A DNA stretch of 64,000 nucleotides, from the NCBI RefSeq assembly GCF_900091455.1, contig NZ_LT607412.1, forward strand, positions 5,084,001 to 5,148,000. Reading direction: 5' to 3'. A program made the translations under genes and the position numbers. The stretch comes from Micromonospora coriariae (GTDB lineage Bacteria; Actinomycetota; Actinomycetes; Mycobacteriales; Micromonosporaceae). Under the pieces are notes generated by a model. The model was not told the origin of the DNA. It saw only the letters and a list, made by a program, of their open reading frames with translations, and did not search any database. This document shows positions 1 through 64,000 of the stretch, one piece after another. Every line of letters begins with the position of its first letter. The stretch's first letter is position 1.

Positions 1-684
1 GCGCTGCCCGCGCGCGGTGCCCTGGGCTCACGGCTGCGCGCGCACGTCGACGCCGGCCGGATCCGGCTGCTCACCGGCTTCTGGGTGCACGCACTCACCC
101 CCGCCGACGGGCGGGTGAGTGTCGTCGTGCGGCACGCCGACGGCGGCGACGAGTCCGTCACCGTGGACCGGATCGTCGCGGCCACGGGCTTCCGACCGGA
201 CCACTCGATCACCGCCGAGCTGCGCCTGGACCTCGACCCGATCATGGGCGCCACCCGCGCCCTCGCGCCGCTGATCGACCCGAACGAGCACTCCTGCGGC
301 ACTGTGCCCCCGCACGGCGTGAACGAGCTCGCCCACCCGGAGCCCGGCTACTACGCCGTCGGTATGAAGTCCTACGGCCGGGCGCCGACGTTCCTCATGG
401 CCACCGGCTACGAGCAGGTCCGCTCCGTGGTCGCCGCCCTCGCCGGCGACTGGGCCGCCGCCCGCGACGTCCAGCTCGACCTGCCCGAAACCGGCGTCTG
501 CAACAGCAACCCCGCCGACTCCGGCACCGGCGACAGTTGCTGCGCACCGGCGCCCACCGCCAAGCCCGCAGCGCGCGGACTCGCCACCGGCATCACCGGG
601 GGCCTGCTGTCCACACCCTTGAACCTGGTCACCCTCGACGCCGCCCCCGCCGGCGGTCAGGCCGGCGGCTGCTGCGGCAGCTGA
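1..684 (+). CDS. FAD-dependent oxidoreductase, ArsO-like, C-terminal part
   Basis: The gene enters from the left edge in frame 1, so only about 227 C-terminal residues are visible. The ATGFRPD motif followed by a long segment with YYAVGMKSYGRAPTFLMATG is typical of the NAD(P)/FAD-binding monooxygenase-like flavoproteins found in actinobacterial arsenic-resistance operons. The tail after residue 165 is unusual: it is Gly/Ala/Pro-rich and carries one isolated Cys and then two vicinal pairs, SCCAPA and GGCCGS at the very end. Vicinal cysteines are a known way to bind trivalent arsenic, but that role here is inference. The stop codon overlaps the start of the downstream MFS gene (TGATG), so the two are almost certainly cotranscribed. 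Family confident; arsenic link moderate. Confidence 0.7.
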   Translation, partial: ALPARGALGSRLRAHVDAGRIRLLTGFWVHALTPADGRVSVVVRHADGGDESVTVDRIVAATGFRPDHSITAELRLDLDPIMGATRALAPLIDPNEHSCGTVPPHGVNELAHPEPGYYAVGMKSYGRAPTFLMATGYEQVRSVVAALAGDWAAARDVQLDLPETGVCNSNPADSGTGDSCCAPAPTAKPAARGLATGITGGLLSTPLNLVTLDAAPAGGQAGGCCGS

Positions 685-1952
685 TGCTCACCACCGCGAC
701 GGTGCCCGCCGACCCCACAGTCGGCGGGCACCACGCCCACAGCTGGCGAATCGTCGCCGCCCTGGCCATCACCTCCACCATCGGCTACGGCACCCTCTAC
801 TACGCCTACCCAGTGCTGCTGCGCCCCATGGCCGCCACCCTCGACGCCTCCACCACCGCCGTCACCGGCGCGCTCACCGTCTCCGTCCTCGCGGGCGCCG
901 TCATGGCCATCCCGGTCGGCAGGTGGCTCGACCACCACGGCGGGCGCGCGCTGATGACCGCCGGGTCGATCGCCGCTACCGCTCTGCTCGTGGCCTGGTC
1001 CCAGGTGCAGACCATCGGCCAGCTCTACACCGTCATGATCGGCATCGGCATCACCGGCGCGATGGTGCTCTACGAGCCAGCCTTCGCCGTCATCATCGCC
1101 TGGTTCACCCCCGACCGGCGCGCCACGGCCCTGCTCGCCGTCACCATCGTGGCCGGCTTCGCCAGCACCATTTTCATGCCCCTGACCGGTCTCCTGGCCG
1201 CACACCTCGGCTGGCGCGGCGCACTCCTCGTCCTTGCCGTCATCCACGGGCTGCTCACCGTGCCTCTGCACGCACTCACCATCCGCCGACCCCGCACATC
1301 AACGGCGCCGACACGTGCTGACCCCACACCGCCGGCCCACGCCCAGCGGCGCGCGATCGTCACGGCCGCGATGCGCGACGCCCGATTCTGGATCCTGACC
1401 GCAACGTTCATCGCGCAAGGCGCGGCCACCAGCACCATGACCGTCCACCTCGTCGGCTACCTGATCAGCCGCGGCCACCCCGCCACCTTCGCCGCCACCG
1501 CCACCGGCCTGCTCGGCGTCCTGTCGGTCACCGGCCGACTCGTCCTCACCGCCGCCCGCCGACACCTACGCGTCACCACGATCGTGGCCGCCGTCTTCAC
1601 CACCCAGGCCGCCGCCGTCCTCACCATGCCCCTACTCGCCGACACCCGCGCCGGCGCTGTCATCACCGTCGTCGGCTTCGGACTCGGCTTCGGCATCACC
1701 AGCCTCGCCACCCCAGCCCTGCTCGCCGACCGCTACGGCACCACCGCCTACGCCACCATCGCCGGACGCCTCGCCGCCCCCGTCACCATCGCCAAAGCCA
1801 CCGCACCCCTGGCAGCCGCCGTTCTCCTGCACACCGCTGGCGGATACACACCGCTGCTCACCGCCGTCGCCACCTGCTGCGCACTCGCCGCGATCGGTAT
1901 GACCACGCGAGCGAGAACACCTGCGCCGCAACCCTTCACCGCCCAGAGTTGA
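684..1952 (+). CDS. MFS transporter
   Basis: This 422-residue membrane protein has about 12 hydrophobic segments. After TM2 it shows the MFS loop signature GRWLDHHGGR (residues ~80-89), the equivalent of the classic GxLaDrxGrr. A polar central linker (about residues 200-230, rich in Thr/Pro/Arg) separates the two six-helix halves. I place the start at the ATG that overlaps the stop of the flavoprotein gene. A longer reading from 537 would simply be an out-of-frame overlap with that gene. Being translationally coupled to the ArsO-like flavoprotein suggests that it exports the product or substrate of that enzyme, possibly an arsenical. Substrate is not readable from the sequence. Confidence 0.85.
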   Translation: MLTTATVPADPTVGGHHAHSWRIVAALAITSTIGYGTLYYAYPVLLRPMAATLDASTTAVTGALTVSVLAGAVMAIPVGRWLDHHGGRALMTAGSIAATALLVAWSQVQTIGQLYTVMIGIGITGAMVLYEPAFAVIIAWFTPDRRATALLAVTIVAGFASTIFMPLTGLLAAHLGWRGALLVLAVIHGLLTVPLHALTIRRPRTSTAPTRADPTPPAHAQRRAIVTAAMRDARFWILTATFIAQGAATSTMTVHLVGYLISRGHPATFAATATGLLGVLSVTGRLVLTAARRHLRVTTIVAAVFTTQAAAVLTMPLLADTRAGAVITVVGFGLGFGITSLATPALLADRYGTTAYATIAGRLAAPVTIAKATAPLAAAVLLHTAGGYTPLLTAVATCCALAAIGMTTRARTPAPQPFTAQS

Positions 1953-2039
1953 GGCGATCAACCAAGTCGCGCCCGGTCTGAACCGCTGCACGGTCACACG
2001 GGCGTCGGGTCCGACAACTCGCTCACATTTGTCCTCGGA

Positions 2040-2249
2040 GCCTCGCCCCTGCGGCTCGCAGCAATCGGGATGGTGTCGGTACACCCGCAGATCACGTCCG
2101 TGACGGAGTGCTACCTCGGACGTGACCTCGTACAGGCACGCCTGCCACACGACGTTCTCCCCGCCGCAGCGGACCACCTGGCCGTCACCCGGCCCGCCGC
2201 GCAGCAACACGTCCGGGACTGTGGATCTAACGGTGTGGGAGTGAAGCAA
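2040..2249 (-). pseudogene. Fragment of a small conserved hypothetical protein
   Basis: About 70 codons on the minus strand have good actinobacterial codon bias and a protein-like composition (LLRGGPGDGQVV, then VVWQACLYEVTSEVALRHGR and VYRHHPDCC). The reading continues without a stop into the antisense of the MFS gene, where codon quality collapses, so the natural C-terminus appears to be lost. I do not recognise the family. It sits in the decayed 2-7 kb stretch with other truncated genes. Confidence 0.35.
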
Positions 2250-2388
2250 ATTGGGTGCAGGCCGCCGAAGTGGTCACCCTCCCGAAGCGTTCAGCCGATC
2301 CCGCACGAGCCGAGCTGCTGAGCACCGCGGCGCTGCCCGAGCACGGGGACCTCGCCCACCGGGGAGGGGGGAGTCCGGCGGCCCTGGG

Positions 2389-2733
2389 TCGGCGGGAGCG
2401 CTGCTGGTGGCGCTGCTCGGCCTGGTGGCGATCCCACCCACCGCCGTGTTCGTCGGCAAGCTCACGACGGCCACCGCCGCGTGGGATGGAGGTTATGCCT
2501 GGCTTGCGGTCGTCGGCTTCCTGAACACGTTGGTCAGCCTGTTCTACTACCTGCGCTGGATCGTCCCGACCTGCCGCGACCTCGCGCTCGCATCGCCGAA
2601 CAGGGACCACCCCCGTCGTATGACACGCCGGGTAGGCGATGGTCGGCGAGGGGTGCGGCGGCGGCTGGCCGCCCTCAGCCTCGCGGTGGGTGTCGCCGCA
2701 CGCCTGCTGCGGAGCGTGGCGGCATCGCCGTAG
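2389..2733 (+). pseudogene. NuoN-like (NADH-quinone oxidoreductase subunit N / Mrp antiporter) C-terminal fragment
   Basis: The reading frame contains LLGLVAIPPTAVFVGKL, then WDGGYAWLAVVGFLNTLVS and LFYYLRWI. These are the last conserved transmembrane elements of the proton-translocating NuoL/M/N family, best matching subunit N. About 115 residues remain and the rest of the roughly 480-residue protein is missing, with no start codon or other nuo genes nearby. It is a dead remnant, probably left by a rearrangement. Confidence 0.65.
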
Positions 2734-3094
2734 GCACCGAACAGGCCCCTCCGGTGAACGTGAACGGCGTCGGCAACCCCTGCGACTAGACGTGGGATGC
2801 GGGGATCAAATAGGGGCGAATTCGCCGATCTGCTATCGGCATTCTCGCGAACGGCTGAACCCGATATCACCTGAAAGGTTGAGCTAGCCGATCATCAGGC
2901 AGCGCCTGGCTTGCTGCGTCGTTCCTGCCTTGCCCTGCGGTGAGCGCAGGAAATGACCGGTTCGCCCGGACGGCGAGGGTTCACCCCGTGGCCGCCGGAG
3001 TGGCCCTGAGGCTCCCGTTGCCGAGGGGCAAAGTGTGGCCATCGCCACATGATCACCGTGTGTAACTGCCGTAGCCCCTGCTTAGCCTCGTCCA
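2734..3094 (+). other. Intergenic stretch, no gene seen
   Basis: No convincing reading frame or RNA gene is visible. Around 2800-2890 the DNA is noticeably more AT-rich than its surroundings (for example GGGATCAAATAGGGGCGAAT). The right end carries the putative promoter of the gene at 3095. I looked for a c-di-AMP riboswitch, common before wall hydrolases in Actinobacteria, and did not find its conserved core. Confidence 0.4.
3083..3088 (+). promoter_or_regulatory. Putative -10 hexamer of a leaderless transcript
   Basis: TAGCCT ends 6 nt before the ATG at 3095 and there is no Shine-Dalgarno sequence. This fits the TANNNT-N6/7-start pattern seen at about a dozen other genes here. Confidence 0.5.
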
Positions 3095-4021
3095 ATGCGT
3101 AACGACGGCAACCTCGATGACCACCACGGCCTCGGCGGACCGGCTGACCGATCGGACGATGTCACCCCAACCAATTGGGCAGTCAGCGGATTCAAGTACC
3201 GCTTCTCCAACGCCCTGTCCCGGCTTGCGGGCCTCGGGGGTCTCGATAACCAGGCCGCCGACCGGCGGCGCCGGAACCGGATGACGATCATCAGCGGTGC
3301 GGCCTGCTGCCTCGGCCTGGTCGGCTTCAGCCTGATTCCCGCGAACCCCGCCGGTCAGTCACCGACCCCCGACCAACGCGCCGAGATCGCCCAGCGCGCG
3401 GAAGCCGACGCCGCCTCCCGCGGAAAGGCCCGCGAGTCCGTCGCCCCGGTCACCGAAAGCCCCGCCCCCTCAAGCTCCCCGTCGCCGACGGCAGAGCCCA
3501 CCCCCTCGACCAAGCCCACCCCCTCGACCAAGCCCACCCGCTCGGCCAAGGCGACCGCGAAGCCCAAGCCGAAGCCGAAGCGGATCACCCCGGTCGCTGG
3601 GCTGGATCAGGCCCAGATGGACAACGCGACGGCGATCGTCCGCGCCGGGCAGAAGATGGACGTCCCCCGCCGGGCCCTCGTCATCGCGGTGGCCACGGCG
3701 ATGCAGGAGAGCAACCTGTACAACTACGCCAGCGGCGTGCTGCCGGAGTCGCAGAACTACCCGCACCAGGCCATCGGCTGGGACCACGACTCCGTCGGGC
3801 TCTTCCAGCAACGGCCCAGCACCGGCTGGGGCGCTGTTCCGGACTTGATGAAGCCCGAGTACGCCACTCAGCAGTTCCTCACCGCCCTGTTGGAGGTCCC
3901 CGGCTGGCAGGACCTTCCGCTGACCGTCGCCGCGCAGACTGTGCAGGTGTCGGCGTTCGGATGGCTGTACGCCCAGCACGAGTGGCGGGCCACCGAGGTC
4001 GTGGACGCCGTCGTCTCCTGA
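3095..4021 (+). CDS. Secreted/membrane-anchored lysozyme-like (transglycosylase-fold) protein
   Basis: This 308-residue protein has a cytoplasmic N-terminal stretch, one hydrophobic segment (about residues 70-87), a Thr/Ser/Pro/Lys linker with a tandem TPSTKP repeat followed by KPKPKPKR, and a C-terminal globular domain from about residue 170. That domain has the pattern VIAVATAMQESNL ... HDSVGLFQQRPS.GWG ... QTVQVSAF, typical of the lysozyme-like domain of actinobacterial peptidoglycan-cleaving proteins. The glutamate in MQES is the likely catalytic acid. It probably acts on peptidoglycan outside the membrane. It stands alone, flanked by gene fragments. The start is supported by the -10-like hexamer 6 nt upstream; an alternative downstream start would remove the basic N-terminal stretch. 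Confidence 0.75.
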   Translation: MRNDGNLDDHHGLGGPADRSDDVTPTNWAVSGFKYRFSNALSRLAGLGGLDNQAADRRRRNRMTIISGAACCLGLVGFSLIPANPAGQSPTPDQRAEIAQRAEADAASRGKARESVAPVTESPAPSSSPSPTAEPTPSTKPTPSTKPTRSAKATAKPKPKPKRITPVAGLDQAQMDNATAIVRAGQKMDVPRRALVIAVATAMQESNLYNYASGVLPESQNYPHQAIGWDHDSVGLFQQRPSTGWGAVPDLMKPEYATQQFLTALLEVPGWQDLPLTVAAQTVQVSAFGWLYAQHEWRATEVVDAVVS

Positions 4022-4111
4022 CGGCCGCTCCCGAGCGGCTCCCTCCAGTGCCACTCGGGCACCGCTTTGGCGAAAGGCGCCTGGACTGTCGATAGGGACC
4101 GTCGAGGCAGC

Positions 4112-4370
4112 CTCCGTCCCGGTAGCCGAGGGTGGCCATCATGCCGGGCTCGGCGTGGTAGGCGTTGTGGCAGTGGGCCATCCCGCGGCCCGGGTTATCA
4201 GCGTCGAATTCGACGGTGACCGTCCGGCCGGGAACGACGATGACAGCGTCCTTGCGGACGCCGCCACCGGCCACGGCAAAGGTGTGCCCGTGCAGGTGCA
4301 TCGGGTGAAACATTTGGCTGCGGCTGACGAACTCCAGCCGGACCCTCACGGAGCCCCGCCCGCAGTGACG
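4112..4370 (-). pseudogene. Multicopper oxidase C-terminal fragment
   Basis: About 85 residues on the minus strand contain both C-terminal copper-binding motifs of multicopper oxidases: HPMHLHGHTFAV (type 2/3 ligands) and HCHNAYHAEPGMM (HCHxxxHxxxGM, type 1 and trinuclear ligands). The N-terminal cupredoxin domains and a start codon are absent, so this is a truncated remnant of a bilirubin-oxidase/CueO-type enzyme. Confidence 0.75.
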
Positions 4371-4532
4371 CGGCGTACCGCTTAAGGGAGTGGCATGAGG
4401 CCGACGGCTGCACGAGCTGCACTCGGCGGTGCTCACGGAGCTGTGGGTCCGCGCGGTTTAAGCTGCGCGTGTCGACGTCGGCTGAAGATTCACTCCTCCG
4501 TGCTCCACATTGCCGGACTGTGCTTTGCCCGA

Positions 4533-5588
4533 CTACTGGGCGGGGCTCGCGGCGAGTCCGGTGCAGGCGTGAAGGCCCGCGTACTTCTGGCGGATCCGGG
4601 CCGTGTCCTCGCCGTCGGCGAGTTCGGGTCGACCGGTGCGTCGGGAGATCGTCGCGGGTACCAGTTCCGTCTTCGAGATCGCCGAGGCGGCGAGGGTCAC
4701 CCGCAGCACCCCCGTGTCGTTGCTGTACGCGTCGTCGCGCCACCAAAGAAAGTTGCCGAGTCCGTACTGGACGAAGGTCTTGCCGAGCCACCCGTCGCCG
4801 AGCAGTAGGTGGGCGTGGGTGCCGACCACGATCGAGGCACCCGCCTCGGCCATCTTGTCAGCGAACGCGCGAGCCTCGGCGGGTGGACACGCCTTGCCCT
4901 CGGTGCCCCAGTGGACGTAGACGACGACCACGCTGGCCTGGCGCCGGGCGGCGCGCACCGCCGCGACGGCGCGCGGCAGGTCCCGGGTCAGCGCGATGCC
5001 GGCCCGGGTGTCGGTGGCTTTCCACTCCGACCACAGCTCGGAGACCTGGCTGAAGCCGAGGACAGCAATTCTGGTACCGCGTATCTCGGTGATCCACGGC
5101 CTGTACGCCGCCGCCGCGTCGGCGCCCGCCCCGACGGCCGGCAACCCGACGGTCCTGGCTGCGTCCACGGTGTCGGCCAGCCCCGTCCGCCCGTAGTCCA
5201 ACGCGTGGTTGTTCGCGATCGACACGACGTCGATGCCGGCGGCCTTTACTGCGTCATACGCGCCTGCTGGCGCCTGGAAATGGAACTCCTTCGGCTCGGG
5301 AGCGCCGCGTGTGGTGACCGCCGTTTCCAGGTTGACCATCGCCAGGTCTGCGGCCGGCAGGGTCGACGAGATCGACCCGAACGCGGTCGCCGGGTCGCCC
5401 AACAGGTCGGCCGTACGGCCGGCGAAGTGCACGTCGCCCGCGAAGGCCAAGGTGATTTCGGCGGGGGGCGACGGGAAGCCTGCAGGGGCGGAGCGGGTGG
5501 GCACACCGGCCGGCGGCGTCCGGGCGGCATCGCACGCCGTAACAGTCAGGGTCGCCGCCAGCGCGACGAAGGAACGTGCCCATTTCAC
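4533..5588 (-). CDS. CapA-family (PGA_cap) metallophosphatase-like lipoprotein
   Basis: This 351-residue protein starts with a lipoprotein signal: a short hydrophobic segment and lipobox TVTAC with Cys19. The mature part is a calcineurin-like phosphoesterase of the PgsA/CapA type, with GDVHF (Asp52, His54), NLETAV, the SIANNHALDYG block, VYVHWGTE and VGTHAHLLLG. In Bacillus such proteins take part in poly-gamma-glutamate capsule export; in actinobacteria the substrate is usually unknown. No other capsule gene is nearby. The GTG start lies 7 nt after a TACGCT hexamer, suggesting a leaderless message. Confidence 0.85.
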   Translation of the reverse strand: MKWARSFVALAATLTVTACDAARTPPAGVPTRSAPAGFPSPPAEITLAFAGDVHFAGRTADLLGDPATAFGSISSTLPAADLAMVNLETAVTTRGAPEPKEFHFQAPAGAYDAVKAAGIDVVSIANNHALDYGRTGLADTVDAARTVGLPAVGAGADAAAAYRPWITEIRGTRIAVLGFSQVSELWSEWKATDTRAGIALTRDLPRAVAAVRAARRQASVVVVYVHWGTEGKACPPAEARAFADKMAEAGASIVVGTHAHLLLGDGWLGKTFVQYGLGNFLWWRDDAYSNDTGVLRVTLAASAISKTELVPATISRRTGRPELADGEDTARIRQKYAGLHACTGLAASPAQ

Positions 5589-5595
5589 TCAGCGC

Positions 5596-5601
5596 AGCGT
5601 A
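5596..5601 (-). promoter_or_regulatory. Putative -10 hexamer, CapA-like gene
   Basis: On the minus strand TACGCT lies 7 nt before the GTG start at 5588, the same TANNNT spacing as other starts in this window. No Shine-Dalgarno is present. Confidence 0.45.
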
Positions 5602-5713
5602 CGGAAACCCGCCAGACCCTGAGCCTACTTGGCCAGAATTGCCCTCGGCCTGACCTGCGTGATGTCGGGGCCGAGATGGCAAGGTAGAAAAAATCTGGAC
5701 GACAGTCCCTGGC

Positions 5714-5735
5714 GGCACCCGAGCTCTCGGGTGCC
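5714..5735. terminator. Hairpin, 10-bp perfect stem
   Basis: GGCACCCGAG and CTCGGGTGCC form a perfect 10-bp inverted repeat around only two bases (realistically a shorter stem with a 4-nt loop). It separates the CapA-like gene promoter from the IS110 remnant. No T-run follows. It may be a terminator or an old insertion-sequence structure. Confidence 0.45.
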
Positions 5736-5759
5736 GGCCAGCGGCAGATCCAGTCATGG

Positions 5760-5996
5760 GCGGCGGCTGACCCGGCCCTGCCGGGGCAGCACGCCGGCAT
5801 ACGTGTGAACCGGCTCAGGGGCATGCGACGTAGCGACGACGAGCTTGCGGCGGCCGGCCTTGCGTAGCCCGGCCGGGCCGCCGCAGCGCGACAGCAGCTC
5901 CAGCACGGCCTTGTGCTGCACCTTCGGGCCGAGCACGGTCCATCCGCCGAGCGGCGCTCCGCGTGGTCCGGCGAACAGCGCGACGGCCGCACCACG
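5760..5996 (-). pseudogene. IS110-family transposase fragment
   Basis: The minus strand encodes VALFAGPRGAPLGG, TVLGPKVQHKAVLELL, CGGPAGLRKAGRRKL and a following ATSHAP. These are the middle of actinobacterial IS110 (DEDD) transposases. Both the N-terminal DEDD core and the C-terminal transposase_20 part are missing. An unrelated piece, EEASKLKVRPEPRIGRANW, is fused in frame upstream and ends at a TGA near 6070, so this is a junk mosaic. Confidence 0.7.
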
Positions 5997-6086
5997 ACAG
6001 CGCCAATTGGCGCGGCCGATCCGGGGCTCTGGCCGGACCTTCAGCTTGCTGGCCTCCTCGGTTGCGCCAAGCGGTCACCCGTGCAG

Positions 6087-6476
6087 CTAGGCTGGTGCAA
6101 GCATCAGAGTCGTGCCGAGCGTCATCGGCGGTGGGGCAATGAATCGTGTCGCCCCTCGGACACGAACCATTACCCCACGGTGCGCGCTGAGATCGATTGC
6201 AGCGCGCACCGTTTGCGTTTCAGGCTGGTAGTTCAGCCGGAGACCGAGTTGCCGGTAGACCTCGGCCTTGTCGGCGGGATCGGCGTCGCGGAGCACGGTG
6301 GTGATGTCGCCGAGCGCGGTCACCAGGGCCGTGATCTCTGCTCGGCTCGTCCGGCGCGGGGTGGCACCCGCAATGGCGCGGAGGACCACGAGGAGGACCG
6401 TCAGTTCCCGCGTACCCCGATCTGGTGTGACGCCAAGCTCGACGGCGCTGGTCGCTGCCGACGCCGCAATGACCAC
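6087..6476 (-). pseudogene. Serine recombinase C-terminal fragment
   Basis: The minus strand carries about 90 recognisable residues ending in a natural stop: LGDITTVLRDADPADKAEVY then QLGLRLNYQPETQTVRAAID and LSAHRGV. This matches the coiled-coil/C-terminal portion of large serine recombinases of actinobacterial mobile elements. The resolvase catalytic domain and recombinase domain are absent, and the first ~38 residues look like random sequence. It is a remnant of an integrated element. Confidence 0.65.
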
Positions 6477-6515
6477 GACGGCCCGTGCGGAACCACGGCG
6501 GAGTAGCCGCCGTGC

Positions 6516-6900
6516 ATGCCCGACCCCTTGATCGACGGTCTGCTGGCCAGCTTCACGGCTCCCCAGCCGTACACGATGGAGGCTGTCGCCGACGCTCCCC
6601 GCGCACCCGCGTGCACGTGGTCCCCGACGGGGGCAGGTGATCTACGTCAGCCGGACCGGAAACCTCCGCAACCGCCTCCGGCAGCACCTGACCGGTAACC
6701 GCGCGTCGTCGGTGTTGCACGAGCAGCTCGTCCAGCTCCTCGACGAGCAGGGCGCGGTGGCGACAGCGCAGGACATCGCCGACTGGCTGGGTCGCTGCGA
6801 GGTCCGCTGGCAGGAGACCGACAACTCGGAGGGTGCGAAGGAGGCCCTGGTCCTGGCCCTCAATCCCCGCTTCAACCGGCAGGTGCCGAAGGCGCGCTGA
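6516..6900 (+). pseudogene. GIY-YIG-type nuclease-like gene with two frameshifts
   Basis: The product can be followed from the ATG at 6516 in three frames: PLIDGLLASF...YTMEAVADAPRAP, then VHVVPDG, then GQVIYVSRTGNLRNRLRQHL and on to NPRFNRQVPKAR. The YVSRTGNLRNRLRQHL element matches the GIY-YIG fold pattern (Y-V-G-x-T-x-N-L-R-x-R). Each junction is explained by loss of one base: near 6609-6610 (gc where ggc is expected) and near 6630-6633 (a G run). The 3' part alone could start at the GTG at 6637 but would lack the first strand. Either a true pseudogene or two sequencing errors in G/C runs. Confidence 0.55.
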
Positions 6901-7085
6901 TGAAACGCGCGGAGCTGGGAGGAGGCCGAGGCGTGCGGAGGCTCGTGCGCCCCATCGTCCACCGCGGGTGGACGGGACCTAGATCAAGAGCGGGGCGGGC
7001 GGTGGGGTACAACGCCAGTGGCGAGCCCGGTACTAGGATCTCGCCTGGCCGTCGGTACCGCGGCTGGCCGACACGGGGAGGTGTC

Positions 7086-8441
7086 ATGCGACGTCGTCAA
7101 CTGCTGGCGTCCGGGGTAACTGCGGCCATCGGGCTCAGTGCCGGGGAGCTACTGAGAGCAGCGCCGGCCGCCGCCGCGGCGGCCCCGCTGAGGAGCGTCG
7201 GCGTCCAGCTGCCGGTGGACGACCTGCGCGCGATCGAGCTCGACGAGGCGCGCGGCCGCCTCTACCTCGCACAGGGGGTCGGTGGCGGACTGCCGCTGGT
7301 GGTGACCGACCTCGACGGTCGGCTGCTGTCCCGGATCACCGCCGTCGCTGACATCTCCGACCTCGTCCTCAGCGACGACGGACGCATCCTGTACGCGGCC
7401 CAGGGCTTCAACCGGATCATCGCGTTGGACGCCGCCACGCTCACCATCATCGCCAGCTATCCCGCACCCGTCGGCGCCCACCTGTACACGGTCGAACCGA
7501 CCGGCGAGAAGGTCATCGGCGGGTTCATCGACGCCGGTATCGGCTCCGGCGGTCTGCTGATCTGGTCCGCGCCCGGAATCCCGCCAGTGGTCTACACCGA
7601 AGGCCCCAACTACCACCCGATCATCGACGCCAGCCCCGGCGCGCCCGGTCTCCTCGTCGCCGGCGACACCGGGTATTCGCCCGTCACCACGTACGTCATC
7701 GACGTCTCCGGCGACCGCCCGACGATCATCGCCCGGCGGGACAACACCGGCAGCAACCTCATCGACTACGCCGTGAGCCCGGACGGCACCGAGGTGGTGG
7801 AGACGGTCGGCCACCCGTACGAGCACCACTCGTACCGGCTGCCGGATCTCGCCGACGCCACCGTCTATCCGAGCGGCGTCTATCCGCAGGACGCCGCCTG
7901 GTCCGGGGACGGCTCGACCGTCGCCATCGGCCGCGCCTCGACCTCCTCCGGTGACGCGGACGTCTACCTCTACGGCAAGGGCAGCACTGTCCCGACGTAC
8001 GCCGTCGACTTCCGCAGCGGCGACAGTCTCTGGGAGGGCACGCTGCTGGTCAACCGGGACGGCACCCGCGCCTGGGCGGTCACCTCGACCGACCCCTACC
8101 AGGAAACCCAGCTGCTGCACTCCTTCGGGCCGGCGCACCCGCCGAAGCCGCCGGTCACCGATCTGGCCGTCACCGCCCAGGTCGGGACCGGCAAGGAGAA
8201 GCAGACCGCGCAGCTCACCGTGACCTGGAGCTCGCCCATCGGTGACGACAATTACTGGTGGATCACCGCGTCGACCAACGGCGGGGCGGAGCGGGAGTTC
8301 TGGCGCAGCAAGCTGGACGTCAGCGGCAAATACACCCTCACCTACTCGCTGCCTCGCGGCACCACCACCTTCACGGTCCGGTACCGCGACTACTACGAGT
8401 TCTATCCTGACGGCTACGCAACCGCGACGCTGCAGCGATGA
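7086..8441 (+). CDS. Secreted beta-propeller (YVTN/WD40-like) protein with Tat signal
   Basis: This 451-residue protein opens with a twin-arginine signal, RRRQLLASGVTAAIGLSAG, then an Ala-rich cleavage region. The next ~330 residues have the repeating pattern DDLRAIELDEARGRLYLAQG ... ISDLVLSDDGRILYAAQG ... IIALDAATLTIIASYP, typical of YVTN-type seven-bladed propellers. The last ~100 residues look like a beta-sandwich (LTVTWSSPIGDD ... FTVRYRDYYEF). I chose the ATG at 7086, preceded by GGGGAGG 4-5 nt upstream; a frame open from 6900 has no signal peptide. It overlaps the next gene by 4 nt (ATGA). Probably an exported binding or scaffold protein; ligand unknown. The protein at 29560-31215 has a similar plan. 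Confidence 0.8.
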   Translation: MRRRQLLASGVTAAIGLSAGELLRAAPAAAAAAPLRSVGVQLPVDDLRAIELDEARGRLYLAQGVGGGLPLVVTDLDGRLLSRITAVADISDLVLSDDGRILYAAQGFNRIIALDAATLTIIASYPAPVGAHLYTVEPTGEKVIGGFIDAGIGSGGLLIWSAPGIPPVVYTEGPNYHPIIDASPGAPGLLVAGDTGYSPVTTYVIDVSGDRPTIIARRDNTGSNLIDYAVSPDGTEVVETVGHPYEHHSYRLPDLADATVYPSGVYPQDAAWSGDGSTVAIGRASTSSGDADVYLYGKGSTVPTYAVDFRSGDSLWEGTLLVNRDGTRAWAVTSTDPYQETQLLHSFGPAHPPKPPVTDLAVTAQVGTGKEKQTAQLTVTWSSPIGDDNYWWITASTNGGAEREFWRSKLDVSGKYTLTYSLPRGTTTFTVRYRDYYEFYPDGYATATLQR

Positions 8442-9268
8442 GCGCACCCGTCCGGCGGCGCCCTCCGCTCCTCCGCTACGGCCTACTGGCGCCGCTGCTG
8501 CTCGCCACGGGCGCTGCCGGCTGCGGCGAATCCGGTGCTGCCGGAGCCGCCTGGGCCACCCCGGCGCCCACCGTGGTGGCGACGGCGCCCACCGTCGTGG
8601 CGACGGCGCCCACCGCGGCGGCGACGATGAGTGCCGCCACGGCGGTGACCCCCACGCCCAGCAACCTGCCCGCGAGCGCCTCCCCGACGCCCAAGCCGCG
8701 CACGTCGGCGACAGCGCGGGCCGGCTCGGCCGCCGCCCCGGCCCCCGCCGGTAGGGCCACCCCGGCCCCGGAATTCCCCCGCGGCTACACCCTGCTGTCG
8801 CAGACCTGCACCCTTCAGGCCGGCAATCAGGTGTACGTCTCGCGCAGCGGCAAGACGAAGGGAAACTTCCGCTTCTGCACCCAGCGGCTGCGCAAGAACG
8901 ACACGGGCGCCTACCACCTCAACCCGTACGTCTTCGTCGAGCCGTTCTTCTACGACGACGGCCGATGGACCCCGGACTCGCGTGAGCCGCTGAGCCTGAC
9001 CATCACCTGCCGGGTCAGCCACGCCGGCGAACAGGACTACTCCCTCACCGCCACCTCACCGAGCGGGAACGGGCCCGGGCACACCGCGTCCTGCGGCCGG
9101 CTGGTCCCGCACGCGGTCACCCCGACGACCGGCAGCGACGCTTACACGATCCGGTTCAGCGGCTACACCTCGGGCGGTTACTACGGGGTGCTCGCCTTCG
9201 ACACCGAGGTGCACTTCCCGGGCGCCGGCAAGCCGACCCCGGAGCAGCGGGTGACCGTACCGGACTGA
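8438..9268 (+). CDS. Putative secreted lipoprotein of unknown function
   Basis: This 276-residue protein overlaps the beta-propeller gene by ATGA. A basic N-terminus and hydrophobic stretch lead to the lipobox-like ATGAAGC. A low-complexity spacer follows with tandem repeats of APTVVAT and then Ala/Thr/Pro. The C-terminal half (from about residue 110) holds cysteines in a beta-rich context (SQTCTLQ, RFCTQRL, TITCRVS, TASCGRL), suggesting disulfides outside the cell. I do not recognise a family. Translational coupling suggests it works with the propeller protein at the cell surface. Confidence 0.7.
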   Translation: MSAPVRRRPPLLRYGLLAPLLLATGAAGCGESGAAGAAWATPAPTVVATAPTVVATAPTAAATMSAATAVTPTPSNLPASASPTPKPRTSATARAGSAAAPAPAGRATPAPEFPRGYTLLSQTCTLQAGNQVYVSRSGKTKGNFRFCTQRLRKNDTGAYHLNPYVFVEPFFYDDGRWTPDSREPLSLTITCRVSHAGEQDYSLTATSPSGNGPGHTASCGRLVPHAVTPTTGSDAYTIRFSGYTSGGYYGVLAFDTEVHFPGAGKPTPEQRVTVPD

Positions 9269-9707
9269 CGCGCACGTACCACCATTACGCCCCTAACTAC
9301 GCCGACACCGAGTTTTTTACTCATGCCCGGCAGACCATGGGCCTCGACATCGGGATCCACATCAGGCCCTTGTCGAAGAGGTTGTGCACGTCTGCGCGAA
9401 GCAGCAAACCGTTCATCCGTCGTATACCCCCGGTCATCTCCCGCCGTTCTGACCCGGGCGGCTCCGCGTCAAGAACCAGGGAATTCAGTCGCGGGGATGG
9501 ACTGGCTGATACGGGAGGCCGCTCTGCTGGTGGTCAAACCACCTCACCTCACTGTCCGCCGGCCCGCCGCCGGTTTCGCCCATCGACCGAGACAAGGACG
9601 GCGTGGTGTGCGACAAGTCGGCCTCAGCTCGGCAAAAGGCGCAATCGGGGTCACGGCATGTGCCCTCCGCTACGCCGCGCTGCTCCCACCCGCGGCCTGT
9701 CACGATG
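9269..9707 (+). other. Intergenic stretch with a possible Excalibur-domain remnant
   Basis: No intact gene is seen. In one forward frame, positions 9561-9617 read GPPPVSPIDRDKDGVVCDK. The D-x-D-x-DG-x-x-C arrangement is the calcium-binding end of the Excalibur domain found in secreted actinobacterial proteins, but its start and the first cysteine are missing. Confidence 0.3.
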
Positions 9708-10886
9708 TCACCCGGGCGGCGACGGCGCTTCGGGTGGACGCCTACGTGCGCGCGCGGCGTCGGCGACAGCAATCCCGGCCAGGACCGCCGTGGCGGCGAG
9801 GGCGGCCACCAATGGCGGCGCCAGGAGCATCGCCGGTGTCGCCGCGGCCAGCACGAGCAGCCCAATCGTCCGATCCCGGGACACGCGGCCGAACACCTGG
9901 TATTCGAAGAGAGCACGCCCGGCCAGGAACAGTGCGGGTCCGCCGAGGATGACGGCGACCCAGGACGGCTGTGTGTGCACGAGCGGGTGGGCGATGACAA
10001 CCTCCTCGCCGACGGCGGTTACGACGATGCCGGCCACCATGACCACGTGGGCGTATACCGCCAACAGGCCGACGCGGAGCGGGTCGCGGGCCGCGGCAAG
10101 GGCTGCGGCCAACAACTGACCGGCCCGATAAATGTAGATCCGCCACAGCAGCACGATGGCCGCGAACGACACCACGGCCGCCGCGCTCCGGTCAGCCTCG
10201 AATCCGCTCCTGCTAAAGGCCAGCCCGGTCACCAGGATCAACTCGCCGAGCGCGATGATGAAGAACTGCCGGTAGCGCTCGGCCAGGTGCTCGCCAAGGA
10301 TCGCAAGCTCTGCTGCCCTCACCCGGCCGAAGCCCGGTGTGGGCAAGCGGAGTGCGGTCGCCGTGTAATCCACCGCCACCGCCAGCGTCCACAGCGCCAC
10401 ACGCGCTGTGTCGTGTGCGAGAGCCCCCGCGATCCACGGCACCGCGGATATGCCGGACCAGAAGAGTAGCCGCACGAAGGTGCGCTGCGCCTCGTGGCCA
10501 CGCAAAGCGATCTTGAAGTAGAGGGCCTGGCCGATCAGGATGGCGACGTAGGCGCCCGCGAAGGCCAGGCCCCGCTCGCCGAAGGCCTCCGGCACCGCGG
10601 CGGCCATCACCAGAGTGCCGAGCATGGACGCGATGACCAGCAGTTGTATCGACGGTCGCTGCGGGTCGAACCTGTCCGTTACTCCCGACGTGCGGGACCA
10701 GACCCACCAGAGGGGCAGCAGCAACACCAGCGTCTGGTAGGCACCGCTCCAGGTGAGATGATCCAGCAGCGCCTGCGAGAGCCGGGCGAGGGCGAGGACG
10801 AACACGAGGTCGAAGAACAGTTCCAGGAAACTTGACCGTGGATCCCCTGGTCTCCGCAGCAACTCTCGTGCCGCGCTCGTCGTCAT
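9708..10886 (-). CDS. LtrA-family (low temperature requirement A) membrane protein
   Basis: This 392-residue polytopic protein has the LtrA hallmark near the N-terminus, FLELFFDLVFVLALARL (residues ~20-36), followed by about ten hydrophobic helices, the GEHLAERYRQFFIIALGE block (helix ~6) and LLWRIYIYRAG. Length matches the family (about 370-410). The molecular role is unknown; the name comes from a Listeria cold-growth phenotype. A paralogue of similar size lies at 21675-22892 in the opposite orientation. Confidence 0.88.
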   Translation of the reverse strand: MTTSAARELLRRPGDPRSSFLELFFDLVFVLALARLSQALLDHLTWSGAYQTLVLLLPLWWVWSRTSGVTDRFDPQRPSIQLLVIASMLGTLVMAAAVPEAFGERGLAFAGAYVAILIGQALYFKIALRGHEAQRTFVRLLFWSGISAVPWIAGALAHDTARVALWTLAVAVDYTATALRLPTPGFGRVRAAELAILGEHLAERYRQFFIIALGELILVTGLAFSRSGFEADRSAAAVVSFAAIVLLWRIYIYRAGQLLAAALAAARDPLRVGLLAVYAHVVMVAGIVVTAVGEEVVIAHPLVHTQPSWVAVILGGPALFLAGRALFEYQVFGRVSRDRTIGLLVLAAATPAMLLAPPLVAALAATAVLAGIAVADAARARRRPPEAPSPPG

Positions 10887-11154
10887 CGGGCCGCCCGTTC
10901 TGCCGGCTTCACGCCGAGGTTAAGGCATTCGTACCACGCTGCGGGGCCTCCGTGTGCCGACACGGCGATCGCCAAATGGCCACTCCCGGGCCTCTGTGCA
11001 GGGCATCAACACCTGCGGTTCTTGATCCAGCTCTGACTCGCTCGCGCGGTGCCGCCCCAAAGGGCGCAACTGGGGCGCACAGGTGACCTGATGGTGGTGC
11101 GGCCGGCGGCCAGATGAGCTTCCCCCGGTTTGCCGGACTGCTCTTCTGTGATGG

Positions 11155-11439
11155 TCAGGCCGCGGCTGCGGCCGGGGTGTGTTGTCGTTCGTAGTCGATC
11201 GGGGACAGGTTGCCAAGGCTTGAGTGGCGTCGGCGCGGGTTGTACCAGGCTTCGATCCACTCGAACATCGCGTTGGCCAGTTCCTGGCGGGTTGCCCAGG
11301 GTCGGCGGTCGAGCAGTTCGAGCTGCATGGAGCCGAAGAACGACTCGACCATGCTGTTGTAGCAGTCGCCGATGGAGCCCATCGAGCCGAGCAGCCCAGC
11401 TGAGCGGAGCCGTTGCCCGAAGGCCCAGGACGTGTATTG
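11155..11439 (-). pseudogene. IS3-family transposase (integrase core) C-terminal fragment
   Basis: The minus strand reads QYTSWAFGQRLRSAGLLGSM, then SIGDCYNSMVESFFGSMQLE and WIEAWYNPRRRHSSLGNLSP. This is the end of an IS3 OrfB, including the last catalytic glutamate (in MVESFF). The two upstream aspartates and OrfA are gone. The family normally has CYDNSM; here one residue is lost. A piece such as GCTTCCCCCGGTTTGCCGG near 11117 may be the right terminal repeat. Confidence 0.75.
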
Positions 11440-11446
11440 CCTGGGT

Positions 11447-11530
11447 TCAACCGGTCGTTGCAACGCCTGCTGGTTGGAGCAACCGTAACTGCTCGTCGAT
11501 TGCCTCGGCGGGCGTTCTCCAGCGGGCCGG
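11447..11530 (-). pseudogene. IS30-family transposase extreme C-terminus
   Basis: Only about 27 codons remain on the minus strand: RWRTPAEAIDEQLRLLQ then PAGVATTG and a TGA stop. The TPAEALxEQL...Q.AGVATTG ending is characteristic of actinobacterial IS30 transposases. The fragment stops about 8 bp before the IS3 remnant begins, so one element was probably interrupted by or recombined with the other. Confidence 0.55.
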
Positions 11531-11571
11531 ATCAGAGGGCAACGGGGCCCCGGCGTAAGCCGGGAACCTGT

Positions 11572-12120
11572 CTAATCTCGCGAGGCCCGTTCCGGTGCCG
11601 CGAAGTCAACATCCTTCGTTGACAGAACCCGAACGCTGCGGTCGGGGAAGTCGATGTGCCGGTAGATCTCGTTGTGGTGGGCGATCGACTGGTCCGGCGG
11701 AACGAAATCTGTCGGTTCGGGGCGAATGGATGTCGTGTGCCCGTCCGCCACAAGCACCAGGTCGTAGCCGTGGCTGAGGGCCTGGCGCGCGGTCGTCTCC
11801 ACACAGTTCTCCGTGGCGAAGCCCGTGACCAGAATCTCGGTCACGCCGAGACGACGCAGCATCGCATCGAGTTCGGTGTCCAGGAAGGCGTTCGCGGTCG
11901 TCTTCGTCACGATCGGCTCGCCTGTCTGTGGCGTCAGTTCGGGCAAAACGCCACCGCACTGTTGCTGTTGAATGGTGACTACCGGAACGCCCGAAGCGCG
12001 CGCCCTGGCGCTGAGGCTCGCGATGGTTGCGACTGTGCGCTCGGGGCAGTGCATGATCGACAGCATGTCGTCCTGCATGTCGATGACGAGGAGCGCGGGA
12101 CGGTGTGGCGGTGGCGGCAT
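11572..12120 (-). CDS. Isochorismatase-family cysteine hydrolase
   Basis: This 182-residue cytoplasmic hydrolase shows the complete catalytic triad of the family: Asp14 in LLVIDMQDDM, Lys73 in VTKTTANAF and Cys106 in ATENCVETTARQA, together with a cis-peptide region VTGFATENC. Members hydrolyse isochorismate, nicotinamide or carbamates; the substrate cannot be told from the motifs. The ATG start follows a TACGGT hexamer by 6 nt, suggesting a leaderless message. No siderophore or NAD-salvage genes are next to it. Confidence 0.88.
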   Translation of the reverse strand: MPPPPHRPALLVIDMQDDMLSIMHCPERTVATIASLSARARASGVPVVTIQQQQCGGVLPELTPQTGEPIVTKTTANAFLDTELDAMLRRLGVTEILVTGFATENCVETTARQALSHGYDLVLVADGHTTSIRPEPTDFVPPDQSIAHHNEIYRHIDFPDRSVRVLSTKDVDFAAPERASRD

Positions 12121-12126
12121 GCGCAG

Positions 12127-12132
12127 ACCGTA
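12127..12132 (-). promoter_or_regulatory. Putative -10 hexamer, isochorismatase-family gene
   Basis: Minus-strand TACGGT lies 6 nt before the ATG at 12120, matching the leaderless pattern of this window. Confidence 0.4.
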
Positions 12133-12273
12133 GCTTTGGAGAACTCACCGCAACCACCAACATCAGACGCCGTCAGTTTCCCAGCGGTGTGCCAGTTGCC
12201 AGAGCCCTGAGTTCCTTCGCCCAGTCCGCGCGGGAGCGGGGCAAGGGCAAGATATGCCACGGGAACTGACCCG

Positions 12274-12945
12274 TCAGCCCGGGTTGCTGCGCGGGATGAC
12301 CAGGCCGCTCTCGTAGGCGACGACGATTGCCTGCGCCCGGTCCCGCAGGCCCAGCTTGCCCAGCAGCCGGCTCACGTGCGTCTTGACGGTCTCGTCGCCG
12401 ACCACGAGCCGCTCCGCGATCTCCGGGTTGGACAGGCCTTCGGCGAGCAGTCGCAGCACCTCGGTCTCCCGTGGGGTGAGCACGCCGAGCGTGGTGAGGG
12501 GCAGGGGCGGTCGCGGGCGTATCCGCGCGAACTCGCTGATCAGACGCCGGGTTACCGTCGGCGCGAGGAGCGCCTCGCCGGCCGCGACGACCCGGACGGC
12601 GTCGAACAGTCGCTCGGCGGTGACGTCCTTGAGCAGGAAGCCGCTCGCTCCGGCGCCGAGGGCGTCGTAGACGTGCTCGTCCAGGTCGAACGTGGTCAGG
12701 ATGAGGACACGGGGTCCTCCAGCGGCGGCGAGGTGCCGGGTGGCCTCGATGCCGTCCATCACCGGCATGCGCACGTCCATGAGAACCACGTCGGGTCGCC
12801 GCTCCCGGCAGATCCGCACCGCCTCCGCGCCGTCGGCGGCGCTGCCGACCACCGTGAAGTCTGGCTGTGTGTCGAGGAGCGCGGCGAAGCCGGCCCGGAC
12901 GACCTCCTGGTCGTCGGCGATGACGACCCGCACCAGCTCGCTCAT
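12274..12945 (-). CDS. NarL/FixJ-type response regulator (cassette A)
   Basis: This 223-residue regulator has a receiver domain (residues 5-120) with acidic pair Asp11/Asp12, phospho-acceptor Asp57 in VVLMDVRMP and the conserved Lys in GFLLKD, and a C-terminal LuxR/GerE helix-turn-helix (LTPRETEVLRLLAEGLSNPE and TVKTHVSRLLGKLGLRDR). The ATG is in the 4-nt overlap with the end of the sensor kinase gene. It is expected to be phosphorylated by that kinase and to regulate the divergent ABC exporter operon at 14363-17687. Confidence 0.92.
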   Translation of the reverse strand: MSELVRVVIADDQEVVRAGFAALLDTQPDFTVVGSAADGAEAVRICRERRPDVVLMDVRMPVMDGIEATRHLAAAGGPRVLILTTFDLDEHVYDALGAGASGFLLKDVTAERLFDAVRVVAAGEALLAPTVTRRLISEFARIRPRPPLPLTTLGVLTPRETEVLRLLAEGLSNPEIAERLVVGDETVKTHVSRLLGKLGLRDRAQAIVVAYESGLVIPRSNPG

Positions 12946-14207
12946 CCGTCCGTCCCGGCTGGCTCGACGGCGGTTGCGGCCCGTCGGTGATCCGCGGCTG
13001 TGACCGGGGTCGCCTCCCTGGGCAACGGCAGCACCGCGTCGACCAGGAAGCCACCGCCGTTCGGCGTCGAGCCGGTCCACAACTCGCCGTTGACGGTGGC
13101 GACCCGCTCGCGCATGCCGAGCAGGCCGTGTCCGACCTTGCCGGCGCGTCCGGGGGCCAGCCCGGGGCCGTTGTCGCGGACACGCACGCGCAGGGCGTCG
13201 CTCGTGTACGCCAGTTCCACGTCGACGGCGGCGCCGGGCGCATGCCGGCGGACGTTGGTCAACGCCTCCTGCACGATCCGGTACGTGGTGAGCTGCACCC
13301 CCGGATCGAGCGGGATGACCCGGCCGCGCACGAGCAGTCGCGCTCCCGCCCCGGTCGAGTTGCGTGCTTCGTCGAGCAGGTCGGTCAGCTGCCGCAGGCC
13401 GGGCTGCGGGGTGCGGCGCTGGCCGGTCACCGCGGGTTCCTCGGTATCGTCGCGCAGGACCCCGAGGAGCCGACGCATCTCGGTGAGCGCCGCCCGCGCC
13501 GTGTCGCCGATCGCGAGGAGGCGCTTCGCTCCGTCGGGCGGCAGGTCCGGCGTGGTCAGCCGGGCCGTCTCCGCCTGCACCGCGATCATCGATATGTGGT
13601 GAGCCACGACGTCGTGCAGCTCGCGGGCGATGCGGGCGCGTTCGCCCCGCGCCGCGTACGCGAGCAGGGCCTTTGCCATCGCCTGGCTGGACTCGTCGCG
13701 GACCGCGGCCTCAGCCCGCACCCGCACGGCGGCACCCGCGCCGGTTGCCCCGATGGTCGCCGCCGCGACGGCGAACGCGAACATCCGCCCGTCGATGCCG
13801 TCGCCCGGCGGGCCGAGGAGCGCGTAGACGACGAACGGCGGTGTGAACCAGGCGGCCACCGTGGCCCGACGGCGCCGCCCTACCAGGTACAGCGTGGCGA
13901 CCTCGGCGACAAGCACCGCGATCGGCGGCCGCGGGTACAACGCCAGAGTGAGCGTCACCGCCGCCGTTGTGATCACGGCGGCCGACACCGGCCGGCTCCG
14001 CAGCAGTGCCACCGGCGCCGTGGCGCAGACGGCGAGGAGCAGCGCGGCTGGCAGCAGCGCGCTGGAAACCGCGTCGCGCAGGACGGTCTCGACCATCGCG
14101 GCGAAGCCGAGCAGCGCCGCGCCGGCCGCCGGCAATTCGGGCAGGCTGGTGACCCGTCCGACGAACCGCCCGATGGCGGCGGTCCGGCCGTGCCTTTCGC
14201 CCCGCAT
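12942..14207 (-). CDS. Sensor histidine kinase, HisKA_3 type (cassette A)
   Basis: This 421-residue kinase has five to six hydrophobic segments in the N-terminal ~165 residues without a large extracellular domain, so it probably senses something at or in the membrane. The HisKA_3 box RIARELHDVVAHHISMIAVQ holds the phospho-acceptor His; the HATPase part shows QEALTNVRRHAPG (N box) and DNGPGL...GHGLLGMRERV (G boxes). I start at the ATG coding MRGERHG; an in-frame start 84 nt upstream would add a proline/glycine-rich tail overlapping the intergenic palindrome. It overlaps the regulator by 4 nt. The arrangement resembles bacitracin/antibiotic-responsive kinase-regulator-ABC sets. Confidence 0.9.
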   Translation of the reverse strand: MRGERHGRTAAIGRFVGRVTSLPELPAAGAALLGFAAMVETVLRDAVSSALLPAALLLAVCATAPVALLRSRPVSAAVITTAAVTLTLALYPRPPIAVLVAEVATLYLVGRRRRATVAAWFTPPFVVYALLGPPGDGIDGRMFAFAVAAATIGATGAGAAVRVRAEAAVRDESSQAMAKALLAYAARGERARIARELHDVVAHHISMIAVQAETARLTTPDLPPDGAKRLLAIGDTARAALTEMRRLLGVLRDDTEEPAVTGQRRTPQPGLRQLTDLLDEARNSTGAGARLLVRGRVIPLDPGVQLTTYRIVQEALTNVRRHAPGAAVDVELAYTSDALRVRVRDNGPGLAPGRAGKVGHGLLGMRERVATVNGELWTGSTPNGGGFLVDAVLPLPREATPVTAADHRRAATAVEPAGTDG

Positions 14208-14256
14208 GCCACCATTCTCGCGGCCCAGCCGATCCACCGCGTCCCCCGGGTGTCCG

Positions 14257-14272
14257 TCCCCCGCGCGGGGGA
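14257..14272. promoter_or_regulatory. Perfect 16-bp palindrome between divergent operons (cassette A)
   Basis: TCCCCCGCGCGGGGGA is a perfect palindrome in the 155-bp region between the kinase gene and the ABC ATPase gene. It is a candidate operator for the cassette A response regulator, though GC-rich palindromes arise easily in this genome. Confidence 0.35.
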
Positions 14273-14349
14273 GCCGCCGCCGCATTGTCACCCAGGTCCG
14301 GTCCCGGAGGACGGCTCTCCACGGGGACGACCGGGCCGCGCCGGCCGCC

Positions 14350-14355
14350 TAGCGT
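14350..14355 (+). promoter_or_regulatory. Putative -10 hexamer, cassette A exporter operon
   Basis: TAGCGT ends 7 nt before the ATG at 14363; no Shine-Dalgarno is visible, consistent with a leaderless operon start. Confidence 0.4.
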
Positions 14356-14362
14356 TACTGCC

Positions 14363-15328
14363 ATGACCGAGCCTCCCCCCTGCAGCTCCGGCGTGACGAT
14401 CGAGGTGTGTCGGCTGCGCAAGCGGTACGGCTCGACGGTCGCCGTCGACGACCTGTCGTTCACCGTCGCGCCCGGCATGGTGACCGGGTTCGTCGGGCCG
14501 AACGGCGCGGGCAAGTCCACCACGATGCGGATCATCCTCGGCCTCGACGCGGCCGACGAGGGCACTGCGCTGGTCGGTGGCCGGCCGTACCGAACGCTGA
14601 CCCGGCCGCTGCGCACGGTCGGTGCGCTGCTCGACGCGTCCGCAGCGCACCCGGGGCGTAGCGCCCGTAACCACCTGCTCTGGCTCGCCCGGTCCAACGC
14701 AATCCCGGCTCGGCGCGTCGACGAGGTCCTCGACCTGGCCGGGCTAGCGGCGGTCGCGAAGCGGACGGTCGGCGGGTTCTCCCTCGGTATGCGGCAGCGG
14801 CTTGGCATCGCCGCAGCGTTGCTCGGGGACCCGGCGGTGGTCATCTTCGACGAGCCGCTCAACGGCCTCGACCTCGAGGGCATCCAGTGGATCCGCGGGC
14901 TGCTGCGGTCGCTGGCAAACCAGGGCCGGGCGGTCCTGATCTCAAGCCACCTGATGAGCGAACTGGAGGACACCGCCGATCACCTGTTGGTGGTCGGCCG
15001 CGGCCGGCTGTTGGCCGACACGACCGTTCGGGAACTGGTCTCTGCGGCGTCCGGGGATCGGGTCTCGGTCCGGACGGGCATGCGCACCGAGGCCATGACG
15101 ACGCTCGCTGACGCGGGCGGGCTCGCCGCCATCACCGACGGGGAGACGGTGATCGTGTCCGGGCTGCCGGTCGAACGCGTCGTCGAGTTGCTCACCCGCC
15201 GCGGGGTGGCGTTCACCGGCGTGTCCGCGCACCGGGCGTCGCTTGAAGAGGCGTACATGGAACTGACCCGCGACGCGGTCGAGTTCGGGTCTGCCACCGG
15301 TGAACGTGACGGGCGGGATGCCCGATGA
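14363..15328 (+). CDS. ABC transporter ATP-binding protein (cassette A)
   Basis: This 321-residue ATPase has Walker A GPNGAGKST (residues 45-53), the signature FSLGMRQRLG, Walker B VVIFDEPLNGLD and the switch histidine in LISSHLMSEL. A ~90-residue C-terminal extension follows the NBD, as in the BcrA/DrrA-type drug exporter ATPases. It powers the two permeases encoded directly downstream, overlapping the first by 4 nt (ATGA). It is closely similar to the ATPase at 56467-57180 (shared RPYR.LTRPL, GALLD, SSHLM.EL) but has the extra C-terminal domain. Confidence 0.93.
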   Translation: MTEPPPCSSGVTIEVCRLRKRYGSTVAVDDLSFTVAPGMVTGFVGPNGAGKSTTMRIILGLDAADEGTALVGGRPYRTLTRPLRTVGALLDASAAHPGRSARNHLLWLARSNAIPARRVDEVLDLAGLAAVAKRTVGGFSLGMRQRLGIAAALLGDPAVVIFDEPLNGLDLEGIQWIRGLLRSLANQGRAVLISSHLMSELEDTADHLLVVGRGRLLADTTVRELVSAASGDRVSVRTGMRTEAMTTLADAGGLAAITDGETVIVSGLPVERVVELLTRRGVAFTGVSAHRASLEEAYMELTRDAVEFGSATGERDGRDAR

Positions 15329-16896
15329 CTACTGTGCACCGCCGCGCGGACCCACTACCGGACTCCGGGCGCCCCGGCTTCGGACGGCTCCTGCTGTCGG
15401 AGTGGGCGAAGCTGCGCTCGGTCCGTCGCTGGACGCTCGCCCTGCTGGCCGCACCGGTGTTGACCGTCCTCGTCAGCCTGCTGGCCGCTGCGAGCAGCGG
15501 ACCCGGCAACCCGGACTCGATCGTCGAGGGCCCGGACGGTACCTGGGTGCAGGACCGGTTTCACTTCGTGCACCGCCCGCTGACCGGCGACGGCAGCGTG
15601 ACCACCCGGGTCAGCGAGACATCACTCGACTTCCCGGCTGCTCAAGATGACGCACAGGCCAAGCAGATCCAGCCGCCCACGTGGACCAAGGCCGGGCTGA
15701 TGATCAAGGACGGCGTGCGGCCCGGTGCGCGCTACGCCGCGGTGATGGTGACCGCCGGGCACGGCGTCCGGCTGCAGTCGAACTTCACGACCGACATCGC
15801 TGGTCCCGCTGTTGGCGCGCCGACCTGGCTCAGGCTCACCCGGGTCGGCGCGACGATCAGTGCGTTCCAGTCGGCGGACGGCGTCTCCTGGACGCCGGTC
15901 GGGACGGTGACAGTGGCCGGCCTGCCGCAGACCGTCGAGGTCGGGCCGTTCGTCACCTCACCGCCCGCATTCCGGGTGCAGCGGCAGTTCGGCAGCGGCA
16001 CTGTCGCCCAACTCCCGACCTCCACCCGAGCGACTTTCGAGCGGCCCACCCTGGAGCCCGCCGGCGCCCCAGCTGCCGAACCTGGCGAGTCGGGGCGCGG
16101 CTGGCAGGACGACGAAATCAACGACGCCCCCGTACCGGAAATCAAGGAGCGAACGGCCACCAAACCCGGCGCCGCATGGGCCGGTGACCGGCTGACGCTC
16201 ACCGGTACCGGCGACGTCGCGCCGCGAACGACGTCGGAGGACACCGTCGCGCAGGGCCTCACCGGCATTCCCGTCGGTCTGGTCGCGACCGTCGCGGTGG
16301 CGGTCCTGTTCGTCACCGCCGAGCATCGGCACGGCATGCTGCGCACAACGTTCATGGCAACTCCGGGACGAAGGCGGGTCCTGGCAGCCAAGGCGCTGGT
16401 CGTCGGCGCTGTCGCGTTCATCCTCGGGCTGGTGGCCGCAGTGACCGCATTGCTCGTCGTCGGACCGATCCAGCGGCAGAACGGTTACCTGCCCCCCAGG
16501 TATCCGGACTGGTCACTGACCGATGCGGCGGTGCTGCGGGCGGTCATCGGCACCGCCGTCGTTTTGACCGCGATCGCGGTCTTCGGCATGGCGCTCGGCA
16601 GCGTGCTGCGTCGTGCCGCGGGCGCGGTCGCCATCGTCATCGTGCTTCTCTTCCTGCCGCAGTTGCTCGCCACCGGGCTGCCGGGAGCGGTTGGGACATG
16701 GCTGATGCGACTCACGCCGGCCGCCGGCTTCACGATTCAGCAGACGACCCCGCACTACGACCACGTGTCGAGCATCTGCCTGCCCCAGGACGGCTGCGCC
16801 TACGACCAGTCCTGGGCCGGGCTCGCCGTCTGTTGCGCGTACGCGGTAGCGATGCTGGTGGTGGCGCTGTGGCTGGTCCGCCGGCGGGACGCATGA
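15325..16896 (+). CDS. ABC-2 type permease with a large extracytoplasmic lectin-like (DUF1349-like) domain
   Basis: This 523-residue permease begins like other ABC-2 exporters (SEWAKLRSVRRWTLALL, TM1 at about residues 38-57). It then has about 250 residues before TM2 (about 312-333), where ordinary members have a few dozen. The insert has WTKAGLMIKDGVRPGARYAA, TWLRLTRVGATISAF and SADGVSWTPVGTV, the pattern of concanavalin-like DUF1349 domains that bind glycans. Five more TM helices follow. The topology places the insert outside the cell. It may recognise wall polymers or a glycosylated substrate (inference). Overlaps both neighbours by 4 nt. Confidence 0.85.
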   Translation: MTTVHRRADPLPDSGRPGFGRLLLSEWAKLRSVRRWTLALLAAPVLTVLVSLLAAASSGPGNPDSIVEGPDGTWVQDRFHFVHRPLTGDGSVTTRVSETSLDFPAAQDDAQAKQIQPPTWTKAGLMIKDGVRPGARYAAVMVTAGHGVRLQSNFTTDIAGPAVGAPTWLRLTRVGATISAFQSADGVSWTPVGTVTVAGLPQTVEVGPFVTSPPAFRVQRQFGSGTVAQLPTSTRATFERPTLEPAGAPAAEPGESGRGWQDDEINDAPVPEIKERTATKPGAAWAGDRLTLTGTGDVAPRTTSEDTVAQGLTGIPVGLVATVAVAVLFVTAEHRHGMLRTTFMATPGRRRVLAAKALVVGAVAFILGLVAAVTALLVVGPIQRQNGYLPPRYPDWSLTDAAVLRAVIGTAVVLTAIAVFGMALGSVLRRAAGAVAIVIVLLFLPQLLATGLPGAVGTWLMRLTPAAGFTIQQTTPHYDHVSSICLPQDGCAYDQSWAGLAVCCAYAVAMLVVALWLVRRRDA

Positions 16897-17687
16897 ACAC
16901 CCTGGACGCGGTCCGCGCGGAGTGGACGAAACTGCGGACGGTGACGAGCACGGTTTGGCTGGTACTCGCCGCCGTCGGGGGCACCGTCGGCATCGGGGCG
17001 GTGGTCATGGCCGCGGCCAGCACCAGCAGGTGCCCGACGCCGTCGACCTGCTTCGAGGACCTGCCGAAGCTCAGCCTCACCGGTGCCGGGTACGGCCAGA
17101 TCGCTGTGGTCGTGCTGGCCGTGCTCATGATGAGCGAGGAGTACGGCACGCGCACGATTGGCGCCACCCTGGCCGCGGTGCCGCGCCGGTGGCGGGTGTA
17201 CCTGAGCAAGGCGGTCGTCCTCACCGGCGTGGTGGTCGCCCTCGGCGTCCTCGGCGTCCTCGGCGCGCTCCTCGTCGCCCGGCAGGTACTGCCCGGCAAC
17301 GGCTTCAACGCCGCCAACGGCTACCGTTCGCTCTCGCTGGCCGACGAGCCGACGCTGCGGGCGGTGTACGGCACCATGCTGTACCTCGCTCTGGTGGCGC
17401 TGCTGAGCTACGGCGTCGCCGCTGTGCTACGCGACACCGCTGGGTCCATCGCCACGATGCTCATCCTGCTGTACACCGGGCCGATCCTGAGCGCGGTGGT
17501 CACGGACGCTCAGTGGCTGAAGCGCATAGACCGGATCTCACCGATGTCCGCCGGTCTGAAGATCCAGGCGACGAGGGCGCTGGAGTCGCTGACGATCGGA
17601 CCTTGGCAGGGCCTGGGCGTCCTGGCCCTGTGGGCGGCGGGCGCCCTGCTGATCGGCCTGCTGTCGCTGCAGCTGCGCGATGCGTGA
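16893..17687 (+). CDS. ABC-2 type permease (cassette A)
   Basis: This 264-residue membrane protein has six predicted helices and the N-terminal amphipathic AVRAEWTKLRTVTST motif of ABC-2 exporters. The MMSEEYGTRTIGATLAAVPRR segment after TM2 is the usual cytoplasmic coupling element. The start overlaps the previous stop (ATGA). With the preceding permease it should form the heterodimeric membrane part of the exporter. A short loop with two cysteines (SRCPTPSTCFED) lies between TM1 and TM2. Confidence 0.9.
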   Translation: MNTLDAVRAEWTKLRTVTSTVWLVLAAVGGTVGIGAVVMAAASTSRCPTPSTCFEDLPKLSLTGAGYGQIAVVVLAVLMMSEEYGTRTIGATLAAVPRRWRVYLSKAVVLTGVVVALGVLGVLGALLVARQVLPGNGFNAANGYRSLSLADEPTLRAVYGTMLYLALVALLSYGVAAVLRDTAGSIATMLILLYTGPILSAVVTDAQWLKRIDRISPMSAGLKIQATRALESLTIGPWQGLGVLALWAAGALLIGLLSLQLRDA

Positions 17688-17735
17688 TCCGACGACCCAC
17701 CGAAGGATCCGGGGGGAGACCGACGGGAGGGGCGT

Positions 17736-18545
17736 CTATCCGCCATCGAGTCGGGTGACCAGGACCCGGCCGCCCTCGTACACTCCGCCGTCGATGGCGA
17801 GGACACGGCCGTCGGCGTACCGCAGGGCCTCGCGCACCTCGCCGGGGGCCACCCCGAAGTGCTTGGTGAGCGTGCTGTGTCCGTGCACCAGCACCTCGCC
17901 ACCGTACGTGCCGAGCATGGTGGCCACCGGGTCGTCCGGCTTGGCCGGCTCGCTGTCCCGGAACGCGCCACGGTCGCTGATCTGCCCGCAGAACGCCAGC
18001 CAACCGGGGGCGTCCCGGCGGGCGAGCGCCTCCGCGATCCCGGCGTTGACGGCGGCGACACTGTCGCCGAACTCCAGGTAGCGGGTGGTGTCGGAGTGCA
18101 CCAGCAGGTAGTTGTCGACCACCGCCATCGCCGGCCGGGAGACAATCCACGAGATGTGCTCGTCCCCGAGCCGGCGCAGGTCGTCATCTCGACCGCCGAA
18201 TCGCGCCCAGCCACCCCGGAAGCCGTCCTCCTGCAGCCAACCGGGCACCGTGCTGGTGCCGAAGAGGTACGCCGCCAGCAACTGCACCTCGTGATTGCCC
18301 AGCAGCGCCTGCACCTGGCCGCCGGCCGCGGCGGCCTGCACGGTCAGCTGCCGTACGTCGTCGATGACCCCGATGCCGTCGGGCCCGCGGTCGACGTAGT
18401 CACCGAGCAGCCACAGCCGCGCGTCTGCGCCGGACCAGTGCCCGGCCCCGTCGGTGAGGCCGGCATCGTGCAGCGCGTTTCGCATTTCGGCACGGTGGCC
18501 ATGCACGTCGGCGACCACGAAGAGGGGCGTACGGTCGACAGTCAC
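17736..18545 (-). CDS. Calcineurin-like metallophosphoesterase
   Basis: This 269-residue cytoplasmic enzyme contains the five metal-binding motifs of the Ser/Thr phosphatase/ApaH superfamily: VADVHGH near the N-terminus, GDYVDRG, GNHEVQL, a later LVHSD and VHGHSTL. It most resembles bacterial protein-phosphatase-like or diadenosine-tetraphosphatase-like enzymes; the substrate is uncertain. I choose the inner GTG (VTVDRTPLF) because a TAAGGT hexamer lies 7 nt before it; an upstream GTG would add six residues. Confidence 0.85.
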   Translation of the reverse strand: MTVDRTPLFVVADVHGHRAEMRNALHDAGLTDGAGHWSGADARLWLLGDYVDRGPDGIGVIDDVRQLTVQAAAAGGQVQALLGNHEVQLLAAYLFGTSTVPGWLQEDGFRGGWARFGGRDDDLRRLGDEHISWIVSRPAMAVVDNYLLVHSDTTRYLEFGDSVAAVNAGIAEALARRDAPGWLAFCGQISDRGAFRDSEPAKPDDPVATMLGTYGGEVLVHGHSTLTKHFGVAPGEVREALRYADGRVLAIDGGVYEGGRVLVTRLDGG

Positions 18546-18552
18546 CCGCCGA

Positions 18553-18558
18553 ACCTTA
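18553..18558 (-). promoter_or_regulatory. Putative -10 hexamer, phosphoesterase gene
   Basis: Minus-strand TAAGGT lies 7 nt before the GTG at 18545. It decides between two possible starts. Confidence 0.45.
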
Positions 18559-18621
18559 CCCACATTCGACCGACGGGCGACGCCGGTGAGCGGGTGGGGC
18601 GCGCGCCGCAGCGGGTGACGT

Positions 18622-18627
18622 TAGGTT
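18622..18627 (+). promoter_or_regulatory. Putative -10 hexamer, dehydrogenase gene
   Basis: TAGGTT lies 6 nt before the ATG at 18634, and no Shine-Dalgarno is present. Confidence 0.45.
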
Positions 18628-18633
18628 GTTCGG

Positions 18634-19485
18634 ATGACACGCATCGGTTTCATCGGCCTTGGCCGGATGGGCTCCCTGATGGCCGGTCGGCTGGTCGCTG
18701 CCGACCACGAGGTGACGGTCTGGAACCGTACCGCCGACAAGGCAGCGCCGCTGGTTCGGGCGGGGGCGCGGGCCGCCGCGACCCCCGCGGAGGCGGTCGC
18801 CGGCGCCGACGTGGTGATCACCATGCTGACCGGCCCGGGCGCCGTGGACGCGGTGCTCTTCGGCGACCACGGTGCCGCCGCAGCGCTCCACCCGGCCGCG
18901 ACGCTTGTCGACATGTCGACGGTGGGTCCCGACCACATCGCCTCGCTGCACGATCGACTGCCCAACCTGGACCTCGCGGACGCCCCGGTCAAGGGCAGTC
19001 TGCCGGCCGCCGCGGCCGGCGAGTTGGCGATCCTCTTCGGCGGCAGTGACAAGACCCTCGCCCGGGTACGCGACGTGCTGGAGGTGCTCGGCAAGGTCCA
19101 GCACGTCGGGCCACTGGGTGCGGGCGCGGCCGTCAAGCTGGTCGTCAACGTGGCGCTGTGCGGCTCCTTCGTGCTCGTCGGTGAGGCGCTGGCGCTGGGC
19201 GATCGGCTCGGGCTGTCCACCGAGACCACCTTGGCAACACTGAGCGGCACCGCCCTCGGCTCGATCGTGCCGCGGGTGCGCGCCCGGCTGGACAGTCCCG
19301 AGGCACCCACGCAGTTCTCGTACGGACTGGCCGCGAAGGATTTGAAGCTGGCGCTCGAGGCCGGCGCGCCGACGGAGGGAGTGATCGCCGCCGCGCACCA
19401 GCAGTTCGCCTCCGAACTGCCCCGGCTCTCCGAGAGCGACATTGGGGAGATCGTCGCGGTGCTGCGGCGGGCCGCGACGCGCTGA
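18634..19485 (+). CDS. NAD(P)-dependent beta-hydroxyacid dehydrogenase (3-hydroxyisobutyrate/6PGDH family)
   Basis: This 283-residue protein has the Rossmann motif IGFIGLGRMG (residues 4-13), VWNRT after strand 2, ITMLTGPGAV, the substrate-binding DAPVKGSLPAA (usually DAPVSGG, so the Lys here is unusual) and catalytic Lys168 in GAGAAVKLVVN. The C-terminal helical domain with KDLKLALE is complete. Family members reduce or oxidise small hydroxyacids, and some are imine reductases. Single gene with a leaderless-type start. Confidence 0.88.
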   Translation: MTRIGFIGLGRMGSLMAGRLVAADHEVTVWNRTADKAAPLVRAGARAAATPAEAVAGADVVITMLTGPGAVDAVLFGDHGAAAALHPAATLVDMSTVGPDHIASLHDRLPNLDLADAPVKGSLPAAAAGELAILFGGSDKTLARVRDVLEVLGKVQHVGPLGAGAAVKLVVNVALCGSFVLVGEALALGDRLGLSTETTLATLSGTALGSIVPRVRARLDSPEAPTQFSYGLAAKDLKLALEAGAPTEGVIAAAHQQFASELPRLSESDIGEIVAVLRRAATR

Positions 19486-19609
19486 TTGGAGGGCGGCAGG
19501 ACCCGGGCCAGTGCGGGTCGGCGGCCACTGACATCGGCGAGACGCCAAGGCGTCCTGATCGTTGAGCCAATGCCCACGAATCGGGGCTGCCGCTGAACTG
19601 GAGGACATC

Positions 19610-20377
19610 GTGTCGGACTACCCGAGGGCGATCGCCCCGGACGACCGCGTTGAGGCGGTGCCCCGCCGTATCCGCGCCTACCTCGCCGGCGAACTGGTGC
19701 TGGACACCAGACGGGCGCGGTACGTGTGGGAGTGGCCCTTATACCCGCAGTACTACATCCCGGCCGCCGACGTGAACCGCAGCCTCCTGATCGACGAGCA
19801 CCGCACGGAGCGGGTCCGGTGTGGGACCGGCCAGGTGCATGGGCTGCGGGTCGGCGACACGGTCCGTCCGTCGTCCGCCCGGTGGTACGGGAACGAAGAC
19901 GTTCTGCCCGGGTTGGCGGACACCGTCCGGTTCGACTGGGCCGCCATGGACAGCTGGTTCGAGGAGGACGAGGAGGTCTTCGTACACCCCCGTAACCCGT
20001 ACGCGCGGGTCGACGCAGTACGGTCCACCCGCCGCGTACGTGTGGAACTCGGCGGGGTCGTGCTGGCCGAGTCGGCGTCGCCGGTGCTGGTCTTCGAGAC
20101 CGGTCTGCCGACCCGCTACTACCTCAACCAGACTGAGGTGAACTTCGGGCACCTCGTGCCGTCACAGACAACGACCTCCTGCCCGTACAAGGGCCGAACC
20201 AGCCGCTACTGGTCGGTGCGTGCCGCGGGCACCGTCCACCCGGACCTGGCCTGGTCGTACTCCTTTCCCACGAGCGCGCTCATGCCGATCGCCGGGCTGA
20301 TCGCCTTCTACAACGAGAAGGTCGACCTGACCGTCGACGGGGAACGACTCGCCCGGCCGAAGACGCACTTCTCCTGA
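19610..20377 (+). CDS. DUF427 domain protein, tandem repeat
   Basis: This 255-residue protein consists of two DUF427 modules. The first (about 20-115) has YLAGELVLDTRRARYVWEW and ends with YGNEDVLPG; the second (about 140-245) has VELGGVVLAESASPVLVFET, LPTRYYLNQTEV and the conserved CPYKGRTSRYWSV and FYNEKVDLTVDGE. DUF427 is a small fold of unknown function common in actinobacteria and proteobacteria. The GTG start has GGAGG 5 nt upstream (ctGGAGGAcatcGTG). Confidence 0.85.
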   Translation: MSDYPRAIAPDDRVEAVPRRIRAYLAGELVLDTRRARYVWEWPLYPQYYIPAADVNRSLLIDEHRTERVRCGTGQVHGLRVGDTVRPSSARWYGNEDVLPGLADTVRFDWAAMDSWFEEDEEVFVHPRNPYARVDAVRSTRRVRVELGGVVLAESASPVLVFETGLPTRYYLNQTEVNFGHLVPSQTTTSCPYKGRTSRYWSVRAAGTVHPDLAWSYSFPTSALMPIAGLIAFYNEKVDLTVDGERLARPKTHFS

Positions 20378-20465
20378 TCGGGCCTGTCGACAATCGCCCG
20401 CCCGGCCGGGTCCAGCCGGATGGTGACGGTAGCGCGACGGCGCCATCGCCGAGGAGTGCCTCTGG

Positions 20466-21554
20466 TCAGCGAATCTTCCCGGAGCTGCGACTCACCATCA
20501 ATCCGGTGGCGTCGACAACCTCGAAGTCGCTGCCGCGCAGAGCGTCAAGCGTGTGCAGCGCGTCGTTGTCCCATCGCCTGTCGGGTGCCCCGGAGATGAA
20601 CCACGCCGAGCCGTGGTCGGCGACGATGACGCCGTACCGCTGCATTGCCTCGGCGACGATCCTGGCCTGCTTCGGCAGCCGGGTGACGTCGACAGAGCGC
20701 TTGAGCCGCAGTCGTTGACCCAACTGGGGCAGTGAAGCGTCCTTGTTGCCGGATGCGGAGTGCGACGCCGGCCAGGTCCACCCGCTGCGGGTGCGTGGCA
20801 CGGTGACCCGGATCGCGTGGTCGATCCGCCCGGCGCCCACCTCGTCGTAGCGGACCAGGCCGGCGAGGATCGAGAGTCCGGCGGCGTCGGCGGAGGTCCA
20901 ACCGGCCGGCCGCATGCGGTTGGAGCGCAGGTCGAAGACCGCCCCGGATCCCGCTCGCCAGCCCTTTCCGGCCGGGTGGGCGTCGAAGAGCTCGTACGCG
21001 CGGCACGCGTCGCGGTCCCAGACGATGACGTGCCGGTCACCGTCGCCGCGCGGCCCGCCCTCTACCGCTGCGTCCGGCGGGATCGGATAGGGCCCGGGGT
21101 CGCTCTCGTCGCCGTAGGAGAAGGTGACCGGTACGCGTCGCTGCCCGGCGCCGACGACGGTGACCGGGATGCCGATCGGTGCGCCCTGCCATGTGCCGGC
21201 GCCGAAGTCGGCGTGCACGGCGGCGGCCGGGCCGATGCTGCCGATGATGGCCGCCGAGCGGGAGTGCACGGGCAGCCGGGAGACGTCGGCGTGCCACACG
21301 TTGTCGGCGGGGAACACGGGGCACGCCGAGACGGGCGGGCGCGGGCGGGCGCCGATGCCGGTCCGTGCGGACGCGCTCGGCGACGGTACGGTCGGCGCGG
21401 CGCTCTGCGCCCCCGCCGTCCCCGGGGCGGGAACGCTGGAGGTGGGCGCGGCGGTGGTCGTCCGCTGCGGAGTCCCACAACCGGCCATCAGGATGACGGA
21501 CAGCGTTGCGACGACGCCGGCGCGGCGCGGGATCGGTGCGAGCATCTCGCGCAT
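20466..21554 (-). CDS. Putative lipoprotein of unknown function
   Basis: This 362-residue protein has a signal peptide with lipobox LMAGC (Cys26), a Ser/Thr/Ala/Pro spacer to about residue 75, and a conserved globular part that starts FPADNVWHADVSRLPVHS and contains IGIPVTVV, VTFSYGDESDPGPYP, HVIVWDRD, AYELFDAH, and a final MQRYGVIVADHGSAW then LHTLDALRGSDFEVVD. This resembles a family of secreted actinobacterial hypothetical proteins; no enzyme motif is obvious. A second ATG three codons in is an equally good start. Confidence 0.75.
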   Translation of the reverse strand: MREMLAPIPRRAGVVATLSVILMAGCGTPQRTTTAAPTSSVPAPGTAGAQSAAPTVPSPSASARTGIGARPRPPVSACPVFPADNVWHADVSRLPVHSRSAAIIGSIGPAAAVHADFGAGTWQGAPIGIPVTVVGAGQRRVPVTFSYGDESDPGPYPIPPDAAVEGGPRGDGDRHVIVWDRDACRAYELFDAHPAGKGWRAGSGAVFDLRSNRMRPAGWTSADAAGLSILAGLVRYDEVGAGRIDHAIRVTVPRTRSGWTWPASHSASGNKDASLPQLGQRLRLKRSVDVTRLPKQARIVAEAMQRYGVIVADHGSAWFISGAPDRRWDNDALHTLDALRGSDFEVVDATGLMVSRSSGKIR

Positions 21555-21674
21555 CCTGCCTCAACGGTGGTGACAGCGTCCATCACAGTGCCCTCCGCGC
21601 CGCGTTCTATCCGTGGGCGGCACGGCGACGTGGTACGACTGCTTCAGCGACAAGCTGACGAAGCGGGCGGGCCG

Positions 21675-22892
21675 GTGACGACGAACAGAGTGGCCAATCT
21701 GCTGCGTCGGCGTGAGAGTCCGCAGCGGCCGACGTTCCTCGAGCTGTTCTTCGATCTCGTGTTCGTCTTCGCGCTCACCCGGATCGTGCACGAGTTGGTG
21801 CTGGACTACAGCAGGGATCACGTCGCCGAGACGTTGTCCACTTCTCTCTCGGAAAACGGCGAGACTCTGCTGCTGCTGTTGGCCGTCTGGTGGATCTGGA
21901 CCCAGACGGCGTGGGTGACAAGCAAATTCGACCCGTTCCAGCCGGCGATCCAGTTCGTTGTCCTCGCGACGATGCTCGGGAGTCTGTTCCTGGCGGTCGC
22001 GATATCCGGGGCTCTCGCCGAGACCGGCCTGCTCTTCGCGAGCACGTACGTCGCGATCCAGGTGGGCCGCACCCTCTTCTTCGTCCTTACCCTGCGGGGC
22101 AACGTCCTGCGCCGCGTGAACATGCTGGCGCTCGTCTGGTTCGCGGCGTCGGCGGTGCCGTGGCTCGCCGGAGCCTTGGCACCGGGGGAGGTGACGCGCA
22201 ATGCGCTGTGGGCGCTGGCCCTGGCGATCGACTACCTGGGGGGCAGATTCGGCTGGCCGGTACCGGGGCTGGGTCGCGCGCAGGTGTCCCCGTGGGCGGT
22301 CGCGGGCGAGCACCTGGCCGAACGCTACTGGCAGCTCGTCATCGTCGCGCTCGGTGAGACGATCCTGACTTCCGGCTCGAGTCTTCTACGCGGTCCGATC
22401 GTGGCCGAACGAACATGGGCCCTGACCTTGTCGTTCCTCACCACGGTGTTGCTGTGGCGGATCTACTTCTACCGAGCCGGCCAGATCCTGGGCGAGGCCA
22501 TCGAGGCGTCCGCCGACCCCGGCCGGCTCGGTCGGTCGGCCGAGTTGTCCCACCTGCTCATGGTGGCCGGCATCCTCGCGACCTCAGCCGGTTTCGAGCT
22601 CGTCCTGATGGATCCATCCGGACACGCCAGACCCGCCTGGGTCGGCGCCATCCTCGGCGGGCCCGCGCTCTACCTCGCCGGGCGCTCAGTATTCGAGTAC
22701 GTGGCCTTCGCCCGCGTGTCCCGGCCACGGCCGATCGGGATCGTCGTCCTCGCGGCCATGGCGCCGGTGATGGTCGGCCTGCCGTCACTCTGGGTCGCCG
22801 CGGCAGCTGCCGCGGTCCTGCTCGGCGTCGCCGTCTCGGACGCGATCCGAGCCCACGGACGCCCACTGGAGCAGGCCTCGCCGCCCCGCTGA
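21675..22892 (+). CDS. LtrA-family membrane protein (second copy)
   Basis: This 405-residue polytopic protein has the N-terminal hallmark FLELFFDLVFVFALTRI, the central GEHLAERYWQLVIVALGE and LLWRIYFYRAG, and ILGGPALYLAGRSVFEY near the C-terminus. It is clearly paralogous to the protein at 9708-10886. I use the GTG coding VTTNRVANLL; the frame is open far upstream but without protein-like sequence. Its 3' end overlaps the convergent MFS gene by 108 nt. Confidence 0.87.
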   Translation: MTTNRVANLLRRRESPQRPTFLELFFDLVFVFALTRIVHELVLDYSRDHVAETLSTSLSENGETLLLLLAVWWIWTQTAWVTSKFDPFQPAIQFVVLATMLGSLFLAVAISGALAETGLLFASTYVAIQVGRTLFFVLTLRGNVLRRVNMLALVWFAASAVPWLAGALAPGEVTRNALWALALAIDYLGGRFGWPVPGLGRAQVSPWAVAGEHLAERYWQLVIVALGETILTSGSSLLRGPIVAERTWALTLSFLTTVLLWRIYFYRAGQILGEAIEASADPGRLGRSAELSHLLMVAGILATSAGFELVLMDPSGHARPAWVGAILGGPALYLAGRSVFEYVAFARVSRPRPIGIVVLAAMAPVMVGLPSLWVAAAAAAVLLGVAVSDAIRAHGRPLEQASPPR

Positions 22893-24107
22893 GGCGTACC
22901 CGTCAGCGCGGCTGGTGGGGGAAAGGTCGGTGGTCGGCGTCGGCCCGGCGGTGCGAGACCGCCTCACGTCCACGGTGAGCAGCGTGAGGGCGGCCAGCGT
23001 CAGCAACCCGCCGACGAGTGCCAGCGGGCGCGCTCCCGAGGTGGGCAGGAGCGCCCCGCCGAGCAGCGATCCCCCGGCAATGCCGGCGTTGAAGGCGGTG
23101 CTGACGCCGGCCGACGCGATGTCGGTGCTGCCCGGAGCCAGTTGCAGCATCCGACTCTGCACGGCGGAGCCGAACGCCGCGTAACCGAGGCCTATCCCGG
23201 CGAGGAGCACGACCGCGCCGGGCCGGAGAGCGCCGAGCGCGTACAGGCCGAACAGCGAGGCGGTGCCGATGCTCAGCGGCGTCAGAAGGGAAGCGATCGG
23301 CCGGGTGTCCAGGGTCCGGGCCGCGGCCAGGGTGCCGACGACGCCGGCCGCGCCGGAGACGAAGAGCAACGGCGCCAGCACCCCGTCGGCGAAGCCGCTG
23401 ACGTCGAGCAGGAACGGTGTGACGTAGGTCTGCAGGGTCATGAAGCCGCCGATGCCGAGGGCCGTCGCGATCAGCAACAGGGCGAAGCGCCGCCCGTCCG
23501 GTGCGGTGCCCCGGGCGGCGCCGCCAGTGGCCGGCGGATAGGAGGGAAGGAGGACGAGCACCACGGTGGCGATCGCCAGACCGACCCCGGCCAGCACCGC
23601 GAACGCCACGCGCCAACCCGCCTGCTGCCCGAGCCAGGTGCCGAGGGGTACGCCCAGCACCGGGGCGAGCGTCGCCCCGGTCGCGAACAGCGCCACCACC
23701 CGGCCGCGCACCGCGACCGGGAAGGGTCCGGTCACGGTCGCCGTGGCGATGGACCAGAACAGCGCCTGGGCGAGCGCTGTCACGACGCGGGAGCCGGCGA
23801 GCACGGCGTACGTCGGCGCGAGCGCGGAGGTGGCGTTCGCGGCGGCGAACAGGAGCATCGTGACACCGAGCAGTTGACGCCTGGGTACCCGCTGGGTCAG
23901 CCGGGCCAGCGGCACGGACGCCAGCACGACCACGACGGCGTATCCGCTGACCAGGAGGCCCACCTGTGTGCGGGACCGGTCGAGGTCGGGTGCGATGTGG
24001 GTCAGCAGGCCGACGGGCAGCAGTTCGGTCGTGATGAACGCGAACGCGGCGAGGGAGAGCGCGACGAGCACGGCCCTGGCCCTTCGCGGCGATACCTCCG
24101 GCGCCAC
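22785..24107 (-). CDS. MFS transporter, DHA1-like drug/sugar efflux family
   Basis: This 440-residue protein has 12 helices and the N-terminal TTELLPVGLLTHIAPDL pattern of the AraJ/SotB/CmlA-type DHA1 exporters, with the loop signature RLTQRVPRRQLL after TM2 and GVPLGTWLGQQAGWR in TM5. The recognisable protein ends around VDVRRSR; the last ~45 residues are read from the antisense of the LtrA gene and are low quality, so the original stop was probably lost. Start is taken as a GTG; no strong ribosome-binding site. Confidence 0.82.
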   Translation of the reverse strand: MAPEVSPRRARAVLVALSLAAFAFITTELLPVGLLTHIAPDLDRSRTQVGLLVSGYAVVVVLASVPLARLTQRVPRRQLLGVTMLLFAAANATSALAPTYAVLAGSRVVTALAQALFWSIATATVTGPFPVAVRGRVVALFATGATLAPVLGVPLGTWLGQQAGWRVAFAVLAGVGLAIATVVLVLLPSYPPATGGAARGTAPDGRRFALLLIATALGIGGFMTLQTYVTPFLLDVSGFADGVLAPLLFVSGAAGVVGTLAAARTLDTRPIASLLTPLSIGTASLFGLYALGALRPGAVVLLAGIGLGYAAFGSAVQSRMLQLAPGSTDIASAGVSTAFNAGIAGGSLLGGALLPTSGARPLALVGGLLTLAALTLLTVDVRRSRTAGPTPTTDLSPTSRADGYASAGRRGLLQWASVGSDRVRDGDAEQDRGSCRGDPE

Positions 24108-24165
24108 CGCCCACCCCCTTCATGGTCACCGTAATCGAGAGTCAGCCTGCACTACCCAGCCTGGG

Positions 24166-24939
24166 TCAGCTGTCGTCGTTGAACAGGTGGTGCAGGTACC
24201 GCTGCGGGCTCGCCAGGAACGATCGGGTCAGCAGCACCGGTTGTGCGTCGTCGTAGTCGACGTGGCTGATGGTGCCGCTGCCTTCGATTTGCAGGATTCG
24301 GGCGTGCGGAACGGCCAGCAGGATGGGGGAGTGGGTGGCGATGATGAACTGTGAGCCAGCCTGGACCAGGTCGTGGATGCGGGTGAGCAGCGCCAGACAG
24401 CCATGGACGGACAGGGCAGCTTCCGGCTCGTCGAGCAGGTACAGGCCTCGCGGCTTGAATCGGTGAGTGGCCAGGTCGAGGAACGACTCGCCATGGGATC
24501 GTTCGTGGAGGCTGATGCCGCCGTAGCCGTCGGCCACACCGAGGCGGTCGATCTCGGTGGCCACGTTGTAGAACGACTCGGCACGCAGGAAGAACCCGGA
24601 GCGCGGCTTACCGATCCCGCGTACCAGTCGCAGGTGCTCACCGAGCGATGATTCGGTGGCCCGTGTGCTGAATCGGAAGTTGGTGGATCCGCCTTCGGGG
24701 TTGAACCCGGCGGCTACCGCGATCGCCTCGATAAGCGTTGACTTGCCGGTGCCGTTGTCTCCGGCCAGGAACGTCACCGCCGCATCCAGCTCCAACCGGC
24801 CGGCCGCCCGCAGTCCGGCGACGATGGGCAGTGTGAACGGATAGCTCGACGTGTCCATGTCGCCGTCCGTCAGCTCCACCCATCGCAGAAATCCGCCGCC
24901 GTCCCGACGCGAGGCCGACGCCTCGTCCCCAGTTGCCAT
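24166..24939 (-). CDS. AAA-family ATPase (RecF/ABC-like, standalone)
   Basis: This 257-residue cytoplasmic ATPase has Walker A AGDNGTGKST (about residue 60), a Q-loop-like middle region, the signature-like HERSHGESFL, Walker B LYLLDEPEAALS and the switch THSP in FIIATHSPILL. This layout is the short AAA_15/AAA_21 group related to Old/RecF ATPases. No nuclease partner such as a TOPRIM gene is adjacent. The ATG is chosen over the GTG immediately before it; AAGGGA lies upstream. Such proteins can be involved in repair or phage defence, but nothing here shows which. Confidence 0.82.
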   Translation of the reverse strand: MATGDEASASRRDGGGFLRWVELTDGDMDTSSYPFTLPIVAGLRAAGRLELDAAVTFLAGDNGTGKSTLIEAIAVAAGFNPEGGSTNFRFSTRATESSLGEHLRLVRGIGKPRSGFFLRAESFYNVATEIDRLGVADGYGGISLHERSHGESFLDLATHRFKPRGLYLLDEPEAALSVHGCLALLTRIHDLVQAGSQFIIATHSPILLAVPHARILQIEGSGTISHVDYDDAQPVLLTRSFLASPQRYLHHLFNDDS

Positions 24940-25065
24940 CACGTGATCCCTTGCGCCGCTGTCCTGTCCACCGCCTCGACGGTAGGTGCCTCAGCAGGAG
25001 AATGTCCGAGGGTACGCCCGCTGCAAGTGGCGGGAAATTGCTCGGCGTGCGGGGGCACGGGCGGT

Positions 25066-25071
25066 TAGGTT
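25066..25071 (+). promoter_or_regulatory. Putative -10 hexamer, MOSC gene
   Basis: TAGGTT lies 6 nt before the GTG at 25078, identical in sequence and spacing to the elements before the genes at 18634 and 33046. Confidence 0.45.
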
Positions 25072-25077
25072 GCCCGC

Positions 25078-25740
25078 GTGAGCAGGATTGTCTCGGTCAA
25101 TTTGGCGGTGCCGGAGCCCAACCCGGCCAAGGGCGTTGGTGTCACGGGTATCAACAAGCGTCCGGTTGATCACCTGGTTACCGTGCGCGCGCCGGGACCC
25201 AAGACGACCGGGCTGCACAGCGGCCTGGTTGGTGACCAGATCTTCGACGTCGAGCATCACGGTGGCGACGACCAGGCCGTTTACGCGTACGCGCGGGAGG
25301 ACTACGACTGGTGGCAGGCGCGGCTGAGCCGACGGCTGTCCAACGGACTCTTCGGCGAAAACCTGACGACTGAGGGGGTCGACGTCAACGGCGCGGTCAT
25401 CGGCGAGCGGTGGCGCATCGGTCCGCGGTTGGTTCTCCAGCCGACCTTCGGCCGCATCCCGTGCGTCACGTTTCAGCACAAGATGGGCGAGCCGCGCTGG
25501 GTGAAGACCTTCGCCCGGGCGAACCGCCCGGGCGCGTACCTGCGGGTGCTGGAGCCCGGCGAGGTGTGGGCCGGCGATCCGGTGACCGTGGAGGACCGCC
25601 CGGCGCACGGGGTGTCGATCGCGAAGGCGTTTCGGGCGTACCTGACCGAGCCGGGGCTGCTGCCCGAGCTGATCGAGGTCGACGGGCTGCCCGACGATCT
25701 CCGTGAGACCCTCGCGGAGCGGCTTGTCCGGCGGCGGTAG
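25078..25740 (+). CDS. MOSC domain protein (YiiM-like)
   Basis: This 220-residue protein is a single MOSC domain followed by a 3-alpha C-terminal tail as in YiiM. Landmarks are TGINKRPV, GLVGDQIFDVEHHGGDDQAV (metal/sulfur-site loop), NGLFGENLTTEGVDVN, and GRIPCVTFQHKMG, whose Cys is the predicted sulfur carrier. YiiM enzymes reduce N-hydroxylated purines using molybdenum cofactor. Solo gene with a leaderless-type GTG start. Confidence 0.9.
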   Translation: MSRIVSVNLAVPEPNPAKGVGVTGINKRPVDHLVTVRAPGPKTTGLHSGLVGDQIFDVEHHGGDDQAVYAYAREDYDWWQARLSRRLSNGLFGENLTTEGVDVNGAVIGERWRIGPRLVLQPTFGRIPCVTFQHKMGEPRWVKTFARANRPGAYLRVLEPGEVWAGDPVTVEDRPAHGVSIAKAFRAYLTEPGLLPELIEVDGLPDDLRETLAERLVRRR

Positions 25741-25905
25741 CTCGTGATCGAGTGGCCGCGGTGATGTGCTGCTCGCCCAATAGGGGCGCTGAGCTCCTCC
25801 CTGGTACGCCTGCACGGGCGACACACATCCAAGTCCCTCCCCGCCAGATGGGTCACCATGTCGTTCTGCGTCGTACCCCAACGTGGCAGCAGCGCCTCCG
25901 ACGGA

Positions 25906-26808
25906 TCACCTGGATGTCGGGTCTCGGCGAGAGCGCGAGTGTTGGCTTGTGGTGCCGTCGACGGGCTGGGGATTCCATGATGCGAGGAAGGTGAGTGCCT
26001 GCTCTGTGGGGCTCGCTGGCTCCCACGTGTAGGTGATGATCGTCAGGTCGGGGTCGCCGGGCAGGTGGAGGGCTTCGCCGGTGAGTTCGAGGTCTCCGGC
26101 GATGGCGTGGTGCATGGTCTTGGTGGCGGTGTGGTGCAGTTTCACGTTGTGGGTGGCCCACAACGTGCGGAATGCTTCGCTGCGGGTGCTGAGTTCACCG
26201 ACCAGGTCGGTGAGCACGCGGTCGTAGGGGTTTCGTCCGGCGTAGGTGCGCAGTGCGGCGACGCTGTCGGCGGCGACGGTGCGCCAGGCGGGGTAGAACT
26301 CCTGTGCGCGGGGGTCGAGGAACAGGTAGCGGACGAGGTTGAAACCGCCGGTCGCGCCGACGGCGTCGGCGAAAAGGGCCCGTCCGAGTCGGTTGGTGGC
26401 CAGAACGTCCATCCGCCCGTTGCGGGCGTACGCGGGGGCGTTGATGGTGTCCAGGACGCGCTGGACGCCCGGCCTCACTGGCGTCCGGCGTGCCACACGT
26501 CGGGGTGGGGACCCAGGTTTGGGCGCGTTGGCGGTTTCGGCCAGGTCGAACAGGTGGGTGCGTTCGGCTTCGTCGAGTTGCAGCGCTCCGGCGAGTGCGT
26601 CGAGCACCGAGTGGGAGACGCCGGTGAGGTTGCCGCGCTCCAGACGGGTGTAGTAGTCGGTGCTCATTCCGGCGAGCATCGCCACTTCCTCGCGGCGCAG
26701 GCCCTTGACGCGCCGCCTTCCGCCGAAGAACGGGACGCCGGCCCGCTCGGGAGTGAGGCGTTCACGACGGGTGGTGAGGAAGTCGCGGACCTCACTGCGG
26801 TTGTCCAT
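25906..26808 (-). CDS. XRE-family transcriptional regulator with MmyB-like ligand-binding domain
   Basis: This 300-residue regulator has an N-terminal helix-turn-helix (about residues 10-70; REEVAMLAGMSTDYYTRLER) and a C-terminal MmyB-like domain (about 90-270; MDVLATNRLGRALF, FLDPRAQEFYPAW, TLWATHNVKLHH, LPGDPDLTIITYTWEP). Proteins of this type usually sit divergently from an oxidoreductase gene and repress it, as here with the aldo/keto reductase. I start at the ATG coding MDNRSEV; an in-frame start 48 nt upstream is possible. Confidence 0.9.
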   Translation of the reverse strand: MDNRSEVRDFLTTRRERLTPERAGVPFFGGRRRVKGLRREEVAMLAGMSTDYYTRLERGNLTGVSHSVLDALAGALQLDEAERTHLFDLAETANAPKPGSPPRRVARRTPVRPGVQRVLDTINAPAYARNGRMDVLATNRLGRALFADAVGATGGFNLVRYLFLDPRAQEFYPAWRTVAADSVAALRTYAGRNPYDRVLTDLVGELSTRSEAFRTLWATHNVKLHHTATKTMHHAIAGDLELTGEALHLPGDPDLTIITYTWEPASPTEQALTFLASWNPQPVDGTTSQHSRSRRDPTSR

Positions 26809-26980
26809 GTCCTCGAACGTACGGCGCTGTCCGGGCGCGTAGGGAGGGTCTGGCATTACCGGGCAGGACCGTCACTGCCTACCGGCCGCGAAAGCGGGTT
26901 GGGTAGAGGTCAGGACGAAGACCAGGGTGAGCCGCAGATGCACGGTTGGCACGCCCGGTGAACCAGCGGAAGGAACCGGT

Positions 26981-27838
26981 ATGGCTGCTCAGAACCGACT
27001 CGTCACGCTCAACAACGGGGTCGAGGTGCCGATCCTGGGTTTCGGCGTTTTCCAGGTCCCCGACGAGCAGACCGAGCAGGTCGTCACCGACGCGCTGGCG
27101 GCCGGCTACCGGTCCATCGACACCGCCGCCTCCTACGGCAACGAGGAAGCCGTCGGCCGGGCGATCGCCGCCAGCGGCATTCCCCGTGAGGAGTTGTTCA
27201 TCACGACGAAGCTCTGGATCCAGCACACCGGCGAGGACACCGCCACGCGCGAGTTCGACAAATCCCTGCGGAAGCTGGGCCTGGACTACCTCGATCTGTA
27301 CCTGATCCACCAGCCGCTGGGCGACTACTACAGCTCGTGGCGGGCGATGCAGAAGCTCTACGGCCAAGGGCTGATCAAGGCGATCGGCGTGTCGAACTTC
27401 TTCCCCGACCGGCTGGTGGACCTCATCCAGCACAACGACGTCACCCCGGCGGTCAACCAGGTCGAGACCCACCCGTTCTTCCAGCGCCACGGCGACCAGC
27501 AGCTCATGCGCGAGCACCGCGTGCAGATCGAGTCATGGGGGCCGTTCGCCGAAGGCAAGAACGACCTGTTCAGCAACCCGACCCTGACCGACATCGGCAG
27601 CGCGCACGGCAAGTCCGTCGCCCAGGTCATCCTGCGCTGGCTGACCCAGCGCGACGTCGTGGTCATCCCGAAGACGGTGCGTCCCGACCGCATGGCGCAG
27701 AACCTCGACATCTTCGATTTCGAGCTCAGCGACGAGGAGATGGCCCGCATTGCCGGCCTCGACACCGGCGAAACCGTGTTCTTCGACCACCGCGACCCGA
27801 AGATGGTCGAGTGGCTCGGCGGACGCCGGGTCGACTGA
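26981..27838 (+). CDS. Aldo/keto reductase
   Basis: This 285-residue NADPH-dependent reductase has the AKR tetrad: Asp and Tyr in the stretch [15 protein letters not shown], Lys in TTKLW and His in YLIHQPLG, plus the cofactor region IPKTV.PDRM. It resembles 2,5-diketo-gluconate reductase-like enzymes. The ATG follows GGAAGGAACC. It is divergent from the XRE regulator. Downstream, an IS element separates it from a flavodoxin gene that probably once followed it directly in one operon. Confidence 0.92.
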
Positions 27839-27941
27839 CCCAGCCGGGCCGGCTGGTTGGCACACCGATGACTTAGAGCTCCTAACAGAATGACCTAGGG
27901 GCCGTCCGTCCTTATCGGATGGTCGACTAGAGTGCTCGGCC

Positions 27942-28768
27942 GTGAGGAGAGGTGACCAGCCGCCGTGGATCGTCTCGGACGACCTGTGGGCTGAGATCGA
28001 GCCGCTGCTGCCGCCCCGTCCACCACGCCGGCACCGGTTCCCCGGACGCAAGCCCCTCGACGACCGCAAGGTGTTGTGCGGGATCTTGTTCGTGCTCTAC
28101 ACGGCGATCCCGTGGGAGTACCTGCCCCAGGAGCTCGGCTTCGGGTCGGGGATGACCTGTTGGCGCAGGCTGCGGGACTGGAACGACGCCGGCGTGTGGC
28201 AACGGCTGCATGAGGTCCTCCTGGGCAAACTACGGGCCGCCGATCAACTGGACATGTCGCGGGCGGTGATCGACGGCTCCCACGTCCGGGCGCTCAAGGG
28301 CGGCCCAAAACCGGCCCGAGCCCGGTCGACCGCCGCAAGCCAGGCTCGAAACACCACGTCATCACCGATGCGGGTGGCATCCCCCTCGCTGTCAGCCTGA
28401 CCGGCGGCAACCGCCACGACGTCACCCAACTGATGCCCCTGGTCGAGAAGATCCCGCCCCTGCGAGGCATTCGAGGTCGACCCCGACAAAGACCGAAGCG
28501 GATCTATGCAGACCGCGGCTACGACTACGACTGCTACCGCCGCGATCTGCGGGCCAAGGGCATCACCCCGGTCATCGCCCGACGCGGCGTCGACCACGGC
28601 TCTGGCCTCGGCACCCGACGATGGGTCGTCGAGCAGACCATCGCCCTGCTGCACTGGTTCCGCCGCCTGCGCATCCGCTGGGAGATCCGCGACGACATCC
28701 ACGAAGCCTTCCTCACCCTCGCCTGCGCCATCATCTGCTGGCGCCGACTCCAACGCTCAAAGAGTTAG
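27942..28768 (+). CDS. IS5-family transposase, two frames joined by -1 frameshifting
   Basis: The first frame starts at GTG 27942 with the IS5-type DUF4096-like head (DDLWAEIEPLLPPRPP) and includes catalytic Asp111 in AVIDGSHVRALKG. The rest (KPGSKHHVITDAGG, then IYADRGYD with the second Asp, and WVVEQTIALLHWFRRLR with the Glu) is in the -1 frame and ends at 28768. The frames meet at C_CCA_AAA (28304-28310), a canonical X_XXY_YYZ slippery heptamer. Slipping there gives one 275-residue DDE transposase of usual length. Without it the first frame yields a protein ending at 28400. I therefore read this as a programmed frameshift, not a mutation. Confidence 0.82.
28304..28310 (+). promoter_or_regulatory. 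Slippery heptamer for -1 ribosomal frameshifting
   Basis: CCCAAAA is in the phase C CCA AAA relative to the upstream transposase frame. It lies exactly where the protein homology changes from frame 0 to the -1 frame. Confidence 0.7.
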
Positions 28769-28794
28769 GAGTTCTTAGCCCGGAGGTGGACGAC

Positions 28795-29481
28795 GTGCAG
28801 AGCATCGCCATTCGACGCCGGTCGCTGCTGCGGCTGAGCGGGGCAGGAGTGGTCAGCGCCGCGGCTGCGGCTGCCTTGGGAAGCTGTTCGGCGGACTCGG
28901 GACGGCAGTCGACAGCCAGCACGGCCCAGGGCCGTTCTCCGACACCGGGCGGGCGGCCAACGGTGCTGTTGGCGTACTTCTCCCGCGCCGGCTGGAACTA
29001 CCACAGTGGCGGCCGCCGGTACCTGCAAACCGGCAACACCCAACGGCTGGCCGACATGATCGTCAAGCTCATCGGCTGCGACGTGCACCGCATCGAGGCC
29101 GCCGACCCCTACTCGGACGACTACGACGACACGGTCGCGCGCAACGTACGCGAGCAGAACGTCGACGCACGCCCCGCCATCGCCAACCCGCTCCCATCGG
29201 TCGACCGGTACACCACCGTGCTGCTGGCCAGCGGAATCTGGAACGTCCGCGCACCGATGATCATGTCAACCCTCGCCGAGAGCTACGACTTCACTGGCAA
29301 GATCGTTCATCCGGTCACCACCTACGCCATGAGCGGGCTGGGCACCACCGAGCGTGACTACGCCGCCTCCTGCCGGGGCGCCACGGTCGCCACCGGGCTG
29401 GCCGTACGCGGCGAAGAAGTCGATGATGCCGGGCCTACGGTCCAGGCCTGGCTGCGACAGAACAATCTGATCGCCCCTTGA
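28795..29481 (+). CDS. Flavodoxin-family protein, Tat-exported lipoprotein
   Basis: This 228-residue protein has a twin-arginine lipoprotein signal (IRRRSLLRLSGAG, lipobox ALGSC) and a mature flavodoxin-like domain beginning LLAYFSRAGWNYHSG and the FMN phosphate loop TGNTQRLADMI, followed by VLLASGIWNVRAPMIM and TYAMSGLGTT. Such extracellular flavodoxins often accompany an aldo/keto reductase and an MmyB-type XRE regulator. The GTG start has GGAGG 8 nt upstream, immediately after the IS element, so the gene is intact but may now depend on readthrough or a promoter in the IS. Confidence 0.87.
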   Translation: MQSIAIRRRSLLRLSGAGVVSAAAAAALGSCSADSGRQSTASTAQGRSPTPGGRPTVLLAYFSRAGWNYHSGGRRYLQTGNTQRLADMIVKLIGCDVHRIEAADPYSDDYDDTVARNVREQNVDARPAIANPLPSVDRYTTVLLASGIWNVRAPMIMSTLAESYDFTGKIVHPVTTYAMSGLGTTERDYAASCRGATVATGLAVRGEEVDDAGPTVQAWLRQNNLIAP

Positions 29482-29500
29482 GGCCGCCTGGCGCTCCGCG

Positions 29501-29537
29501 ACGGTGCCCGCCCGGTACGTGACCGGACGGGCACCGT
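29501..29537. terminator. Bidirectional terminator-like hairpin
   Basis: ACGGTGCCCG (29501-29510) pairs perfectly with CGGGCACCGT (29528-29537), and inside it CCGGT pairs with ACCGG around ACGTG. This extended stem lies between the convergent flavodoxin and beta-propeller genes. No T-run, as usual for high-GC actinobacteria. Confidence 0.7.
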
Positions 29538-29559
29538 TGCGGTTACCGAGGCGGGTGGC

Positions 29560-31215
29560 TCAGGCGCTGGGGCCCCGAACCGCGACGTCCCAACTGGTGT
29601 AGGCGTAGGCGTAGGTGGCGTCGCCGTCGAAGCGGACGTGATACGTGTACTTGCCGCCCACCTGAGGGGTGTCGGTGATGGTGAACGAGCCGTCAGCGGC
29701 GAGCGGCACCAGCGGCCGGTCGGCCCCGACGGACCCGTTGCTGTTGGTGTAGACCCGATACACCACGATCGACCCGGAGGCCGGCGTGGGCACGTTGCCG
29801 GCGGTGCTCATCTGACCGGTGAGCCTGAGCGACTTCTTGGCGTTCGCTGTCGTCGGGCCGGTCACGATCAGCGAGGTGGGGTGCTGGGCCACGTCGACCG
29901 TGGTCGTGGTCTTCGACCAGCGGACGGCGGAGTTACCGTCCCAGATGGCGGTGTAGCTGACGCCCCCGCCGACCGGCGGGGTGTCGGTGACGGTGAAGGT
30001 GCCGTCCTGCGCAGTGGTCACGCCGGGCAGGGTGGTGGTGGTGCCGTTGGGCAGCGTGCGGGCAATCTCGATCGGCTGTGCGCCCGGCGCGGAGTCGTCG
30101 GGGAAGGCGAGCCGACCGGTCATGGTGAACGGGTCCAGCGCGGTCGCCGCGGTGGTCGCCGACACGCTCAGCGTGGACGTCGGCAGGAAGGCGCCCTCCA
30201 CGCGCCACAGGTAGTACCGGTTGTTCGGCCAGTCGTTGAGCAGGGCGTAGAGGTCATCGCCCAGCACGGAGAGGCTGCCGGTGACCAGGTCACCCTTGTA
30301 GGTCATCTGGGCCTGCAGGGTCTTCGCCCCCGTGGCGGCGTTGTACACCTCGGCGTAGGGGCCATAGCTCGAGCCGTAGAAGGCGGTGGCGACGTGCGCG
30401 CCGTTCGGGCTGAGCGCGATCGCGCCCGGTGCGCCCGGGTAGTCGGCCCTCGATCCGTAGCTGCGGACCTTGGTCAGGGTCGTGGTGTCCCAGACGTCGA
30501 AGCCGGAGGTGGCGAAGACCGAGATGGCCTGGGCGCCGTCGGGTGTGATGGTGAGGTCGGTCAGATTCGACAGGTCGTTGTCGGCGCCGTCGATGACGCC
30601 CCGCAGCGTCGCCGGGATCGTGCTGACGTCGTACACCCGAGGGCTGGCGGGGTTGATCCCCGCCTCGGCGGTGAAGACCGTGTTGCCGGCGCCAGCGACC
30701 AGGGGCGCGCCATACATCCGGGTGGCGACCGGCACGGGCGTGGGCGCCGCCAGGGACAGGTCGAGGCCGAGGACGCCGCCGACAAAGTCGTTCTTGATGC
30801 CGTAGCCCACCCAGAGCTGGTCGCCGTCGAGAGACAGGTTTGCCGGCGACGGGTACCCGGCCAGGTTGATCCGTCGGACGACGGCGAGGGCGGCCGCGTC
30901 GATCTCGGCGATCTCGTTCGAGCCGGACAGCGCGGCGTAAACCCGGGTGCCGTCGGGCGTGACGGCCAGGCCGCTCGGGCTGGCCAGGCCGGTGATGCTT
31001 CCGGTGAGGGTGCCGTCGGCGTCAGCGACCACGATGCGGTCGTTCGCGGAGACGAAGACCCGGCCGCCGGCCGCGGCCGTGTCGACGACACCGGTAACGC
31101 CTTGGATCAGGGTGGTGGTGTCCCTGGCGGCGGCGGGTGAGGTGGTGGCGACGAGGCCGACTGCTGCGGCCATCGTCGATGCCAGGACTGAGCCGATCAC
31201 GGTGCGAAATCGCAC
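29560..31215 (-). CDS. Secreted beta-propeller protein with C-terminal Ig-like domains
   Basis: This 551-residue protein has a Sec signal (VIGSVLASTMAAAVGLVATTSPAAA), a YVTN-type propeller over about residues 35-345 (VFVSANDRIVVADADG, SGLAVTPDGTRVYAALSGSN, LTDLTITPDGAQAISVF) and two or three Ig-like modules in the last 190 residues (GTFTVTDTPPVGGGVSYTAI and DGSFTITDTPQVGGKYTYHV are clear repeats of one motif). The Ig pattern is like that of streptomycete surface proteins. I start at the GTG coding VRFRTV, which has AAAGGGGA about 6 nt upstream. A surface-exposed binding role is likely. Confidence 0.83.
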   Translation of the reverse strand: MRFRTVIGSVLASTMAAAVGLVATTSPAAARDTTTLIQGVTGVVDTAAAGGRVFVSANDRIVVADADGTLTGSITGLASPSGLAVTPDGTRVYAALSGSNEIAEIDAAALAVVRRINLAGYPSPANLSLDGDQLWVGYGIKNDFVGGVLGLDLSLAAPTPVPVATRMYGAPLVAGAGNTVFTAEAGINPASPRVYDVSTIPATLRGVIDGADNDLSNLTDLTITPDGAQAISVFATSGFDVWDTTTLTKVRSYGSRADYPGAPGAIALSPNGAHVATAFYGSSYGPYAEVYNAATGAKTLQAQMTYKGDLVTGSLSVLGDDLYALLNDWPNNRYYLWRVEGAFLPTSTLSVSATTAATALDPFTMTGRLAFPDDSAPGAQPIEIARTLPNGTTTTLPGVTTAQDGTFTVTDTPPVGGGVSYTAIWDGNSAVRWSKTTTTVDVAQHPTSLIVTGPTTANAKKSLRLTGQMSTAGNVPTPASGSIVVYRVYTNSNGSVGADRPLVPLAADGSFTITDTPQVGGKYTYHVRFDGDATYAYAYTSWDVAVRGPSA

Positions 31216-31402
31216 GTGCGGTCCCCTTTCGGTGGTAACCCCGTTGTGCCGCGGCGGCCGGAGAAGCCGGTGCCGGGCCCGCGACAAGATCGTCGCGCCA
31301 TGGGGTTATGCGGCCGCCCGGCCGGCAGCGTTACACAGTGGATCGCGCGCGTGGGTGTCATCTCCACCCTGCGCTGTGATCGCGAGGTGGCGGGGAGCGG
31401 AA

Positions 31403-31408
31403 TAGGCT
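31403..31408 (+). promoter_or_regulatory. Putative -10 hexamer, MalY-type aminotransferase gene
   Basis: TAGGCT lies 6 nt before the ATG at 31415 with no Shine-Dalgarno. Confidence 0.45.
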
Positions 31409-31414
31409 TATGCC

Positions 31415-32593
31415 ATGAGTGCTGTGCTTCGTGGTGCCCCCGACGCGGTGAATCCGCTTCGCCAGCTCACGATCGAGCAGCTCCGGCAACGGACGAGCCT
31501 CAAGTGGCGGGAGTACCCCGACGACGTGCTGCCGCTCTGGGTGGCGGAGATGGACGTGCCGCTGGCCGAGCCGGTCGCGCGGGCGATCACCGACGCCGTC
31601 GCGCGCGGCGACACCGGCTACACCGCCGGCACGGCGTACCCGCAGGCGCTGGCGGAGTTCGCCCGGCGTCGGTGGGGTTGGGACGGGCTGGCCGTGGCGC
31701 GCACCGCGCTGGTGCCCGACGTGATGCACGGTGTCGTCGAGGCGCTGCGGCTGGTCACCGAGCCGGGGGACGCGGTGGTCGTCAACTGCCCGGTCTACCC
31801 GCCGTTCTACGAGTTCGTGACGCACGCCGGACGCCGGATCGTGGAGGCGCCGCTCGGCGAGGACCTGCGGATCGACCTCGGCACACTCAAGGACGCGTTC
31901 CGGCAGGCTCGGGCCGGTGGGCGGCCAGCGGCGTACCTGCTGTGCAGCCCGCACAACCCGACCGGCGTCGTGCACACCGTCGACGAGTTGGCCGCCGTCG
32001 CCCGTCTGGCCGAGCAGCACGGGGTGCGGGTGATCGCCGACGAGATCCATGCTCCGGTGATCGCCGGGGGAGCGCGGTTCGTGCCGTACCTCTCGGTGCC
32101 CGGCGCGGAGAACGGCCTGTCGCTGATGTCCGCCTCCAAGGGATGGAACCTGGCCGGCCTGCGCGGTGCGCTCCTCATCGCCGGCCCGGCCGCGGCCGGA
32201 GACCTCGCCCGCGTTCCGTTCGAGGCCAGCGTCAGCACGAGCCACCTCGGCGTGATCGCCCACACCGCCGCCTTCCGCGACGGCGGTGAGTGGCTCGACG
32301 CCCTCTTGACCGGCTTGGACGACAACCGTCGGCTCCTCGCCGCGCTGCTCGCCGAGCACCTGCCGGCCATCCGTTACCGCCCCGGTCAGGCCACCTATCT
32401 CGCCTGGCTCGACTGCCGCGCCCTGGGCCTCGGCGACGACCCCGCGACCGTGTTCCTCGACCGTGGCCGGGTGGCGCTCAACTCCGGTTCGGCCTTCGGC
32501 ACCGGCGGCGCCGGCCACGTCCGGCTGAATCTGGCCACCGCACCGGAGTTGATCACCGAGGCGGTACGCCGGATGGCCACCGCCGTCGCCTGA
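31415..32593 (+). CDS. MalY/PatB-type PLP-dependent aminotransferase (C-S beta-lyase)
   Basis: This 392-residue fold-type I enzyme begins [20 protein letters not shown], the family hallmark of MalY/PatB cystathionine beta-lyases. It has [12 protein letters not shown] (Asn binding PLP), [10 protein letters not shown] and the PLP lysine Lys242 in [15 protein letters not shown]-terminal [17 protein letters not shown] supplies the substrate-binding Arg. It likely cleaves C-S bonds of cysteine conjugates or cystathionine in the cytoplasm. Solo gene, convergent with the small zinc-finger protein downstream. Confidence 0.92.
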
Positions 32594-32605
32594 GAAGCCC
32601 CACGG

Positions 32606-33046
32606 TCAGCGGCGGCCGGTGGCCAGGGTGACGAGGTACTGTCCACCACCTGCGTCGACGTTCGCGGTCACCGGCAGTCCGGGCACCAGCCGGGAGAACC
32701 GGTCGACGAGCCAGTCCGCCGCCTCCTGGGCGTCCTTCTGGCTCGGACAGCGGGCGACCAGCTCGCGGCCACCCTTACGTTCGAGTCGTTCGGCGACGGT
32801 GATCAGCGGTGCGGGCTCCACCACGTGCAGGCGATCCGGCCAGGCGATGGCCACCTTGACCGCGCCCTTGCGGGTGTTGCAGGCACGGTGCGCGAGTCGC
32901 TCGACGACCTTGGCCTTCCTGTCGGCGGTACGGCTGTCGACGCTGGGACCACGCGGATCGTTCACCGACATGTCGGCGTCGACCGGCTCGTCGCACACCC
33001 AGCACCGCCAACTGTCACGTTTCGCGACGTCATCGAGGAGACTCAT
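32606..33046 (-). CDS. Small protein with a degenerate HNH-like zinc-binding motif
   Basis: This 146-residue protein has WRCWVCDEPVD near the N-terminus and LAHRACNTRKG about 40 residues later. The C-x2-C ... H-x2-CN-x2-KG layout is that of an HNH endonuclease zinc core, but the central DH/HxxP motif that supplies the catalytic His is replaced by GPSVDSR. The C-terminal half is a small alpha/beta part (DAQEAADWLVDRFSRLV). It may be a structural DNA- or RNA-binding protein. The ATG lies 6 nt after TAGGTT on the minus strand. Confidence 0.75.
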   Translation of the reverse strand: MSLLDDVAKRDSWRCWVCDEPVDADMSVNDPRGPSVDSRTADRKAKVVERLAHRACNTRKGAVKVAIAWPDRLHVVEPAPLITVAERLERKGGRELVARCPSQKDAQEAADWLVDRFSRLVPGLPVTANVDAGGGQYLVTLATGRR

Positions 33047-33052
33047 CCGAGC

Positions 33053-33058
33053 AACCTA
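33053..33058 (-). promoter_or_regulatory. Putative -10 hexamer, HNH-like gene
   Basis: Minus-strand TAGGTT lies 6 nt before the ATG at 33046. Confidence 0.45.
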
Positions 33059-33412
33059 GCCCGTCAGCGCACCGGCCGACGACAGCCCCGGCGTCGACAA
33101 ATTCGGCGCGGACCCCAGCGTTGAGGCCGACCGCGCGCCGTAAAGACCGGCCACAGTGGCCGTCGAGGTGCCATCCGCGTCGTCGGTCGCCTCAAGGAAT
33201 GCTCAAATTCGATCGACACGATCCACTCAGGCCACGAACGCACATACGCTCACCGGACCCAGCCCGCCCACGCCCTCCCGCTCCTTCTCGCACCGACGAT
33301 GGTCGTCGTACCCAGGCTCTTCGCGCGTTCGGCACGGCTGTCCTACACGGGGGCGACGCGCACGGAGTTCCGCCACCACCTCAATCACCCGTCGTAAGTA
33401 GAAGGAGGGGGA
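33059..33412 (+). other. Intergenic leader region of the M14 carboxypeptidase gene
   Basis: I see no gene. The last bases hold a strong Shine-Dalgarno, GAAGGAGGGGG, directly before the ATG. Promoter elements are not evident by eye. Confidence 0.4.
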
Positions 33413-35893
33413 ATGCGGCGCACACAACGGCGCATCGCGCTTCTCGCGCTGCCCGCCCTGGTGGGTAGCATCCTCGTGGCGACCGGGCCTGCGGGCGCGG
33501 ATCCCGCGGGGCCGTCGGCCACCGCCGGCCGATCCCAGGTCGAGAACGCCGAGTCGGAACGCCTCGTACACATCAGGCTGACCGGCGCGGACATGCTGGA
33601 CAAGGTGGCAGCCGCCGGCTTCGACCTTGAGCACGGCCTCCGGCGTGTGCCGAGCGGCATCGAAGGCGAGGCGGTGGTGACCGCCGAGCAGATCACCGAA
33701 CTCACGTCGATGGGCGTCGACGTGCTCGGCGACGACGCGGGCTTCGCCTGGAGCGACGAGGCCGACGGCGGCATCGACATCGACGCCGCCGGCACGCGAG
33801 CGGTCCAGCCGTCGAACCACGAGGCGACGGTACGTATCGCCCGCGCCGACTGGTTCACCACAAAGGGCCAGGGCTTCCTGTACGTCGAGGCGCGAACCAC
33901 CGAGGGGCAGCAGGCGGACCCGATCGTCGGGATGCAGCTCGAGAACGACTCGGGCAAGGGCACCGCGTTCGGCTTCGCCCGAACGATGAGCCGGTTCGTC
34001 GACTCCGGGCAGTACATGTTCCACCGGAACCTGTTCAAGCTCGACGTCCGCCCGAACAAGATCCAGGTGACGAGCTCCACCGGCGGCGTCACCACAGGCG
34101 TCGTCTCCAACTGGCTCGAGGACGCCCCGCCGCCGCTGACGGCGAACCCGTCCTACAAGTCGGACTTCGTGGACGGTTACAAGCACCCGCAGCAGCTCTA
34201 CAGCCGCGCCAAGGAGATCGCCCGCCAGTACCCGGACATCGCCGAGATCGTCTACCTGCCGAACCAGACGAACGGGTACCAGCGCAAGGCGCAGGCCCAG
34301 ATCGGCGGCACCGGGCAGGCGGCGGTCGTCGTCACCTCGGCGGCGTGGGGCCACGAGGGCGGCAACGACATCACTGTGGAGTTCGTGGACCGCTCGGACG
34401 CGAACCTCCCGCTCGCGGTGGAGGTCGCGGACAAGGCGGTCCGCGTCCTGCTCGCCACGGACGCCTCCGGTGGACCGGCGAGTACGGCCACCGAGGTGGC
34501 GGAGGCACTGCGGACCCGGTCCCAGGGCCTCATCGACCGAGCGCACCCGTACCGCACCAACCAAGGCACAGGCATCGTCGCGCCGACGGCCGGACCGGTC
34601 GCGCTGACCGACTTCCTCGACCAGAAGCGCGCCGGCGCACCGGCGGGCGAGGTGCCGCGAGGCCCGGTCACGATCCCGGTCCTGCGGATCGGCAAGCACC
34701 GGGACGGCAAGAAGCCCGGTGTTCTCATCCAGGCGCAGGACCACGCCCGTGAGTGGGTGCCGGCGACGACCAGCCTGGAGTCGGCCGAGCGTCTGGTGCA
34801 CAACTACAAGTCCGACAAGGAGACGAAGAAGATCGTCGAGAACACCGACATCTTCTTCATCCTGTCCAACAACCCCGACGGGGCGAACTACAGCTTCTAC
34901 AACTTCGCCTCCCAGCGTAAGAACATGACGAACCACTGCCCGGACGCGAGCGCCGATCCGGGGCAGCGGAACTCCTGGGGCGTCGACCTGAACCGGAACT
35001 ACCGGGTCGGGTCGGGCCACGACGGCTACGCGGGAGGGTCGACCAACTGCGTCAGCGGCACCTACCAGGGACCGGAGGAGCTGTCCGAGCCCGAGTCGAA
35101 GAACATCATCTGGCTGGTCGAGAAGTACTCGAACATCAAGTTCATGATGTCGGTGCACTCCAACGGCGGTCAGCTGTTCTGGCAGCCCGGCGCGTACATC
35201 GCGGACGGCCGGATCACCACGCCGCGTCCGCCGCTGGGTGACGAGGCGTTCTACTGGCAGTCGGCCGCCCGGATCCTGTCGCAGGTCAAGGCGCATCGGG
35301 AAACCGTCGTCACGCCCGAGAACGTCGGCGGCTCGTCCGACGTCCTCTACTCCTCGGCGGGCAACGTGCGCGAGGACCTGTACCACACGTACGGGATCTA
35401 CGCGTTCGGCTGGGAGGTCGGCGGCTCGGTCTACAACCCGGCCACCGGCAACTGGCAGGGCGGTTCGTTCCAACCCGAGTGGGCGGGGAACCCCGACCTC
35501 GTCAGTGGCCACGCCGAAACGATGGAGTACGCCAACGGGATCATGGAGATGTTCCGGGTCGCGGCGGACTGGGGCAGAGACAAGAAGGACCCGACATCCC
35601 AGCTCGTCCCCGGCGCGGGGCGCTACTCCGGGCCCGTCGACGTGCGCTTCGAGACCAACGAGCCGGCCACCATCTACTACACGACGGACGGCAGCCGACC
35701 CACGCTCGAGTCGCCCCGCTACGCGGCGACCGAGTTCCGCGAGCCGGGGCAGGTGTTCCACGTGACCGAGACGACGACGTTCCGCTGGTTCTCGGTCGAC
35801 AGCGCCGGCAACATCGAGAAGAACTACGACCCGACGAAGAACGACAAGCGCAACAACTACCGCACGGCGACGATCAAAATCGCCGAGAAGTAG
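33413..35893 (+). CDS. Secreted M14-family zinc carboxypeptidase
   Basis: This 826-residue exported peptidase has a Sec signal peptide (residues 1-30), a propeptide-like N-terminal region, and the M14 catalytic domain with zinc ligands His444 and Glu447 (QDHAREWVP), His582 (SVHSNGGQLF), substrate-binding DLNRNY and catalytic Glu668 (FGWEVGGS). A segment of about 110 residues between KSDFVDGYKHPQQL and the HARE motif makes it longer than digestive carboxypeptidases. The last ~95 residues are a beta-sandwich (FETNEPATIYYTTDGSRPTL) of the CHB_HEX_C/Fn3-like type. It cleaves C-terminal residues from extracellular proteins. Confidence 0.9.
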   Translation: MRRTQRRIALLALPALVGSILVATGPAGADPAGPSATAGRSQVENAESERLVHIRLTGADMLDKVAAAGFDLEHGLRRVPSGIEGEAVVTAEQITELTSMGVDVLGDDAGFAWSDEADGGIDIDAAGTRAVQPSNHEATVRIARADWFTTKGQGFLYVEARTTEGQQADPIVGMQLENDSGKGTAFGFARTMSRFVDSGQYMFHRNLFKLDVRPNKIQVTSSTGGVTTGVVSNWLEDAPPPLTANPSYKSDFVDGYKHPQQLYSRAKEIARQYPDIAEIVYLPNQTNGYQRKAQAQIGGTGQAAVVVTSAAWGHEGGNDITVEFVDRSDANLPLAVEVADKAVRVLLATDASGGPASTATEVAEALRTRSQGLIDRAHPYRTNQGTGIVAPTAGPVALTDFLDQKRAGAPAGEVPRGPVTIPVLRIGKHRDGKKPGVLIQAQDHAREWVPATTSLESAERLVHNYKSDKETKKIVENTDIFFILSNNPDGANYSFYNFASQRKNMTNHCPDASADPGQRNSWGVDLNRNYRVGSGHDGYAGGSTNCVSGTYQGPEELSEPESKNIIWLVEKYSNIKFMMSVHSNGGQLFWQPGAYIADGRITTPRPPLGDEAFYWQSAARILSQVKAHRETVVTPENVGGSSDVLYSSAGNVREDLYHTYGIYAFGWEVGGSVYNPATGNWQGGSFQPEWAGNPDLVSGHAETMEYANGIMEMFRVAADWGRDKKDPTSQLVPGAGRYSGPVDVRFETNEPATIYYTTDGSRPTLESPRYAATEFREPGQVFHVTETTTFRWFSVDSAGNIEKNYDPTKNDKRNNYRTATIKIAEK

Positions 35894-35908
35894 TGGCCCT
35901 CCAGTGAT

Positions 35909-35952
35909 CGTTGCCCCGTCGGTGCGGTTTCACCCGCGCTGACGGGGCAACG
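35909..35952 (+). terminator. Terminator-like hairpin after the M14 gene
   Basis: CGTTGCCCCGTC (35909-35920) and GACGGGGCAACG (35941-35952) form a perfect 12-bp stem with a 20-nt loop. It lies between the convergent carboxypeptidase and response-regulator genes and could stop both. Confidence 0.7.
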
Positions 35953-35998
35953 GTCGCTGACAGCCGCCCGGCCACACGTCTGGCCTTCAACCTCCTGC

Positions 35999-36652
35999 TC
36001 AGCTGAGCCGGCCGTCGTGGGCGAGCAGGGCGATCTGGGTGCGGTTGTCGAGGTCCAGCTTGGTCAGGATGTGCGAGACGTGCGCCTTCACGGTGGTCAC
36101 GCTCATCAGCAGCTCGGTGGCGATCTCGGCGTTGGAGCGTCCCTGGGCGATGGCCAGCACGACGTCACGTTCGCGGGGCGTGAGCAGGGCCAGCCGGGAA
36201 CGCGCGTACTCGTAGGACTCGGCGCCGGAGGCCACCCGCTGCATGAGGCGGCGCGTGACGCCCGGCGACAGCATCGGGTTGCCGGCGGCGACGGCGCGGA
36301 CGGCCTGGCTGATCCGCTGCGGCGGGGTGTCCTTGAGCAGGAAGCCGCTGGCGCCGGCCCGCAGGGCCCGCACCACGTGCTCGTCGGTGTCGAACGTGGT
36401 GAGCACGATGATCTCCGGTGGCCGAGGGCGGCGGCGCAGACGTTCGGTGGCGGTGATGCCGTTGACGCCGGGCATCCGGATGTCCATCAGCACCACGTCG
36501 GGCATGTGCCGGTCCACCGCGGTGATCGCCGCACCGCCGTCGGCGGCCTCGCCCACGACGACGATCCCGTCGGCGCCGTCGAGCATCATCGTCAGCATTC
36601 CCCGTACCAGGGGATCGTCGTCGACGATGACCACACGGACCGGGCCCGTCAC
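35999..36652 (-). CDS. NarL/FixJ-type response regulator (second two-component pair)
   Basis: This 217-residue regulator has acidic residues Asp11-Asp13, phospho-acceptor Asp57 in VVLMDIRMP, Lys in GFLLKDTPP and a LuxR-type helix-turn-helix (LTPRERDVVLAIAQGRSNAE, TVKAHVSHILTKL). The GTG start overlaps the kinase stop (GTGA). It should be phosphorylated by the kinase encoded upstream and may control the divergent pair of membrane genes at 37940. Confidence 0.92.
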   Translation of the reverse strand: MTGPVRVVIVDDDPLVRGMLTMMLDGADGIVVVGEAADGGAAITAVDRHMPDVVLMDIRMPGVNGITATERLRRRPRPPEIIVLTTFDTDEHVVRALRAGASGFLLKDTPPQRISQAVRAVAAGNPMLSPGVTRRLMQRVASGAESYEYARSRLALLTPRERDVVLAIAQGRSNAEIATELLMSVTTVKAHVSHILTKLDLDNRTQIALLAHDGRLS

Positions 36653-37809
36653 GTCGGCCACGGCAGCCACGCGGTGAGGTGGAACCGACCCGAGGCGTCG
36701 ATGTGGTGGGCGACACGGCCGCCGGTGAGGGCGGCCCGTTCGGCGAGACCGATCAGGCCCGCGCCGTCGTGCCCGGAGGCGCCGCCGTCGGGTGTCGTCG
36801 GGTTGCTCACCGCGATGCTCAGGCCGGAGCCGGGCCCCCCGCCGACGGCGAGTCGGACCGGCTGTCCGGCGGCGTGCTTGCGGGCGTTGGTCAGCGCCTC
36901 CTGCGCGATCCGGTACGCGGTGCGGCCGACCGCCGGCGGGACCTCGACCGGCGGGCCGAGCGGGTCGTCGACCTCGATCTGCTGCCCGGCCGCCCGGGCC
37001 TCCTCGACCAGGCGCGGCAGGTCGGCGAGGCTCTGCCCGGGTGGCGCGTCCGCCGGAGTCTCGGCGTCGTCGCTGCGCAGCAGCGTGATGACCTCGCGCA
37101 GCTCGTCGAGGGCCTGGTGCGCGCTGGCCCGGATCACCCCGGCGGCGGCGCTGAGCCGCTCGGGTGGCGCGTCCGGCCGGTACTCCATCGCGCCGGCGGC
37201 CGCCGCCAGCAGCGACAGCCGGTGGGCCAGCACGTCGTGCATCTCCCGCGCGATGCGGCTGCGCTCGGCCGCCCGGGCCTCGACGACCCGGCGTTCCTGC
37301 TCCTGCTCCGCCCGCCTGGCCCGGTCCCGGAGCGCCGCCAGCAGGGCGTGCCGGGCCTGCGCCCAGGTGCCCCAGCCCAGCAGGGCCGCGTACGCGGCCG
37401 TCATGAGCACCAGCCGCCACCCGAACGGCAGGCTGGGCGTCGGCCGCCACAGCGCCTGCACCGCCTCGCCCGCCACGCCGACCGCCGCCACCACCGCGGC
37501 CTGCCGGAACGGCCGGTTGCGGGCGGCGAACAGCACAGCGAAGCTCGCCACCGGAGTGGCCACCGGCGACAGCGCCACCAGCAGGCCCGCGAGCACGCCC
37601 GCGACCTCCGGGCGGCGGACGACCACCGGGACGAGGGCCAGGGCGGCCACCGCCAGCGCGACATCGGCGCGGACCAGGGCGGTCGACCCGGAGCGGGTGG
37701 CGGACCACAGCGCGGTCGCGATGAGCACGCCCATCGCCACGGTCGCCACGCCCGCCGGGACGGAACGCCACGTCCGCGGCGGGTCCACGTCGCACGTCGC
37801 CGCATCCAC
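36649..37809 (-). CDS. Sensor histidine kinase, HisKA_3 type (second pair)
   Basis: This 386-residue kinase has about five to six TM helices in residues 15-150, a coiled region rich in Arg/Glu, the phosphorylation box RIAREMHDVLAHRLSLLA, the N box QEALTNARKHA and a reduced G box (GAGLIGLAERAALTGG). The usual DNGxG element is replaced by SNPTTPDGG, a variant often seen in this actinobacterial group. The start is a GTG 6 nt after TAGCCT. No ABC exporter accompanies it, unlike the two other pairs in this window. Confidence 0.9.
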   Translation of the reverse strand: MDAATCDVDPPRTWRSVPAGVATVAMGVLIATALWSATRSGSTALVRADVALAVAALALVPVVVRRPEVAGVLAGLLVALSPVATPVASFAVLFAARNRPFRQAAVVAAVGVAGEAVQALWRPTPSLPFGWRLVLMTAAYAALLGWGTWAQARHALLAALRDRARRAEQEQERRVVEARAAERSRIAREMHDVLAHRLSLLAAAAGAMEYRPDAPPERLSAAAGVIRASAHQALDELREVITLLRSDDAETPADAPPGQSLADLPRLVEEARAAGQQIEVDDPLGPPVEVPPAVGRTAYRIAQEALTNARKHAAGQPVRLAVGGGPGSGLSIAVSNPTTPDGGASGHDGAGLIGLAERAALTGGRVAHHIDASGRFHLTAWLPWPT

Positions 37810-37815
37810 CAGCGC

Positions 37816-37821
37816 AGGCTA
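37816..37821 (-). promoter_or_regulatory. Putative -10 hexamer, second kinase gene
   Basis: Minus-strand TAGCCT lies 6 nt before the GTG at 37809, supporting that start and a leaderless message. Confidence 0.45.
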
Positions 37822-37939
37822 CTGGGCTCGCGGAGGGCCGGACCACCTCCTTTGGTAGTACGCGGCGCCACCGACGGATGTACGCACCGCGGCGTCCGGA
37901 CCGACGTGCCCGACCCGGGCCGGTCCACAGACTCGGGGC

Positions 37940-38341
37940 ATGACGAACAACCTTCTCCTGCGCCGAGCCGCGGTGTCGGCCGGCGCGATCCTGGTGGCGA
38001 CGGCGGAGTTCGCGATCCTGCACTCGGCGGTCGATGTCGACCTGGCGGCCGGCACCGGAAACGCGACCCGGCAGATCACAGTGGCCGCGGTCGTGGTGGC
38101 CGCCGCGGTCGCGGCACTGGCCGGCTGGGCGCTGCTCGCGCTGCTGGAACCCCGCACCGGCCGGGCGCGCCTCTGGTGGACCTCGATCGCGGTCGCGGTC
38201 CTGCTGCTGTCACTGCTGCTCGGGCCGCCGAGCGGCGTCGGCGGGGGAGCGAAGGCGGCGCTCGCGCTGCTGCACCTGAGCGTCGGCGTCGTCCTCATCC
38301 TCGGCCTGCCCCGGTCGCGCCCGGAAGGACGGAACCGATGA
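37940..38341 (+). CDS. Small four-helix membrane protein (DUF6069-like)
   Basis: This 133-residue protein has four hydrophobic helices (about 8-28, 46-70, 78-95, 103-124). The pattern AGWALLALLEPRTGRAR between helices 2 and 3 is typical of DUF6069 proteins. Function unknown. It is divergent from the two-component pair, and its last codons overlap the next gene (ATGA), so both are probably expressed together, perhaps under the adjacent regulator. Confidence 0.75.
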   Translation: MTNNLLLRRAAVSAGAILVATAEFAILHSAVDVDLAAGTGNATRQITVAAVVVAAAVAALAGWALLALLEPRTGRARLWWTSIAVAVLLLSLLLGPPSGVGGGAKAALALLHLSVGVVLILGLPRSRPEGRNR

Positions 38342-38814
38342 CCGCGCTGACCGTACGCAAGCAGAACGGCGCCTTCGTCCTCGACTCCGGTGCCGGGCCG
38401 CGCGCGTCGCTGCGTACCACCGGCTGGACCTGGCGGTGCGGCGAGATCCGCACCGACGCGGGCCTCTGGACGGTCGCGCCGACCGACCGCCGGCGCATCG
38501 GGGTCACCGCACAGACCGAGCATGGCGTCGCGGTGCGGCTCGACCCGCGCCGGTCGCACGTGCCGGGACCTGGCGGGGTGACGCGCTGGGCGCCCGGTCG
38601 CGGCGGCGGCGAGCTGGTGCGTGACGGGAACCGGCTGGCGGTGCTCCTCTCCCGTCGGGCGGGTGGGCCGATCCGCGTCGACGTCACCGGTGAGTGGGCC
38701 GACGTGGAACTGGTGGCGCTCACCGCCTGCTTCGCGCTGATGAGTCGACGTCGGCGACGCACCATGATCATGATGATGGCCATCAGCAGCGCAGGTCGCG
38801 GCCCCATCGGTTGA
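38338..38814 (+). CDS. Hypothetical protein, possible tubby/LURP-like fold
   Basis: This 158-residue protein is beta-rich and ends in a hydrophobic segment (ELVALTACFALMSRRRRR followed by MIMMMAI). The alternation of short strands and a hydrophobic C-terminal helix resembles tubby C-terminal-like proteins of actinobacteria, but this is a weak impression. It is translationally coupled to the DUF6069-like gene and therefore likely membrane-associated with it. Confidence 0.6.
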   Translation: MTALTVRKQNGAFVLDSGAGPRASLRTTGWTWRCGEIRTDAGLWTVAPTDRRRIGVTAQTEHGVAVRLDPRRSHVPGPGGVTRWAPGRGGGELVRDGNRLAVLLSRRAGGPIRVDVTGEWADVELVALTACFALMSRRRRRTMIMMMAISSAGRGPIG

Positions 38815-38820
38815 TCCGCT

Positions 38821-40668
38821 CTACCGGCGGCGCCGGGCGTCGGCCTCGACGTCGAGCAGGTCGTTCAGCGCAAGTGCCGTGTTGATCAGGGAGAGATGGC
38901 TGAAGGCCTGCGGGTAGTTGCCGATCTGCTCACCGGTCGCGGCGATCTCCTCGGCGTACAGGCCGAGGTGGTTGCTGAAGGTGAACATCTTCTCGAAGGT
39001 GAGCCGGGCGTCGTCCAGGCGACCGGAGCGGGCCAGCGCCTCGACGTACCAGAACGTGCACATGTTGAAGGTGCCCTCGTGCCCGGGAAGGCCGTCGGGG
39101 GAGTGGACCGGATCGTACCTGTGGACCAGGCTGTCGGAGACCAGCTCGCGCTCGATCGCGCTCAGGGTGGACTGCCAGAGGGGGTCGCTCGGCGTCAGGA
39201 AGCCGACCGCCGGCATGGAGAGCAGCGCGGCGTCCAGCACGTTCTCGTCGTACGCCTGCACGAAGGTGCCGCGTTCCCGGTTGTATCCGCGGGCCATGAC
39301 CTGGTTGTAGATCCGGTTGCGTTGATCGGCCCAGGAGGCGATGTCGCCGGGGCGGCCGGTGCGGGTGGCGAGGCGGATGGCCCGGTCCAGCGCGACCCAG
39401 GACATCACCCGGCCGAAGGTGTAGTTGCGGGGGTGGTGGCGGCTCTCCCAGATGCCGGCGTCTGGCTGGTCCCAGTGGTGGCAGAGCCAGTCGACGAGCC
39501 GGACGGTGCTCTTCCACACCTGGTGCGAGACGCGGATGCCCTGCTCGTCGGCGAGATGCATGGCGTAGAGGGCCTCGCCGTGGATGTCGAGTTGGAGCTG
39601 GTCGGCGGCGCCGTTGCCGATCCGCACCGGTCGGGAGCCGCGGTAGCCCTCCAGGTGGTCGAGAATCTCCTCGTGCAGGTCGGAGGAGCCGTCCACCCGA
39701 TACATGATCTTCAGTGGGTCCTGGTGGTCACCGGCCTCGCGGATCCGCTCGTCCAGCCAGTTCATGTACCGGCTGACCTCCTCGGTGAAGCCGAGGCCGA
39801 GCAGCGCGTGCACCGAGAACGACGTGTCGCGTACCCAGGTGTAGCGGTAGTCCCAGTTGCGGGTGCCACCGACCAGCTCGGGCAGCGCGGCGGTGGGCGC
39901 GGCGATCATGGCGCCGGTCGGTGCGTACGTCATGAGCTTCAGCGTGATGGCCGAGCGCTCGACCATCTCCCGCCACCGCCCCGTGTAGCGGGAGCGCTCG
40001 ACCCAGCGCCGCCAGTAGTCCCGGGTCCACTCAAACATCCCCTGGACCTCTGCCGGTGGGATGATCCGTGGTTCCGTGCCGGTCGTCTCCAGGACCACGC
40101 CGCCGGTGTCACCCTCGTTCAGGGTGCCGTACGCGACCAGGTCGCCGTCCTCCAGGCGGACGTTTCCTCCCTGCGAGAGCAGCTGCCGCACCGGGTCGAC
40201 AGGGTTGAAGGTGAGCGCCGCTGACCGGCTGCGGAAGACGTACCCCTGGGGGTGCCGCTCCACTTGGTGCTTCTCCCGGGCGTAGTCGAACCGGGGCCGG
40301 CACTCCAACCGGAACCGCATGCTGCCCCGGACCATGTTGACCATGCGGACCAGGCGGTGCGCGTCAGTGGCCCGATCGCCGGTGACCGGCATGAAGTCCA
40401 TCACCTCGGCGACGCCGTCGGCGCTGATGAACCGGGTGATCAGGATCGGAGTGCCAGGCAGGTAGAGCTGCTTCGTGACGTACCGGACGTCGTGCGGGGC
40501 GATGCGAAAGTAGCCACCGCGCTCGCGGTCCAGTAGGGCGGCGAAGATGCTGGGCGAGTCGAAGCGCGGCGCGCAGAACCAGTCGATCGTTCCGTCGCAC
40601 GTCACCAGCGCGGCGGTCTGCAGGTCGCCGATGAGCCCGTGATCCTCGATCGCCGGATAGCTCTCCAC
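38821..40668 (-). CDS. Glycoside hydrolase family 15 (glucoamylase/trehalase-like)
   Basis: This 615-residue cytoplasmic protein has the N-terminal beta-sandwich beginning YPAIEDHGLIGDLQTAALV and DGTIDWFCAPRFDSPSIFA, then an (alpha/alpha)6 barrel with GTRNWDYRYTWVRDTSFS, LDIHGEALYAM and GTFNMCTFWYVEALARSG. This is the GH15 SGA1 architecture; actinobacterial members include acid trehalases. The GTG start is set by GGGAGG 5 nt upstream. An open frame runs further upstream but is antisense to the glutaredoxin-like gene. Confidence 0.92.
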   Translation of the reverse strand: MESYPAIEDHGLIGDLQTAALVTCDGTIDWFCAPRFDSPSIFAALLDRERGGYFRIAPHDVRYVTKQLYLPGTPILITRFISADGVAEVMDFMPVTGDRATDAHRLVRMVNMVRGSMRFRLECRPRFDYAREKHQVERHPQGYVFRSRSAALTFNPVDPVRQLLSQGGNVRLEDGDLVAYGTLNEGDTGGVVLETTGTEPRIIPPAEVQGMFEWTRDYWRRWVERSRYTGRWREMVERSAITLKLMTYAPTGAMIAAPTAALPELVGGTRNWDYRYTWVRDTSFSVHALLGLGFTEEVSRYMNWLDERIREAGDHQDPLKIMYRVDGSSDLHEEILDHLEGYRGSRPVRIGNGAADQLQLDIHGEALYAMHLADEQGIRVSHQVWKSTVRLVDWLCHHWDQPDAGIWESRHHPRNYTFGRVMSWVALDRAIRLATRTGRPGDIASWADQRNRIYNQVMARGYNRERGTFVQAYDENVLDAALLSMPAVGFLTPSDPLWQSTLSAIERELVSDSLVHRYDPVHSPDGLPGHEGTFNMCTFWYVEALARSGRLDDARLTFEKMFTFSNHLGLYAEEIAATGEQIGNYPQAFSHLSLINTALALNDLLDVEADARRRR

Positions 40669-40784
40669 GTCGCCTCCCGGTCTCGACAGCCCTCCGCAGT
40701 AACCTAAGGGACGAATTGTCGAGTTCGTCTCGTATTCGTGGTCAGCCACCCTCTCGCGCGTCCCTCCATCCGCGTATCTGGCGG

Positions 40785-40790
40785 TAGGGT
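40785..40790 (+). promoter_or_regulatory. Putative -10 hexamer, glutaredoxin-like gene
   Basis: TAGGGT lies 7 nt before the GTG at 40798. Confidence 0.4.
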
Positions 40791-40797
40791 TCCCGAC

Positions 40798-41232
40798 GTG
40801 CTGCGGCGGTGGACTCTGGCGATCCTGATGGCGACGTGCGGCGTGCTGGTCTTGGTGGCGCAACTGGCCGCCGGTATGTCCGCCGTCGGCGGCGCCGAGT
40901 TGCTGATCTTCCTGGCGCTGGCACTGGTGTTGTCGCCGTGGGCCTTCCCCCGTTCGGTGGACGCCGCCGAAGCGCAGCGGGCCAGCGCGGCGGACGGGCG
41001 GCCAATCGTGTACTGGCGCCCCGGCTGCCGCTACTGCCTCCAGCTCCGGTTCTCCCTTGGCCGGCTCGCCCGGCGGGCGCACTGGGTGGACATCTGGCGC
41101 GACCCGGCGGGTGCTGCCGCCGTCCGCGCGGTAGCCGGTGGCAACGAGACAGTGCCCACCGTCGTGCTCGACGGTCAGCCTGTCGTGAACCCCGACCGGG
41201 CCTGGTTCCGCGAGCAGCTCCGCTCGTCCTGA
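40798..41232 (+). CDS. Membrane-anchored glutaredoxin-like (mycoredoxin-type) protein
   Basis: This 144-residue protein has two N-terminal hydrophobic helices (about 3-24 and 32-50) and then a thioredoxin-fold domain with the redox motif PGCRYC (CxxC), TVPTVVLDG with the cis-proline, and WREQL-like end (WFREQLRSS). This is the layout of actinobacterial mycoredoxins fused to a membrane anchor. It would reduce mycothiol mixed disulfides or similar bonds at the membrane; orientation of the redox domain is not determined. Confidence 0.82.
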   Translation: MLRRWTLAILMATCGVLVLVAQLAAGMSAVGGAELLIFLALALVLSPWAFPRSVDAAEAQRASAADGRPIVYWRPGCRYCLQLRFSLGRLARRAHWVDIWRDPAGAAAVRAVAGGNETVPTVVLDGQPVVNPDRAWFREQLRSS

Positions 41233-41375
41233 GCACGCACGTCGCCCGGCGAGGGTCGACGGTCCTGGCTACTGCTGAGTCGCGAATTCACGATGCCCTC
41301 AATCGGGCGGACAGATCTAGCTGTTCGTCGATGTCTGGACTAACGTGCGGCCTGAGCAGATCAAGGGGGCGCGCC

Positions 41376-42815
41376 ATGACTCAACCTCCCGACGCATCCG
41401 AGGCAATCACCAAGGTCGAACGGTTCGGCTACCGGCAGGAGCTGAGTCGGACCCTCAGCTTCACCGACCTGCTCATCTACGGGCTGATCTTCATGGTGCC
41501 GATCGCACCCTTCGGCATCTTCGGCAGCGTGTACGCCGGCTCCGGCGGCATGGTCGCGCTGGCCTACATCATCGGCATGGTGGCGATGATGTTCACCGCC
41601 ATGTCGTACGCGCAGATGGTCCGCGCGTTCCCCATGGCCGGCTCCGTCTACAGCTACACCGGTCGCGGCATCGCACCGCCCGTCGGCTTCCTCGCCGGCT
41701 GGGTGATCCTGCTCGACTACGTCCTGGTGCCGGGTCTGCTCTATCTGGTGGCCAGCGTGGCCATGCACTCCCTCGTGCCCGGCGTGCCGGTGTGGGCGTG
41801 GCTGGCGGCATTCGTCGTGCTCAACACCGTCGTCAACTACTTCGGCATCCGGATGACCGCCCGGGTGAACCGGGTGATGCTCGCCGCCGAGCTGGTCATC
41901 CTCGTGATCTTCCTGGTCGTCGGCGTGATCGCGCTGGCGCAGGGCAAGGGTGCGGGCTTCTCACTCCGGCCACTGTTCGACGCGGGCACCTTCTCCTGGC
42001 CGCTGGTGTTCGGCGCGGTGTCGATCGCCGTGCTCTCCTTCCTCGGCTTCGACGGGATCTCCATGCTGGCCGAGGAGAGCCGCGAGGAGGCCCGACAGAT
42101 CGGCCGGGCGATGATCGCTGCGCTGCTGCTGGCCGGTGCCCTGTTCGTCGTGCAGACGTGGGTCGCGGCCCTGCTGGTGCCGGACGCGCCCAGCCTGCTC
42201 GACAACGGCGACCCGGATGGAACCGCGTTCTACGACGCGGCCCGGGCGGCCGGCGGGGGCTGGCTGGCCGGACTGACCGCCCTGGCCACCGCGATCGCCT
42301 GGGGCTTCGCCAACTCCCTGGTCGCGCAGGCCGCGACCTCCCGCCTGCTGTACGCGATGGCCCGCGACCGGCAGATGCCGCGCTTCCTCGCCCGGATCAA
42401 CCCGAAACACAAGGTGCCGGCCAACGCCACCCTGCTGGTCGCCGCCATCTCCCTGGCGCTCGGCCTCTACATGGCCAGCCGGGACGACGGCATCTCGCTG
42501 CTGTCCACACTTGTCAATTTCGGCGCGATGACCGCGTTCCTCGCGCTGCACGTCTCCGTCGTGACCCACTACGTGGTGCGCAACGGCAGCCGGGACTGGT
42601 TGCGGCATCTGGTGGTGCCGGCGATCGGATTCCTGATCCTGCTCTACGTCGTCATCAACGCCAAGGTCGCCGCCCAGGTGCTCGGCTTCGTCTGGTTGGG
42701 CGTCGGGCTGCTGGTCCTGCTGGCCTTCTACCTGACGGGCCGGCGTCCAGAGCTCGCCGCGCTCGCCGAAGTCGCCCACGACAGCACCGACGAGCCGGTG
42801 AAGGAGCCGCAGTGA
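41376..42815 (+). CDS. APC-family amino acid/polyamine permease
   Basis: This 479-residue transporter has 12 helices with the APC signatures SFTDLLIYGLIFMVPIAPFG in TM1 (unwound substrate-binding segment), FGAVSIAVLSFLGFDGISML in TM6 and EESREEARQIGRAM afterwards. The ATG follows AAGGGGGCG. Its stop overlaps the GTG of the downstream amidase gene, so transport and amide hydrolysis are coupled. It probably imports an amino acid, amide or amine used by the amidase; the substrate is not readable. Confidence 0.92.
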   Translation: MTQPPDASEAITKVERFGYRQELSRTLSFTDLLIYGLIFMVPIAPFGIFGSVYAGSGGMVALAYIIGMVAMMFTAMSYAQMVRAFPMAGSVYSYTGRGIAPPVGFLAGWVILLDYVLVPGLLYLVASVAMHSLVPGVPVWAWLAAFVVLNTVVNYFGIRMTARVNRVMLAAELVILVIFLVVGVIALAQGKGAGFSLRPLFDAGTFSWPLVFGAVSIAVLSFLGFDGISMLAEESREEARQIGRAMIAALLLAGALFVVQTWVAALLVPDAPSLLDNGDPDGTAFYDAARAAGGGWLAGLTALATAIAWGFANSLVAQAATSRLLYAMARDRQMPRFLARINPKHKVPANATLLVAAISLALGLYMASRDDGISLLSTLVNFGAMTAFLALHVSVVTHYVVRNGSRDWLRHLVVPAIGFLILLYVVINAKVAAQVLGFVWLGVGLLVLLAFYLTGRRPELAALAEVAHDSTDEPVKEPQ

Positions 42816-43828
42816 ACACGGACGTGGTGAAGTACCGGCCAGAGCCGGACCAACTCTCCTACACCTTCGGCGGGCGCGAGGCGGTGCTCCGGGTGCGCCC
42901 GGGCACGATCCTCGAGCTCTACACCGAGGACTGCTTCGGCGGCCGGGTCCGGAGCACCGACGATCTGCCGTCGCAGGTGTGCGAGTTCCCGTACCTCAAC
43001 CCGGTGACCGGGCCGATCCACATCGAGGGGGCCGAGCCCGGGGACACCCTCGCCGTGCACTTCATCTCCATCGAGCCGGCCCGGGACTGGGCCGTGTCCA
43101 CCACCTTTCCGCACTTCGGCGCGCTCACCGGCACCCACACCACGGCGACCCTGCAACCCCCGCTCGACGAGGTGGTCTGGCGGTACGACGTCGACGTCGC
43201 CGCCGGCACTGCGACGTACCGGGCCCGCCGGGGCGACTACACCGTGGCGCTGCCGCTGGATCCGATGCATGGCACAGCGGGGGTGGCGCCGGGTGCCTTC
43301 GAGGCGCGGATGACGATCACCCCGGACGCGCACGGCGGCAACATGGACACCCCGGAGCTGCGGGCCGGAGTCACCGCGTACTTCGGCGTGAACGTGTCGG
43401 GAGCGCTCTTCGCCCTCGGTGACGGGCACTGCCGGCAGGGTCATGGCGAGGTGTGCGGCACCGGCATCGAGGCGGCGATGAACACCACTGTCGTGGTGGA
43501 CGTCGTCAAGGGGGTCGGCACCCCGTGGCCGCGGCTGGAGTCGGACGACGCACTGATGTCCACCGGCTCGGCCCGTCCGCTGGAGGACGCCTACCGGATC
43601 AGCCAGCACGACCTGGTCACCTGGACCGCCGAGCTGGTCGGGCTGGATCAGCTCGACGCGTACCAACTGGTCAGCCAGGCCGGTGAGGCTCCGGTCGGCA
43701 ACGTGTGCGACACGAACTACACGATGGTGGCGAAGGTGGACAAGCGCTATCTGGGCGGGGTCGGCGGGTACGAGGGGGTGCACGCCCGGCTGCGTGAGAC
43801 GGCCCGCCGCTATCTGAACCACCGCTGA
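42812..43828 (+). CDS. Acetamidase/formamidase family protein
   Basis: This 338-residue cytoplasmic enzyme matches FmdA_AmdA across its length: ELYTEDCFGG, GPIHIEGAEPGDTLAVHF, PHFGALTG, the metal-site HGGNMDTPEL (around residue 170), ALGDGHCRQGHGEVCGTGIE and a final SQAGEAPVGNVCDTNYT. The family hydrolyses short amides to ammonia and the acid. With the overlapping APC permease it forms a two-gene nitrogen-scavenging operon (inference). Confidence 0.92.
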   Translation: MNTDVVKYRPEPDQLSYTFGGREAVLRVRPGTILELYTEDCFGGRVRSTDDLPSQVCEFPYLNPVTGPIHIEGAEPGDTLAVHFISIEPARDWAVSTTFPHFGALTGTHTTATLQPPLDEVVWRYDVDVAAGTATYRARRGDYTVALPLDPMHGTAGVAPGAFEARMTITPDAHGGNMDTPELRAGVTAYFGVNVSGALFALGDGHCRQGHGEVCGTGIEAAMNTTVVVDVVKGVGTPWPRLESDDALMSTGSARPLEDAYRISQHDLVTWTAELVGLDQLDAYQLVSQAGEAPVGNVCDTNYTMVAKVDKRYLGGVGGYEGVHARLRETARRYLNHR

Positions 43829-43965
43829 CCGGGGCGGGGGGTCGGGTCGAGTCGCACCCGCTCCCCGCGCGGTTCGATTTGGCGCGGGTCGTGTGGGGGG
43901 TACCAGAACCGACTTGTTGCGGATAGTGTCCCCAACGCACTGCCCGTCCATTCGAAGGGCTGGTC

Positions 43966-45192
43966 ATGAGATTCGGACATCGATGGCTGTCACGAACGGT
44001 GGCCAGCGTGCTGCTCACTCTCGGAGGGGTTGGCGTGCCCGCCGCTTCCGCCTCGGCGGCGCAGGCGGGTATGGATCTCACCGTCGACCTGGCCGGAGCG
44101 ACGATTCCGCTGGGCGTCCCGAACAAGACGCTCCACCTGAAGATCAGCAACCAGGGAGACGAGACGCCGACCGCGACCACCGTCCGGGTCGACCCGTCCG
44201 AACTGGACGATCCCGCTGCACAGAGGGTCACTCTCTGGCCGACCGGCGGCATGGGCGAGTGTGACGGCGATACCACCGGGTGGTACTGCAGTCTGCTACC
44301 GGACCAGCTTCCAGGGCCGGGCGAGACGGTGGAGATCCCCGTCATCGCCACAGTCCAAACGAAGGAGCCGCTCAAAGGCAGGATCAAGGTAACGCTCGAG
44401 GTCAAACCGGATGACACGAACCCGGCCGACAACACCAAATGGTTCCCGGTCGAGGTAGTGGACCATCCCGAGGCCGACCTTTCAGTGCTCGCGCCGGACG
44501 TAACGCAGTCGGTGCGGATCGGTGCCGGGGGCCGCATCGAGCCCACCGGGACGTTGAATCCAGGCGAGACGGGTGCGGTGCGTTACACAATCGCCAACCA
44601 GGGACTGAAGCCGGTCAGTGGCGTCAAGGTCAAGCTGCGCCTGCCGGAGGACGTGACCTTTACCAAGCCGCCGGATGGGTGCGTCCTTGGTGACGCTCGG
44701 CGTTCGGCGGTGTGCACCTACGACAGGCTCACACTCATTCCTGCCGACCAGGACACCGACCCGAACGACAAGCTCCACTCCGCCGTCGGCCTGTACAACC
44801 TGGTAACGGTATCGGCCTCCGTGAAAGCGCCTGTCACATTGAGAGATGGGACAGTCCAGGTGGAGGGCTTGAGCGATCAGCCTTCAGACGGTTCCGACTT
44901 GACGGGTATCGAACTTCCCGCGAACGCCGTCGCCGTACGCGCAGCCGACGTGGACAACAGCGACAACCAGGACGGGTTCGCCGTCGTCCTGGTTGCGAAG
45001 AGCAGTGGCGGAGGCGATGGCGGCGGTGGCGATGGCGGCGGTGACGGTGATGGCGGCGGTGGTGATGGCGGTGATGGCGGTTTGCCGATCACCGGGCCAC
45101 AGGCCGGGCTGACCGCCGGAATCGGCCTCGTCATGCTGGCGGGTGGGGGCATGCTGTTGCTCATCACCCGGCGGCGTCGGGCCGTCCGGTGA
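43966..45192 (+). CDS. Sortase-anchored (LPXTG-type) surface protein
   Basis: This 408-residue protein has a signal peptide ending at ASASAAQA, two Ig-like/CARDB-type beta-domains (NKTLHLKISNQGDETPT; GAVRYTIANQGLKPVSGVKV), a Gly/Asp-only spacer of about 25 residues and the sorting signal LPITG, hydrophobic helix and RRRRAVR tail. LPxTG-like LPITG suggests a class E/D actinobacterial sortase, none of which is in the window. AAGGG lies before the ATG. Likely a cell-wall-linked adhesion or structural protein. Confidence 0.87.
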   Translation: MRFGHRWLSRTVASVLLTLGGVGVPAASASAAQAGMDLTVDLAGATIPLGVPNKTLHLKISNQGDETPTATTVRVDPSELDDPAAQRVTLWPTGGMGECDGDTTGWYCSLLPDQLPGPGETVEIPVIATVQTKEPLKGRIKVTLEVKPDDTNPADNTKWFPVEVVDHPEADLSVLAPDVTQSVRIGAGGRIEPTGTLNPGETGAVRYTIANQGLKPVSGVKVKLRLPEDVTFTKPPDGCVLGDARRSAVCTYDRLTLIPADQDTDPNDKLHSAVGLYNLVTVSASVKAPVTLRDGTVQVEGLSDQPSDGSDLTGIELPANAVAVRAADVDNSDNQDGFAVVLVAKSSGGGDGGGGDGGGDGDGGGGDGGDGGLPITGPQAGLTAGIGLVMLAGGGMLLLITRRRRAVR

Positions 45193-45244
45193 CCCTCAAC
45201 GATGAAAAGCTGACGGCCTGACCACGTCCACCCCATGCGGTGGC

Positions 45245-45910
45245 TCATGCGTCCGTCTCGGTCAGGGACGGTTTGCGGGCGAGGATGCGCTCGACGGTGC
45301 CGGCCTTGAGCCGTTCGGTCTCGGCGATCTGGAATCCGGCGTTCAGGACCAGGGGCAGCTGACGGCGGGTGAAGTGCTCCCCGCCCGCACGGATCGTCAT
45401 GCGTTCGAGCAGCCACTGAGCTGCCCGGATCGGCCGCCAGCTGCTGCCGATGTGGTCCACCAGCAGCAGCGTGCCGCCTGGTACCAGGACGCGGTACATC
45501 TCGGCGATCGCGGCACCGGGGTCGGGGATGGAGCACAGCGACAGCGCACACACCACTGTGTCGAACGACGCGTCTCCGAAGGGCAGATCCTCGGCGTCGC
45601 CTTCACGTAGCTCGACCGGACGGTCGAGATCGGCGGCGCGTTCTCGGGCGATGGCCAGCATCGCCGGGCTCAGCTCGATGCCGGTGAGGGACGTGTCGGA
45701 CGGGTAATGGGGCAGGTTGCGGCCGGTGCCGATGGCGACCTCGAGAACCCGGCCGTGAGCACGTCGGCCAAGCCACTCGCGTCCACCGGCGAACCAGATC
45801 TTCTCGAAAAGGGCGATCTGCTTGTCGTAGCCGGGTGCCATCTGTTCCCACACCCGCTTCTGCCGGGCGGTCGGAGTTTCGCCCTTCGGGGGTCCTGCCG
45901 AACTGGTCAT
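45245..45910 (-). CDS. SAM-dependent class I methyltransferase
   Basis: This 221-residue enzyme has motif I VLEVAIGTGRNLPHYP (residues ~53-68), the acidic residue in LTGIELSPAML, LREGDAEDLPFGDASFDTVV and LVPGGTLLLVDH, characteristic of the Methyltransf_11/UbiE-like group. The substrate is unknown. The ATG follows GGAAGGAATGCC; a start further upstream would include non-coding-like sequence. Confidence 0.9.
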   Translation of the reverse strand: MTSSAGPPKGETPTARQKRVWEQMAPGYDKQIALFEKIWFAGGREWLGRRAHGRVLEVAIGTGRNLPHYPSDTSLTGIELSPAMLAIARERAADLDRPVELREGDAEDLPFGDASFDTVVCALSLCSIPDPGAAIAEMYRVLVPGGTLLLVDHIGSSWRPIRAAQWLLERMTIRAGGEHFTRRQLPLVLNAGFQIAETERLKAGTVERILARKPSLTETDA

Positions 45911-46127
45911 GGCATTCCTTCCATGCCTGCGGGGTGGGGGAACTAGCCAGGACGGCTGAAGACGCCCCGACACTCCGCGTCCAAGCCTCGTCTGATGCCA
46001 GCAGTACAGCAGCGAAAGTACCGCAAGGGGGCCAGGCGAGCCGGGCCGAGAAGGGCATCAGCTCGACGATCGGCGGACGATCGGTAAGTGGGTAGCGTGT
46101 TGCTGGGCGTGTCGGGACACTGCGCTG

Positions 46128-47171
46128 GTGACCGGTTCCGCACTACCTCAACTGCTCCGACCTCGTGCCCTGAGGCCCGGAGATCTCGTCGTTATCGCAT
46201 CGCTGTCCGGGCCGCTCCACGCAGCCTACGAGCCTGATCTCGAGCAGGCGGTGGTCGTGCTCGAGCGGATGGGATTTCGCGTGCGTCGGGCACCGTTACT
46301 CGAAGCGGGGCGGCACCATTGGTGGAGCGCGGCTACGCCGGTGGAGATCGCCAGGGAACTCAACGATCTTCTGCGTGATCCTGAGGTGCGCGCCATCGTC
46401 GCGCATGACGGCGGCCAGACGACGGTCGGCTACCTCGACCTGATCGACGTTGAGGCGATCGTTGCCGACCCCAAGCCGATCCTCGGCTACAGCGACATCT
46501 CGCTGTTGCATCTGGTGCTCTATGCACGCACGGGTCTGGTCGGGTTCCATGCCGACTTGGCCACGCCGGGACTCGGCGGGGCGTGGCAGGCTGCGTCCGC
46601 AGCGCGCCGAGCGGAACTTGAAAAGCTCTACTCGACGTTGCTGACCGGTACGGAGGCGATCGGTGCGCTTCCTGCCACCCCGTCGTGGGAGTGCTGGCGT
46701 GCCGGTCGTGCCGAAGGTCGGCTGATCGGCGGGGTGATCAATCGGATTGTGCTGGCACAGGCGACGCCGTACGCGCTGCCGCTCGAGTGGTTCGACGGCG
46801 CGGTGCTGTTCTGGGAGGAAATGGGCGGCCAAGCGTCGTACGTGTGGAGCTATCTGCAGGTGCTGCGGCACTGCGGGATCCTCGATCGGATCTCCGGCAT
46901 GGTCGTGGGCGTCCCGTACGCGATCGACGGGCTCGGGGCGCCCGACGCGTCCCCGAGCCTGCCCGAGATGGTCCTCGACGTTCTCGGCGACCGTGACATC
47001 CCGGTCCTGGGCAACGTCGAGTTCGGACACGCCGGCCCGAATCTGCCGATGCCGGTCGGCATCCGCGTCGGCCTCGATGCGCAGCAGCGGACGTTGTCGC
47101 TGCTCGAACCGGCGGTTCGCGGCCTCGGCGCTTCGCCGCCGCCACCTACGTTGGTGTGTCGGCGGGCCTGA
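46128..47171 (+). CDS. S66-family LD-carboxypeptidase / MccF-like
   Basis: This 347-residue protein follows the S66 family: LRPGDLVVIASLSGP at the N-terminus, nucleophile Ser122 in ILGYSDISLLHL, a Glu in FWEEMGG and the His in NVEFGHAGPN near the C-terminus. Members either cleave the L,D-bond of tetrapeptides during peptidoglycan recycling (LdcA) or give immunity to microcin C (MccF). The cytoplasmic localisation and lone context favour recycling, but do not decide. GTG start. Confidence 0.88.
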   Translation: MTGSALPQLLRPRALRPGDLVVIASLSGPLHAAYEPDLEQAVVVLERMGFRVRRAPLLEAGRHHWWSAATPVEIARELNDLLRDPEVRAIVAHDGGQTTVGYLDLIDVEAIVADPKPILGYSDISLLHLVLYARTGLVGFHADLATPGLGGAWQAASAARRAELEKLYSTLLTGTEAIGALPATPSWECWRAGRAEGRLIGGVINRIVLAQATPYALPLEWFDGAVLFWEEMGGQASYVWSYLQVLRHCGILDRISGMVVGVPYAIDGLGAPDASPSLPEMVLDVLGDRDIPVLGNVEFGHAGPNLPMPVGIRVGLDAQQRTLSLLEPAVRGLGASPPPPTLVCRRA

Positions 47172-47180
47172 CAGTGGAGG

Positions 47181-48995
47181 TCAGTCGCTGTGCTGGCGGC
47201 CGGTGGAGTGGAGTGACCGATGATGGCTCTCCTGATCCGCCTCGTTGCCCGCCGCCGGCTTGCCCAGCCGGGTCACCCAGTCGACGAACTCCGCGTCCTG
47301 CCTCGGCAACGGCTCGCCGTCCGCCGGGCTGCCCGCGCCTTCCCGGTCGGCCCGGGACTTGTTGCGCCGGAACAGGCCCCCCCGGCCGCCGGCCCGTCCC
47401 GCCTCGACGACGGATGCCGGGGCGGCCGGCGCGGGGACGACGGGACCGGCCGGTGCGGCGTCGATCGTGGACGGCGGCCCGGCACGCTGGGCGGTCGCGA
47501 GGGCTTCCCAGTTCTCGGCCCGGTTCAGGTTGGGCAGGGGCGGCCGGTTTCGAGGTGGGAGCGCCGGTTCGGGCTTCTCCTGCGTGCCGGCCGAGTGGGT
47601 CGCCCGGGCGTCCGGGGCGGGCTCGATCGAGGGCGGCACCCGCCGCGCCGGAACGACCTGCCAGGTCGGCTGAACCGGCGTCCGATCGGTCTTCGGCGGC
47701 TGGTACATCCGTCGGGTCCCCGGGGCGACGAGTGCCCCGTCGGCCGGCGTTCCGTCGGGTTCGGTGTTGTCGGCCTCCGCCTCCGCCGTCCCGTAGCGGT
47801 CCCCGCCGGATCCGGCGGGAAGGTGGGCCGCCGTCGCGGGGGCCGGTGCCGATGTTTCCGGGGTGTGGTCGAGGTCGGCGGGTGCGGCCGTCCGCGTCGT
47901 GGAGGCGGCCGGTACGGCACTGGCCTCCCGGTCGCCAGCCGGCGCACCGAAGCCCATCGGTTCGGCTGCGGTCGAGAGCTTCGCTGCGCTCGCGCCGGCG
48001 AGTGCCCCCGCGCCGGCCAGGTCAGGTGCCGGCTCGTCGGTCGTACCACCAGCGGCCAGCGTCATGGCCTGCGGCGTGGCGGGGCCGGCGGACAGCGGGC
48101 GGAGGACGTCGGCCGGCTCGACGACCCGCGCTTCGTCGGTGCGCGGCAGAAGCGGCCAGCGGAGCAGCGCGGCGGCGACCGAACCGAATACACCGGCGGC
48201 GACGGCGAGCAGCGCGCCGTAGTACGGCGTGATCTGGTACCGGTCGACGGCGTCGCCGGGACCGGCGGTCAGGTAGACGAACGCGACAAGGACCATGCCG
48301 GCCATGCCGGTCGCTCCGCTGACCAGCGGCGGATGCCCGCGCCAGCGGGCCAGCCCGCCGGTCGCCGCGCCGATGAGCAGGGCCACCGCCGGCAGAATCA
48401 GGATCGCCTGCCGGTGTGCCGCGCCGGCGTCGAGCCCGGCCGGCTCCAGCACACCGAGCCGTACCGCGGGCAACGGCCCGGCGGTCGCGAGTGACGGGAC
48501 GATTGAGACGAGCGCGAGCAGCCAGACCACGCCGCCCACCACCGCCATGTTCCAGCCCAGCGGCGGCTTCACCACTGCGGCGATCGCGGCACCCGCGCCG
48601 ACCAGCGCGCCGAGGGTCGCGCAGATGCCGACGGCCAAGATCGGGTCCACAGAGAAGCTCCCGGCGGCCTGGGCCGGCCGGATGCAGAGTGGCACCACGA
48701 CGGTGGCACCCAGCGCGGCGGTGGCGGCGACGGCCACCAACCTGCCCGTGTTCCCCAGCACCCCGTACCGGCGGGCCAGGCGTGCGGTGACGAGGGTGCC
48801 GGCTACCGCGGCGTGTGCCGCGAACCAGCCCACCCAGACGAGTTGGGCAGGCCACTGGTTGACGGTGGCGCCGGTGGGGGCGCTGGTGAGCTGGACGATG
48901 CCGAAGCTGAACGCGATGCCGAGCTGACCGGCACCGGCGAGCACGCCCATCCCGAGTGCTGTCAGCAAAAGGTTGCGCCAGGTGCGAGAAACCAT
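47181..48995 (-). CDS. Polytopic membrane protein with long disordered cytoplasmic tail
   Basis: This 604-residue protein has eight to nine hydrophobic helices in the first ~290 residues (for example LLLTALGMGVLAGAGQLGIA, VWVGWFAAHAAVAGTLV, AVVGGVVWLLALVSIVPSL) and then about 310 residues rich in Pro, Ala, Arg and Glu with no hydrophobic segment. The family is an actinobacterial membrane protein without known function. The ATG lies 7 nt after TAACGT on the minus strand, which selects it over an ATG six codons upstream. Confidence 0.75.
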   Translation of the reverse strand: MVSRTWRNLLLTALGMGVLAGAGQLGIAFSFGIVQLTSAPTGATVNQWPAQLVWVGWFAAHAAVAGTLVTARLARRYGVLGNTGRLVAVAATAALGATVVVPLCIRPAQAAGSFSVDPILAVGICATLGALVGAGAAIAAVVKPPLGWNMAVVGGVVWLLALVSIVPSLATAGPLPAVRLGVLEPAGLDAGAAHRQAILILPAVALLIGAATGGLARWRGHPPLVSGATGMAGMVLVAFVYLTAGPGDAVDRYQITPYYGALLAVAAGVFGSVAAALLRWPLLPRTDEARVVEPADVLRPLSAGPATPQAMTLAAGGTTDEPAPDLAGAGALAGASAAKLSTAAEPMGFGAPAGDREASAVPAASTTRTAAPADLDHTPETSAPAPATAAHLPAGSGGDRYGTAEAEADNTEPDGTPADGALVAPGTRRMYQPPKTDRTPVQPTWQVVPARRVPPSIEPAPDARATHSAGTQEKPEPALPPRNRPPLPNLNRAENWEALATAQRAGPPSTIDAAPAGPVVPAPAAPASVVEAGRAGGRGGLFRRNKSRADREGAGSPADGEPLPRQDAEFVDWVTRLGKPAAGNEADQESHHRSLHSTGRQHSD

Positions 48996-49002
48996 GTCGG
49001 GG

Positions 49003-49008
49003 ACGTTA
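49003..49008 (-). promoter_or_regulatory. Putative -10 hexamer, membrane protein gene
   Basis: Minus-strand TAACGT lies 7 nt before the ATG at 48995, at the usual spacing for leaderless genes here. Confidence 0.4.
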
Positions 49009-49134
49009 CGCACCTACTGCGCCGCTTTGCACAGAAATGCCGGATTCTGGGTCCGGCCGCCATGCCAGCGGTCGCCTCAGTTCGACCAGGCGCGCGATCT
49101 GCACGGTGCCGCCCACATTGGTGGGTCGGGACGG

Positions 49135-50436
49135 CTACCTCCGGGGGCGGAAATAGTGCCGGACCGCGTAACGGTAGACCTCCTCACCGAGTTTCGCTCC
49201 CTCGACGTCAGCGGTGCGGAAGTGGACGCCGCCCCAGACGCGCGCGCCGATGAGCTCGTTGAGCGCTTGCGAAAAGCTGGTGAATTGCCTGGTCGTGCCG
49301 GAGTCGACGCTGGATCCGCTGAACGCGATGTCGTCTCGGCCAAAGAAGTGCCGATACAGCGACATCCGCGCACCGGTGCCGCAGGCGTGGCCGGAGGGGT
49401 ACTCGGGGAAGGGGGGCGTGACGAGCAACGACTGCCAGCCTGGGTCGGCGGTCGTCTTCGGGTTGCCGTCCGTGTCGGCCAGTTGGATCGCGGTGACCGG
49501 ACGCCAGTAGCTCCAGAAGTCCTTCTGGCTGAAGCACGACACGCCCGAGTCGGCCACGATGAGGTCGGTCATCGCGAAGAATCGCGCGGTCTGCAGGGCG
49601 TCCAGCCGTTGGGTGGTGGCGAGCTGGCGCTTGATCTCCCAGGAGGCGGAACGCCGGTCGTGCCACCACATCGCGGCCTCTGTCTGGTCCTGGGTCCGCA
49701 CGGTGCTCGTCGCCGAGCCGACTTCCTTCACCTCGTTGAGATCGCGGGTGTACGCGCTGCTGGTCAATCGTGGCGGCGCGGGGGTGCGGAACGTCGACGC
49801 GCGGGGGATGAGGAACGGCCGCATGTGTCCGGTCCATGCGCCCTGGGACAGGAACAGCGGCGGCGTGGGTCGCCACTGGCCGGGCCTTGTCCCGGGCGTC
49901 CACTGCTGGTCCCCGAACGCGCCGTCGTCCTGCCGCGCGGTGACCATCGCGGCCGCGGCTCGTGCCCCGATCGTGATTCCGCCCCGCTTCGACCGCCCGT
50001 CGGGAACTGCGACGAGAGCCGCGTCGTACTGTGCCCGAAGCCGCTCCTGCTGATCGGGGAAGAGGGCGGCGAGTACGTCGTGGGCGGCGGCGGCGACGGC
50101 GGCGTCCGCCGATTCGGTCCCGCTCGACGGCGGTGCGGCAAGGTACGGCTGGTACGGGGTACCGGCGATCGCGTTCAGCGCGTCGTAGACGGCTCCGCTC
50201 ACCATTGCGAAGCTGCGCACCTGCTCGTTCGGTTGCTGAGCCGCGACGTCCCAGATCGCCGTCTGGGCGTTGAGGTCCCATGTGATCACCGGATTGGCAG
50301 GGCGGGGGCCGGAGATCGCGGCTGCGGCGTAGGGCGCCGGCCCGGTCATCGTGGACGCGACAAGCGATCCCAGGGCGATGGTTGCGGGAATGATGCGTGA
50401 CCAGATGGCACGGCGTGTCTGGTTGCGGCTCGTCAT
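49135..50436 (-). CDS. Secreted PAP2/vanadium-haloperoxidase superfamily protein
   Basis: This 433-residue protein has a basic signal peptide (MTSRNQTRRAIWSR then a hydrophobic stretch to AAA at about residue 40). The domain has VSGAVYDALNAI, WSYWRPVTAIQ and the phosphate/vanadate site PEYPSGHACG followed by GGVHFRTADVEGA, corresponding to motifs P2 and P3 of the PAP2 superfamily (SGH and HxxxD-like). It belongs with secreted vanadium-dependent haloperoxidase-like phosphatases. GGGGAGAT lies just before the ATG. Confidence 0.85.
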   Translation of the reverse strand: MTSRNQTRRAIWSRIIPATIALGSLVASTMTGPAPYAAAAISGPRPANPVITWDLNAQTAIWDVAAQQPNEQVRSFAMVSGAVYDALNAIAGTPYQPYLAAPPSSGTESADAAVAAAAHDVLAALFPDQQERLRAQYDAALVAVPDGRSKRGGITIGARAAAAMVTARQDDGAFGDQQWTPGTRPGQWRPTPPLFLSQGAWTGHMRPFLIPRASTFRTPAPPRLTSSAYTRDLNEVKEVGSATSTVRTQDQTEAAMWWHDRRSASWEIKRQLATTQRLDALQTARFFAMTDLIVADSGVSCFSQKDFWSYWRPVTAIQLADTDGNPKTTADPGWQSLLVTPPFPEYPSGHACGTGARMSLYRHFFGRDDIAFSGSSVDSGTTRQFTSFSQALNELIGARVWGGVHFRTADVEGAKLGEEVYRYAVRHYFRPRR

Positions 50437-50725
50437 GATCTCCCCGTCGGTAGGTTGTCGATGCTGGCTGCCGGACGCACGCGGCGTACGAGGTGGAATC
50501 GATGACAGTCGAACATAGCATCGTGAAGCCTCGATGAATGGCGTTCCGGCCCGGGGATCCGGCTTCGCCCCGGCCCGATTCCCGGGGTTACCGCCTCGCG
50601 CCCCGGTCACCTCGGCCCTGTCATCCGACTCGCCTCCGACCGGCGGGTCGCGCCGGCACGTGCCGCTGCCACGAGCGCGCCGCCCGCCGCGGATCCGCGG
50701 CGGGCGGCGCAGTTGGCGCGTGAGG

Positions 50726-51652
50726 TCAGGAAACGGTCACGTCGCGGTAGTAGTAGCGCAGAATCGCCTGGTAGTTCTTGCCCGCGTTCGCGAGATCACG
50801 CGAGCCGTACTGCGACATCCAGTCCCCGTCCACCCAGCCACCGCACGCGGTCGTGGTCGCACAGTAGTGCGCCTGCAGGATGTTGCCGCTGCGGGTCATC
50901 CGGGTCGACCAGGTGCTGTCGACCGCGGAGGACGTCGACGCCTGCGCCGACGACGGCCGGTAGACCTGGTCGCCGGTGTCGTCACGGACGTCGTAGCACT
51001 GCCCGCCGGAGGTCTTCCGGGTCGAGTGCAGCGCCCAGTACCAGCCGTAGCTCTTGACGGCTACGGCACCGGCCTCCAGCGAAGCGTTCGGCCAGCTCGT
51101 CACCCACTCGTTCGGGAGGACGTTCTTGACGTACGTCTTGAAGTCGACCCGGTCGACTCGCCCGAGACTCACCCGGTAGACCAGGATTGTGCTCGGCAGT
51201 TTGCTGTTGGTGCCGTCGGTGCTGCAGCCCGTCGGCCCGCTCAGCAGTTCGTGCGAGGCGTTGTTGTTCTTCAACGTGGCGTTGAGGTTGCCCTTCGCCC
51301 CGGCCGCGAAGTCCTGGCTCGCACCGGCGAAGTTGCTGTTGAAGTAGACCCGCACGGTCTTGCTGGTGCGGTTCCACACCGACGCGGCGTTGTTCTTCAC
51401 GCACAGGCCCTTGCCGTTGCCCGCGCCCTTGAAGTCGTAGCAGGACGGCTGGGTCGTGCCGTAGTCGTCCAGCGAGTCGGTGAAGTCCGAGACCGAGCCG
51501 GCCTGGTTGCTGTTGTAGTAGTAGCAGAACTCGCCGCTGTCGCAGCCCCCGTCGCGGTCGGCGGCGGACGCCGCGCCCGGCGCCACCGCGACGCCGACGA
51601 GCACCGCCACCAGGACTGCCAGAACGCCCGGAACTCCTTTCAGGGTGGTCAT
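50726..51652 (-). CDS. Secreted protein: I36 inhibitor domain fused to SpoIID/LytB domain
   Basis: This 308-residue exported protein has a signal peptide to about residue 29, an I36-type beta/gamma-crystallin-like domain (about 32-135: CDSGEFCYYYNSN, SCYDFKGAGNG, KGNLNATLKNNNASH) and a SpoIID domain (about 150-305) with VLPNEWVTSWPNASLEAGAVAVKSY, including the catalytic-type Glu of SpoIID lytic transglycosylases. SpoIID cleaves denuded glycan in sporulating bacteria; actinobacterial homologues remodel wall. The I36 part is 88% identical by eye to that of the neighbour, with different C-terminal halves. Confidence 0.85.
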   Translation of the reverse strand: MTTLKGVPGVLAVLVAVLVGVAVAPGAASAADRDGGCDSGEFCYYYNSNQAGSVSDFTDSLDDYGTTQPSCYDFKGAGNGKGLCVKNNAASVWNRTSKTVRVYFNSNFAGASQDFAAGAKGNLNATLKNNNASHELLSGPTGCSTDGTNSKLPSTILVYRVSLGRVDRVDFKTYVKNVLPNEWVTSWPNASLEAGAVAVKSYGWYWALHSTRKTSGGQCYDVRDDTGDQVYRPSSAQASTSSAVDSTWSTRMTRSGNILQAHYCATTTACGGWVDGDWMSQYGSRDLANAGKNYQAILRYYYRDVTVS

Positions 51653-51723
51653 CGGCGACCGCCGGTCACGAGCGGGTACTGAAATCTGGCTGGCGCGCTG
51701 ATCAGGTACGAGCGCATGCCGGG

Positions 51724-52500
51724 TCACCAGCCGCTCGGAACGTAGGCCCAGCCCAGGTAGTCGGACCGGTCCCGGAACGTGCTGGTCTGGTAGACGGTCG
51801 GCCCGGTGCTGATGGCGCTGTTGCCGCCGATGGAGAGCATGACGTGCCCGGCCGACGTGGTGGACGTGAAGAACACAGCCGTTCCGGCGGGCGGCACCGA
51901 GCCGGTGTGAATGCGTCCGTTGTCCTTCTGCCACTGGTAGTGCGTGCGGGCCGTGGCGAACCGGCCGCTGGTGCCGAACGCCCGCTCGACGAACAGCTCG
52001 CACTCGTTGTTCCAGTCGGTGTGCCCGAGCCGCGCCTTCGCGAATGCGACGGCCTCGGCGGCGCGCGGGTCGGCCGGGTTGGTGGTGGCACCGCCGATGT
52101 CATGCGAGGCGTTGTTGTTCTTCAGCGTGGCGTTGAGGTTGCCCTTCGCCCCGGCCGCGAACGACTGGCTCGCTCCGCCGAAGTTGCTGTTGAAGTAGAC
52201 CTTCACGGTCTTGCTGGTGCGGTTCCACACCGACGCGGCGTTGTTCTTCACGCACAGGCCCTGGCCGTTACCCGCGCCCTTGAACTCGTAGCAGGACGGC
52301 TGGGTCGTGCCGTAGTCGTCGATCGATCCGGTGAAGTCGGAGATCGAGCCGGCCTCGTTGCTGTTGTAGTAGTAGCAGAACTCGCCGCTGTCGCACACCC
52401 CGTCCCGGGACGCCGCCGACGCCGGCGATGCGACGGTCAGGATGGAGGTGGTCATGGCGAGCGCGGCGCCGGCGACGGCGAGACTCTTTCGGATGTTCAT
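51724..52500 (-). CDS. Secreted protein: I36 inhibitor domain fused to a CHAP-like domain
   Basis: This 258-residue exported protein has a signal peptide (VAGAALAMTTSILTVASPASAA), the same I36 module as its neighbour (13 differences in 106 residues), then a ~110-residue domain with AKARLGHTDWNNECELFVE and AGHVMLSIGGN. The Cys and His in these motifs, and the closing WAYVP, fit an NlpC/P60 or CHAP cysteine peptidase/amidase. It probably cuts peptidoglycan peptides outside the cell. A pairing of inhibitor-like module with a hydrolase is seen in both copies. Confidence 0.83.
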   Translation of the reverse strand: MNIRKSLAVAGAALAMTTSILTVASPASAASRDGVCDSGEFCYYYNSNEAGSISDFTGSIDDYGTTQPSCYEFKGAGNGQGLCVKNNAASVWNRTSKTVKVYFNSNFGGASQSFAAGAKGNLNATLKNNNASHDIGGATTNPADPRAAEAVAFAKARLGHTDWNNECELFVERAFGTSGRFATARTHYQWQKDNGRIHTGSVPPAGTAVFFTSTTSAGHVMLSIGGNSAISTGPTVYQTSTFRDRSDYLGWAYVPSGW

Positions 52501-52552
52501 GGTGTCCTTTCGTGAACGGTGAGCGATGGATGGTGGATCGGTCGGGTGCGGG

Positions 52553-53416
52553 TCACTGCCCGCGCTGGTACTGCTCCCAGGTTCTGATCGGAATCCGGGG
52601 GCCGTCGTCCGGGCCGTGGTTGGCCAGGCCGTTCATGCCGAGGTAGTAGTCGCCTGTCTGGTTCTGCGCCTGGCTGGACAGGTCCGTGTCGTTGATCGCC
52701 GCCGCGTGGATGTGCCACGGCCAGTCGCCCTGGTCGGGATCACGGATCCAGGCGGCGAAGCCGACCTGGCGCAGAGCCCGGACGACGGCGGTGCGCTTGG
52801 CCGCGGTCATGCCGGTGACCGCGATGTCCACCACACCCCCGCCGTCGTGCGTACCGGCCGAGGTCGGGTCGCCCCCGGGGTTGTACGAGCCCTGCGCCAG
52901 CACCAGGGTGTGACCGAGCAGACGCTGGGCTTCGGCCAGCATCGCCTGCGTACGGGCGTCGACGACGTACCCGTCCCGCTGGACCTTCGCGCCCGGGCCG
53001 ATCGTGTTGCCGACTGTGTAGCGGTTCTGTCCGAGCTTCGTCAGCGACGTCGTGCCCGGCAGCCCGTTCGCGGCCAGACCGGTGTAGCCGAGCGAGCGCT
53101 GGTAGGCGGCGTACGCCGAGATGGTCTCGGTGCCGAAGTAGCCGTCGACCCACTGCCCGTTGAGCAGGTTCCGCGCCTGGAGCGCCTGCTCGACGGCGAG
53201 TACGGAACTCTTCGCGCCCGGGGTCAGTGTGTGGTCGGCACGGCGGGGGTCGATCTGGGCGGCCAGGACGGTGGCCTCCATGTCCACGGCGGGCAGTGCC
53301 GCAGTGGTTGCGGTGCGCTGCGCTGTGGCACCGGGTGCCGCGGCCCACGCGTGGGCCGGGACGCTGACGGCCACGCAGAGCGCGGCGAGCCCGACGGCTA
53401 ACCGGGGACGGCGCAT
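52553..53416 (-). CDS. Peptidoglycan-binding and M15-like peptidase domain protein
   Basis: This 287-residue exported protein has a signal peptide, a helical peptidoglycan-binding_1 segment (about 65-125: SSVLAVEQALQARNLLNGQWVDGYFG) and a C-terminal M15-type domain with GTHDGGGVVDIAV (metal His and Asp) and WPWHIHAA (second metal site). These are the zinc ligands of VanY/DD-carboxypeptidase-like enzymes. Four TGTCAG-core motifs lie in its upstream region. Together with the two I36 proteins it makes a wall-active cluster. Confidence 0.87.
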   Translation of the reverse strand: MRRPRLAVGLAALCVAVSVPAHAWAAAPGATAQRTATTAALPAVDMEATVLAAQIDPRRADHTLTPGAKSSVLAVEQALQARNLLNGQWVDGYFGTETISAYAAYQRSLGYTGLAANGLPGTTSLTKLGQNRYTVGNTIGPGAKVQRDGYVVDARTQAMLAEAQRLLGHTLVLAQGSYNPGGDPTSAGTHDGGGVVDIAVTGMTAAKRTAVVRALRQVGFAAWIRDPDQGDWPWHIHAAAINDTDLSSQAQNQTGDYYLGMNGLANHGPDDGPRIPIRTWEQYQRGQ

Positions 53417-53504
53417 GGTCGGTCCTCCTCGTAGGTGGTGAGTCACGTTCGGAACGGACATCACCCTGCGAGAAGGGCCGTGCTGTTCGGTACCCCCGCT
53501 GTCC

Positions 53505-53599
53505 TGTCAGATCTATCAGGCCGTCAACGACCTCGATGAACACGGTGTTGTCAGATCGGGTGGCACAGCAGGTCTGACATGGAGCGCTCACGCCTGACA
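53505..53599. promoter_or_regulatory. Cluster of TGTCAG-core motifs upstream of the M15-like gene
   Basis: TGTCAGATC at 53505-53513 and again at 53549-53557, TCTGACA at 53573-53579 (reverse TGTCAGA) and CTGACA at 53594-53599 (reverse TGTCAG). They sit in the upstream region of the M15-like gene. The same core occurs twice more before the HTH gene, at 54694 and 54717. Confidence 0.5.
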
Positions 53600-53636
53600 C
53601 CCGTGGGGCGACCCACGACCCGGTCGTCGGACCTGC

Positions 53637-54683
53637 TCAGGCGGTGACGGTCACCATGAAGTACACCGGTCGGCGGCTGGGAAAGTAGGCCCGCCCGTGC
53701 TCGTCGACCATCTTCCAGCTGACCCAGCATTTCCCGGGGCGGTTCGGCGCGGTGACCGCGACACTGATCATCACCTGCTCGCCGGGCGGCGTGTCGCCGA
53801 TCGGCACGCGATCCGGCACCTGGCAACCGTCATCGTCAGCGGTGGGGTTTATCCGCGCCAGGAAGCGGTTGTGCCAGTCGACCGATCCCGCGTTCATGAG
53901 CGCCCACACCTTCACGAAGTGGGCGTTAACCTTCACCTGCGTACCGTCGGGAATGGTGACGTCGGCGACGAACTGGCTCGAGTCCCCGGGAATCATCGCG
54001 TCCGAGAACCCTGCCGTTGTCGGTGGCGCCGCCACGGCGCCGGAGTCGTCCACTGACGACCGGCCGCGGATGGTGACGCCCAGGACAGCGACCATCGCCG
54101 CCACCGCCACCACCGCGGCGGCGGCGAGCCACGGCGACCGATGCCGTCGCGCGCCCGTGACCTCGTCCTCCGCCGTCGCCGGTGTCCGCTCGGGCGCCCG
54201 CAGCGCGCGCTGGCCCCGCGGCACGAGATCCGAAGAGGCGGCGACGCGAGACACGAGGGACTGACCGGCCGCCGGAGTGTCCACGGCGTCATACGTCCCG
54301 GCGGCCACGACGGGGGTCCTCGCGGCCTGCATGGTGGCGCGACCATCGTCCCCGGCCGGGGAACCGGTGTTGACCGTCGCCGGGTCGCCGTCCGCGGCAG
54401 CGTGGCCCGCCCCCCGGCGCTGAGCGTCCTCCCATCCGCGCCGCCACTGAACCTCGTCCGCCTCGCACGCCCGGACGAACTCGCGCGTGGTCTCCCACGA
54501 GGGGAACCTGGTCCCGGCGGCAGCCTCGTGCAGCGTCGTGTGCGAGATCCGGCCCGACCGCCCGGCCATCTTCCGGAATGACGGGTTGCCCGCGGCGGCC
54601 CGCAGCTTCCGCAACTGTTCGGCGAATCTCTCGGTGGCCGTGCCGTCTTGAACCGACTCGACGGCAGCACGCTGGTCGTCCAT
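53637..54683 (-). CDS. Membrane-anchored HTH regulator with extracellular NBR1/Ig-like domain
   Basis: This 348-residue protein has an N-terminal helix-turn-helix (about residues 17-75: FAEQLRKLRAAAGNPSFRKM, then RISHTTLHEAAAG), a disordered linker, one TM helix (about 183-204: WLAAAAVVAVAAMVAVLGV) and a C-terminal ~120-residue domain with VKVWALMNAGSVDWHNRF and CWVSWKMVDEHGRAYF, matching the NBR1-type Ig-like domain of actinobacterial XRE-TM proteins. It thus links an outside domain to DNA binding. Two TGTCAGA copies precede its start, suggesting autoregulation. Confidence 0.85.
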   Translation of the reverse strand: MDDQRAAVESVQDGTATERFAEQLRKLRAAAGNPSFRKMAGRSGRISHTTLHEAAAGTRFPSWETTREFVRACEADEVQWRRGWEDAQRRGAGHAAADGDPATVNTGSPAGDDGRATMQAARTPVVAAGTYDAVDTPAAGQSLVSRVAASSDLVPRGQRALRAPERTPATAEDEVTGARRHRSPWLAAAAVVAVAAMVAVLGVTIRGRSSVDDSGAVAAPPTTAGFSDAMIPGDSSQFVADVTIPDGTQVKVNAHFVKVWALMNAGSVDWHNRFLARINPTADDDGCQVPDRVPIGDTPPGEQVMISVAVTAPNRPGKCWVSWKMVDEHGRAYFPSRRPVYFMVTVTA

Positions 54684-54693
54684 CTATCCCCAA

Positions 54694-54723
54694 TGTCAGA
54701 CGTCGTCGTCAGGCGTTGTCAGA
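54694..54723. promoter_or_regulatory. Two TGTCAGA copies before the HTH gene
   Basis: TGTCAGA occurs at 54694-54700 and 54717-54723, 23 bp apart start to start, in the upstream region of the HTH gene. The same heptamer clusters upstream of the M15-like gene. Confidence 0.5.
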
Positions 54724-54843
54724 GCGTGTAAGAGGGTACCGAACGGGCCTGGCGCGGCCATCATCGTGATCGATGACGACACATGGCACGACGGATCCGG
54801 GGTATTGACGGAAATCACCGATGACGGGGGACGGTGTGTGGGT

Positions 54844-55509
54844 TCAGCGGCGTGGCCGCACCAGCCCGGCGTCGAACGCCGCGATCACCAACTGCGCCCG
54901 ATCTCGTACGGCCAGCTTCGCCAACAGGTGCGTGATGTGCGTCTTCACCGTCTTCACCGAGATCACCAGGGCGGTCGCGATCTCGTCGTTCGACAGGCCG
55001 CCGCCGATCAGCGTGAGCACCTCGACCTCACGGTCGGTCAGCCGCCGCAGTGCCGACATCGGCCGGCCCGGGCTGGGGGCCGCGACGTAGTGCGCGACGA
55101 GCCGGGTGAGGATCGACGGCGCGAACAGCGATTCACCGCGGTGGGTGCGCCGGATCGCGTCGAGCAGTTCCTCGGGGCGGGCGTCCTTGAGCAGAAAGCC
55201 GGACGCTCCCGCGTGCAGCGCCTCGTACACGTACTCGTCGAGTTCGAACATGCTCAGGACCAGGACGCGCGCGGCGGACAGTGCCGGGTCGGTGCAGATG
55301 CGGCGGGTGGCCTTGAGTCCGTCGAGGTGCGGCATCCGTACGTCCATCAGGATGACGTCGGGGCGGCTGGTGCGGGCGTGCGCCACCGCGTGCGCGCCGT
55401 CGCCAGCCTCGCCGACGACGGTCAGGTCCGGCTCGTTGTTGATGATCATGGCGAGGCTGTGTCGGAGCAGCGCCTGGTCGTCTACCAGCAGCACGCGGAC
55501 GTCGCTCAC
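54844..55509 (-). CDS. NarL/FixJ-type response regulator (cassette B)
   Basis: This 221-residue regulator has receiver residues in VRVLLVDDQALLR, phospho-acceptor Asp in VILMDVRMPHLDG, Lys in GFLLKDARPEE and the LuxR-type helix-turn-helix (LTDREVEVLTLIGGGLSNDE, TVKTHITHLLAKL). The GTG start overlaps the kinase stop by 4 nt. It is the likely regulator of the divergent ABC operon at 56467-58564, mirroring cassette A. Confidence 0.92.
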   Translation of the reverse strand: MSDVRVLLVDDQALLRHSLAMIINNEPDLTVVGEAGDGAHAVAHARTSRPDVILMDVRMPHLDGLKATRRICTDPALSAARVLVLSMFELDEYVYEALHAGASGFLLKDARPEELLDAIRRTHRGESLFAPSILTRLVAHYVAAPSPGRPMSALRRLTDREVEVLTLIGGGLSNDEIATALVISVKTVKTHITHLLAKLAVRDRAQLVIAAFDAGLVRPRR

Positions 55510-56354
55510 GCTGTCCCGTCCCAGATCCGTGCGGTGATGCGGAATCCTCCGTCGACGTGCTCCGCCGACAGCGTGCCGCCGAGGCTGTCGATCCGCTCCC
55601 GCAACCCGGCCAGCCCGTGTCCGGCGCCCGGCGATGCCAGCCATCCGTCGACTGACGGGCCGGCGTCCGCGACCGTGACCACCACGTGAGTTCCGTCCCG
55701 ATACACCCCCACCCGCACGTCCGTCGGTCCCGCGTACCGTGCCGCGTTGCTGAGCGCCTCCCGCACGGTCCTGCAGACCGCGACCTGTACACCCTCCGAT
55801 ACCGAACCGAGCGGCTCGACCGTCAGCCGTGTCCGAAGCCCCGCGAGCGATGCCCCGTGCACGATGCCGGGCAAGTCGTCGAGATTGTCCACCGGGGCAC
55901 GGCGGCTGGCGGCCGACGGCTCACGCAGGACTGTCAGCATGCGGCGTAACTCGGCCGTCGCACGCCGGCTCGCGTCCTCGATGTCGGTGAGCGCCGTCTG
56001 CACCTCGGCAGGCTTGGGTAGATGCCGGGTGGCCGCCGCGCGGACCGTGATCAGGCCCAAGCCGTGCGAGACGATGTCGTGCAGGTCGCGAGCGATCCGC
56101 AGCCGCTCGGCGAGCACCGCCTCGGACGCGGCCCAGGCGGTCAGCCGGGACTCGTAGGCGGTTCGGTCGGTGCGTGACCGCCGCACCGCCCAGACCGCGG
56201 CCGCGACAGCGCCGCCGACTATCAGCGGCGGCAGTACGACCGCGAGCGGGCCCTGCGCGCCGACCGTACACATGGCCATCACCAGCACACTGATCACCAC
56301 GGCGGCAACCGGCACGGTCCTGGACCGCCCGGAGGGGTGCGGATGGGCGTTCAC
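55506..56354 (-). CDS. Sensor histidine kinase, HisKA_3 type (cassette B)
   Basis: This 282-residue kinase is small: two TM helices (about 16-34 and 40-60), then RIARDLHDIVSHGLGLITVR with the phospho-acceptor His, a shortened HATPase region with REALSNAARYAG (N box) and ADAGPSVDG...GHGLAGLRERIDSLGG. I start at the GTG coding VNAHPHP; the open frame upstream is antisense to the exporter promoter. It has no sensory extracellular domain, so it may sense its exporter or the membrane. Confidence 0.9.
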   Translation of the reverse strand: MNAHPHPSGRSRTVPVAAVVISVLVMAMCTVGAQGPLAVVLPPLIVGGAVAAAVWAVRRSRTDRTAYESRLTAWAASEAVLAERLRIARDLHDIVSHGLGLITVRAAATRHLPKPAEVQTALTDIEDASRRATAELRRMLTVLREPSAASRRAPVDNLDDLPGIVHGASLAGLRTRLTVEPLGSVSEGVQVAVCRTVREALSNAARYAGPTDVRVGVYRDGTHVVVTVADAGPSVDGWLASPGAGHGLAGLRERIDSLGGTLSAEHVDGGFRITARIWDGTA

Positions 56355-56371
56355 CAGCCCGACTGTAGTTC

Positions 56372-56387
56372 TCAGACCAGGGTCTGA
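56372..56387. promoter_or_regulatory. Palindrome in divergent promoter region (cassette B)
   Basis: TCAGACC-AG-GGTCTGA is a 7-bp perfect inverted repeat around two bases. It lies in the 112-bp gap between the kinase and ABC ATPase genes. A second repeat, GGTCC-GT-GGACC, follows at 56389-56400. It is a plausible response-regulator operator. Confidence 0.5.
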
Positions 56388-56466
56388 CGGTCCGTGGACC
56401 GACCCGGCCGTCAAGATCGGAGAACGGTCGGATGTACGAGAGCCGGAAGACCGGTTGACTCGGCTT

Positions 56467-57180
56467 ATGATCACGATCGATCGCGTCAGCAAAACCAAGG
56501 CTGGGACGCGGATCCTGTACGACGTCAGCTTCGAGGCCCGGCCCGGCCGGGTCACCGGCTTCCTCGGGCCGAACGGAGCCGGCAAGACGTCGACGCTCCG
56601 TATCCTGCTCGGCCTGGACCGTCCGCAGGGTGGTGCGGCGCTGGTGTGCGGGCGACCGTACCGGAGACTGACCCGTCCGTTGATGACGGTGGGCGCGCTG
56701 CTCGACGGCAGCGGCGCGCACCGGGCCCGTACGGCGCACGCTCACCTGCGTTGGGTGGCCGCCAGCAACGGACTGCCGGACTCCCGCGTCGACGAGGTTC
56801 TCGAGATCGTGGGCCTGACGGGCGACGCGCGGAAGCGTGCCGGCCACTTCTCGCTCGGGATGAGCCGCCGGCTCGGGCTCGCCACCGCGCTGCTCGGTGA
56901 TCCTGAGGTGCTGGTCCTGGACGAGCCGGTCAACGGCCTCGACCCGGCCGGGATCCGCTGGATGCGCGAGTTCCTCAGGGCCAGCGCGGCGGAGGGCTGC
57001 ACGGTCCTGCTCTCCAGCCACCTGATGGGCGAATTGGCCGAGACCGCCGACGACATCATTGTGATCGACAAGGGCCGGGTCGTGATCCAAGGCGGACTCG
57101 CCGATGTCACCGGCGGTCATCGCACGCTCGAGGACGCCTTCTTGGCGCTGACCGCCGCCAAGGCGGGTGGATCATGGTGA
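56467..57180 (+). CDS. ABC transporter ATP-binding protein (cassette B)
   Basis: This 237-residue ATPase has Walker A GPNGAGKTST, signature FSLGMSRRLG, Walker B VLVLDEPVNGLD and switch SSHLMGEL. It shares with the cassette A ATPase the segments GRPYRRLTRPL and LGLD, but lacks its C-terminal domain and ends right after the NBD. The ATG has no good Shine-Dalgarno; an open frame upstream covers the kinase antisense only. It overlaps the next permease by 7 nt. Confidence 0.92.
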   Translation: MITIDRVSKTKAGTRILYDVSFEARPGRVTGFLGPNGAGKTSTLRILLGLDRPQGGAALVCGRPYRRLTRPLMTVGALLDGSGAHRARTAHAHLRWVAASNGLPDSRVDEVLEIVGLTGDARKRAGHFSLGMSRRLGLATALLGDPEVLVLDEPVNGLDPAGIRWMREFLRASAAEGCTVLLSSHLMGELAETADDIIVIDKGRVVIQGGLADVTGGHRTLEDAFLALTAAKAGGSW

Positions 57181-57926
57181 GAATGGTCCGCGCCGAGCTG
57201 AGTAAGCTGCTCGGCCTGCCCACGGCGTGGGTCGGCCTGGTGCTGGGCACGCTCACAGCACCCGTGATCGTCCTGCTGAACGCGCCGTACACCCGTCGCG
57301 CCATCGCGGCCGGAACCCTCACCGACACGGCCGACCTGGGCCTACGCGACCTGGGTATCGGCCTGATCGGTCCGATGATCCTCGGCGTGATCGTGGTGAG
57401 CAGCGAATACACATCTACCGGTCAGCAGGCCCCCGGCGCCCGCCAGCTCACCACGACACTCACCGCCGTTCCCGACCGACGACGGCTGCTCGCGGCGAAG
57501 ACCACGGCACTGGTGCTGGTCGTCGCGGCACAGGCGGTGGTCGCCTCAGCCGCCACACTCACCCTCACGCAGGTGCTGCACGGTGAACACGCACCGACAC
57601 CCGCGCCGGCCCGAGTCGCCGCCGCGATCCTCTACTGGACGCTGACGGCACTACTGGCGTACGCGATCACGCTGATCACTCGCAACGGCATCGTGCCGCT
57701 GACGCTGCTGATCATCAACAGCTCCGTCGTCTCGGTGTCGTACCTGCTGACGAAGGTCACCGACCTGGCCGCGTACCTGCCGGACATCGTCGGCGCGCAG
57801 ATGTTCATCCGCGGGGCGGACTTCCCCGTCGAGATCGCCCCGTTGACCGCCGGCCTGGTGATGACCGCCTGGGTGGTGGCGCTACTCGCGGTCGGCGCCG
57901 TCCTGTTTCACCGGCGGGACGCATGA
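57174..57926 (+). CDS. ABC-2 type permease (cassette B)
   Basis: This 250-residue permease has six helices. The N-terminal AELSKLLGLPTAWVGLVLG and VVSSEYTSTGQQAPGAR coupling segment are typical of ABC-2 exporters. It overlaps the ATPase and the next permease. With the following gene it should form a heterodimeric export channel. Confidence 0.88.
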   Translation: MVRMVRAELSKLLGLPTAWVGLVLGTLTAPVIVLLNAPYTRRAIAAGTLTDTADLGLRDLGIGLIGPMILGVIVVSSEYTSTGQQAPGARQLTTTLTAVPDRRRLLAAKTTALVLVVAAQAVVASAATLTLTQVLHGEHAPTPAPARVAAAILYWTLTALLAYAITLITRNGIVPLTLLIINSSVVSVSYLLTKVTDLAAYLPDIVGAQMFIRGADFPVEIAPLTAGLVMTAWVVALLAVGAVLFHRRDA

Positions 57927-58564
57927 ACAATGCCCGCGCCGAACTACGCAAGTTGCTGACCCTGCCGTCACTGCGCCTGACCGTACTGCTGACCTGGACC
58001 GGCAATCTGCTGCTGACATACGCGTACGCGACGGCCGCCTCCCGCGGTGAGTCGCTCGGCCGCGACGCGGCCCTGGCCCCGCTCGCCTACACCCAGGCCG
58101 GCTTCCTGGTGCTCGGCGTGCTGGCGGTCGCATCCGAGTACCAGGAGGGCGGCCAGATCCGCACCACACTGCTCGCGTCGCCCCGGCGCCTGCCCCTGCA
58201 GGCGGTGAAGGCCCTCGTGCTCGCCATGGTGGTGCTTCCGGTGGCCGCCACGACGGCGGCTGTCAGTACCCTGCCGGCTGGTGAGGCCACGCGGATTCCG
58301 ATCGCTGCCGCGTACCTGACGCTCACCACGCTGTTGGGCGCGGCAGTCGCCAGCGTCGTTCGCCGCGCGGTACCGGCCGTGGTGCTGCTGCTCAGCTTGT
58401 ACTTCATCGCAGGCCCGCTGCTGCGCGCCCGGTCCGCCACCAGCGCCGCCTACCTCCCGGACACCGCCGCCCTCGACCCGTCCCGCGGCGCCGCCGCAAC
58501 GATCGTTTGGACGCTCGCCGCCCTCGCGCTCGCCGCTCTCACCTTCCACCGGCGCGATGCCTGA
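57923..58564 (+). CDS. ABC-2 type permease (cassette B)
   Basis: This 213-residue permease has six helices, the N-terminal AELRKLLTLPSLRLTVLL motif and VASEYQEGGQIRTTLLASPRR after TM2. It ends FHRRDA, exactly as the preceding permease does, showing that the two derive from a duplication. The start overlaps the previous stop (ATGA). Confidence 0.88.
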   Translation: MNNARAELRKLLTLPSLRLTVLLTWTGNLLLTYAYATAASRGESLGRDAALAPLAYTQAGFLVLGVLAVASEYQEGGQIRTTLLASPRRLPLQAVKALVLAMVVLPVAATTAAVSTLPAGEATRIPIAAAYLTLTTLLGAAVASVVRRAVPAVVLLLSLYFIAGPLLRARSATSAAYLPDTAALDPSRGAAATIVWTLAALALAALTFHRRDA

Positions 58565-58778
58565 TCTTGCGCTGCCTCCGATGAGCCGGTCGCGACAGGC
58601 GACCGGCTAGCACTCTCGGACGATCATGGCCGGCACGCCGGCCGAGATCGAACGCATCGCCGCCGAGCATCACCTGGATCAGACCGTGTGACCCGTGCGG
58701 CTCACCGAGGGGCTCTGACCGGGCCCGAGACATGCAGGTCGGTAGCGAGAGGGCGGGCGGGCGCCGACAATCGTAAGA

Positions 58779-59135
58779 GTGCCACTCGCCTTCGTGCTGC
58801 ACCACCACCGCAAGCCACGACCGCACTTCGACCTGCGGCTCGAGGAGGACGGTGTGCTGCGTTCCTGGGCGGTTCCCCGTGGCCTGCCGGACGATCCCAG
58901 CGACAACCGGCTCGCGATCGCCGTGGCCGACCACCACCTCGACCACCTCACCTACGAGGACGCTGACAAGTCGATCGCCGACATCGGCACGTGGGAGAAG
59001 CACGACCGCAGCGAGCGCCGGATGCTGTTCACGCTGCACGGCCGCGCCGGCCGCCGACGCTACGCGCTCATCCGCACCGGCGAGGGGTGGCTGCTTCACT
59101 TGACGAAGGAGCAGCCCTCGGACGAGCACAGATAG
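58779..59135 (+). CDS. LigD-type 3'-phosphoesterase domain protein
   Basis: This 118-residue protein is a free-standing PE domain: FVLHHHRKPRPHFDLRLEED with the metal-binding His-x-x-Arg-x-x-His-Phe-Asp set, SWAVPRGLPDDP and a later YALIRTGEGWLLHLTKE. In LigD this domain removes 3'-phosphates/ribonucleotides from broken DNA ends during NHEJ. The ligase and polymerase domains are absent here; isolated PE proteins are common in actinobacteria. GTG start. Confidence 0.88.
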   Translation: MPLAFVLHHHRKPRPHFDLRLEEDGVLRSWAVPRGLPDDPSDNRLAIAVADHHLDHLTYEDADKSIADIGTWEKHDRSERRMLFTLHGRAGRRRYALIRTGEGWLLHLTKEQPSDEHR

Positions 59136-59242
59136 GAAGGTCCCGATCGGGCTGGATGTTTCACTCTCGCATAACGGGTATTCGGGCGTCCCGGCGGCGC
59201 GGCCGGCGGGTGACAGCGTCACGGAGTGAGGGAGTGCGTGCT

Positions 59243-59956
59243 ATGCCCGATCCGCAGCCCACCATCGTCCTCGTGCACGGCGCGTTCGCCGAGTCGGCGA
59301 GCTGGAACGGTGTGATCGAGCGGCTGGGCGCCGCGTACGACGTGGTGGCCGCCGCCAACCCGCTGCGGAGCGTCGCAGACGACGCCGCGTACGTGCGGGA
59401 CGTGATGCGCGGGATTGGCGGCCCGGTTGTCCTCGTCGGCCATTCGTACGCCGGCATGGTGATCACGCAGGCCGCGGCTGGCGATCCGTCGGTGCGGGCC
59501 CTGGTGTACGTCAACGCCTTCTGCCCGGACACCGGCGAGTCGGCGCTGTCGCTGTCCGGGAAGTTCCCCGGCAGCACGCTCGCCGACACGCTGGTGCAGT
59601 ACCCGGTGTCGAGCGGTGGTAACGAGGTGGCGATCGGCCAGGACGCCTACCACGCGCAGTTCGCCGCGGACGTGCCGACTGACCTTGCCGCGCTGATGGC
59701 CCGGACCCAGCGGCCGATCACCGAACAGGCCCTGAATGACGGGCTCTCCGGCGACCCCGCGTGGCGATCGCTGCCCAGCTGGTTCGTGTTCGGGGACGCC
59801 GACAAGAACATTCCGGTCGCCGCGCACCGGTTCATGGCCGAGCGGGCGGACCCGCGGGGCCAGCGCGAGGTCGCTGGCGGCTCGCACGCGATGGCGGTGT
59901 CCCTGCCGAGCGAGGTCGCTGAGACGATCATCGAGGCGGTCCGGGGGATCAGCTGA
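59243..59956 (+). CDS. Alpha/beta hydrolase
   Basis: This 237-residue esterase/hydrolase has LVHGAFAESASW (oxyanion loop), the nucleophile in VVLVGHSYAGM (GHSYAG), acidic residue in FGDADKNIP and catalytic His in GGSHAMAVS. The AESASWNGVI start is typical of the EstC-like salicylate esterase group. I start at the ATG at 59243, preceded by GGAGTG; an open frame upstream overlaps the phosphoesterase gene. Confidence 0.9.
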   Translation: MPDPQPTIVLVHGAFAESASWNGVIERLGAAYDVVAAANPLRSVADDAAYVRDVMRGIGGPVVLVGHSYAGMVITQAAAGDPSVRALVYVNAFCPDTGESALSLSGKFPGSTLADTLVQYPVSSGGNEVAIGQDAYHAQFAADVPTDLAALMARTQRPITEQALNDGLSGDPAWRSLPSWFVFGDADKNIPVAAHRFMAERADPRGQREVAGGSHAMAVSLPSEVAETIIEAVRGIS

Positions 59957-60091
59957 GGCTCCGGCCGAACAGGATGCTGACCCGGGTCCTGCTGCCGGGT
60001 GGCCCCGTGCGCGACACCGACCGCTGACGGGTCAATCGTCGGTCAGCACGCCGAGGGATTGCGCGATGGCGCAGTCCGCGTCGGCGAGGTG

Positions 60092-60120
60092 TCGACTCTC
60101 TTCGTACCCACCACTATAGT
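60092..60120 (+). promoter_or_regulatory. Near-consensus sigma-70-type promoter of the MFS gene
   Basis: TCGACT (60092-60097) and TATAGT (60115-60120) are separated by 17 bp, matching TTGACA-N17-TATAAT in 4 and 5 of 6 positions. The transcript would start 3-4 nt before the ATG at 60131 or at it. The local DNA is markedly AT-rich for this genome. Confidence 0.6.
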
Positions 60121-60130
60121 CAGTTCCATT

Positions 60131-61369
60131 ATGAGACTTACTGTCTTCTGGCGCTGGTGGGTCGCTGGCACCACCAGTCATCTCGGCTCGGCAGTCGGCG
60201 CGGTGGCCCTGCCGCTGACCGCACTGACCGTGCTGGACGCGTCGGCCTTCGAAATGGGTCTGATCACGGCGGCCGGCTACCTCGCGTACCTGTTGATCAG
60301 CCTGCCGGCGGGGGTGATCGTTCAGCGCGTGCCGTTGCGCGGCATGCAGGTCACCGTGGATCTGATCCGTGCCCTCGCGATCGCGTCCGTCCCCCTGGCC
60401 TGGTGGTTCGAGGCCCTGACGGTGGCCCAGCTGGTCGCGGTCGCCCTGGTCGTGAGCTTCGCCAACGTCCTGTTCGACGTAGCGAACCAGACCTTCCTGC
60501 CCGAGATCGTGCCCGCCGCGCAGCTGCAGGCGCGCAACAGCCTCAACTCCGGTACGCACGCCGCCACCCAGCTGGGCGGGCCGTCCCTGGGTGGACTCGC
60601 GGTGCAGCTGCTGGGCGCGGTGCCGACGCTGTTCGTGGACGCCGTCAGCTATCTGATCTCGGCCGTGCTGCTGCGCACCCTCCCGGCCCGGCGGGTGCAG
60701 CGACCGGCCCAGCGGCCACCGATGGTCACGATGATCCGCGAGGGCTGGCACTTCGTGCTCCGACACCCGATCATCGGACCGGCCATGTGGGACGCCACCG
60801 CGACGAACTTCATCTGCGGCGCGATGCTGGCCCTCTTCCCGTACTACCTGGTGCGCGAGCTGCACGCGTCGCCGCTCATGGTCGGGCTGCTGCTCGCCGC
60901 CGACGGTCTCGGCACGCTCATCGGCGCCGCGCTCACCACCCGGTTCACCGATCGGGTCGGCACCGCACGCGGCCTGATCATCGCGGCCTTCGTCGGCGTG
61001 GCCGGCGCGCTCATCATCCCGCTGGGCACAGGCACCGCCGCCTACCTCGCCTTCGCCGCCGGCAACCTCATCTTCGCCGGCTCCTCGGTGGTGCTCAGCG
61101 TGACCACCCGCACCTACCGGATGCTCGCCAGTCCGCCGGACCTTCTGTCGCGGGTGATCGCCACTGTCAAGTTCGTCTCCTGGGGCGCCATCCCGCTCGG
61201 CAGCCTGCTCGCCGGCGCCCTGGCCGGACCGATTGGCGCCCGCACCACGCTGCTGATCTTCGGGGGGCTCACCGTGCTGTCCCCGATCATCTACCTGTCG
61301 ACCCCGATCCGCCGGCTGCGTGACCTGCCGCTGGACGCCGCTCCGCAACCCGCCGAAGCTCGGGTCTGA
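60131..61369 (+). CDS. MFS transporter (multidrug-type)
   Basis: This 412-residue transporter has 12 helices and resembles the MefA/enterobactin-exporter type (FWRWWVAGTTSHLGSAVGAVALPL; PAAQLQARNSLNSGTHAATQLGG; WHFVLRHPIIGPAMW between halves). The ATG lies 10 nt after an AT-rich promoter. Its relatives are often controlled by an adjacent ArsR-type repressor; none is present here. The substrate is unknown. Confidence 0.9.
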   Translation: MRLTVFWRWWVAGTTSHLGSAVGAVALPLTALTVLDASAFEMGLITAAGYLAYLLISLPAGVIVQRVPLRGMQVTVDLIRALAIASVPLAWWFEALTVAQLVAVALVVSFANVLFDVANQTFLPEIVPAAQLQARNSLNSGTHAATQLGGPSLGGLAVQLLGAVPTLFVDAVSYLISAVLLRTLPARRVQRPAQRPPMVTMIREGWHFVLRHPIIGPAMWDATATNFICGAMLALFPYYLVRELHASPLMVGLLLAADGLGTLIGAALTTRFTDRVGTARGLIIAAFVGVAGALIIPLGTGTAAYLAFAAGNLIFAGSSVVLSVTTRTYRMLASPPDLLSRVIATVKFVSWGAIPLGSLLAGALAGPIGARTTLLIFGGLTVLSPIIYLSTPIRRLRDLPLDAAPQPAEARV

Positions 61370-61723
61370 ACCGCGCAGCCCGTTCGAGCACGAGATCGAG
61401 GCGGCGCTGGCCGAGGAACTTGAAGCCGACAAGCGCTTCTCCGGGGACGCCGCGCTCATCGTCGCCGCGTACCGCTGGCTGATCAGTTAACGATTTCCCG
61501 CTGAGGCCACGTTCCGGGCGGGCGCGCGGTGAGCGGGGTGCCACCACGATTGGGTGCTGTCGAATCCCCGAGAACGCCTGACCGGCCGGGCGCTCCACTG
61601 CTCGAAGGTCCTTTCGCGGACCTGGGTCGGTGCCGACGCAGGTTCGGCCTGGCACCAGCGATCGGAGAGAAACGTGGGCGGCTCGGCCTTGATTAGGAAA
61701 TCGATTGCTGGAACAGTGGCGCC
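61370..61723 (+). other. Gene remnant and leader region before the sugar kinase
   Basis: From about 61368 to 61490 one frame (SPFEHEIEAALAEELEAD then KRFSGDAALIVAAYRWLIS and TAA) has ideal codon bias but no start codon of its own, so it looks like the C-terminal remnant of a small protein I do not recognise. The rest is untranslated. Just before the kinase there is an AT-rich patch, TTGATTAGGAAATCGATTG, at about 61690, a candidate promoter or operator. Confidence 0.4.
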
Positions 61724-63232
61724 ATGAAGGTCGCGGCGGTCCTCGGCGTGGACATCGGCACATCGAGCAGCAAGGGCGTGCTCGTCGACATCGACGGCCG
61801 TGTCCTGCGGTCGTCCACCCGGACGCACGAGGTGAGCCGGCCGCGGCCTGGCTGGGTCGAGATGGACGCCGACATCTGGTGGCAGGAGTTCGTCTCGCTC
61901 AGCGGCGACCTGCTGGCACCCGGCGACGCCGAGGTCGTCGCGGTCGGGGTGAGCGGCATGGGCCCGTGCGTACTGCTCACCGACGCCGCGAACGTCCCGC
62001 TCCGCCCGGCGATCCTGTACGGCGTCGACACCCGCTCGACCGAGCAGATCACCCGGCTCAACGAGCGGTTCGGCGCGGACGAGATCCTGCGTCGGTGCGG
62101 CTCGGCGCTCTCCAGTCAGGCGGCGGGCGCCAAGGTGGCCTGGGTGGCCGAGAACGAGCCGGACCTCTTCCGCCGCGCCCGTCGGCTGTTCATGCCCAGC
62201 TCCTGGCTCGCCGTCAAGCTCACCGGCGAGTACGTGCTGGACCACCACTCGGCGAGCCAGTGCACGCCGCTGTACGACACCGACGGCCACGACTGGTACC
62301 ACCTGTGGGCCGCCGAGATCGCCCCCGGGTTGATCCTGCCTCCACTTCGCTGGCCCGGCGACGTGGCAGGCCGGGTGACGGCGGAAGCGGCGGCGATGAC
62401 CGGACTGCCGCCGGGCGTGCCCGTGATCACCGGAACCATCGACGCCTGGTCGGAGGCGATCAGCGTCGGTGCTCAGGGTGTCGGCGACCTCATGCTGATG
62501 TACGGCACGACGATGTTCCTGGTCCACACGGTCGCGGCCCGGGTCACCGACCCGTCGCTGTGGGGGACCGTCGGCGCCCTGCCCGGGACCCGCAATCTCG
62601 CCGGTGGCCTGGCGACGTCCGGGGCGATCACGGCGTGGCTGCGCGAGCTGTTCGGCTCGCCGGACTATGCCGACCTGCTCCGCCTCGCCGACGCCTCCGG
62701 TCCGGGTGCCCGAGGGCTGCTCATGCTGCCGTACTTCGCCGGTGAACGTACGCCGATCCTGGATCCGCAGGCCCGCGGCATCCTCGCCGGCCTCACCGTC
62801 TCGCACGACAGCGGTGACCTCTACCGCGCCGCGCTCGAGGCGACCGGCCTCGGCGTACGCCACAACATCGAGACCATCGAGGCGAGCGGCGGTGACATCC
62901 GGCGCGTCGTCGCGGTCGGCGGGGGCACCCGGGGTGGGCTCTGGACACAGATCGTCTCCGACGTCACCGGACGCGCCCAGGTGATCCCCGCGCAGACCAT
63001 CGGCGCCAGCTACGGCGCGGCGTTCCTGGCCGCGCAGACAGGGTGGACCGTCTCGATCGAGGCGTGGAACCCCGTCACGGAGGTCTGCGAGCCACGCGTC
63101 GAGTTCGCCGCCGACTACGACGAGCTGTACGGGCTGTACCGCGAGCTGTACACGAGTTCCAAGCGGGTCGCTCACGCGCTCGCCGCACGTCAGGTCCGTT
63201 TCCTGGACGCCGCTCGGACGGACGCCCAGTGA
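61724..63232 (+). CDS. FGGY-family carbohydrate kinase (xylulokinase/ribulokinase type)
   Basis: This 502-residue cytoplasmic kinase has the N-terminal phosphate motif LGVDIGTSSSKGVLVDIDG, GWVEMDADIWW, the substrate region GSALSSQAAGAKVAW, the catalytic-Asp motif TGTIDAWSEA and the C-terminal ATP motif VVAVGGGTRGGLWTQIVSDVTG. Typical length. It phosphorylates a sugar or polyol; which one is not certain. It is directly followed by a fucose-isomerase-like gene, and the pair suggests a deoxysugar or pentose catabolic operon. Confidence 0.9.
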   Translation: MKVAAVLGVDIGTSSSKGVLVDIDGRVLRSSTRTHEVSRPRPGWVEMDADIWWQEFVSLSGDLLAPGDAEVVAVGVSGMGPCVLLTDAANVPLRPAILYGVDTRSTEQITRLNERFGADEILRRCGSALSSQAAGAKVAWVAENEPDLFRRARRLFMPSSWLAVKLTGEYVLDHHSASQCTPLYDTDGHDWYHLWAAEIAPGLILPPLRWPGDVAGRVTAEAAAMTGLPPGVPVITGTIDAWSEAISVGAQGVGDLMLMYGTTMFLVHTVAARVTDPSLWGTVGALPGTRNLAGGLATSGAITAWLRELFGSPDYADLLRLADASGPGARGLLMLPYFAGERTPILDPQARGILAGLTVSHDSGDLYRAALEATGLGVRHNIETIEASGGDIRRVVAVGGGTRGGLWTQIVSDVTGRAQVIPAQTIGASYGAAFLAAQTGWTVSIEAWNPVTEVCEPRVEFAADYDELYGLYRELYTSSKRVAHALAARQVRFLDAARTDAQ

Positions 63233-63259
63233 AGAGCAACGCACAAGAGGAGTCGCCCC

Positions 63260-64000
63260 ATGACTAGTTACACGCTGCCCGTGGCCGCCAACCCGCCGTC
63301 GGCGGCACCCGGCACCGTCTACACGGTTGCCAGCGGCGATCTCCGGCTCAGCGCCAACGTCACCTGCTGGCCCACCCAGCAGCAACTGGAGGCCGACCTC
63401 ACCGCGGCGGTCAACGCGCTCGGCTGGAAGGTCGAGCGCGGGCACGGCGTCGACGCGGGCAAGGGACACGGCTTCATCGACAGCCAGCGCGCGGGCATCG
63501 AGGTCTTCAAGCGGATCCCCGCCGACGCGCCGCTGATCGTGGTCGAGGCCGTCTGGCAGTACAGCCACCACGTCCTGGCCGGGCTGCGCAGCCACCGGGG
63601 ACCGATCCTCATCGTGGCGAACTGGAGCGGCGAGTTCCCCGGCCTGGTCGGTCTGCTCAACCTCACGGCGAGCCTCACCAAGGCCGGCGTCCGGCACTCC
63701 GCCTTGTGGAGCCGGGACTTCACCGACGAGTGGGCCGTCGGCGGGCTGCGGACCTGGCTCGAAACCGGCGAGCTGCGCCACGACACCAGCCACGTACGCG
63801 ACCTGCCCGACCTGTCCGACGACCCGGAGGTCGCGTTGGGTCGGTCGCTGGCCGGGCAGCTCGCGACGGAGAAGGCCATCATCGGCGTCTTCGACGAGGG
63901 ATGCATGGGTATGTACAACGCGATCTTCGACGACGAGTTGATCAATCCACTGGGGATCTACAAGGAGCGGTTGTCGCAGAGCGCCCTGGTCGCGGAGATG
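63260..64000 (+). CDS. L-fucose/L-arabinose isomerase-like protein, N-terminal part
   Basis: The first 247 residues are visible and the gene runs off the right edge. They begin [15 protein letters not shown] and contain [39 protein letters not shown] and [20 protein letters not shown]. This is the N-terminal region of the L-fucose isomerase-like family. It starts 28 nt after the kinase gene with AAGAGGAG upstream of ATG, so both are in one operon of sugar isomerisation and phosphorylation. Confidence 0.82.

Follow-up and report, generated by a model that had tools for sequence, protein, structure and literature searches.

A candidate secreted peptidoglycan-degrading gene set with its own membrane-spanning XRE-FW regulator in Micromonospora coriariae

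Four adjacent genes of Micromonospora coriariae, here called D, C, B and A, appear with moderate confidence to constitute an accessory and self-contained cassette for secreted peptidoglycan degradation, equipped with its own membrane-spanning XRE-FW regulator (D) and with an I36 module that would serve as a shared targeting device for two of its enzymes. Bacterial XRE-FW proteins were named by Marchbank et al. (2012), whose accessible text leaves their role open (PMC3357945). Such proteins have already been reported from actinobacteria (PMC3357945; PMC9233695; PMC9582228), and the function of the FW domain is called enigmatic in the available sections of a 2022 paper (among PMC9233695/PMC9582228). 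With the present set, an XRE-FW regulator can be paired with a conserved partner operon and a candidate operator, and with a class of ligands that can be tested. No paper describing the D-C-B-A combination was found in the open-access literature, a body outside which most subscription journals lie.

The four genes are neighbours on the minus strand of the window, i.e., the whole 64-kb stretch of DNA that was analysed, as the original prediction had placed them (Table 1). A and C probably start at 51652 and 53416, respectively, in both cases inside a longer open reading frame.

Table 1. Features of the D-C-B-A block (window positions for genes and gaps, residue numbers for the domains of D).
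Feature	Position	Strand or placement	Annotation
Gene A	50726-51652	-	SpoIID 9.3e-13 + Inhibitor_I36 5.2e-12 (Pfam)
Gene B	51724-52500	-	I36 2.3e-12 + NlpC/P60 1.6e-4 (Pfam)
Gene C	52553-53416	-	PG_binding_1 0.004, under cut-off (Pfam); M15 from motif alone
D-C gap	53417..53636	-	TCTGACA 53555-53549, 53511-53505; candidate operator/promoter region of C-B-A
Gene D	53637-54683	-	HTH_31 6.2e-7; one TM segment; N_BRCA1_IG (PF16158) 8.9e-16 (Pfam)
Upstream of D	54684..54740	-	TCTGACA 54723-54717, 54700-54694; candidate autoregulatory operator
D HTH_31, XRE type	residues 19-81	N-terminal	Pfam 6.2e-7
D TM segment	about residues 183-207	between HTH and FW	by inspection
D FW/NBR1-Ig domain	residues 243-335	extracellular, C-terminal	Pfam 8.9e-16

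The products of A, B and C each begin with a signal peptide (by inspection) and look secreted and wall-active, as had been proposed, and the Pfam I36 domain is recognised on both A and B. In A, the I36 module is followed by a SpoIID domain in which E182 aligns with E101 of C. difficile SpoIID, a residue given as catalytic in the accessible part of the published account, and this pairing of domain and catalytic glutamate makes A a putative SpoIID-type lytic transglycosylase. Its PDB matches include SpoIID 4RWR (9.2e-11), SleC 9H68 (3e-9) and the SpoIID structures 5I1T and 5TXU, and its score against TIGR02669 (80.8 bits) lies just below the cut-off of 83.3. A structure model of A built on a 14-sequence alignment (mean pLDDT 40.7, pTM 0.38) was set aside. 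B carries an I36 module and a domain with C167 and H219, the Cys and His being invariant in seven aligned sequences; the original prediction called this domain CHAP-like, but NlpC/P60-like is the better description because CHAP matches at 0.016 and NlpC/P60 at 1.6e-4 (22.1 bits, just below the Pfam cut-off of 23.0). The nearest PDB entries to B, Spr/MepS (E 0.28 and 0.44) and LytE (0.15), are not significant. In C, a peptidoglycan-binding-like region precedes an M15-like zinc peptidase motif (H190-x6-D197 ... H235-I-H237) whose residues are invariant in 19 aligned homologues. The earlier description of C as a peptidoglycan-binding, M15-like peptidase thus stands as a motif and not as a Pfam match, since no M15 profile matches C, while its binding part is weak in PG_binding_1, PG_bind_siph (8.9e-6) and spore_SleB (5.1e-5), the latter two far under cut-off. 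By motif, C resembles the Streptomyces albus zinc peptidase 1LBU, in which a peptidoglycan-binding part is joined to an M15 domain; 1LBU is also the best PDB match of C, although this match involves the binding part alone and is not significant (E 0.6). A model of C from 19 sequences reached a mean pLDDT of 68.3 and a pTM of 0.63, with the motif loop 179-193 under 50. A PDB match of C to GMP synthase (0.038) was judged due to chance.

D combines an N-terminal XRE helix-turn-helix (HTH) with an FW domain near its C-terminus that holds the four FW tryptophans (W260, W270, W320, W323), i.e., the architecture of XRE-FW proteins as available descriptions present it, together with an extra cysteine pair (C287/C319). 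The proposed layout of a cytoplasmic HTH and an extracellular Ig-like domain is supported by the domain matches and the intervening membrane segment, and the FW domain also matches the solved FW structures of ILRUN (2.4e-4) and NBR1 (6.3e-3). W260, W270, C287 and C319 are kept in 38/38 operon-linked D proteins, W320 in 35/38 and W323 in 37/38. The accessible text of the first describers proposes dimerisation or small-molecule binding for FW (PMC3357945), and the FW domain of D may have a role in dimerisation instead of sensing.

The same 8 of 37 Micromonospora genomes each hold homologues of all four genes as neighbours and with the gene order unchanged, so the block is not a product of chance; synteny in relatives, on which the original prediction had staked its case, holds. 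A flanking PAP2-like gene (E <= 1e-60) is present in none of the seven other carriers, yet in five non-carriers of the genus. The set recurs in several related genera; Phycicoccus and a Micrococcales MAG likewise have the operon, and Janibacter has part of it. An FW gene followed by the operon through SpoIID on the same strand was seen in 38 of the 57 FW loci examined. In the named genomes, an FW gene lies near 54 of 66 I36-SpoIID loci (up to 4.5 kb upstream or up to 3 kb downstream), immediately beside the operon in 52 of those 54; it is placed upstream on the same strand in 24 loci, downstream on the opposite strand in 25 and downstream on the same strand in five, and the partner is therefore kept although its placement shifts. 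Comparative genomics thus supports the view that D-C-B-A form one inherited unit, which, as judged from these genomes, is patchy and accessory. According to the tree, the catalytic part of B has changed repeatedly among carriers, with NlpC/P60, M23, CHAP and a second M23 type found behind the conserved I36 module; this exchange is new here. The regulator ectodomain is also different in most CHAP-type loci. An SH3-like identity for this alternative ectodomain is unsupported, as a PDB search gave no significant or relevant match.

The probable control of the C-B-A enzymes by D, and with it the proposed trans-envelope regulator over hydrolases, is backed by arrays of CTGACA words beside D and before C. 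All five TCTGACA copies in the window fall within the gaps on either side of D, which measure 160 and 220 bp. The D-C gap holds two forward copies 44 bp apart and an inverted one at 53573-53579, and degenerate copies lie between and before the two exact ones upstream of D. The words are conserved in place in both gaps of eight genomes. CTGACA stands within 150 bp of 35/35 refined D starts (two or more in 30/35), and the D-C gaps contain a site in either orientation in 35/35 cases, two or more in 34/35 and the exact 44-bp forward pair in 30/35. Across loci, 49 of 51 with FW and 3 of 20 without have CTGACA ahead of C, counts that kinship inflates, the tree containing only three supported independent pairs that differ in FW presence, a number too small for a test; the control frequencies are 32/516 upstreams of other genes and 245/3950 random windows. 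By genus, the FW loci with CTGACA before C number 14/14 in Micromonospora, 10/10 in Nonomuraea, 15/17 in Actinomadura, 5/5 in Actinoplanes, 2/2 in Asanoa, 2/2 in Streptosporangium and 1/1 in Phycicoccus. In two of the 49 (L257 and L266), the word lies more than 330 bp upstream and looks like chance. A pair spaced by 43-45 bp is found in 20/51 loci with FW, 0/20 without, 0/516 other upstreams and 27/3950 random windows. The block accounts for 21 of the 33 genome-wide matches to CTGAN{4,8}TCTGACA in the eight carriers; the 12 matches elsewhere are close in number to the reversed-pattern control (11), and six non-carriers have 14 matches vs 11 for the control.

Comparative genomics further supports an association of the HTH type of D with CTGACA repeats. 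The FW paralogues G120, G150 and G136, which share the ISHT wording of the HTH and have other neighbours, carry two to three CTGACA within 150 bp; of 11 FW genes without this wording, seven lack CTGACA within 400 bp and four have a single copy there. G080, an FW gene with the ISHT wording, has a single site about 200 bp upstream, and three precede its I36 operon (L285); G287b is an FW gene that lacks the HTH part, yet heads a full operon. Predicted autoregulation is not general, because CTGACA lies upstream of the gene itself in only 19 of 44 FW+HTH genes in named loci, all from Micromonosporaceae. CTGACA as a candidate operator is new here. A sigma-70 scan found no promoter, and in a search for a wider regulon the other genomic CTGACA arrays lay beside unrelated genes. 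One of them, found at 6.75 Mb in front of an acylase-like ORF, could not be linked to D.

These arrays could instead be read by another regulator, e.g., a different XRE or a SARP protein, with D a mere neighbour. Related arrays with a period of about 11 bp do exist at other sites, including in genomes that lack the block, and the residual sites in loci without FW, like G080 and G287b, fit a link to D poorly; however, CTGACA before C tracks FW even in loci with D on the operon's other side, and where FW genes have different neighbours the word tracks the type of HTH wording, which leaves this explanation quite unlikely. A different possibility, doubtful but the most credible of the alternatives, is an own-envelope stress or wall-turnover response, in which D would detect damage to the producer's peptidoglycan and adjust the producer's hydrolases. 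The anchoring of D in the producer's membrane, from which it would extend a short way into the wall, and one-component control of hydrolases agree with such a role, whereas enzymes devoid of an anchor (by inspection), the accessory nature of the set and the repeated change of the B catalytic part, which own-wall maintenance would not obviously favour, speak against it.

Remodelling of the producer's wall in sporulation or germination, which the original prediction had offered, is improbable. In Firmicutes, SpoIID and SleC act on the spore wall, the binding part of C weakly recalls SleB, and many of the carriers are actinomycetes known to sporulate. Sporulation is, however, known as a genus-wide trait in Micromonospora, and Phycicoccus and Janibacter are not known to sporulate; since only 8/37 genomes of the genus carry the set and the operon is found, whole or in part, in those two genera, a sporulation module is unsupported. 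In addition, A scores far below the cut-off of the sporulation SpoIID equivalog TIGR02870 (46.4 vs 234.75 bits), and neither SpoIIP nor SpoIIM was present among the eight window proteins scanned with Pfam. A role of I36 as a protease inhibitor, protecting or restraining the attached enzyme, is also unlikely. The family carries the name of a peptidase inhibitor in Pfam, its founding member is a Streptomyces metalloprotease inhibitor, and I36 precedes M23 metallopeptidases in many loci; but the "inhibitor-like" module is also joined to SpoIID, a domain without peptidase function, and to cysteine-type NlpC/P60- and CHAP-domains besides two M23 types. It is therefore unlikely to be an inhibitor alone, and we infer that a shared targeting module would be the better fit. 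In 32 loci caught by a sequence pattern, the I36 modules of A and B share 85.8% on average within one locus and, between genera, I36 is better conserved than the SpoIID domain (84.0% vs 78.8%), which likewise speaks against the inhibitor role.

Under the favoured reading of a secreted peptidoglycan-degrading cassette, D would sit in the membrane with its cytoplasmic HTH bound to the CTGACA repeats that precede C; where the genes are arranged as in Micromonosporaceae, it would also bind those in front of its own gene. Its extracellular FW domain would read a wall-derived or secreted-protein signal and thereby change C-B-A transcription. C (an M15-like carboxy/endopeptidase), B (NlpC/P60-, M23- or CHAP-type) and A would then be exported freely, and I36 would bring the different cutters of B and A to one common target, so that the cutter of B could be swapped to fit the wall chemistry. 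Judged solely from distribution, this target is most likely external wall material, of neighbours or of dead cells, and less likely the wall of the producer. No immunity gene was recognised inside the block. SpoIID requires glycans stripped by an amidase, according to the accessible part of published work, and the NlpC and M23 forms of the set bring along no obvious amidase.

XRE-FW proteins are given no target, operator or cellular role in the available sections of their descriptions (PMC3357945, PMC9233695, PMC9582228), whereas D has a conserved partner operon, a candidate DNA word and a membrane segment between HTH and FW. A shares its SpoIID-type domain and catalytic glutamate with the SpoIID/SpoIIP/SpoIIM engulfment machine and SleC of Firmicutes but is secreted with no visible anchor, fused to I36, accompanied by its own XRE-FW regulator and found in actinomycetes. 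Lysostaphin-type lysins are modular secreted enzymes in which an exchangeable catalytic domain is joined to a wall-targeting domain. The set would resemble them in this respect, with the differences that I36 would be the targeting module, that several cutters per operon share it and that a dedicated trans-membrane regulator is present. A broader proposal, put forward tentatively as a possibility on the unlikely side, is that the bacterial FW domain would be an extracellular receptor for peptidoglycan fragments or I36 enzymes, linked through the membrane to an HTH specific for the operator, and that I36 would be a wall-targeting domain with cartridge-like exchange of cutters. Receptor function could then be the ancestral role of the fold, which NBR1 would later have adapted to bind cargo. 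A shared module with interchangeable wall cutters would also make a natural design of interest for antibacterial enzymes.

A PDB search with I36 returned no match to an I36 protein, and a match to superoxide dismutase (0.013) was judged to be chance. Within-locus identity of the two I36 copies (85.8%) compares with 84.1% for A-A pairs between genera and is the higher value in 17 of the 32 loci. Concerted evolution of the copies is clear in some loci only, e.g., in G011, where they share 99.3% DNA identity.

Genes D, C, B and A lie side by side on one strand of a 6.93-Mb single-contig genome, of which the window covers bases 5,084,001–5,148,000. The genus is very probably Micromonospora, whose proteins are the closest homologues among named sequences. 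D encodes a regulator with an HTH, a transmembrane segment and an FW (NBR1-type Ig) domain; C encodes a protein with a peptidoglycan-binding-like region and an M15-like motif, B an I36-NlpC/P60-like enzyme and A an I36-SpoIID enzyme. By inspection, A, B and C each bear a signal-peptide-like N-terminal stretch, and no anchor was seen. Candidate catalytic residues are kept in all three; by sequence alignment, E182 of gene A occupies the position of E101, given as the catalytic residue of Clostridioides difficile SpoIID (PMC6221140). Genes C, B and A are separated by 52 and 71 bp. Upstream of D lies a LuxR-type response regulator and HisKA_3 kinase pair, adjoined by ORFs that resemble an ABC transporter by eye.

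Positions of the features (window coordinates unless a genome or locus is named)
Feature	Position	Strand
Genes D, C, B and A (transcription order)	54683-50726	minus
LuxR/HisKA_3 two-component pair	54844-56585	minus
PAP2/vanadium-chloroperoxidase-like gene	49135-50610	minus
Second CTGACA array (L194)	G000:C1:6752040-6752090	
Lone I36 + CHAP-like gene (genome G011)	L109 4127-5080	

The original prediction that these genes form a syntenic unit was borne out by a comparison of the genome with 60 others (36 of the same genus, 24 of other families): strong matches to all four are adjacent, not scattered, in 8 of the 37 genus genomes, the same eight for every gene, and the four homologues occur together in none of the remaining 53. 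Among 300 family genomes drawn, 58 gave an FW match (60 matches in total), of which 55 were used (50 newly retrieved, five already in the set) and five omitted (three at 5.7e-9 to 2.3e-8 and two that fell short of the family cut-off). Addition of three more carriers from the relatives gave 58 loci, reduced to 57 because the gene caller gave no FW gene at the first locus of genome G106. FW is followed by a same-strand operon as far as SpoIID at 38 of these loci, where B is I36-M23 (n = 21), I36-NlpC (n = 14) or both (n = 1); one operon lacks C and another lacks C and B. Eleven of the 19 other loci adjoin two small secreted proteins, and the rest have varied neighbours, including opposite-strand I36 or NlpC-like genes (G106b, G069, G120, G212) and an I36 gene pair upstream of FW (G080). 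At L191, the second locus of genome G287 (G287b), the FW gene seemingly has no HTH, yet a full C-B-A operon follows.

A scan of named genomes with the A alignment yielded 79 distinct loci among the best 80 of 180 confirmed stretches; I36 and SpoIID are present in 66 of them, and 54 of these 66 have FW nearby (upstream by at most 4.5 kb or downstream by at most 3 kb). Fifty-two of the 54 FW genes directly adjoin the operon and two are separated from it by one gene, the placement being same-strand upstream in 24, opposite-strand downstream in 25 and same-strand downstream in 5. Another five of the 66 loci hold a related HTH gene that lacks FW, and neither was seen at seven, one of which (L242) does have a related regulator, shortened by the gene caller. 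Some genomes are shared with the family set, so the counts are not additive.

A candidate operator is the word TCTGACA: the gaps on either side of D (160 and 220 bp) hold all five TCTGACA words of the window (chance expectation for the whole window, mean 4.76), and their positions are conserved across the eight genus carriers. In the 35 of 38 family operons where the start of D could be refined, CTGACA always occurs within 150 bp upstream of D (two or more words in 30) and always in the D-C gap, with a forward pair exactly 44 bp apart in 30; the other three operons have sites too. Where C is in forward orientation in the named set, the interval from −350 to +60 of C contains CTGACA at 49 of 51 loci with FW vs. 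3 of 20 without, against a background of 32/516 upstream windows of other genes and 245/3950 random windows; a pair 43–45 bp apart occurs in 20/51, 0/20, 0/516 and 27/3950, respectively. The Fisher values of 1.7e-11 and 2.5e-46 are overstated because the loci are related. On a tree of 75 loci, CTGACA precedes C in 63 of 65 rows with FW vs. 3 of 10 without; FW presence differs in only three supported, independent pairs, so kinship may underlie the association. Another CTGACA array, with four words at spacings of 11, 23 and 11, stands before a 791-aa ORF, penicillin acylase-like by eye, at L194; G034:C3 (L207) has a similar array with no acylase within its 3-kb stretch, and G030:C33 another.

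The HTH of D is the likeliest reader of CTGACA, judging from the pairing of word and protein and from pattern matches centred on the block. The HTH carries the ISHT wording in 37 of 38 operon-linked D proteins, G287b being the exception. Of the FW paralogues that share this wording and have other neighbours, G120, G150 and G136 carry CTGACA two or three times within 150 bp and G080 once, about 200 bp upstream. In 11 FW genes without it (six reading PSY...AAASKSSLAA, five giving no match to the pattern used), 400 bp hold either no CTGACA (7) or a single one (4). Across 14 whole genomes, the spaced-pair pattern matched the block in 8/8 carriers (21 of 33 carrier matches); outside it there were 12 matches vs. 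11 for a reversed control pattern, and 14 vs. 11 in six non-carriers. General autoregulation by D is argued against by the named set, where only 19 of 44 FW+HTH genes, all from Micromonosporaceae, have CTGACA upstream of themselves.

In the proposed mechanism, D would bind CTGACA, FW would mediate sensing across the membrane, C-B-A would be co-transcribed and the enzymes would act on the wall outside the cell, with I36 as a putative targeting module. The missing amidase is a weak point, since SpoIID requires one (PMC6221140). Both the description and the name of XRE-FW proteins go back to Marchbank et al. (2012; PMC3357945), who suggested dimerisation or binding of a small signalling molecule as FW roles; such proteins are also treated in PMC9582228, and FW function has been called enigmatic (PMC9233695). 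The open literature searched gave no account of I36-SpoIID proteins or of an FW-regulated hydrolase operon.

One reading is that the block is an accessory cassette whose position has shifted, which does not by itself prove transfer. The PAP2-like gene downstream has counterparts (E ≤ 1e-60) in six of 60 relatives, five of the same genus and none a carrier, and is found in 0 of 7 other carriers; flanking gene sizes also vary between carrier groups. A second FW subclass without ISHT wording (11 loci: L142-L149, L153, L156, L171) is partnered by two small secreted proteins of about 115–153 aa, which we take to be reminiscent of the spore-associated protein SapA; the two tested had no NCBIfam match. 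Many Micromonospora loci (L106, L108, L154 and others) have, next to D and divergent from it, a secreted protein (about 138 aa) with a GCGKNY motif, which also precedes C in some CHAP-type loci (L252, L291, L300); no such motif was found in the window.

Within B, the I36 module is constant and the attached catalytic part is exchanged: the NlpC/P60-like part of the window is replaced by M23 (6.1e-11, G002), CHAP (4e-16, L239) or, at L304, where SpoIID is absent, a second M23 type (1.1e-24). The 75-row tree, a quick one from C+SpoIID concatenations without I36 (27 of 72 inner branches weak), gives 11 changes of B label over all states and eight for M23 alone, four of them forced by starred branches. 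Adjoining M23 and NlpC genes in Micromonospora arborensis (L272, G247 type) are a possible intermediate of the swap; the second "both" label (L241) is provisional and traces to a further I36 gene at a different place in the locus. FW is absent from 8/8 CHAP rows, which fall into only two groups, and from the sole second-type M23 row (L278), and present in 64/65 M23, NlpC or both rows; two CHAP loci outside this set (L281, L285) have FW. Related HTH-TM regulators with another ectodomain replacing FW lie near CHAP-type operons at L239, L242, L243, L245, L248, L249 and L294, and G011 has a lone I36 gene, CHAP-like by eye, apart from the block.
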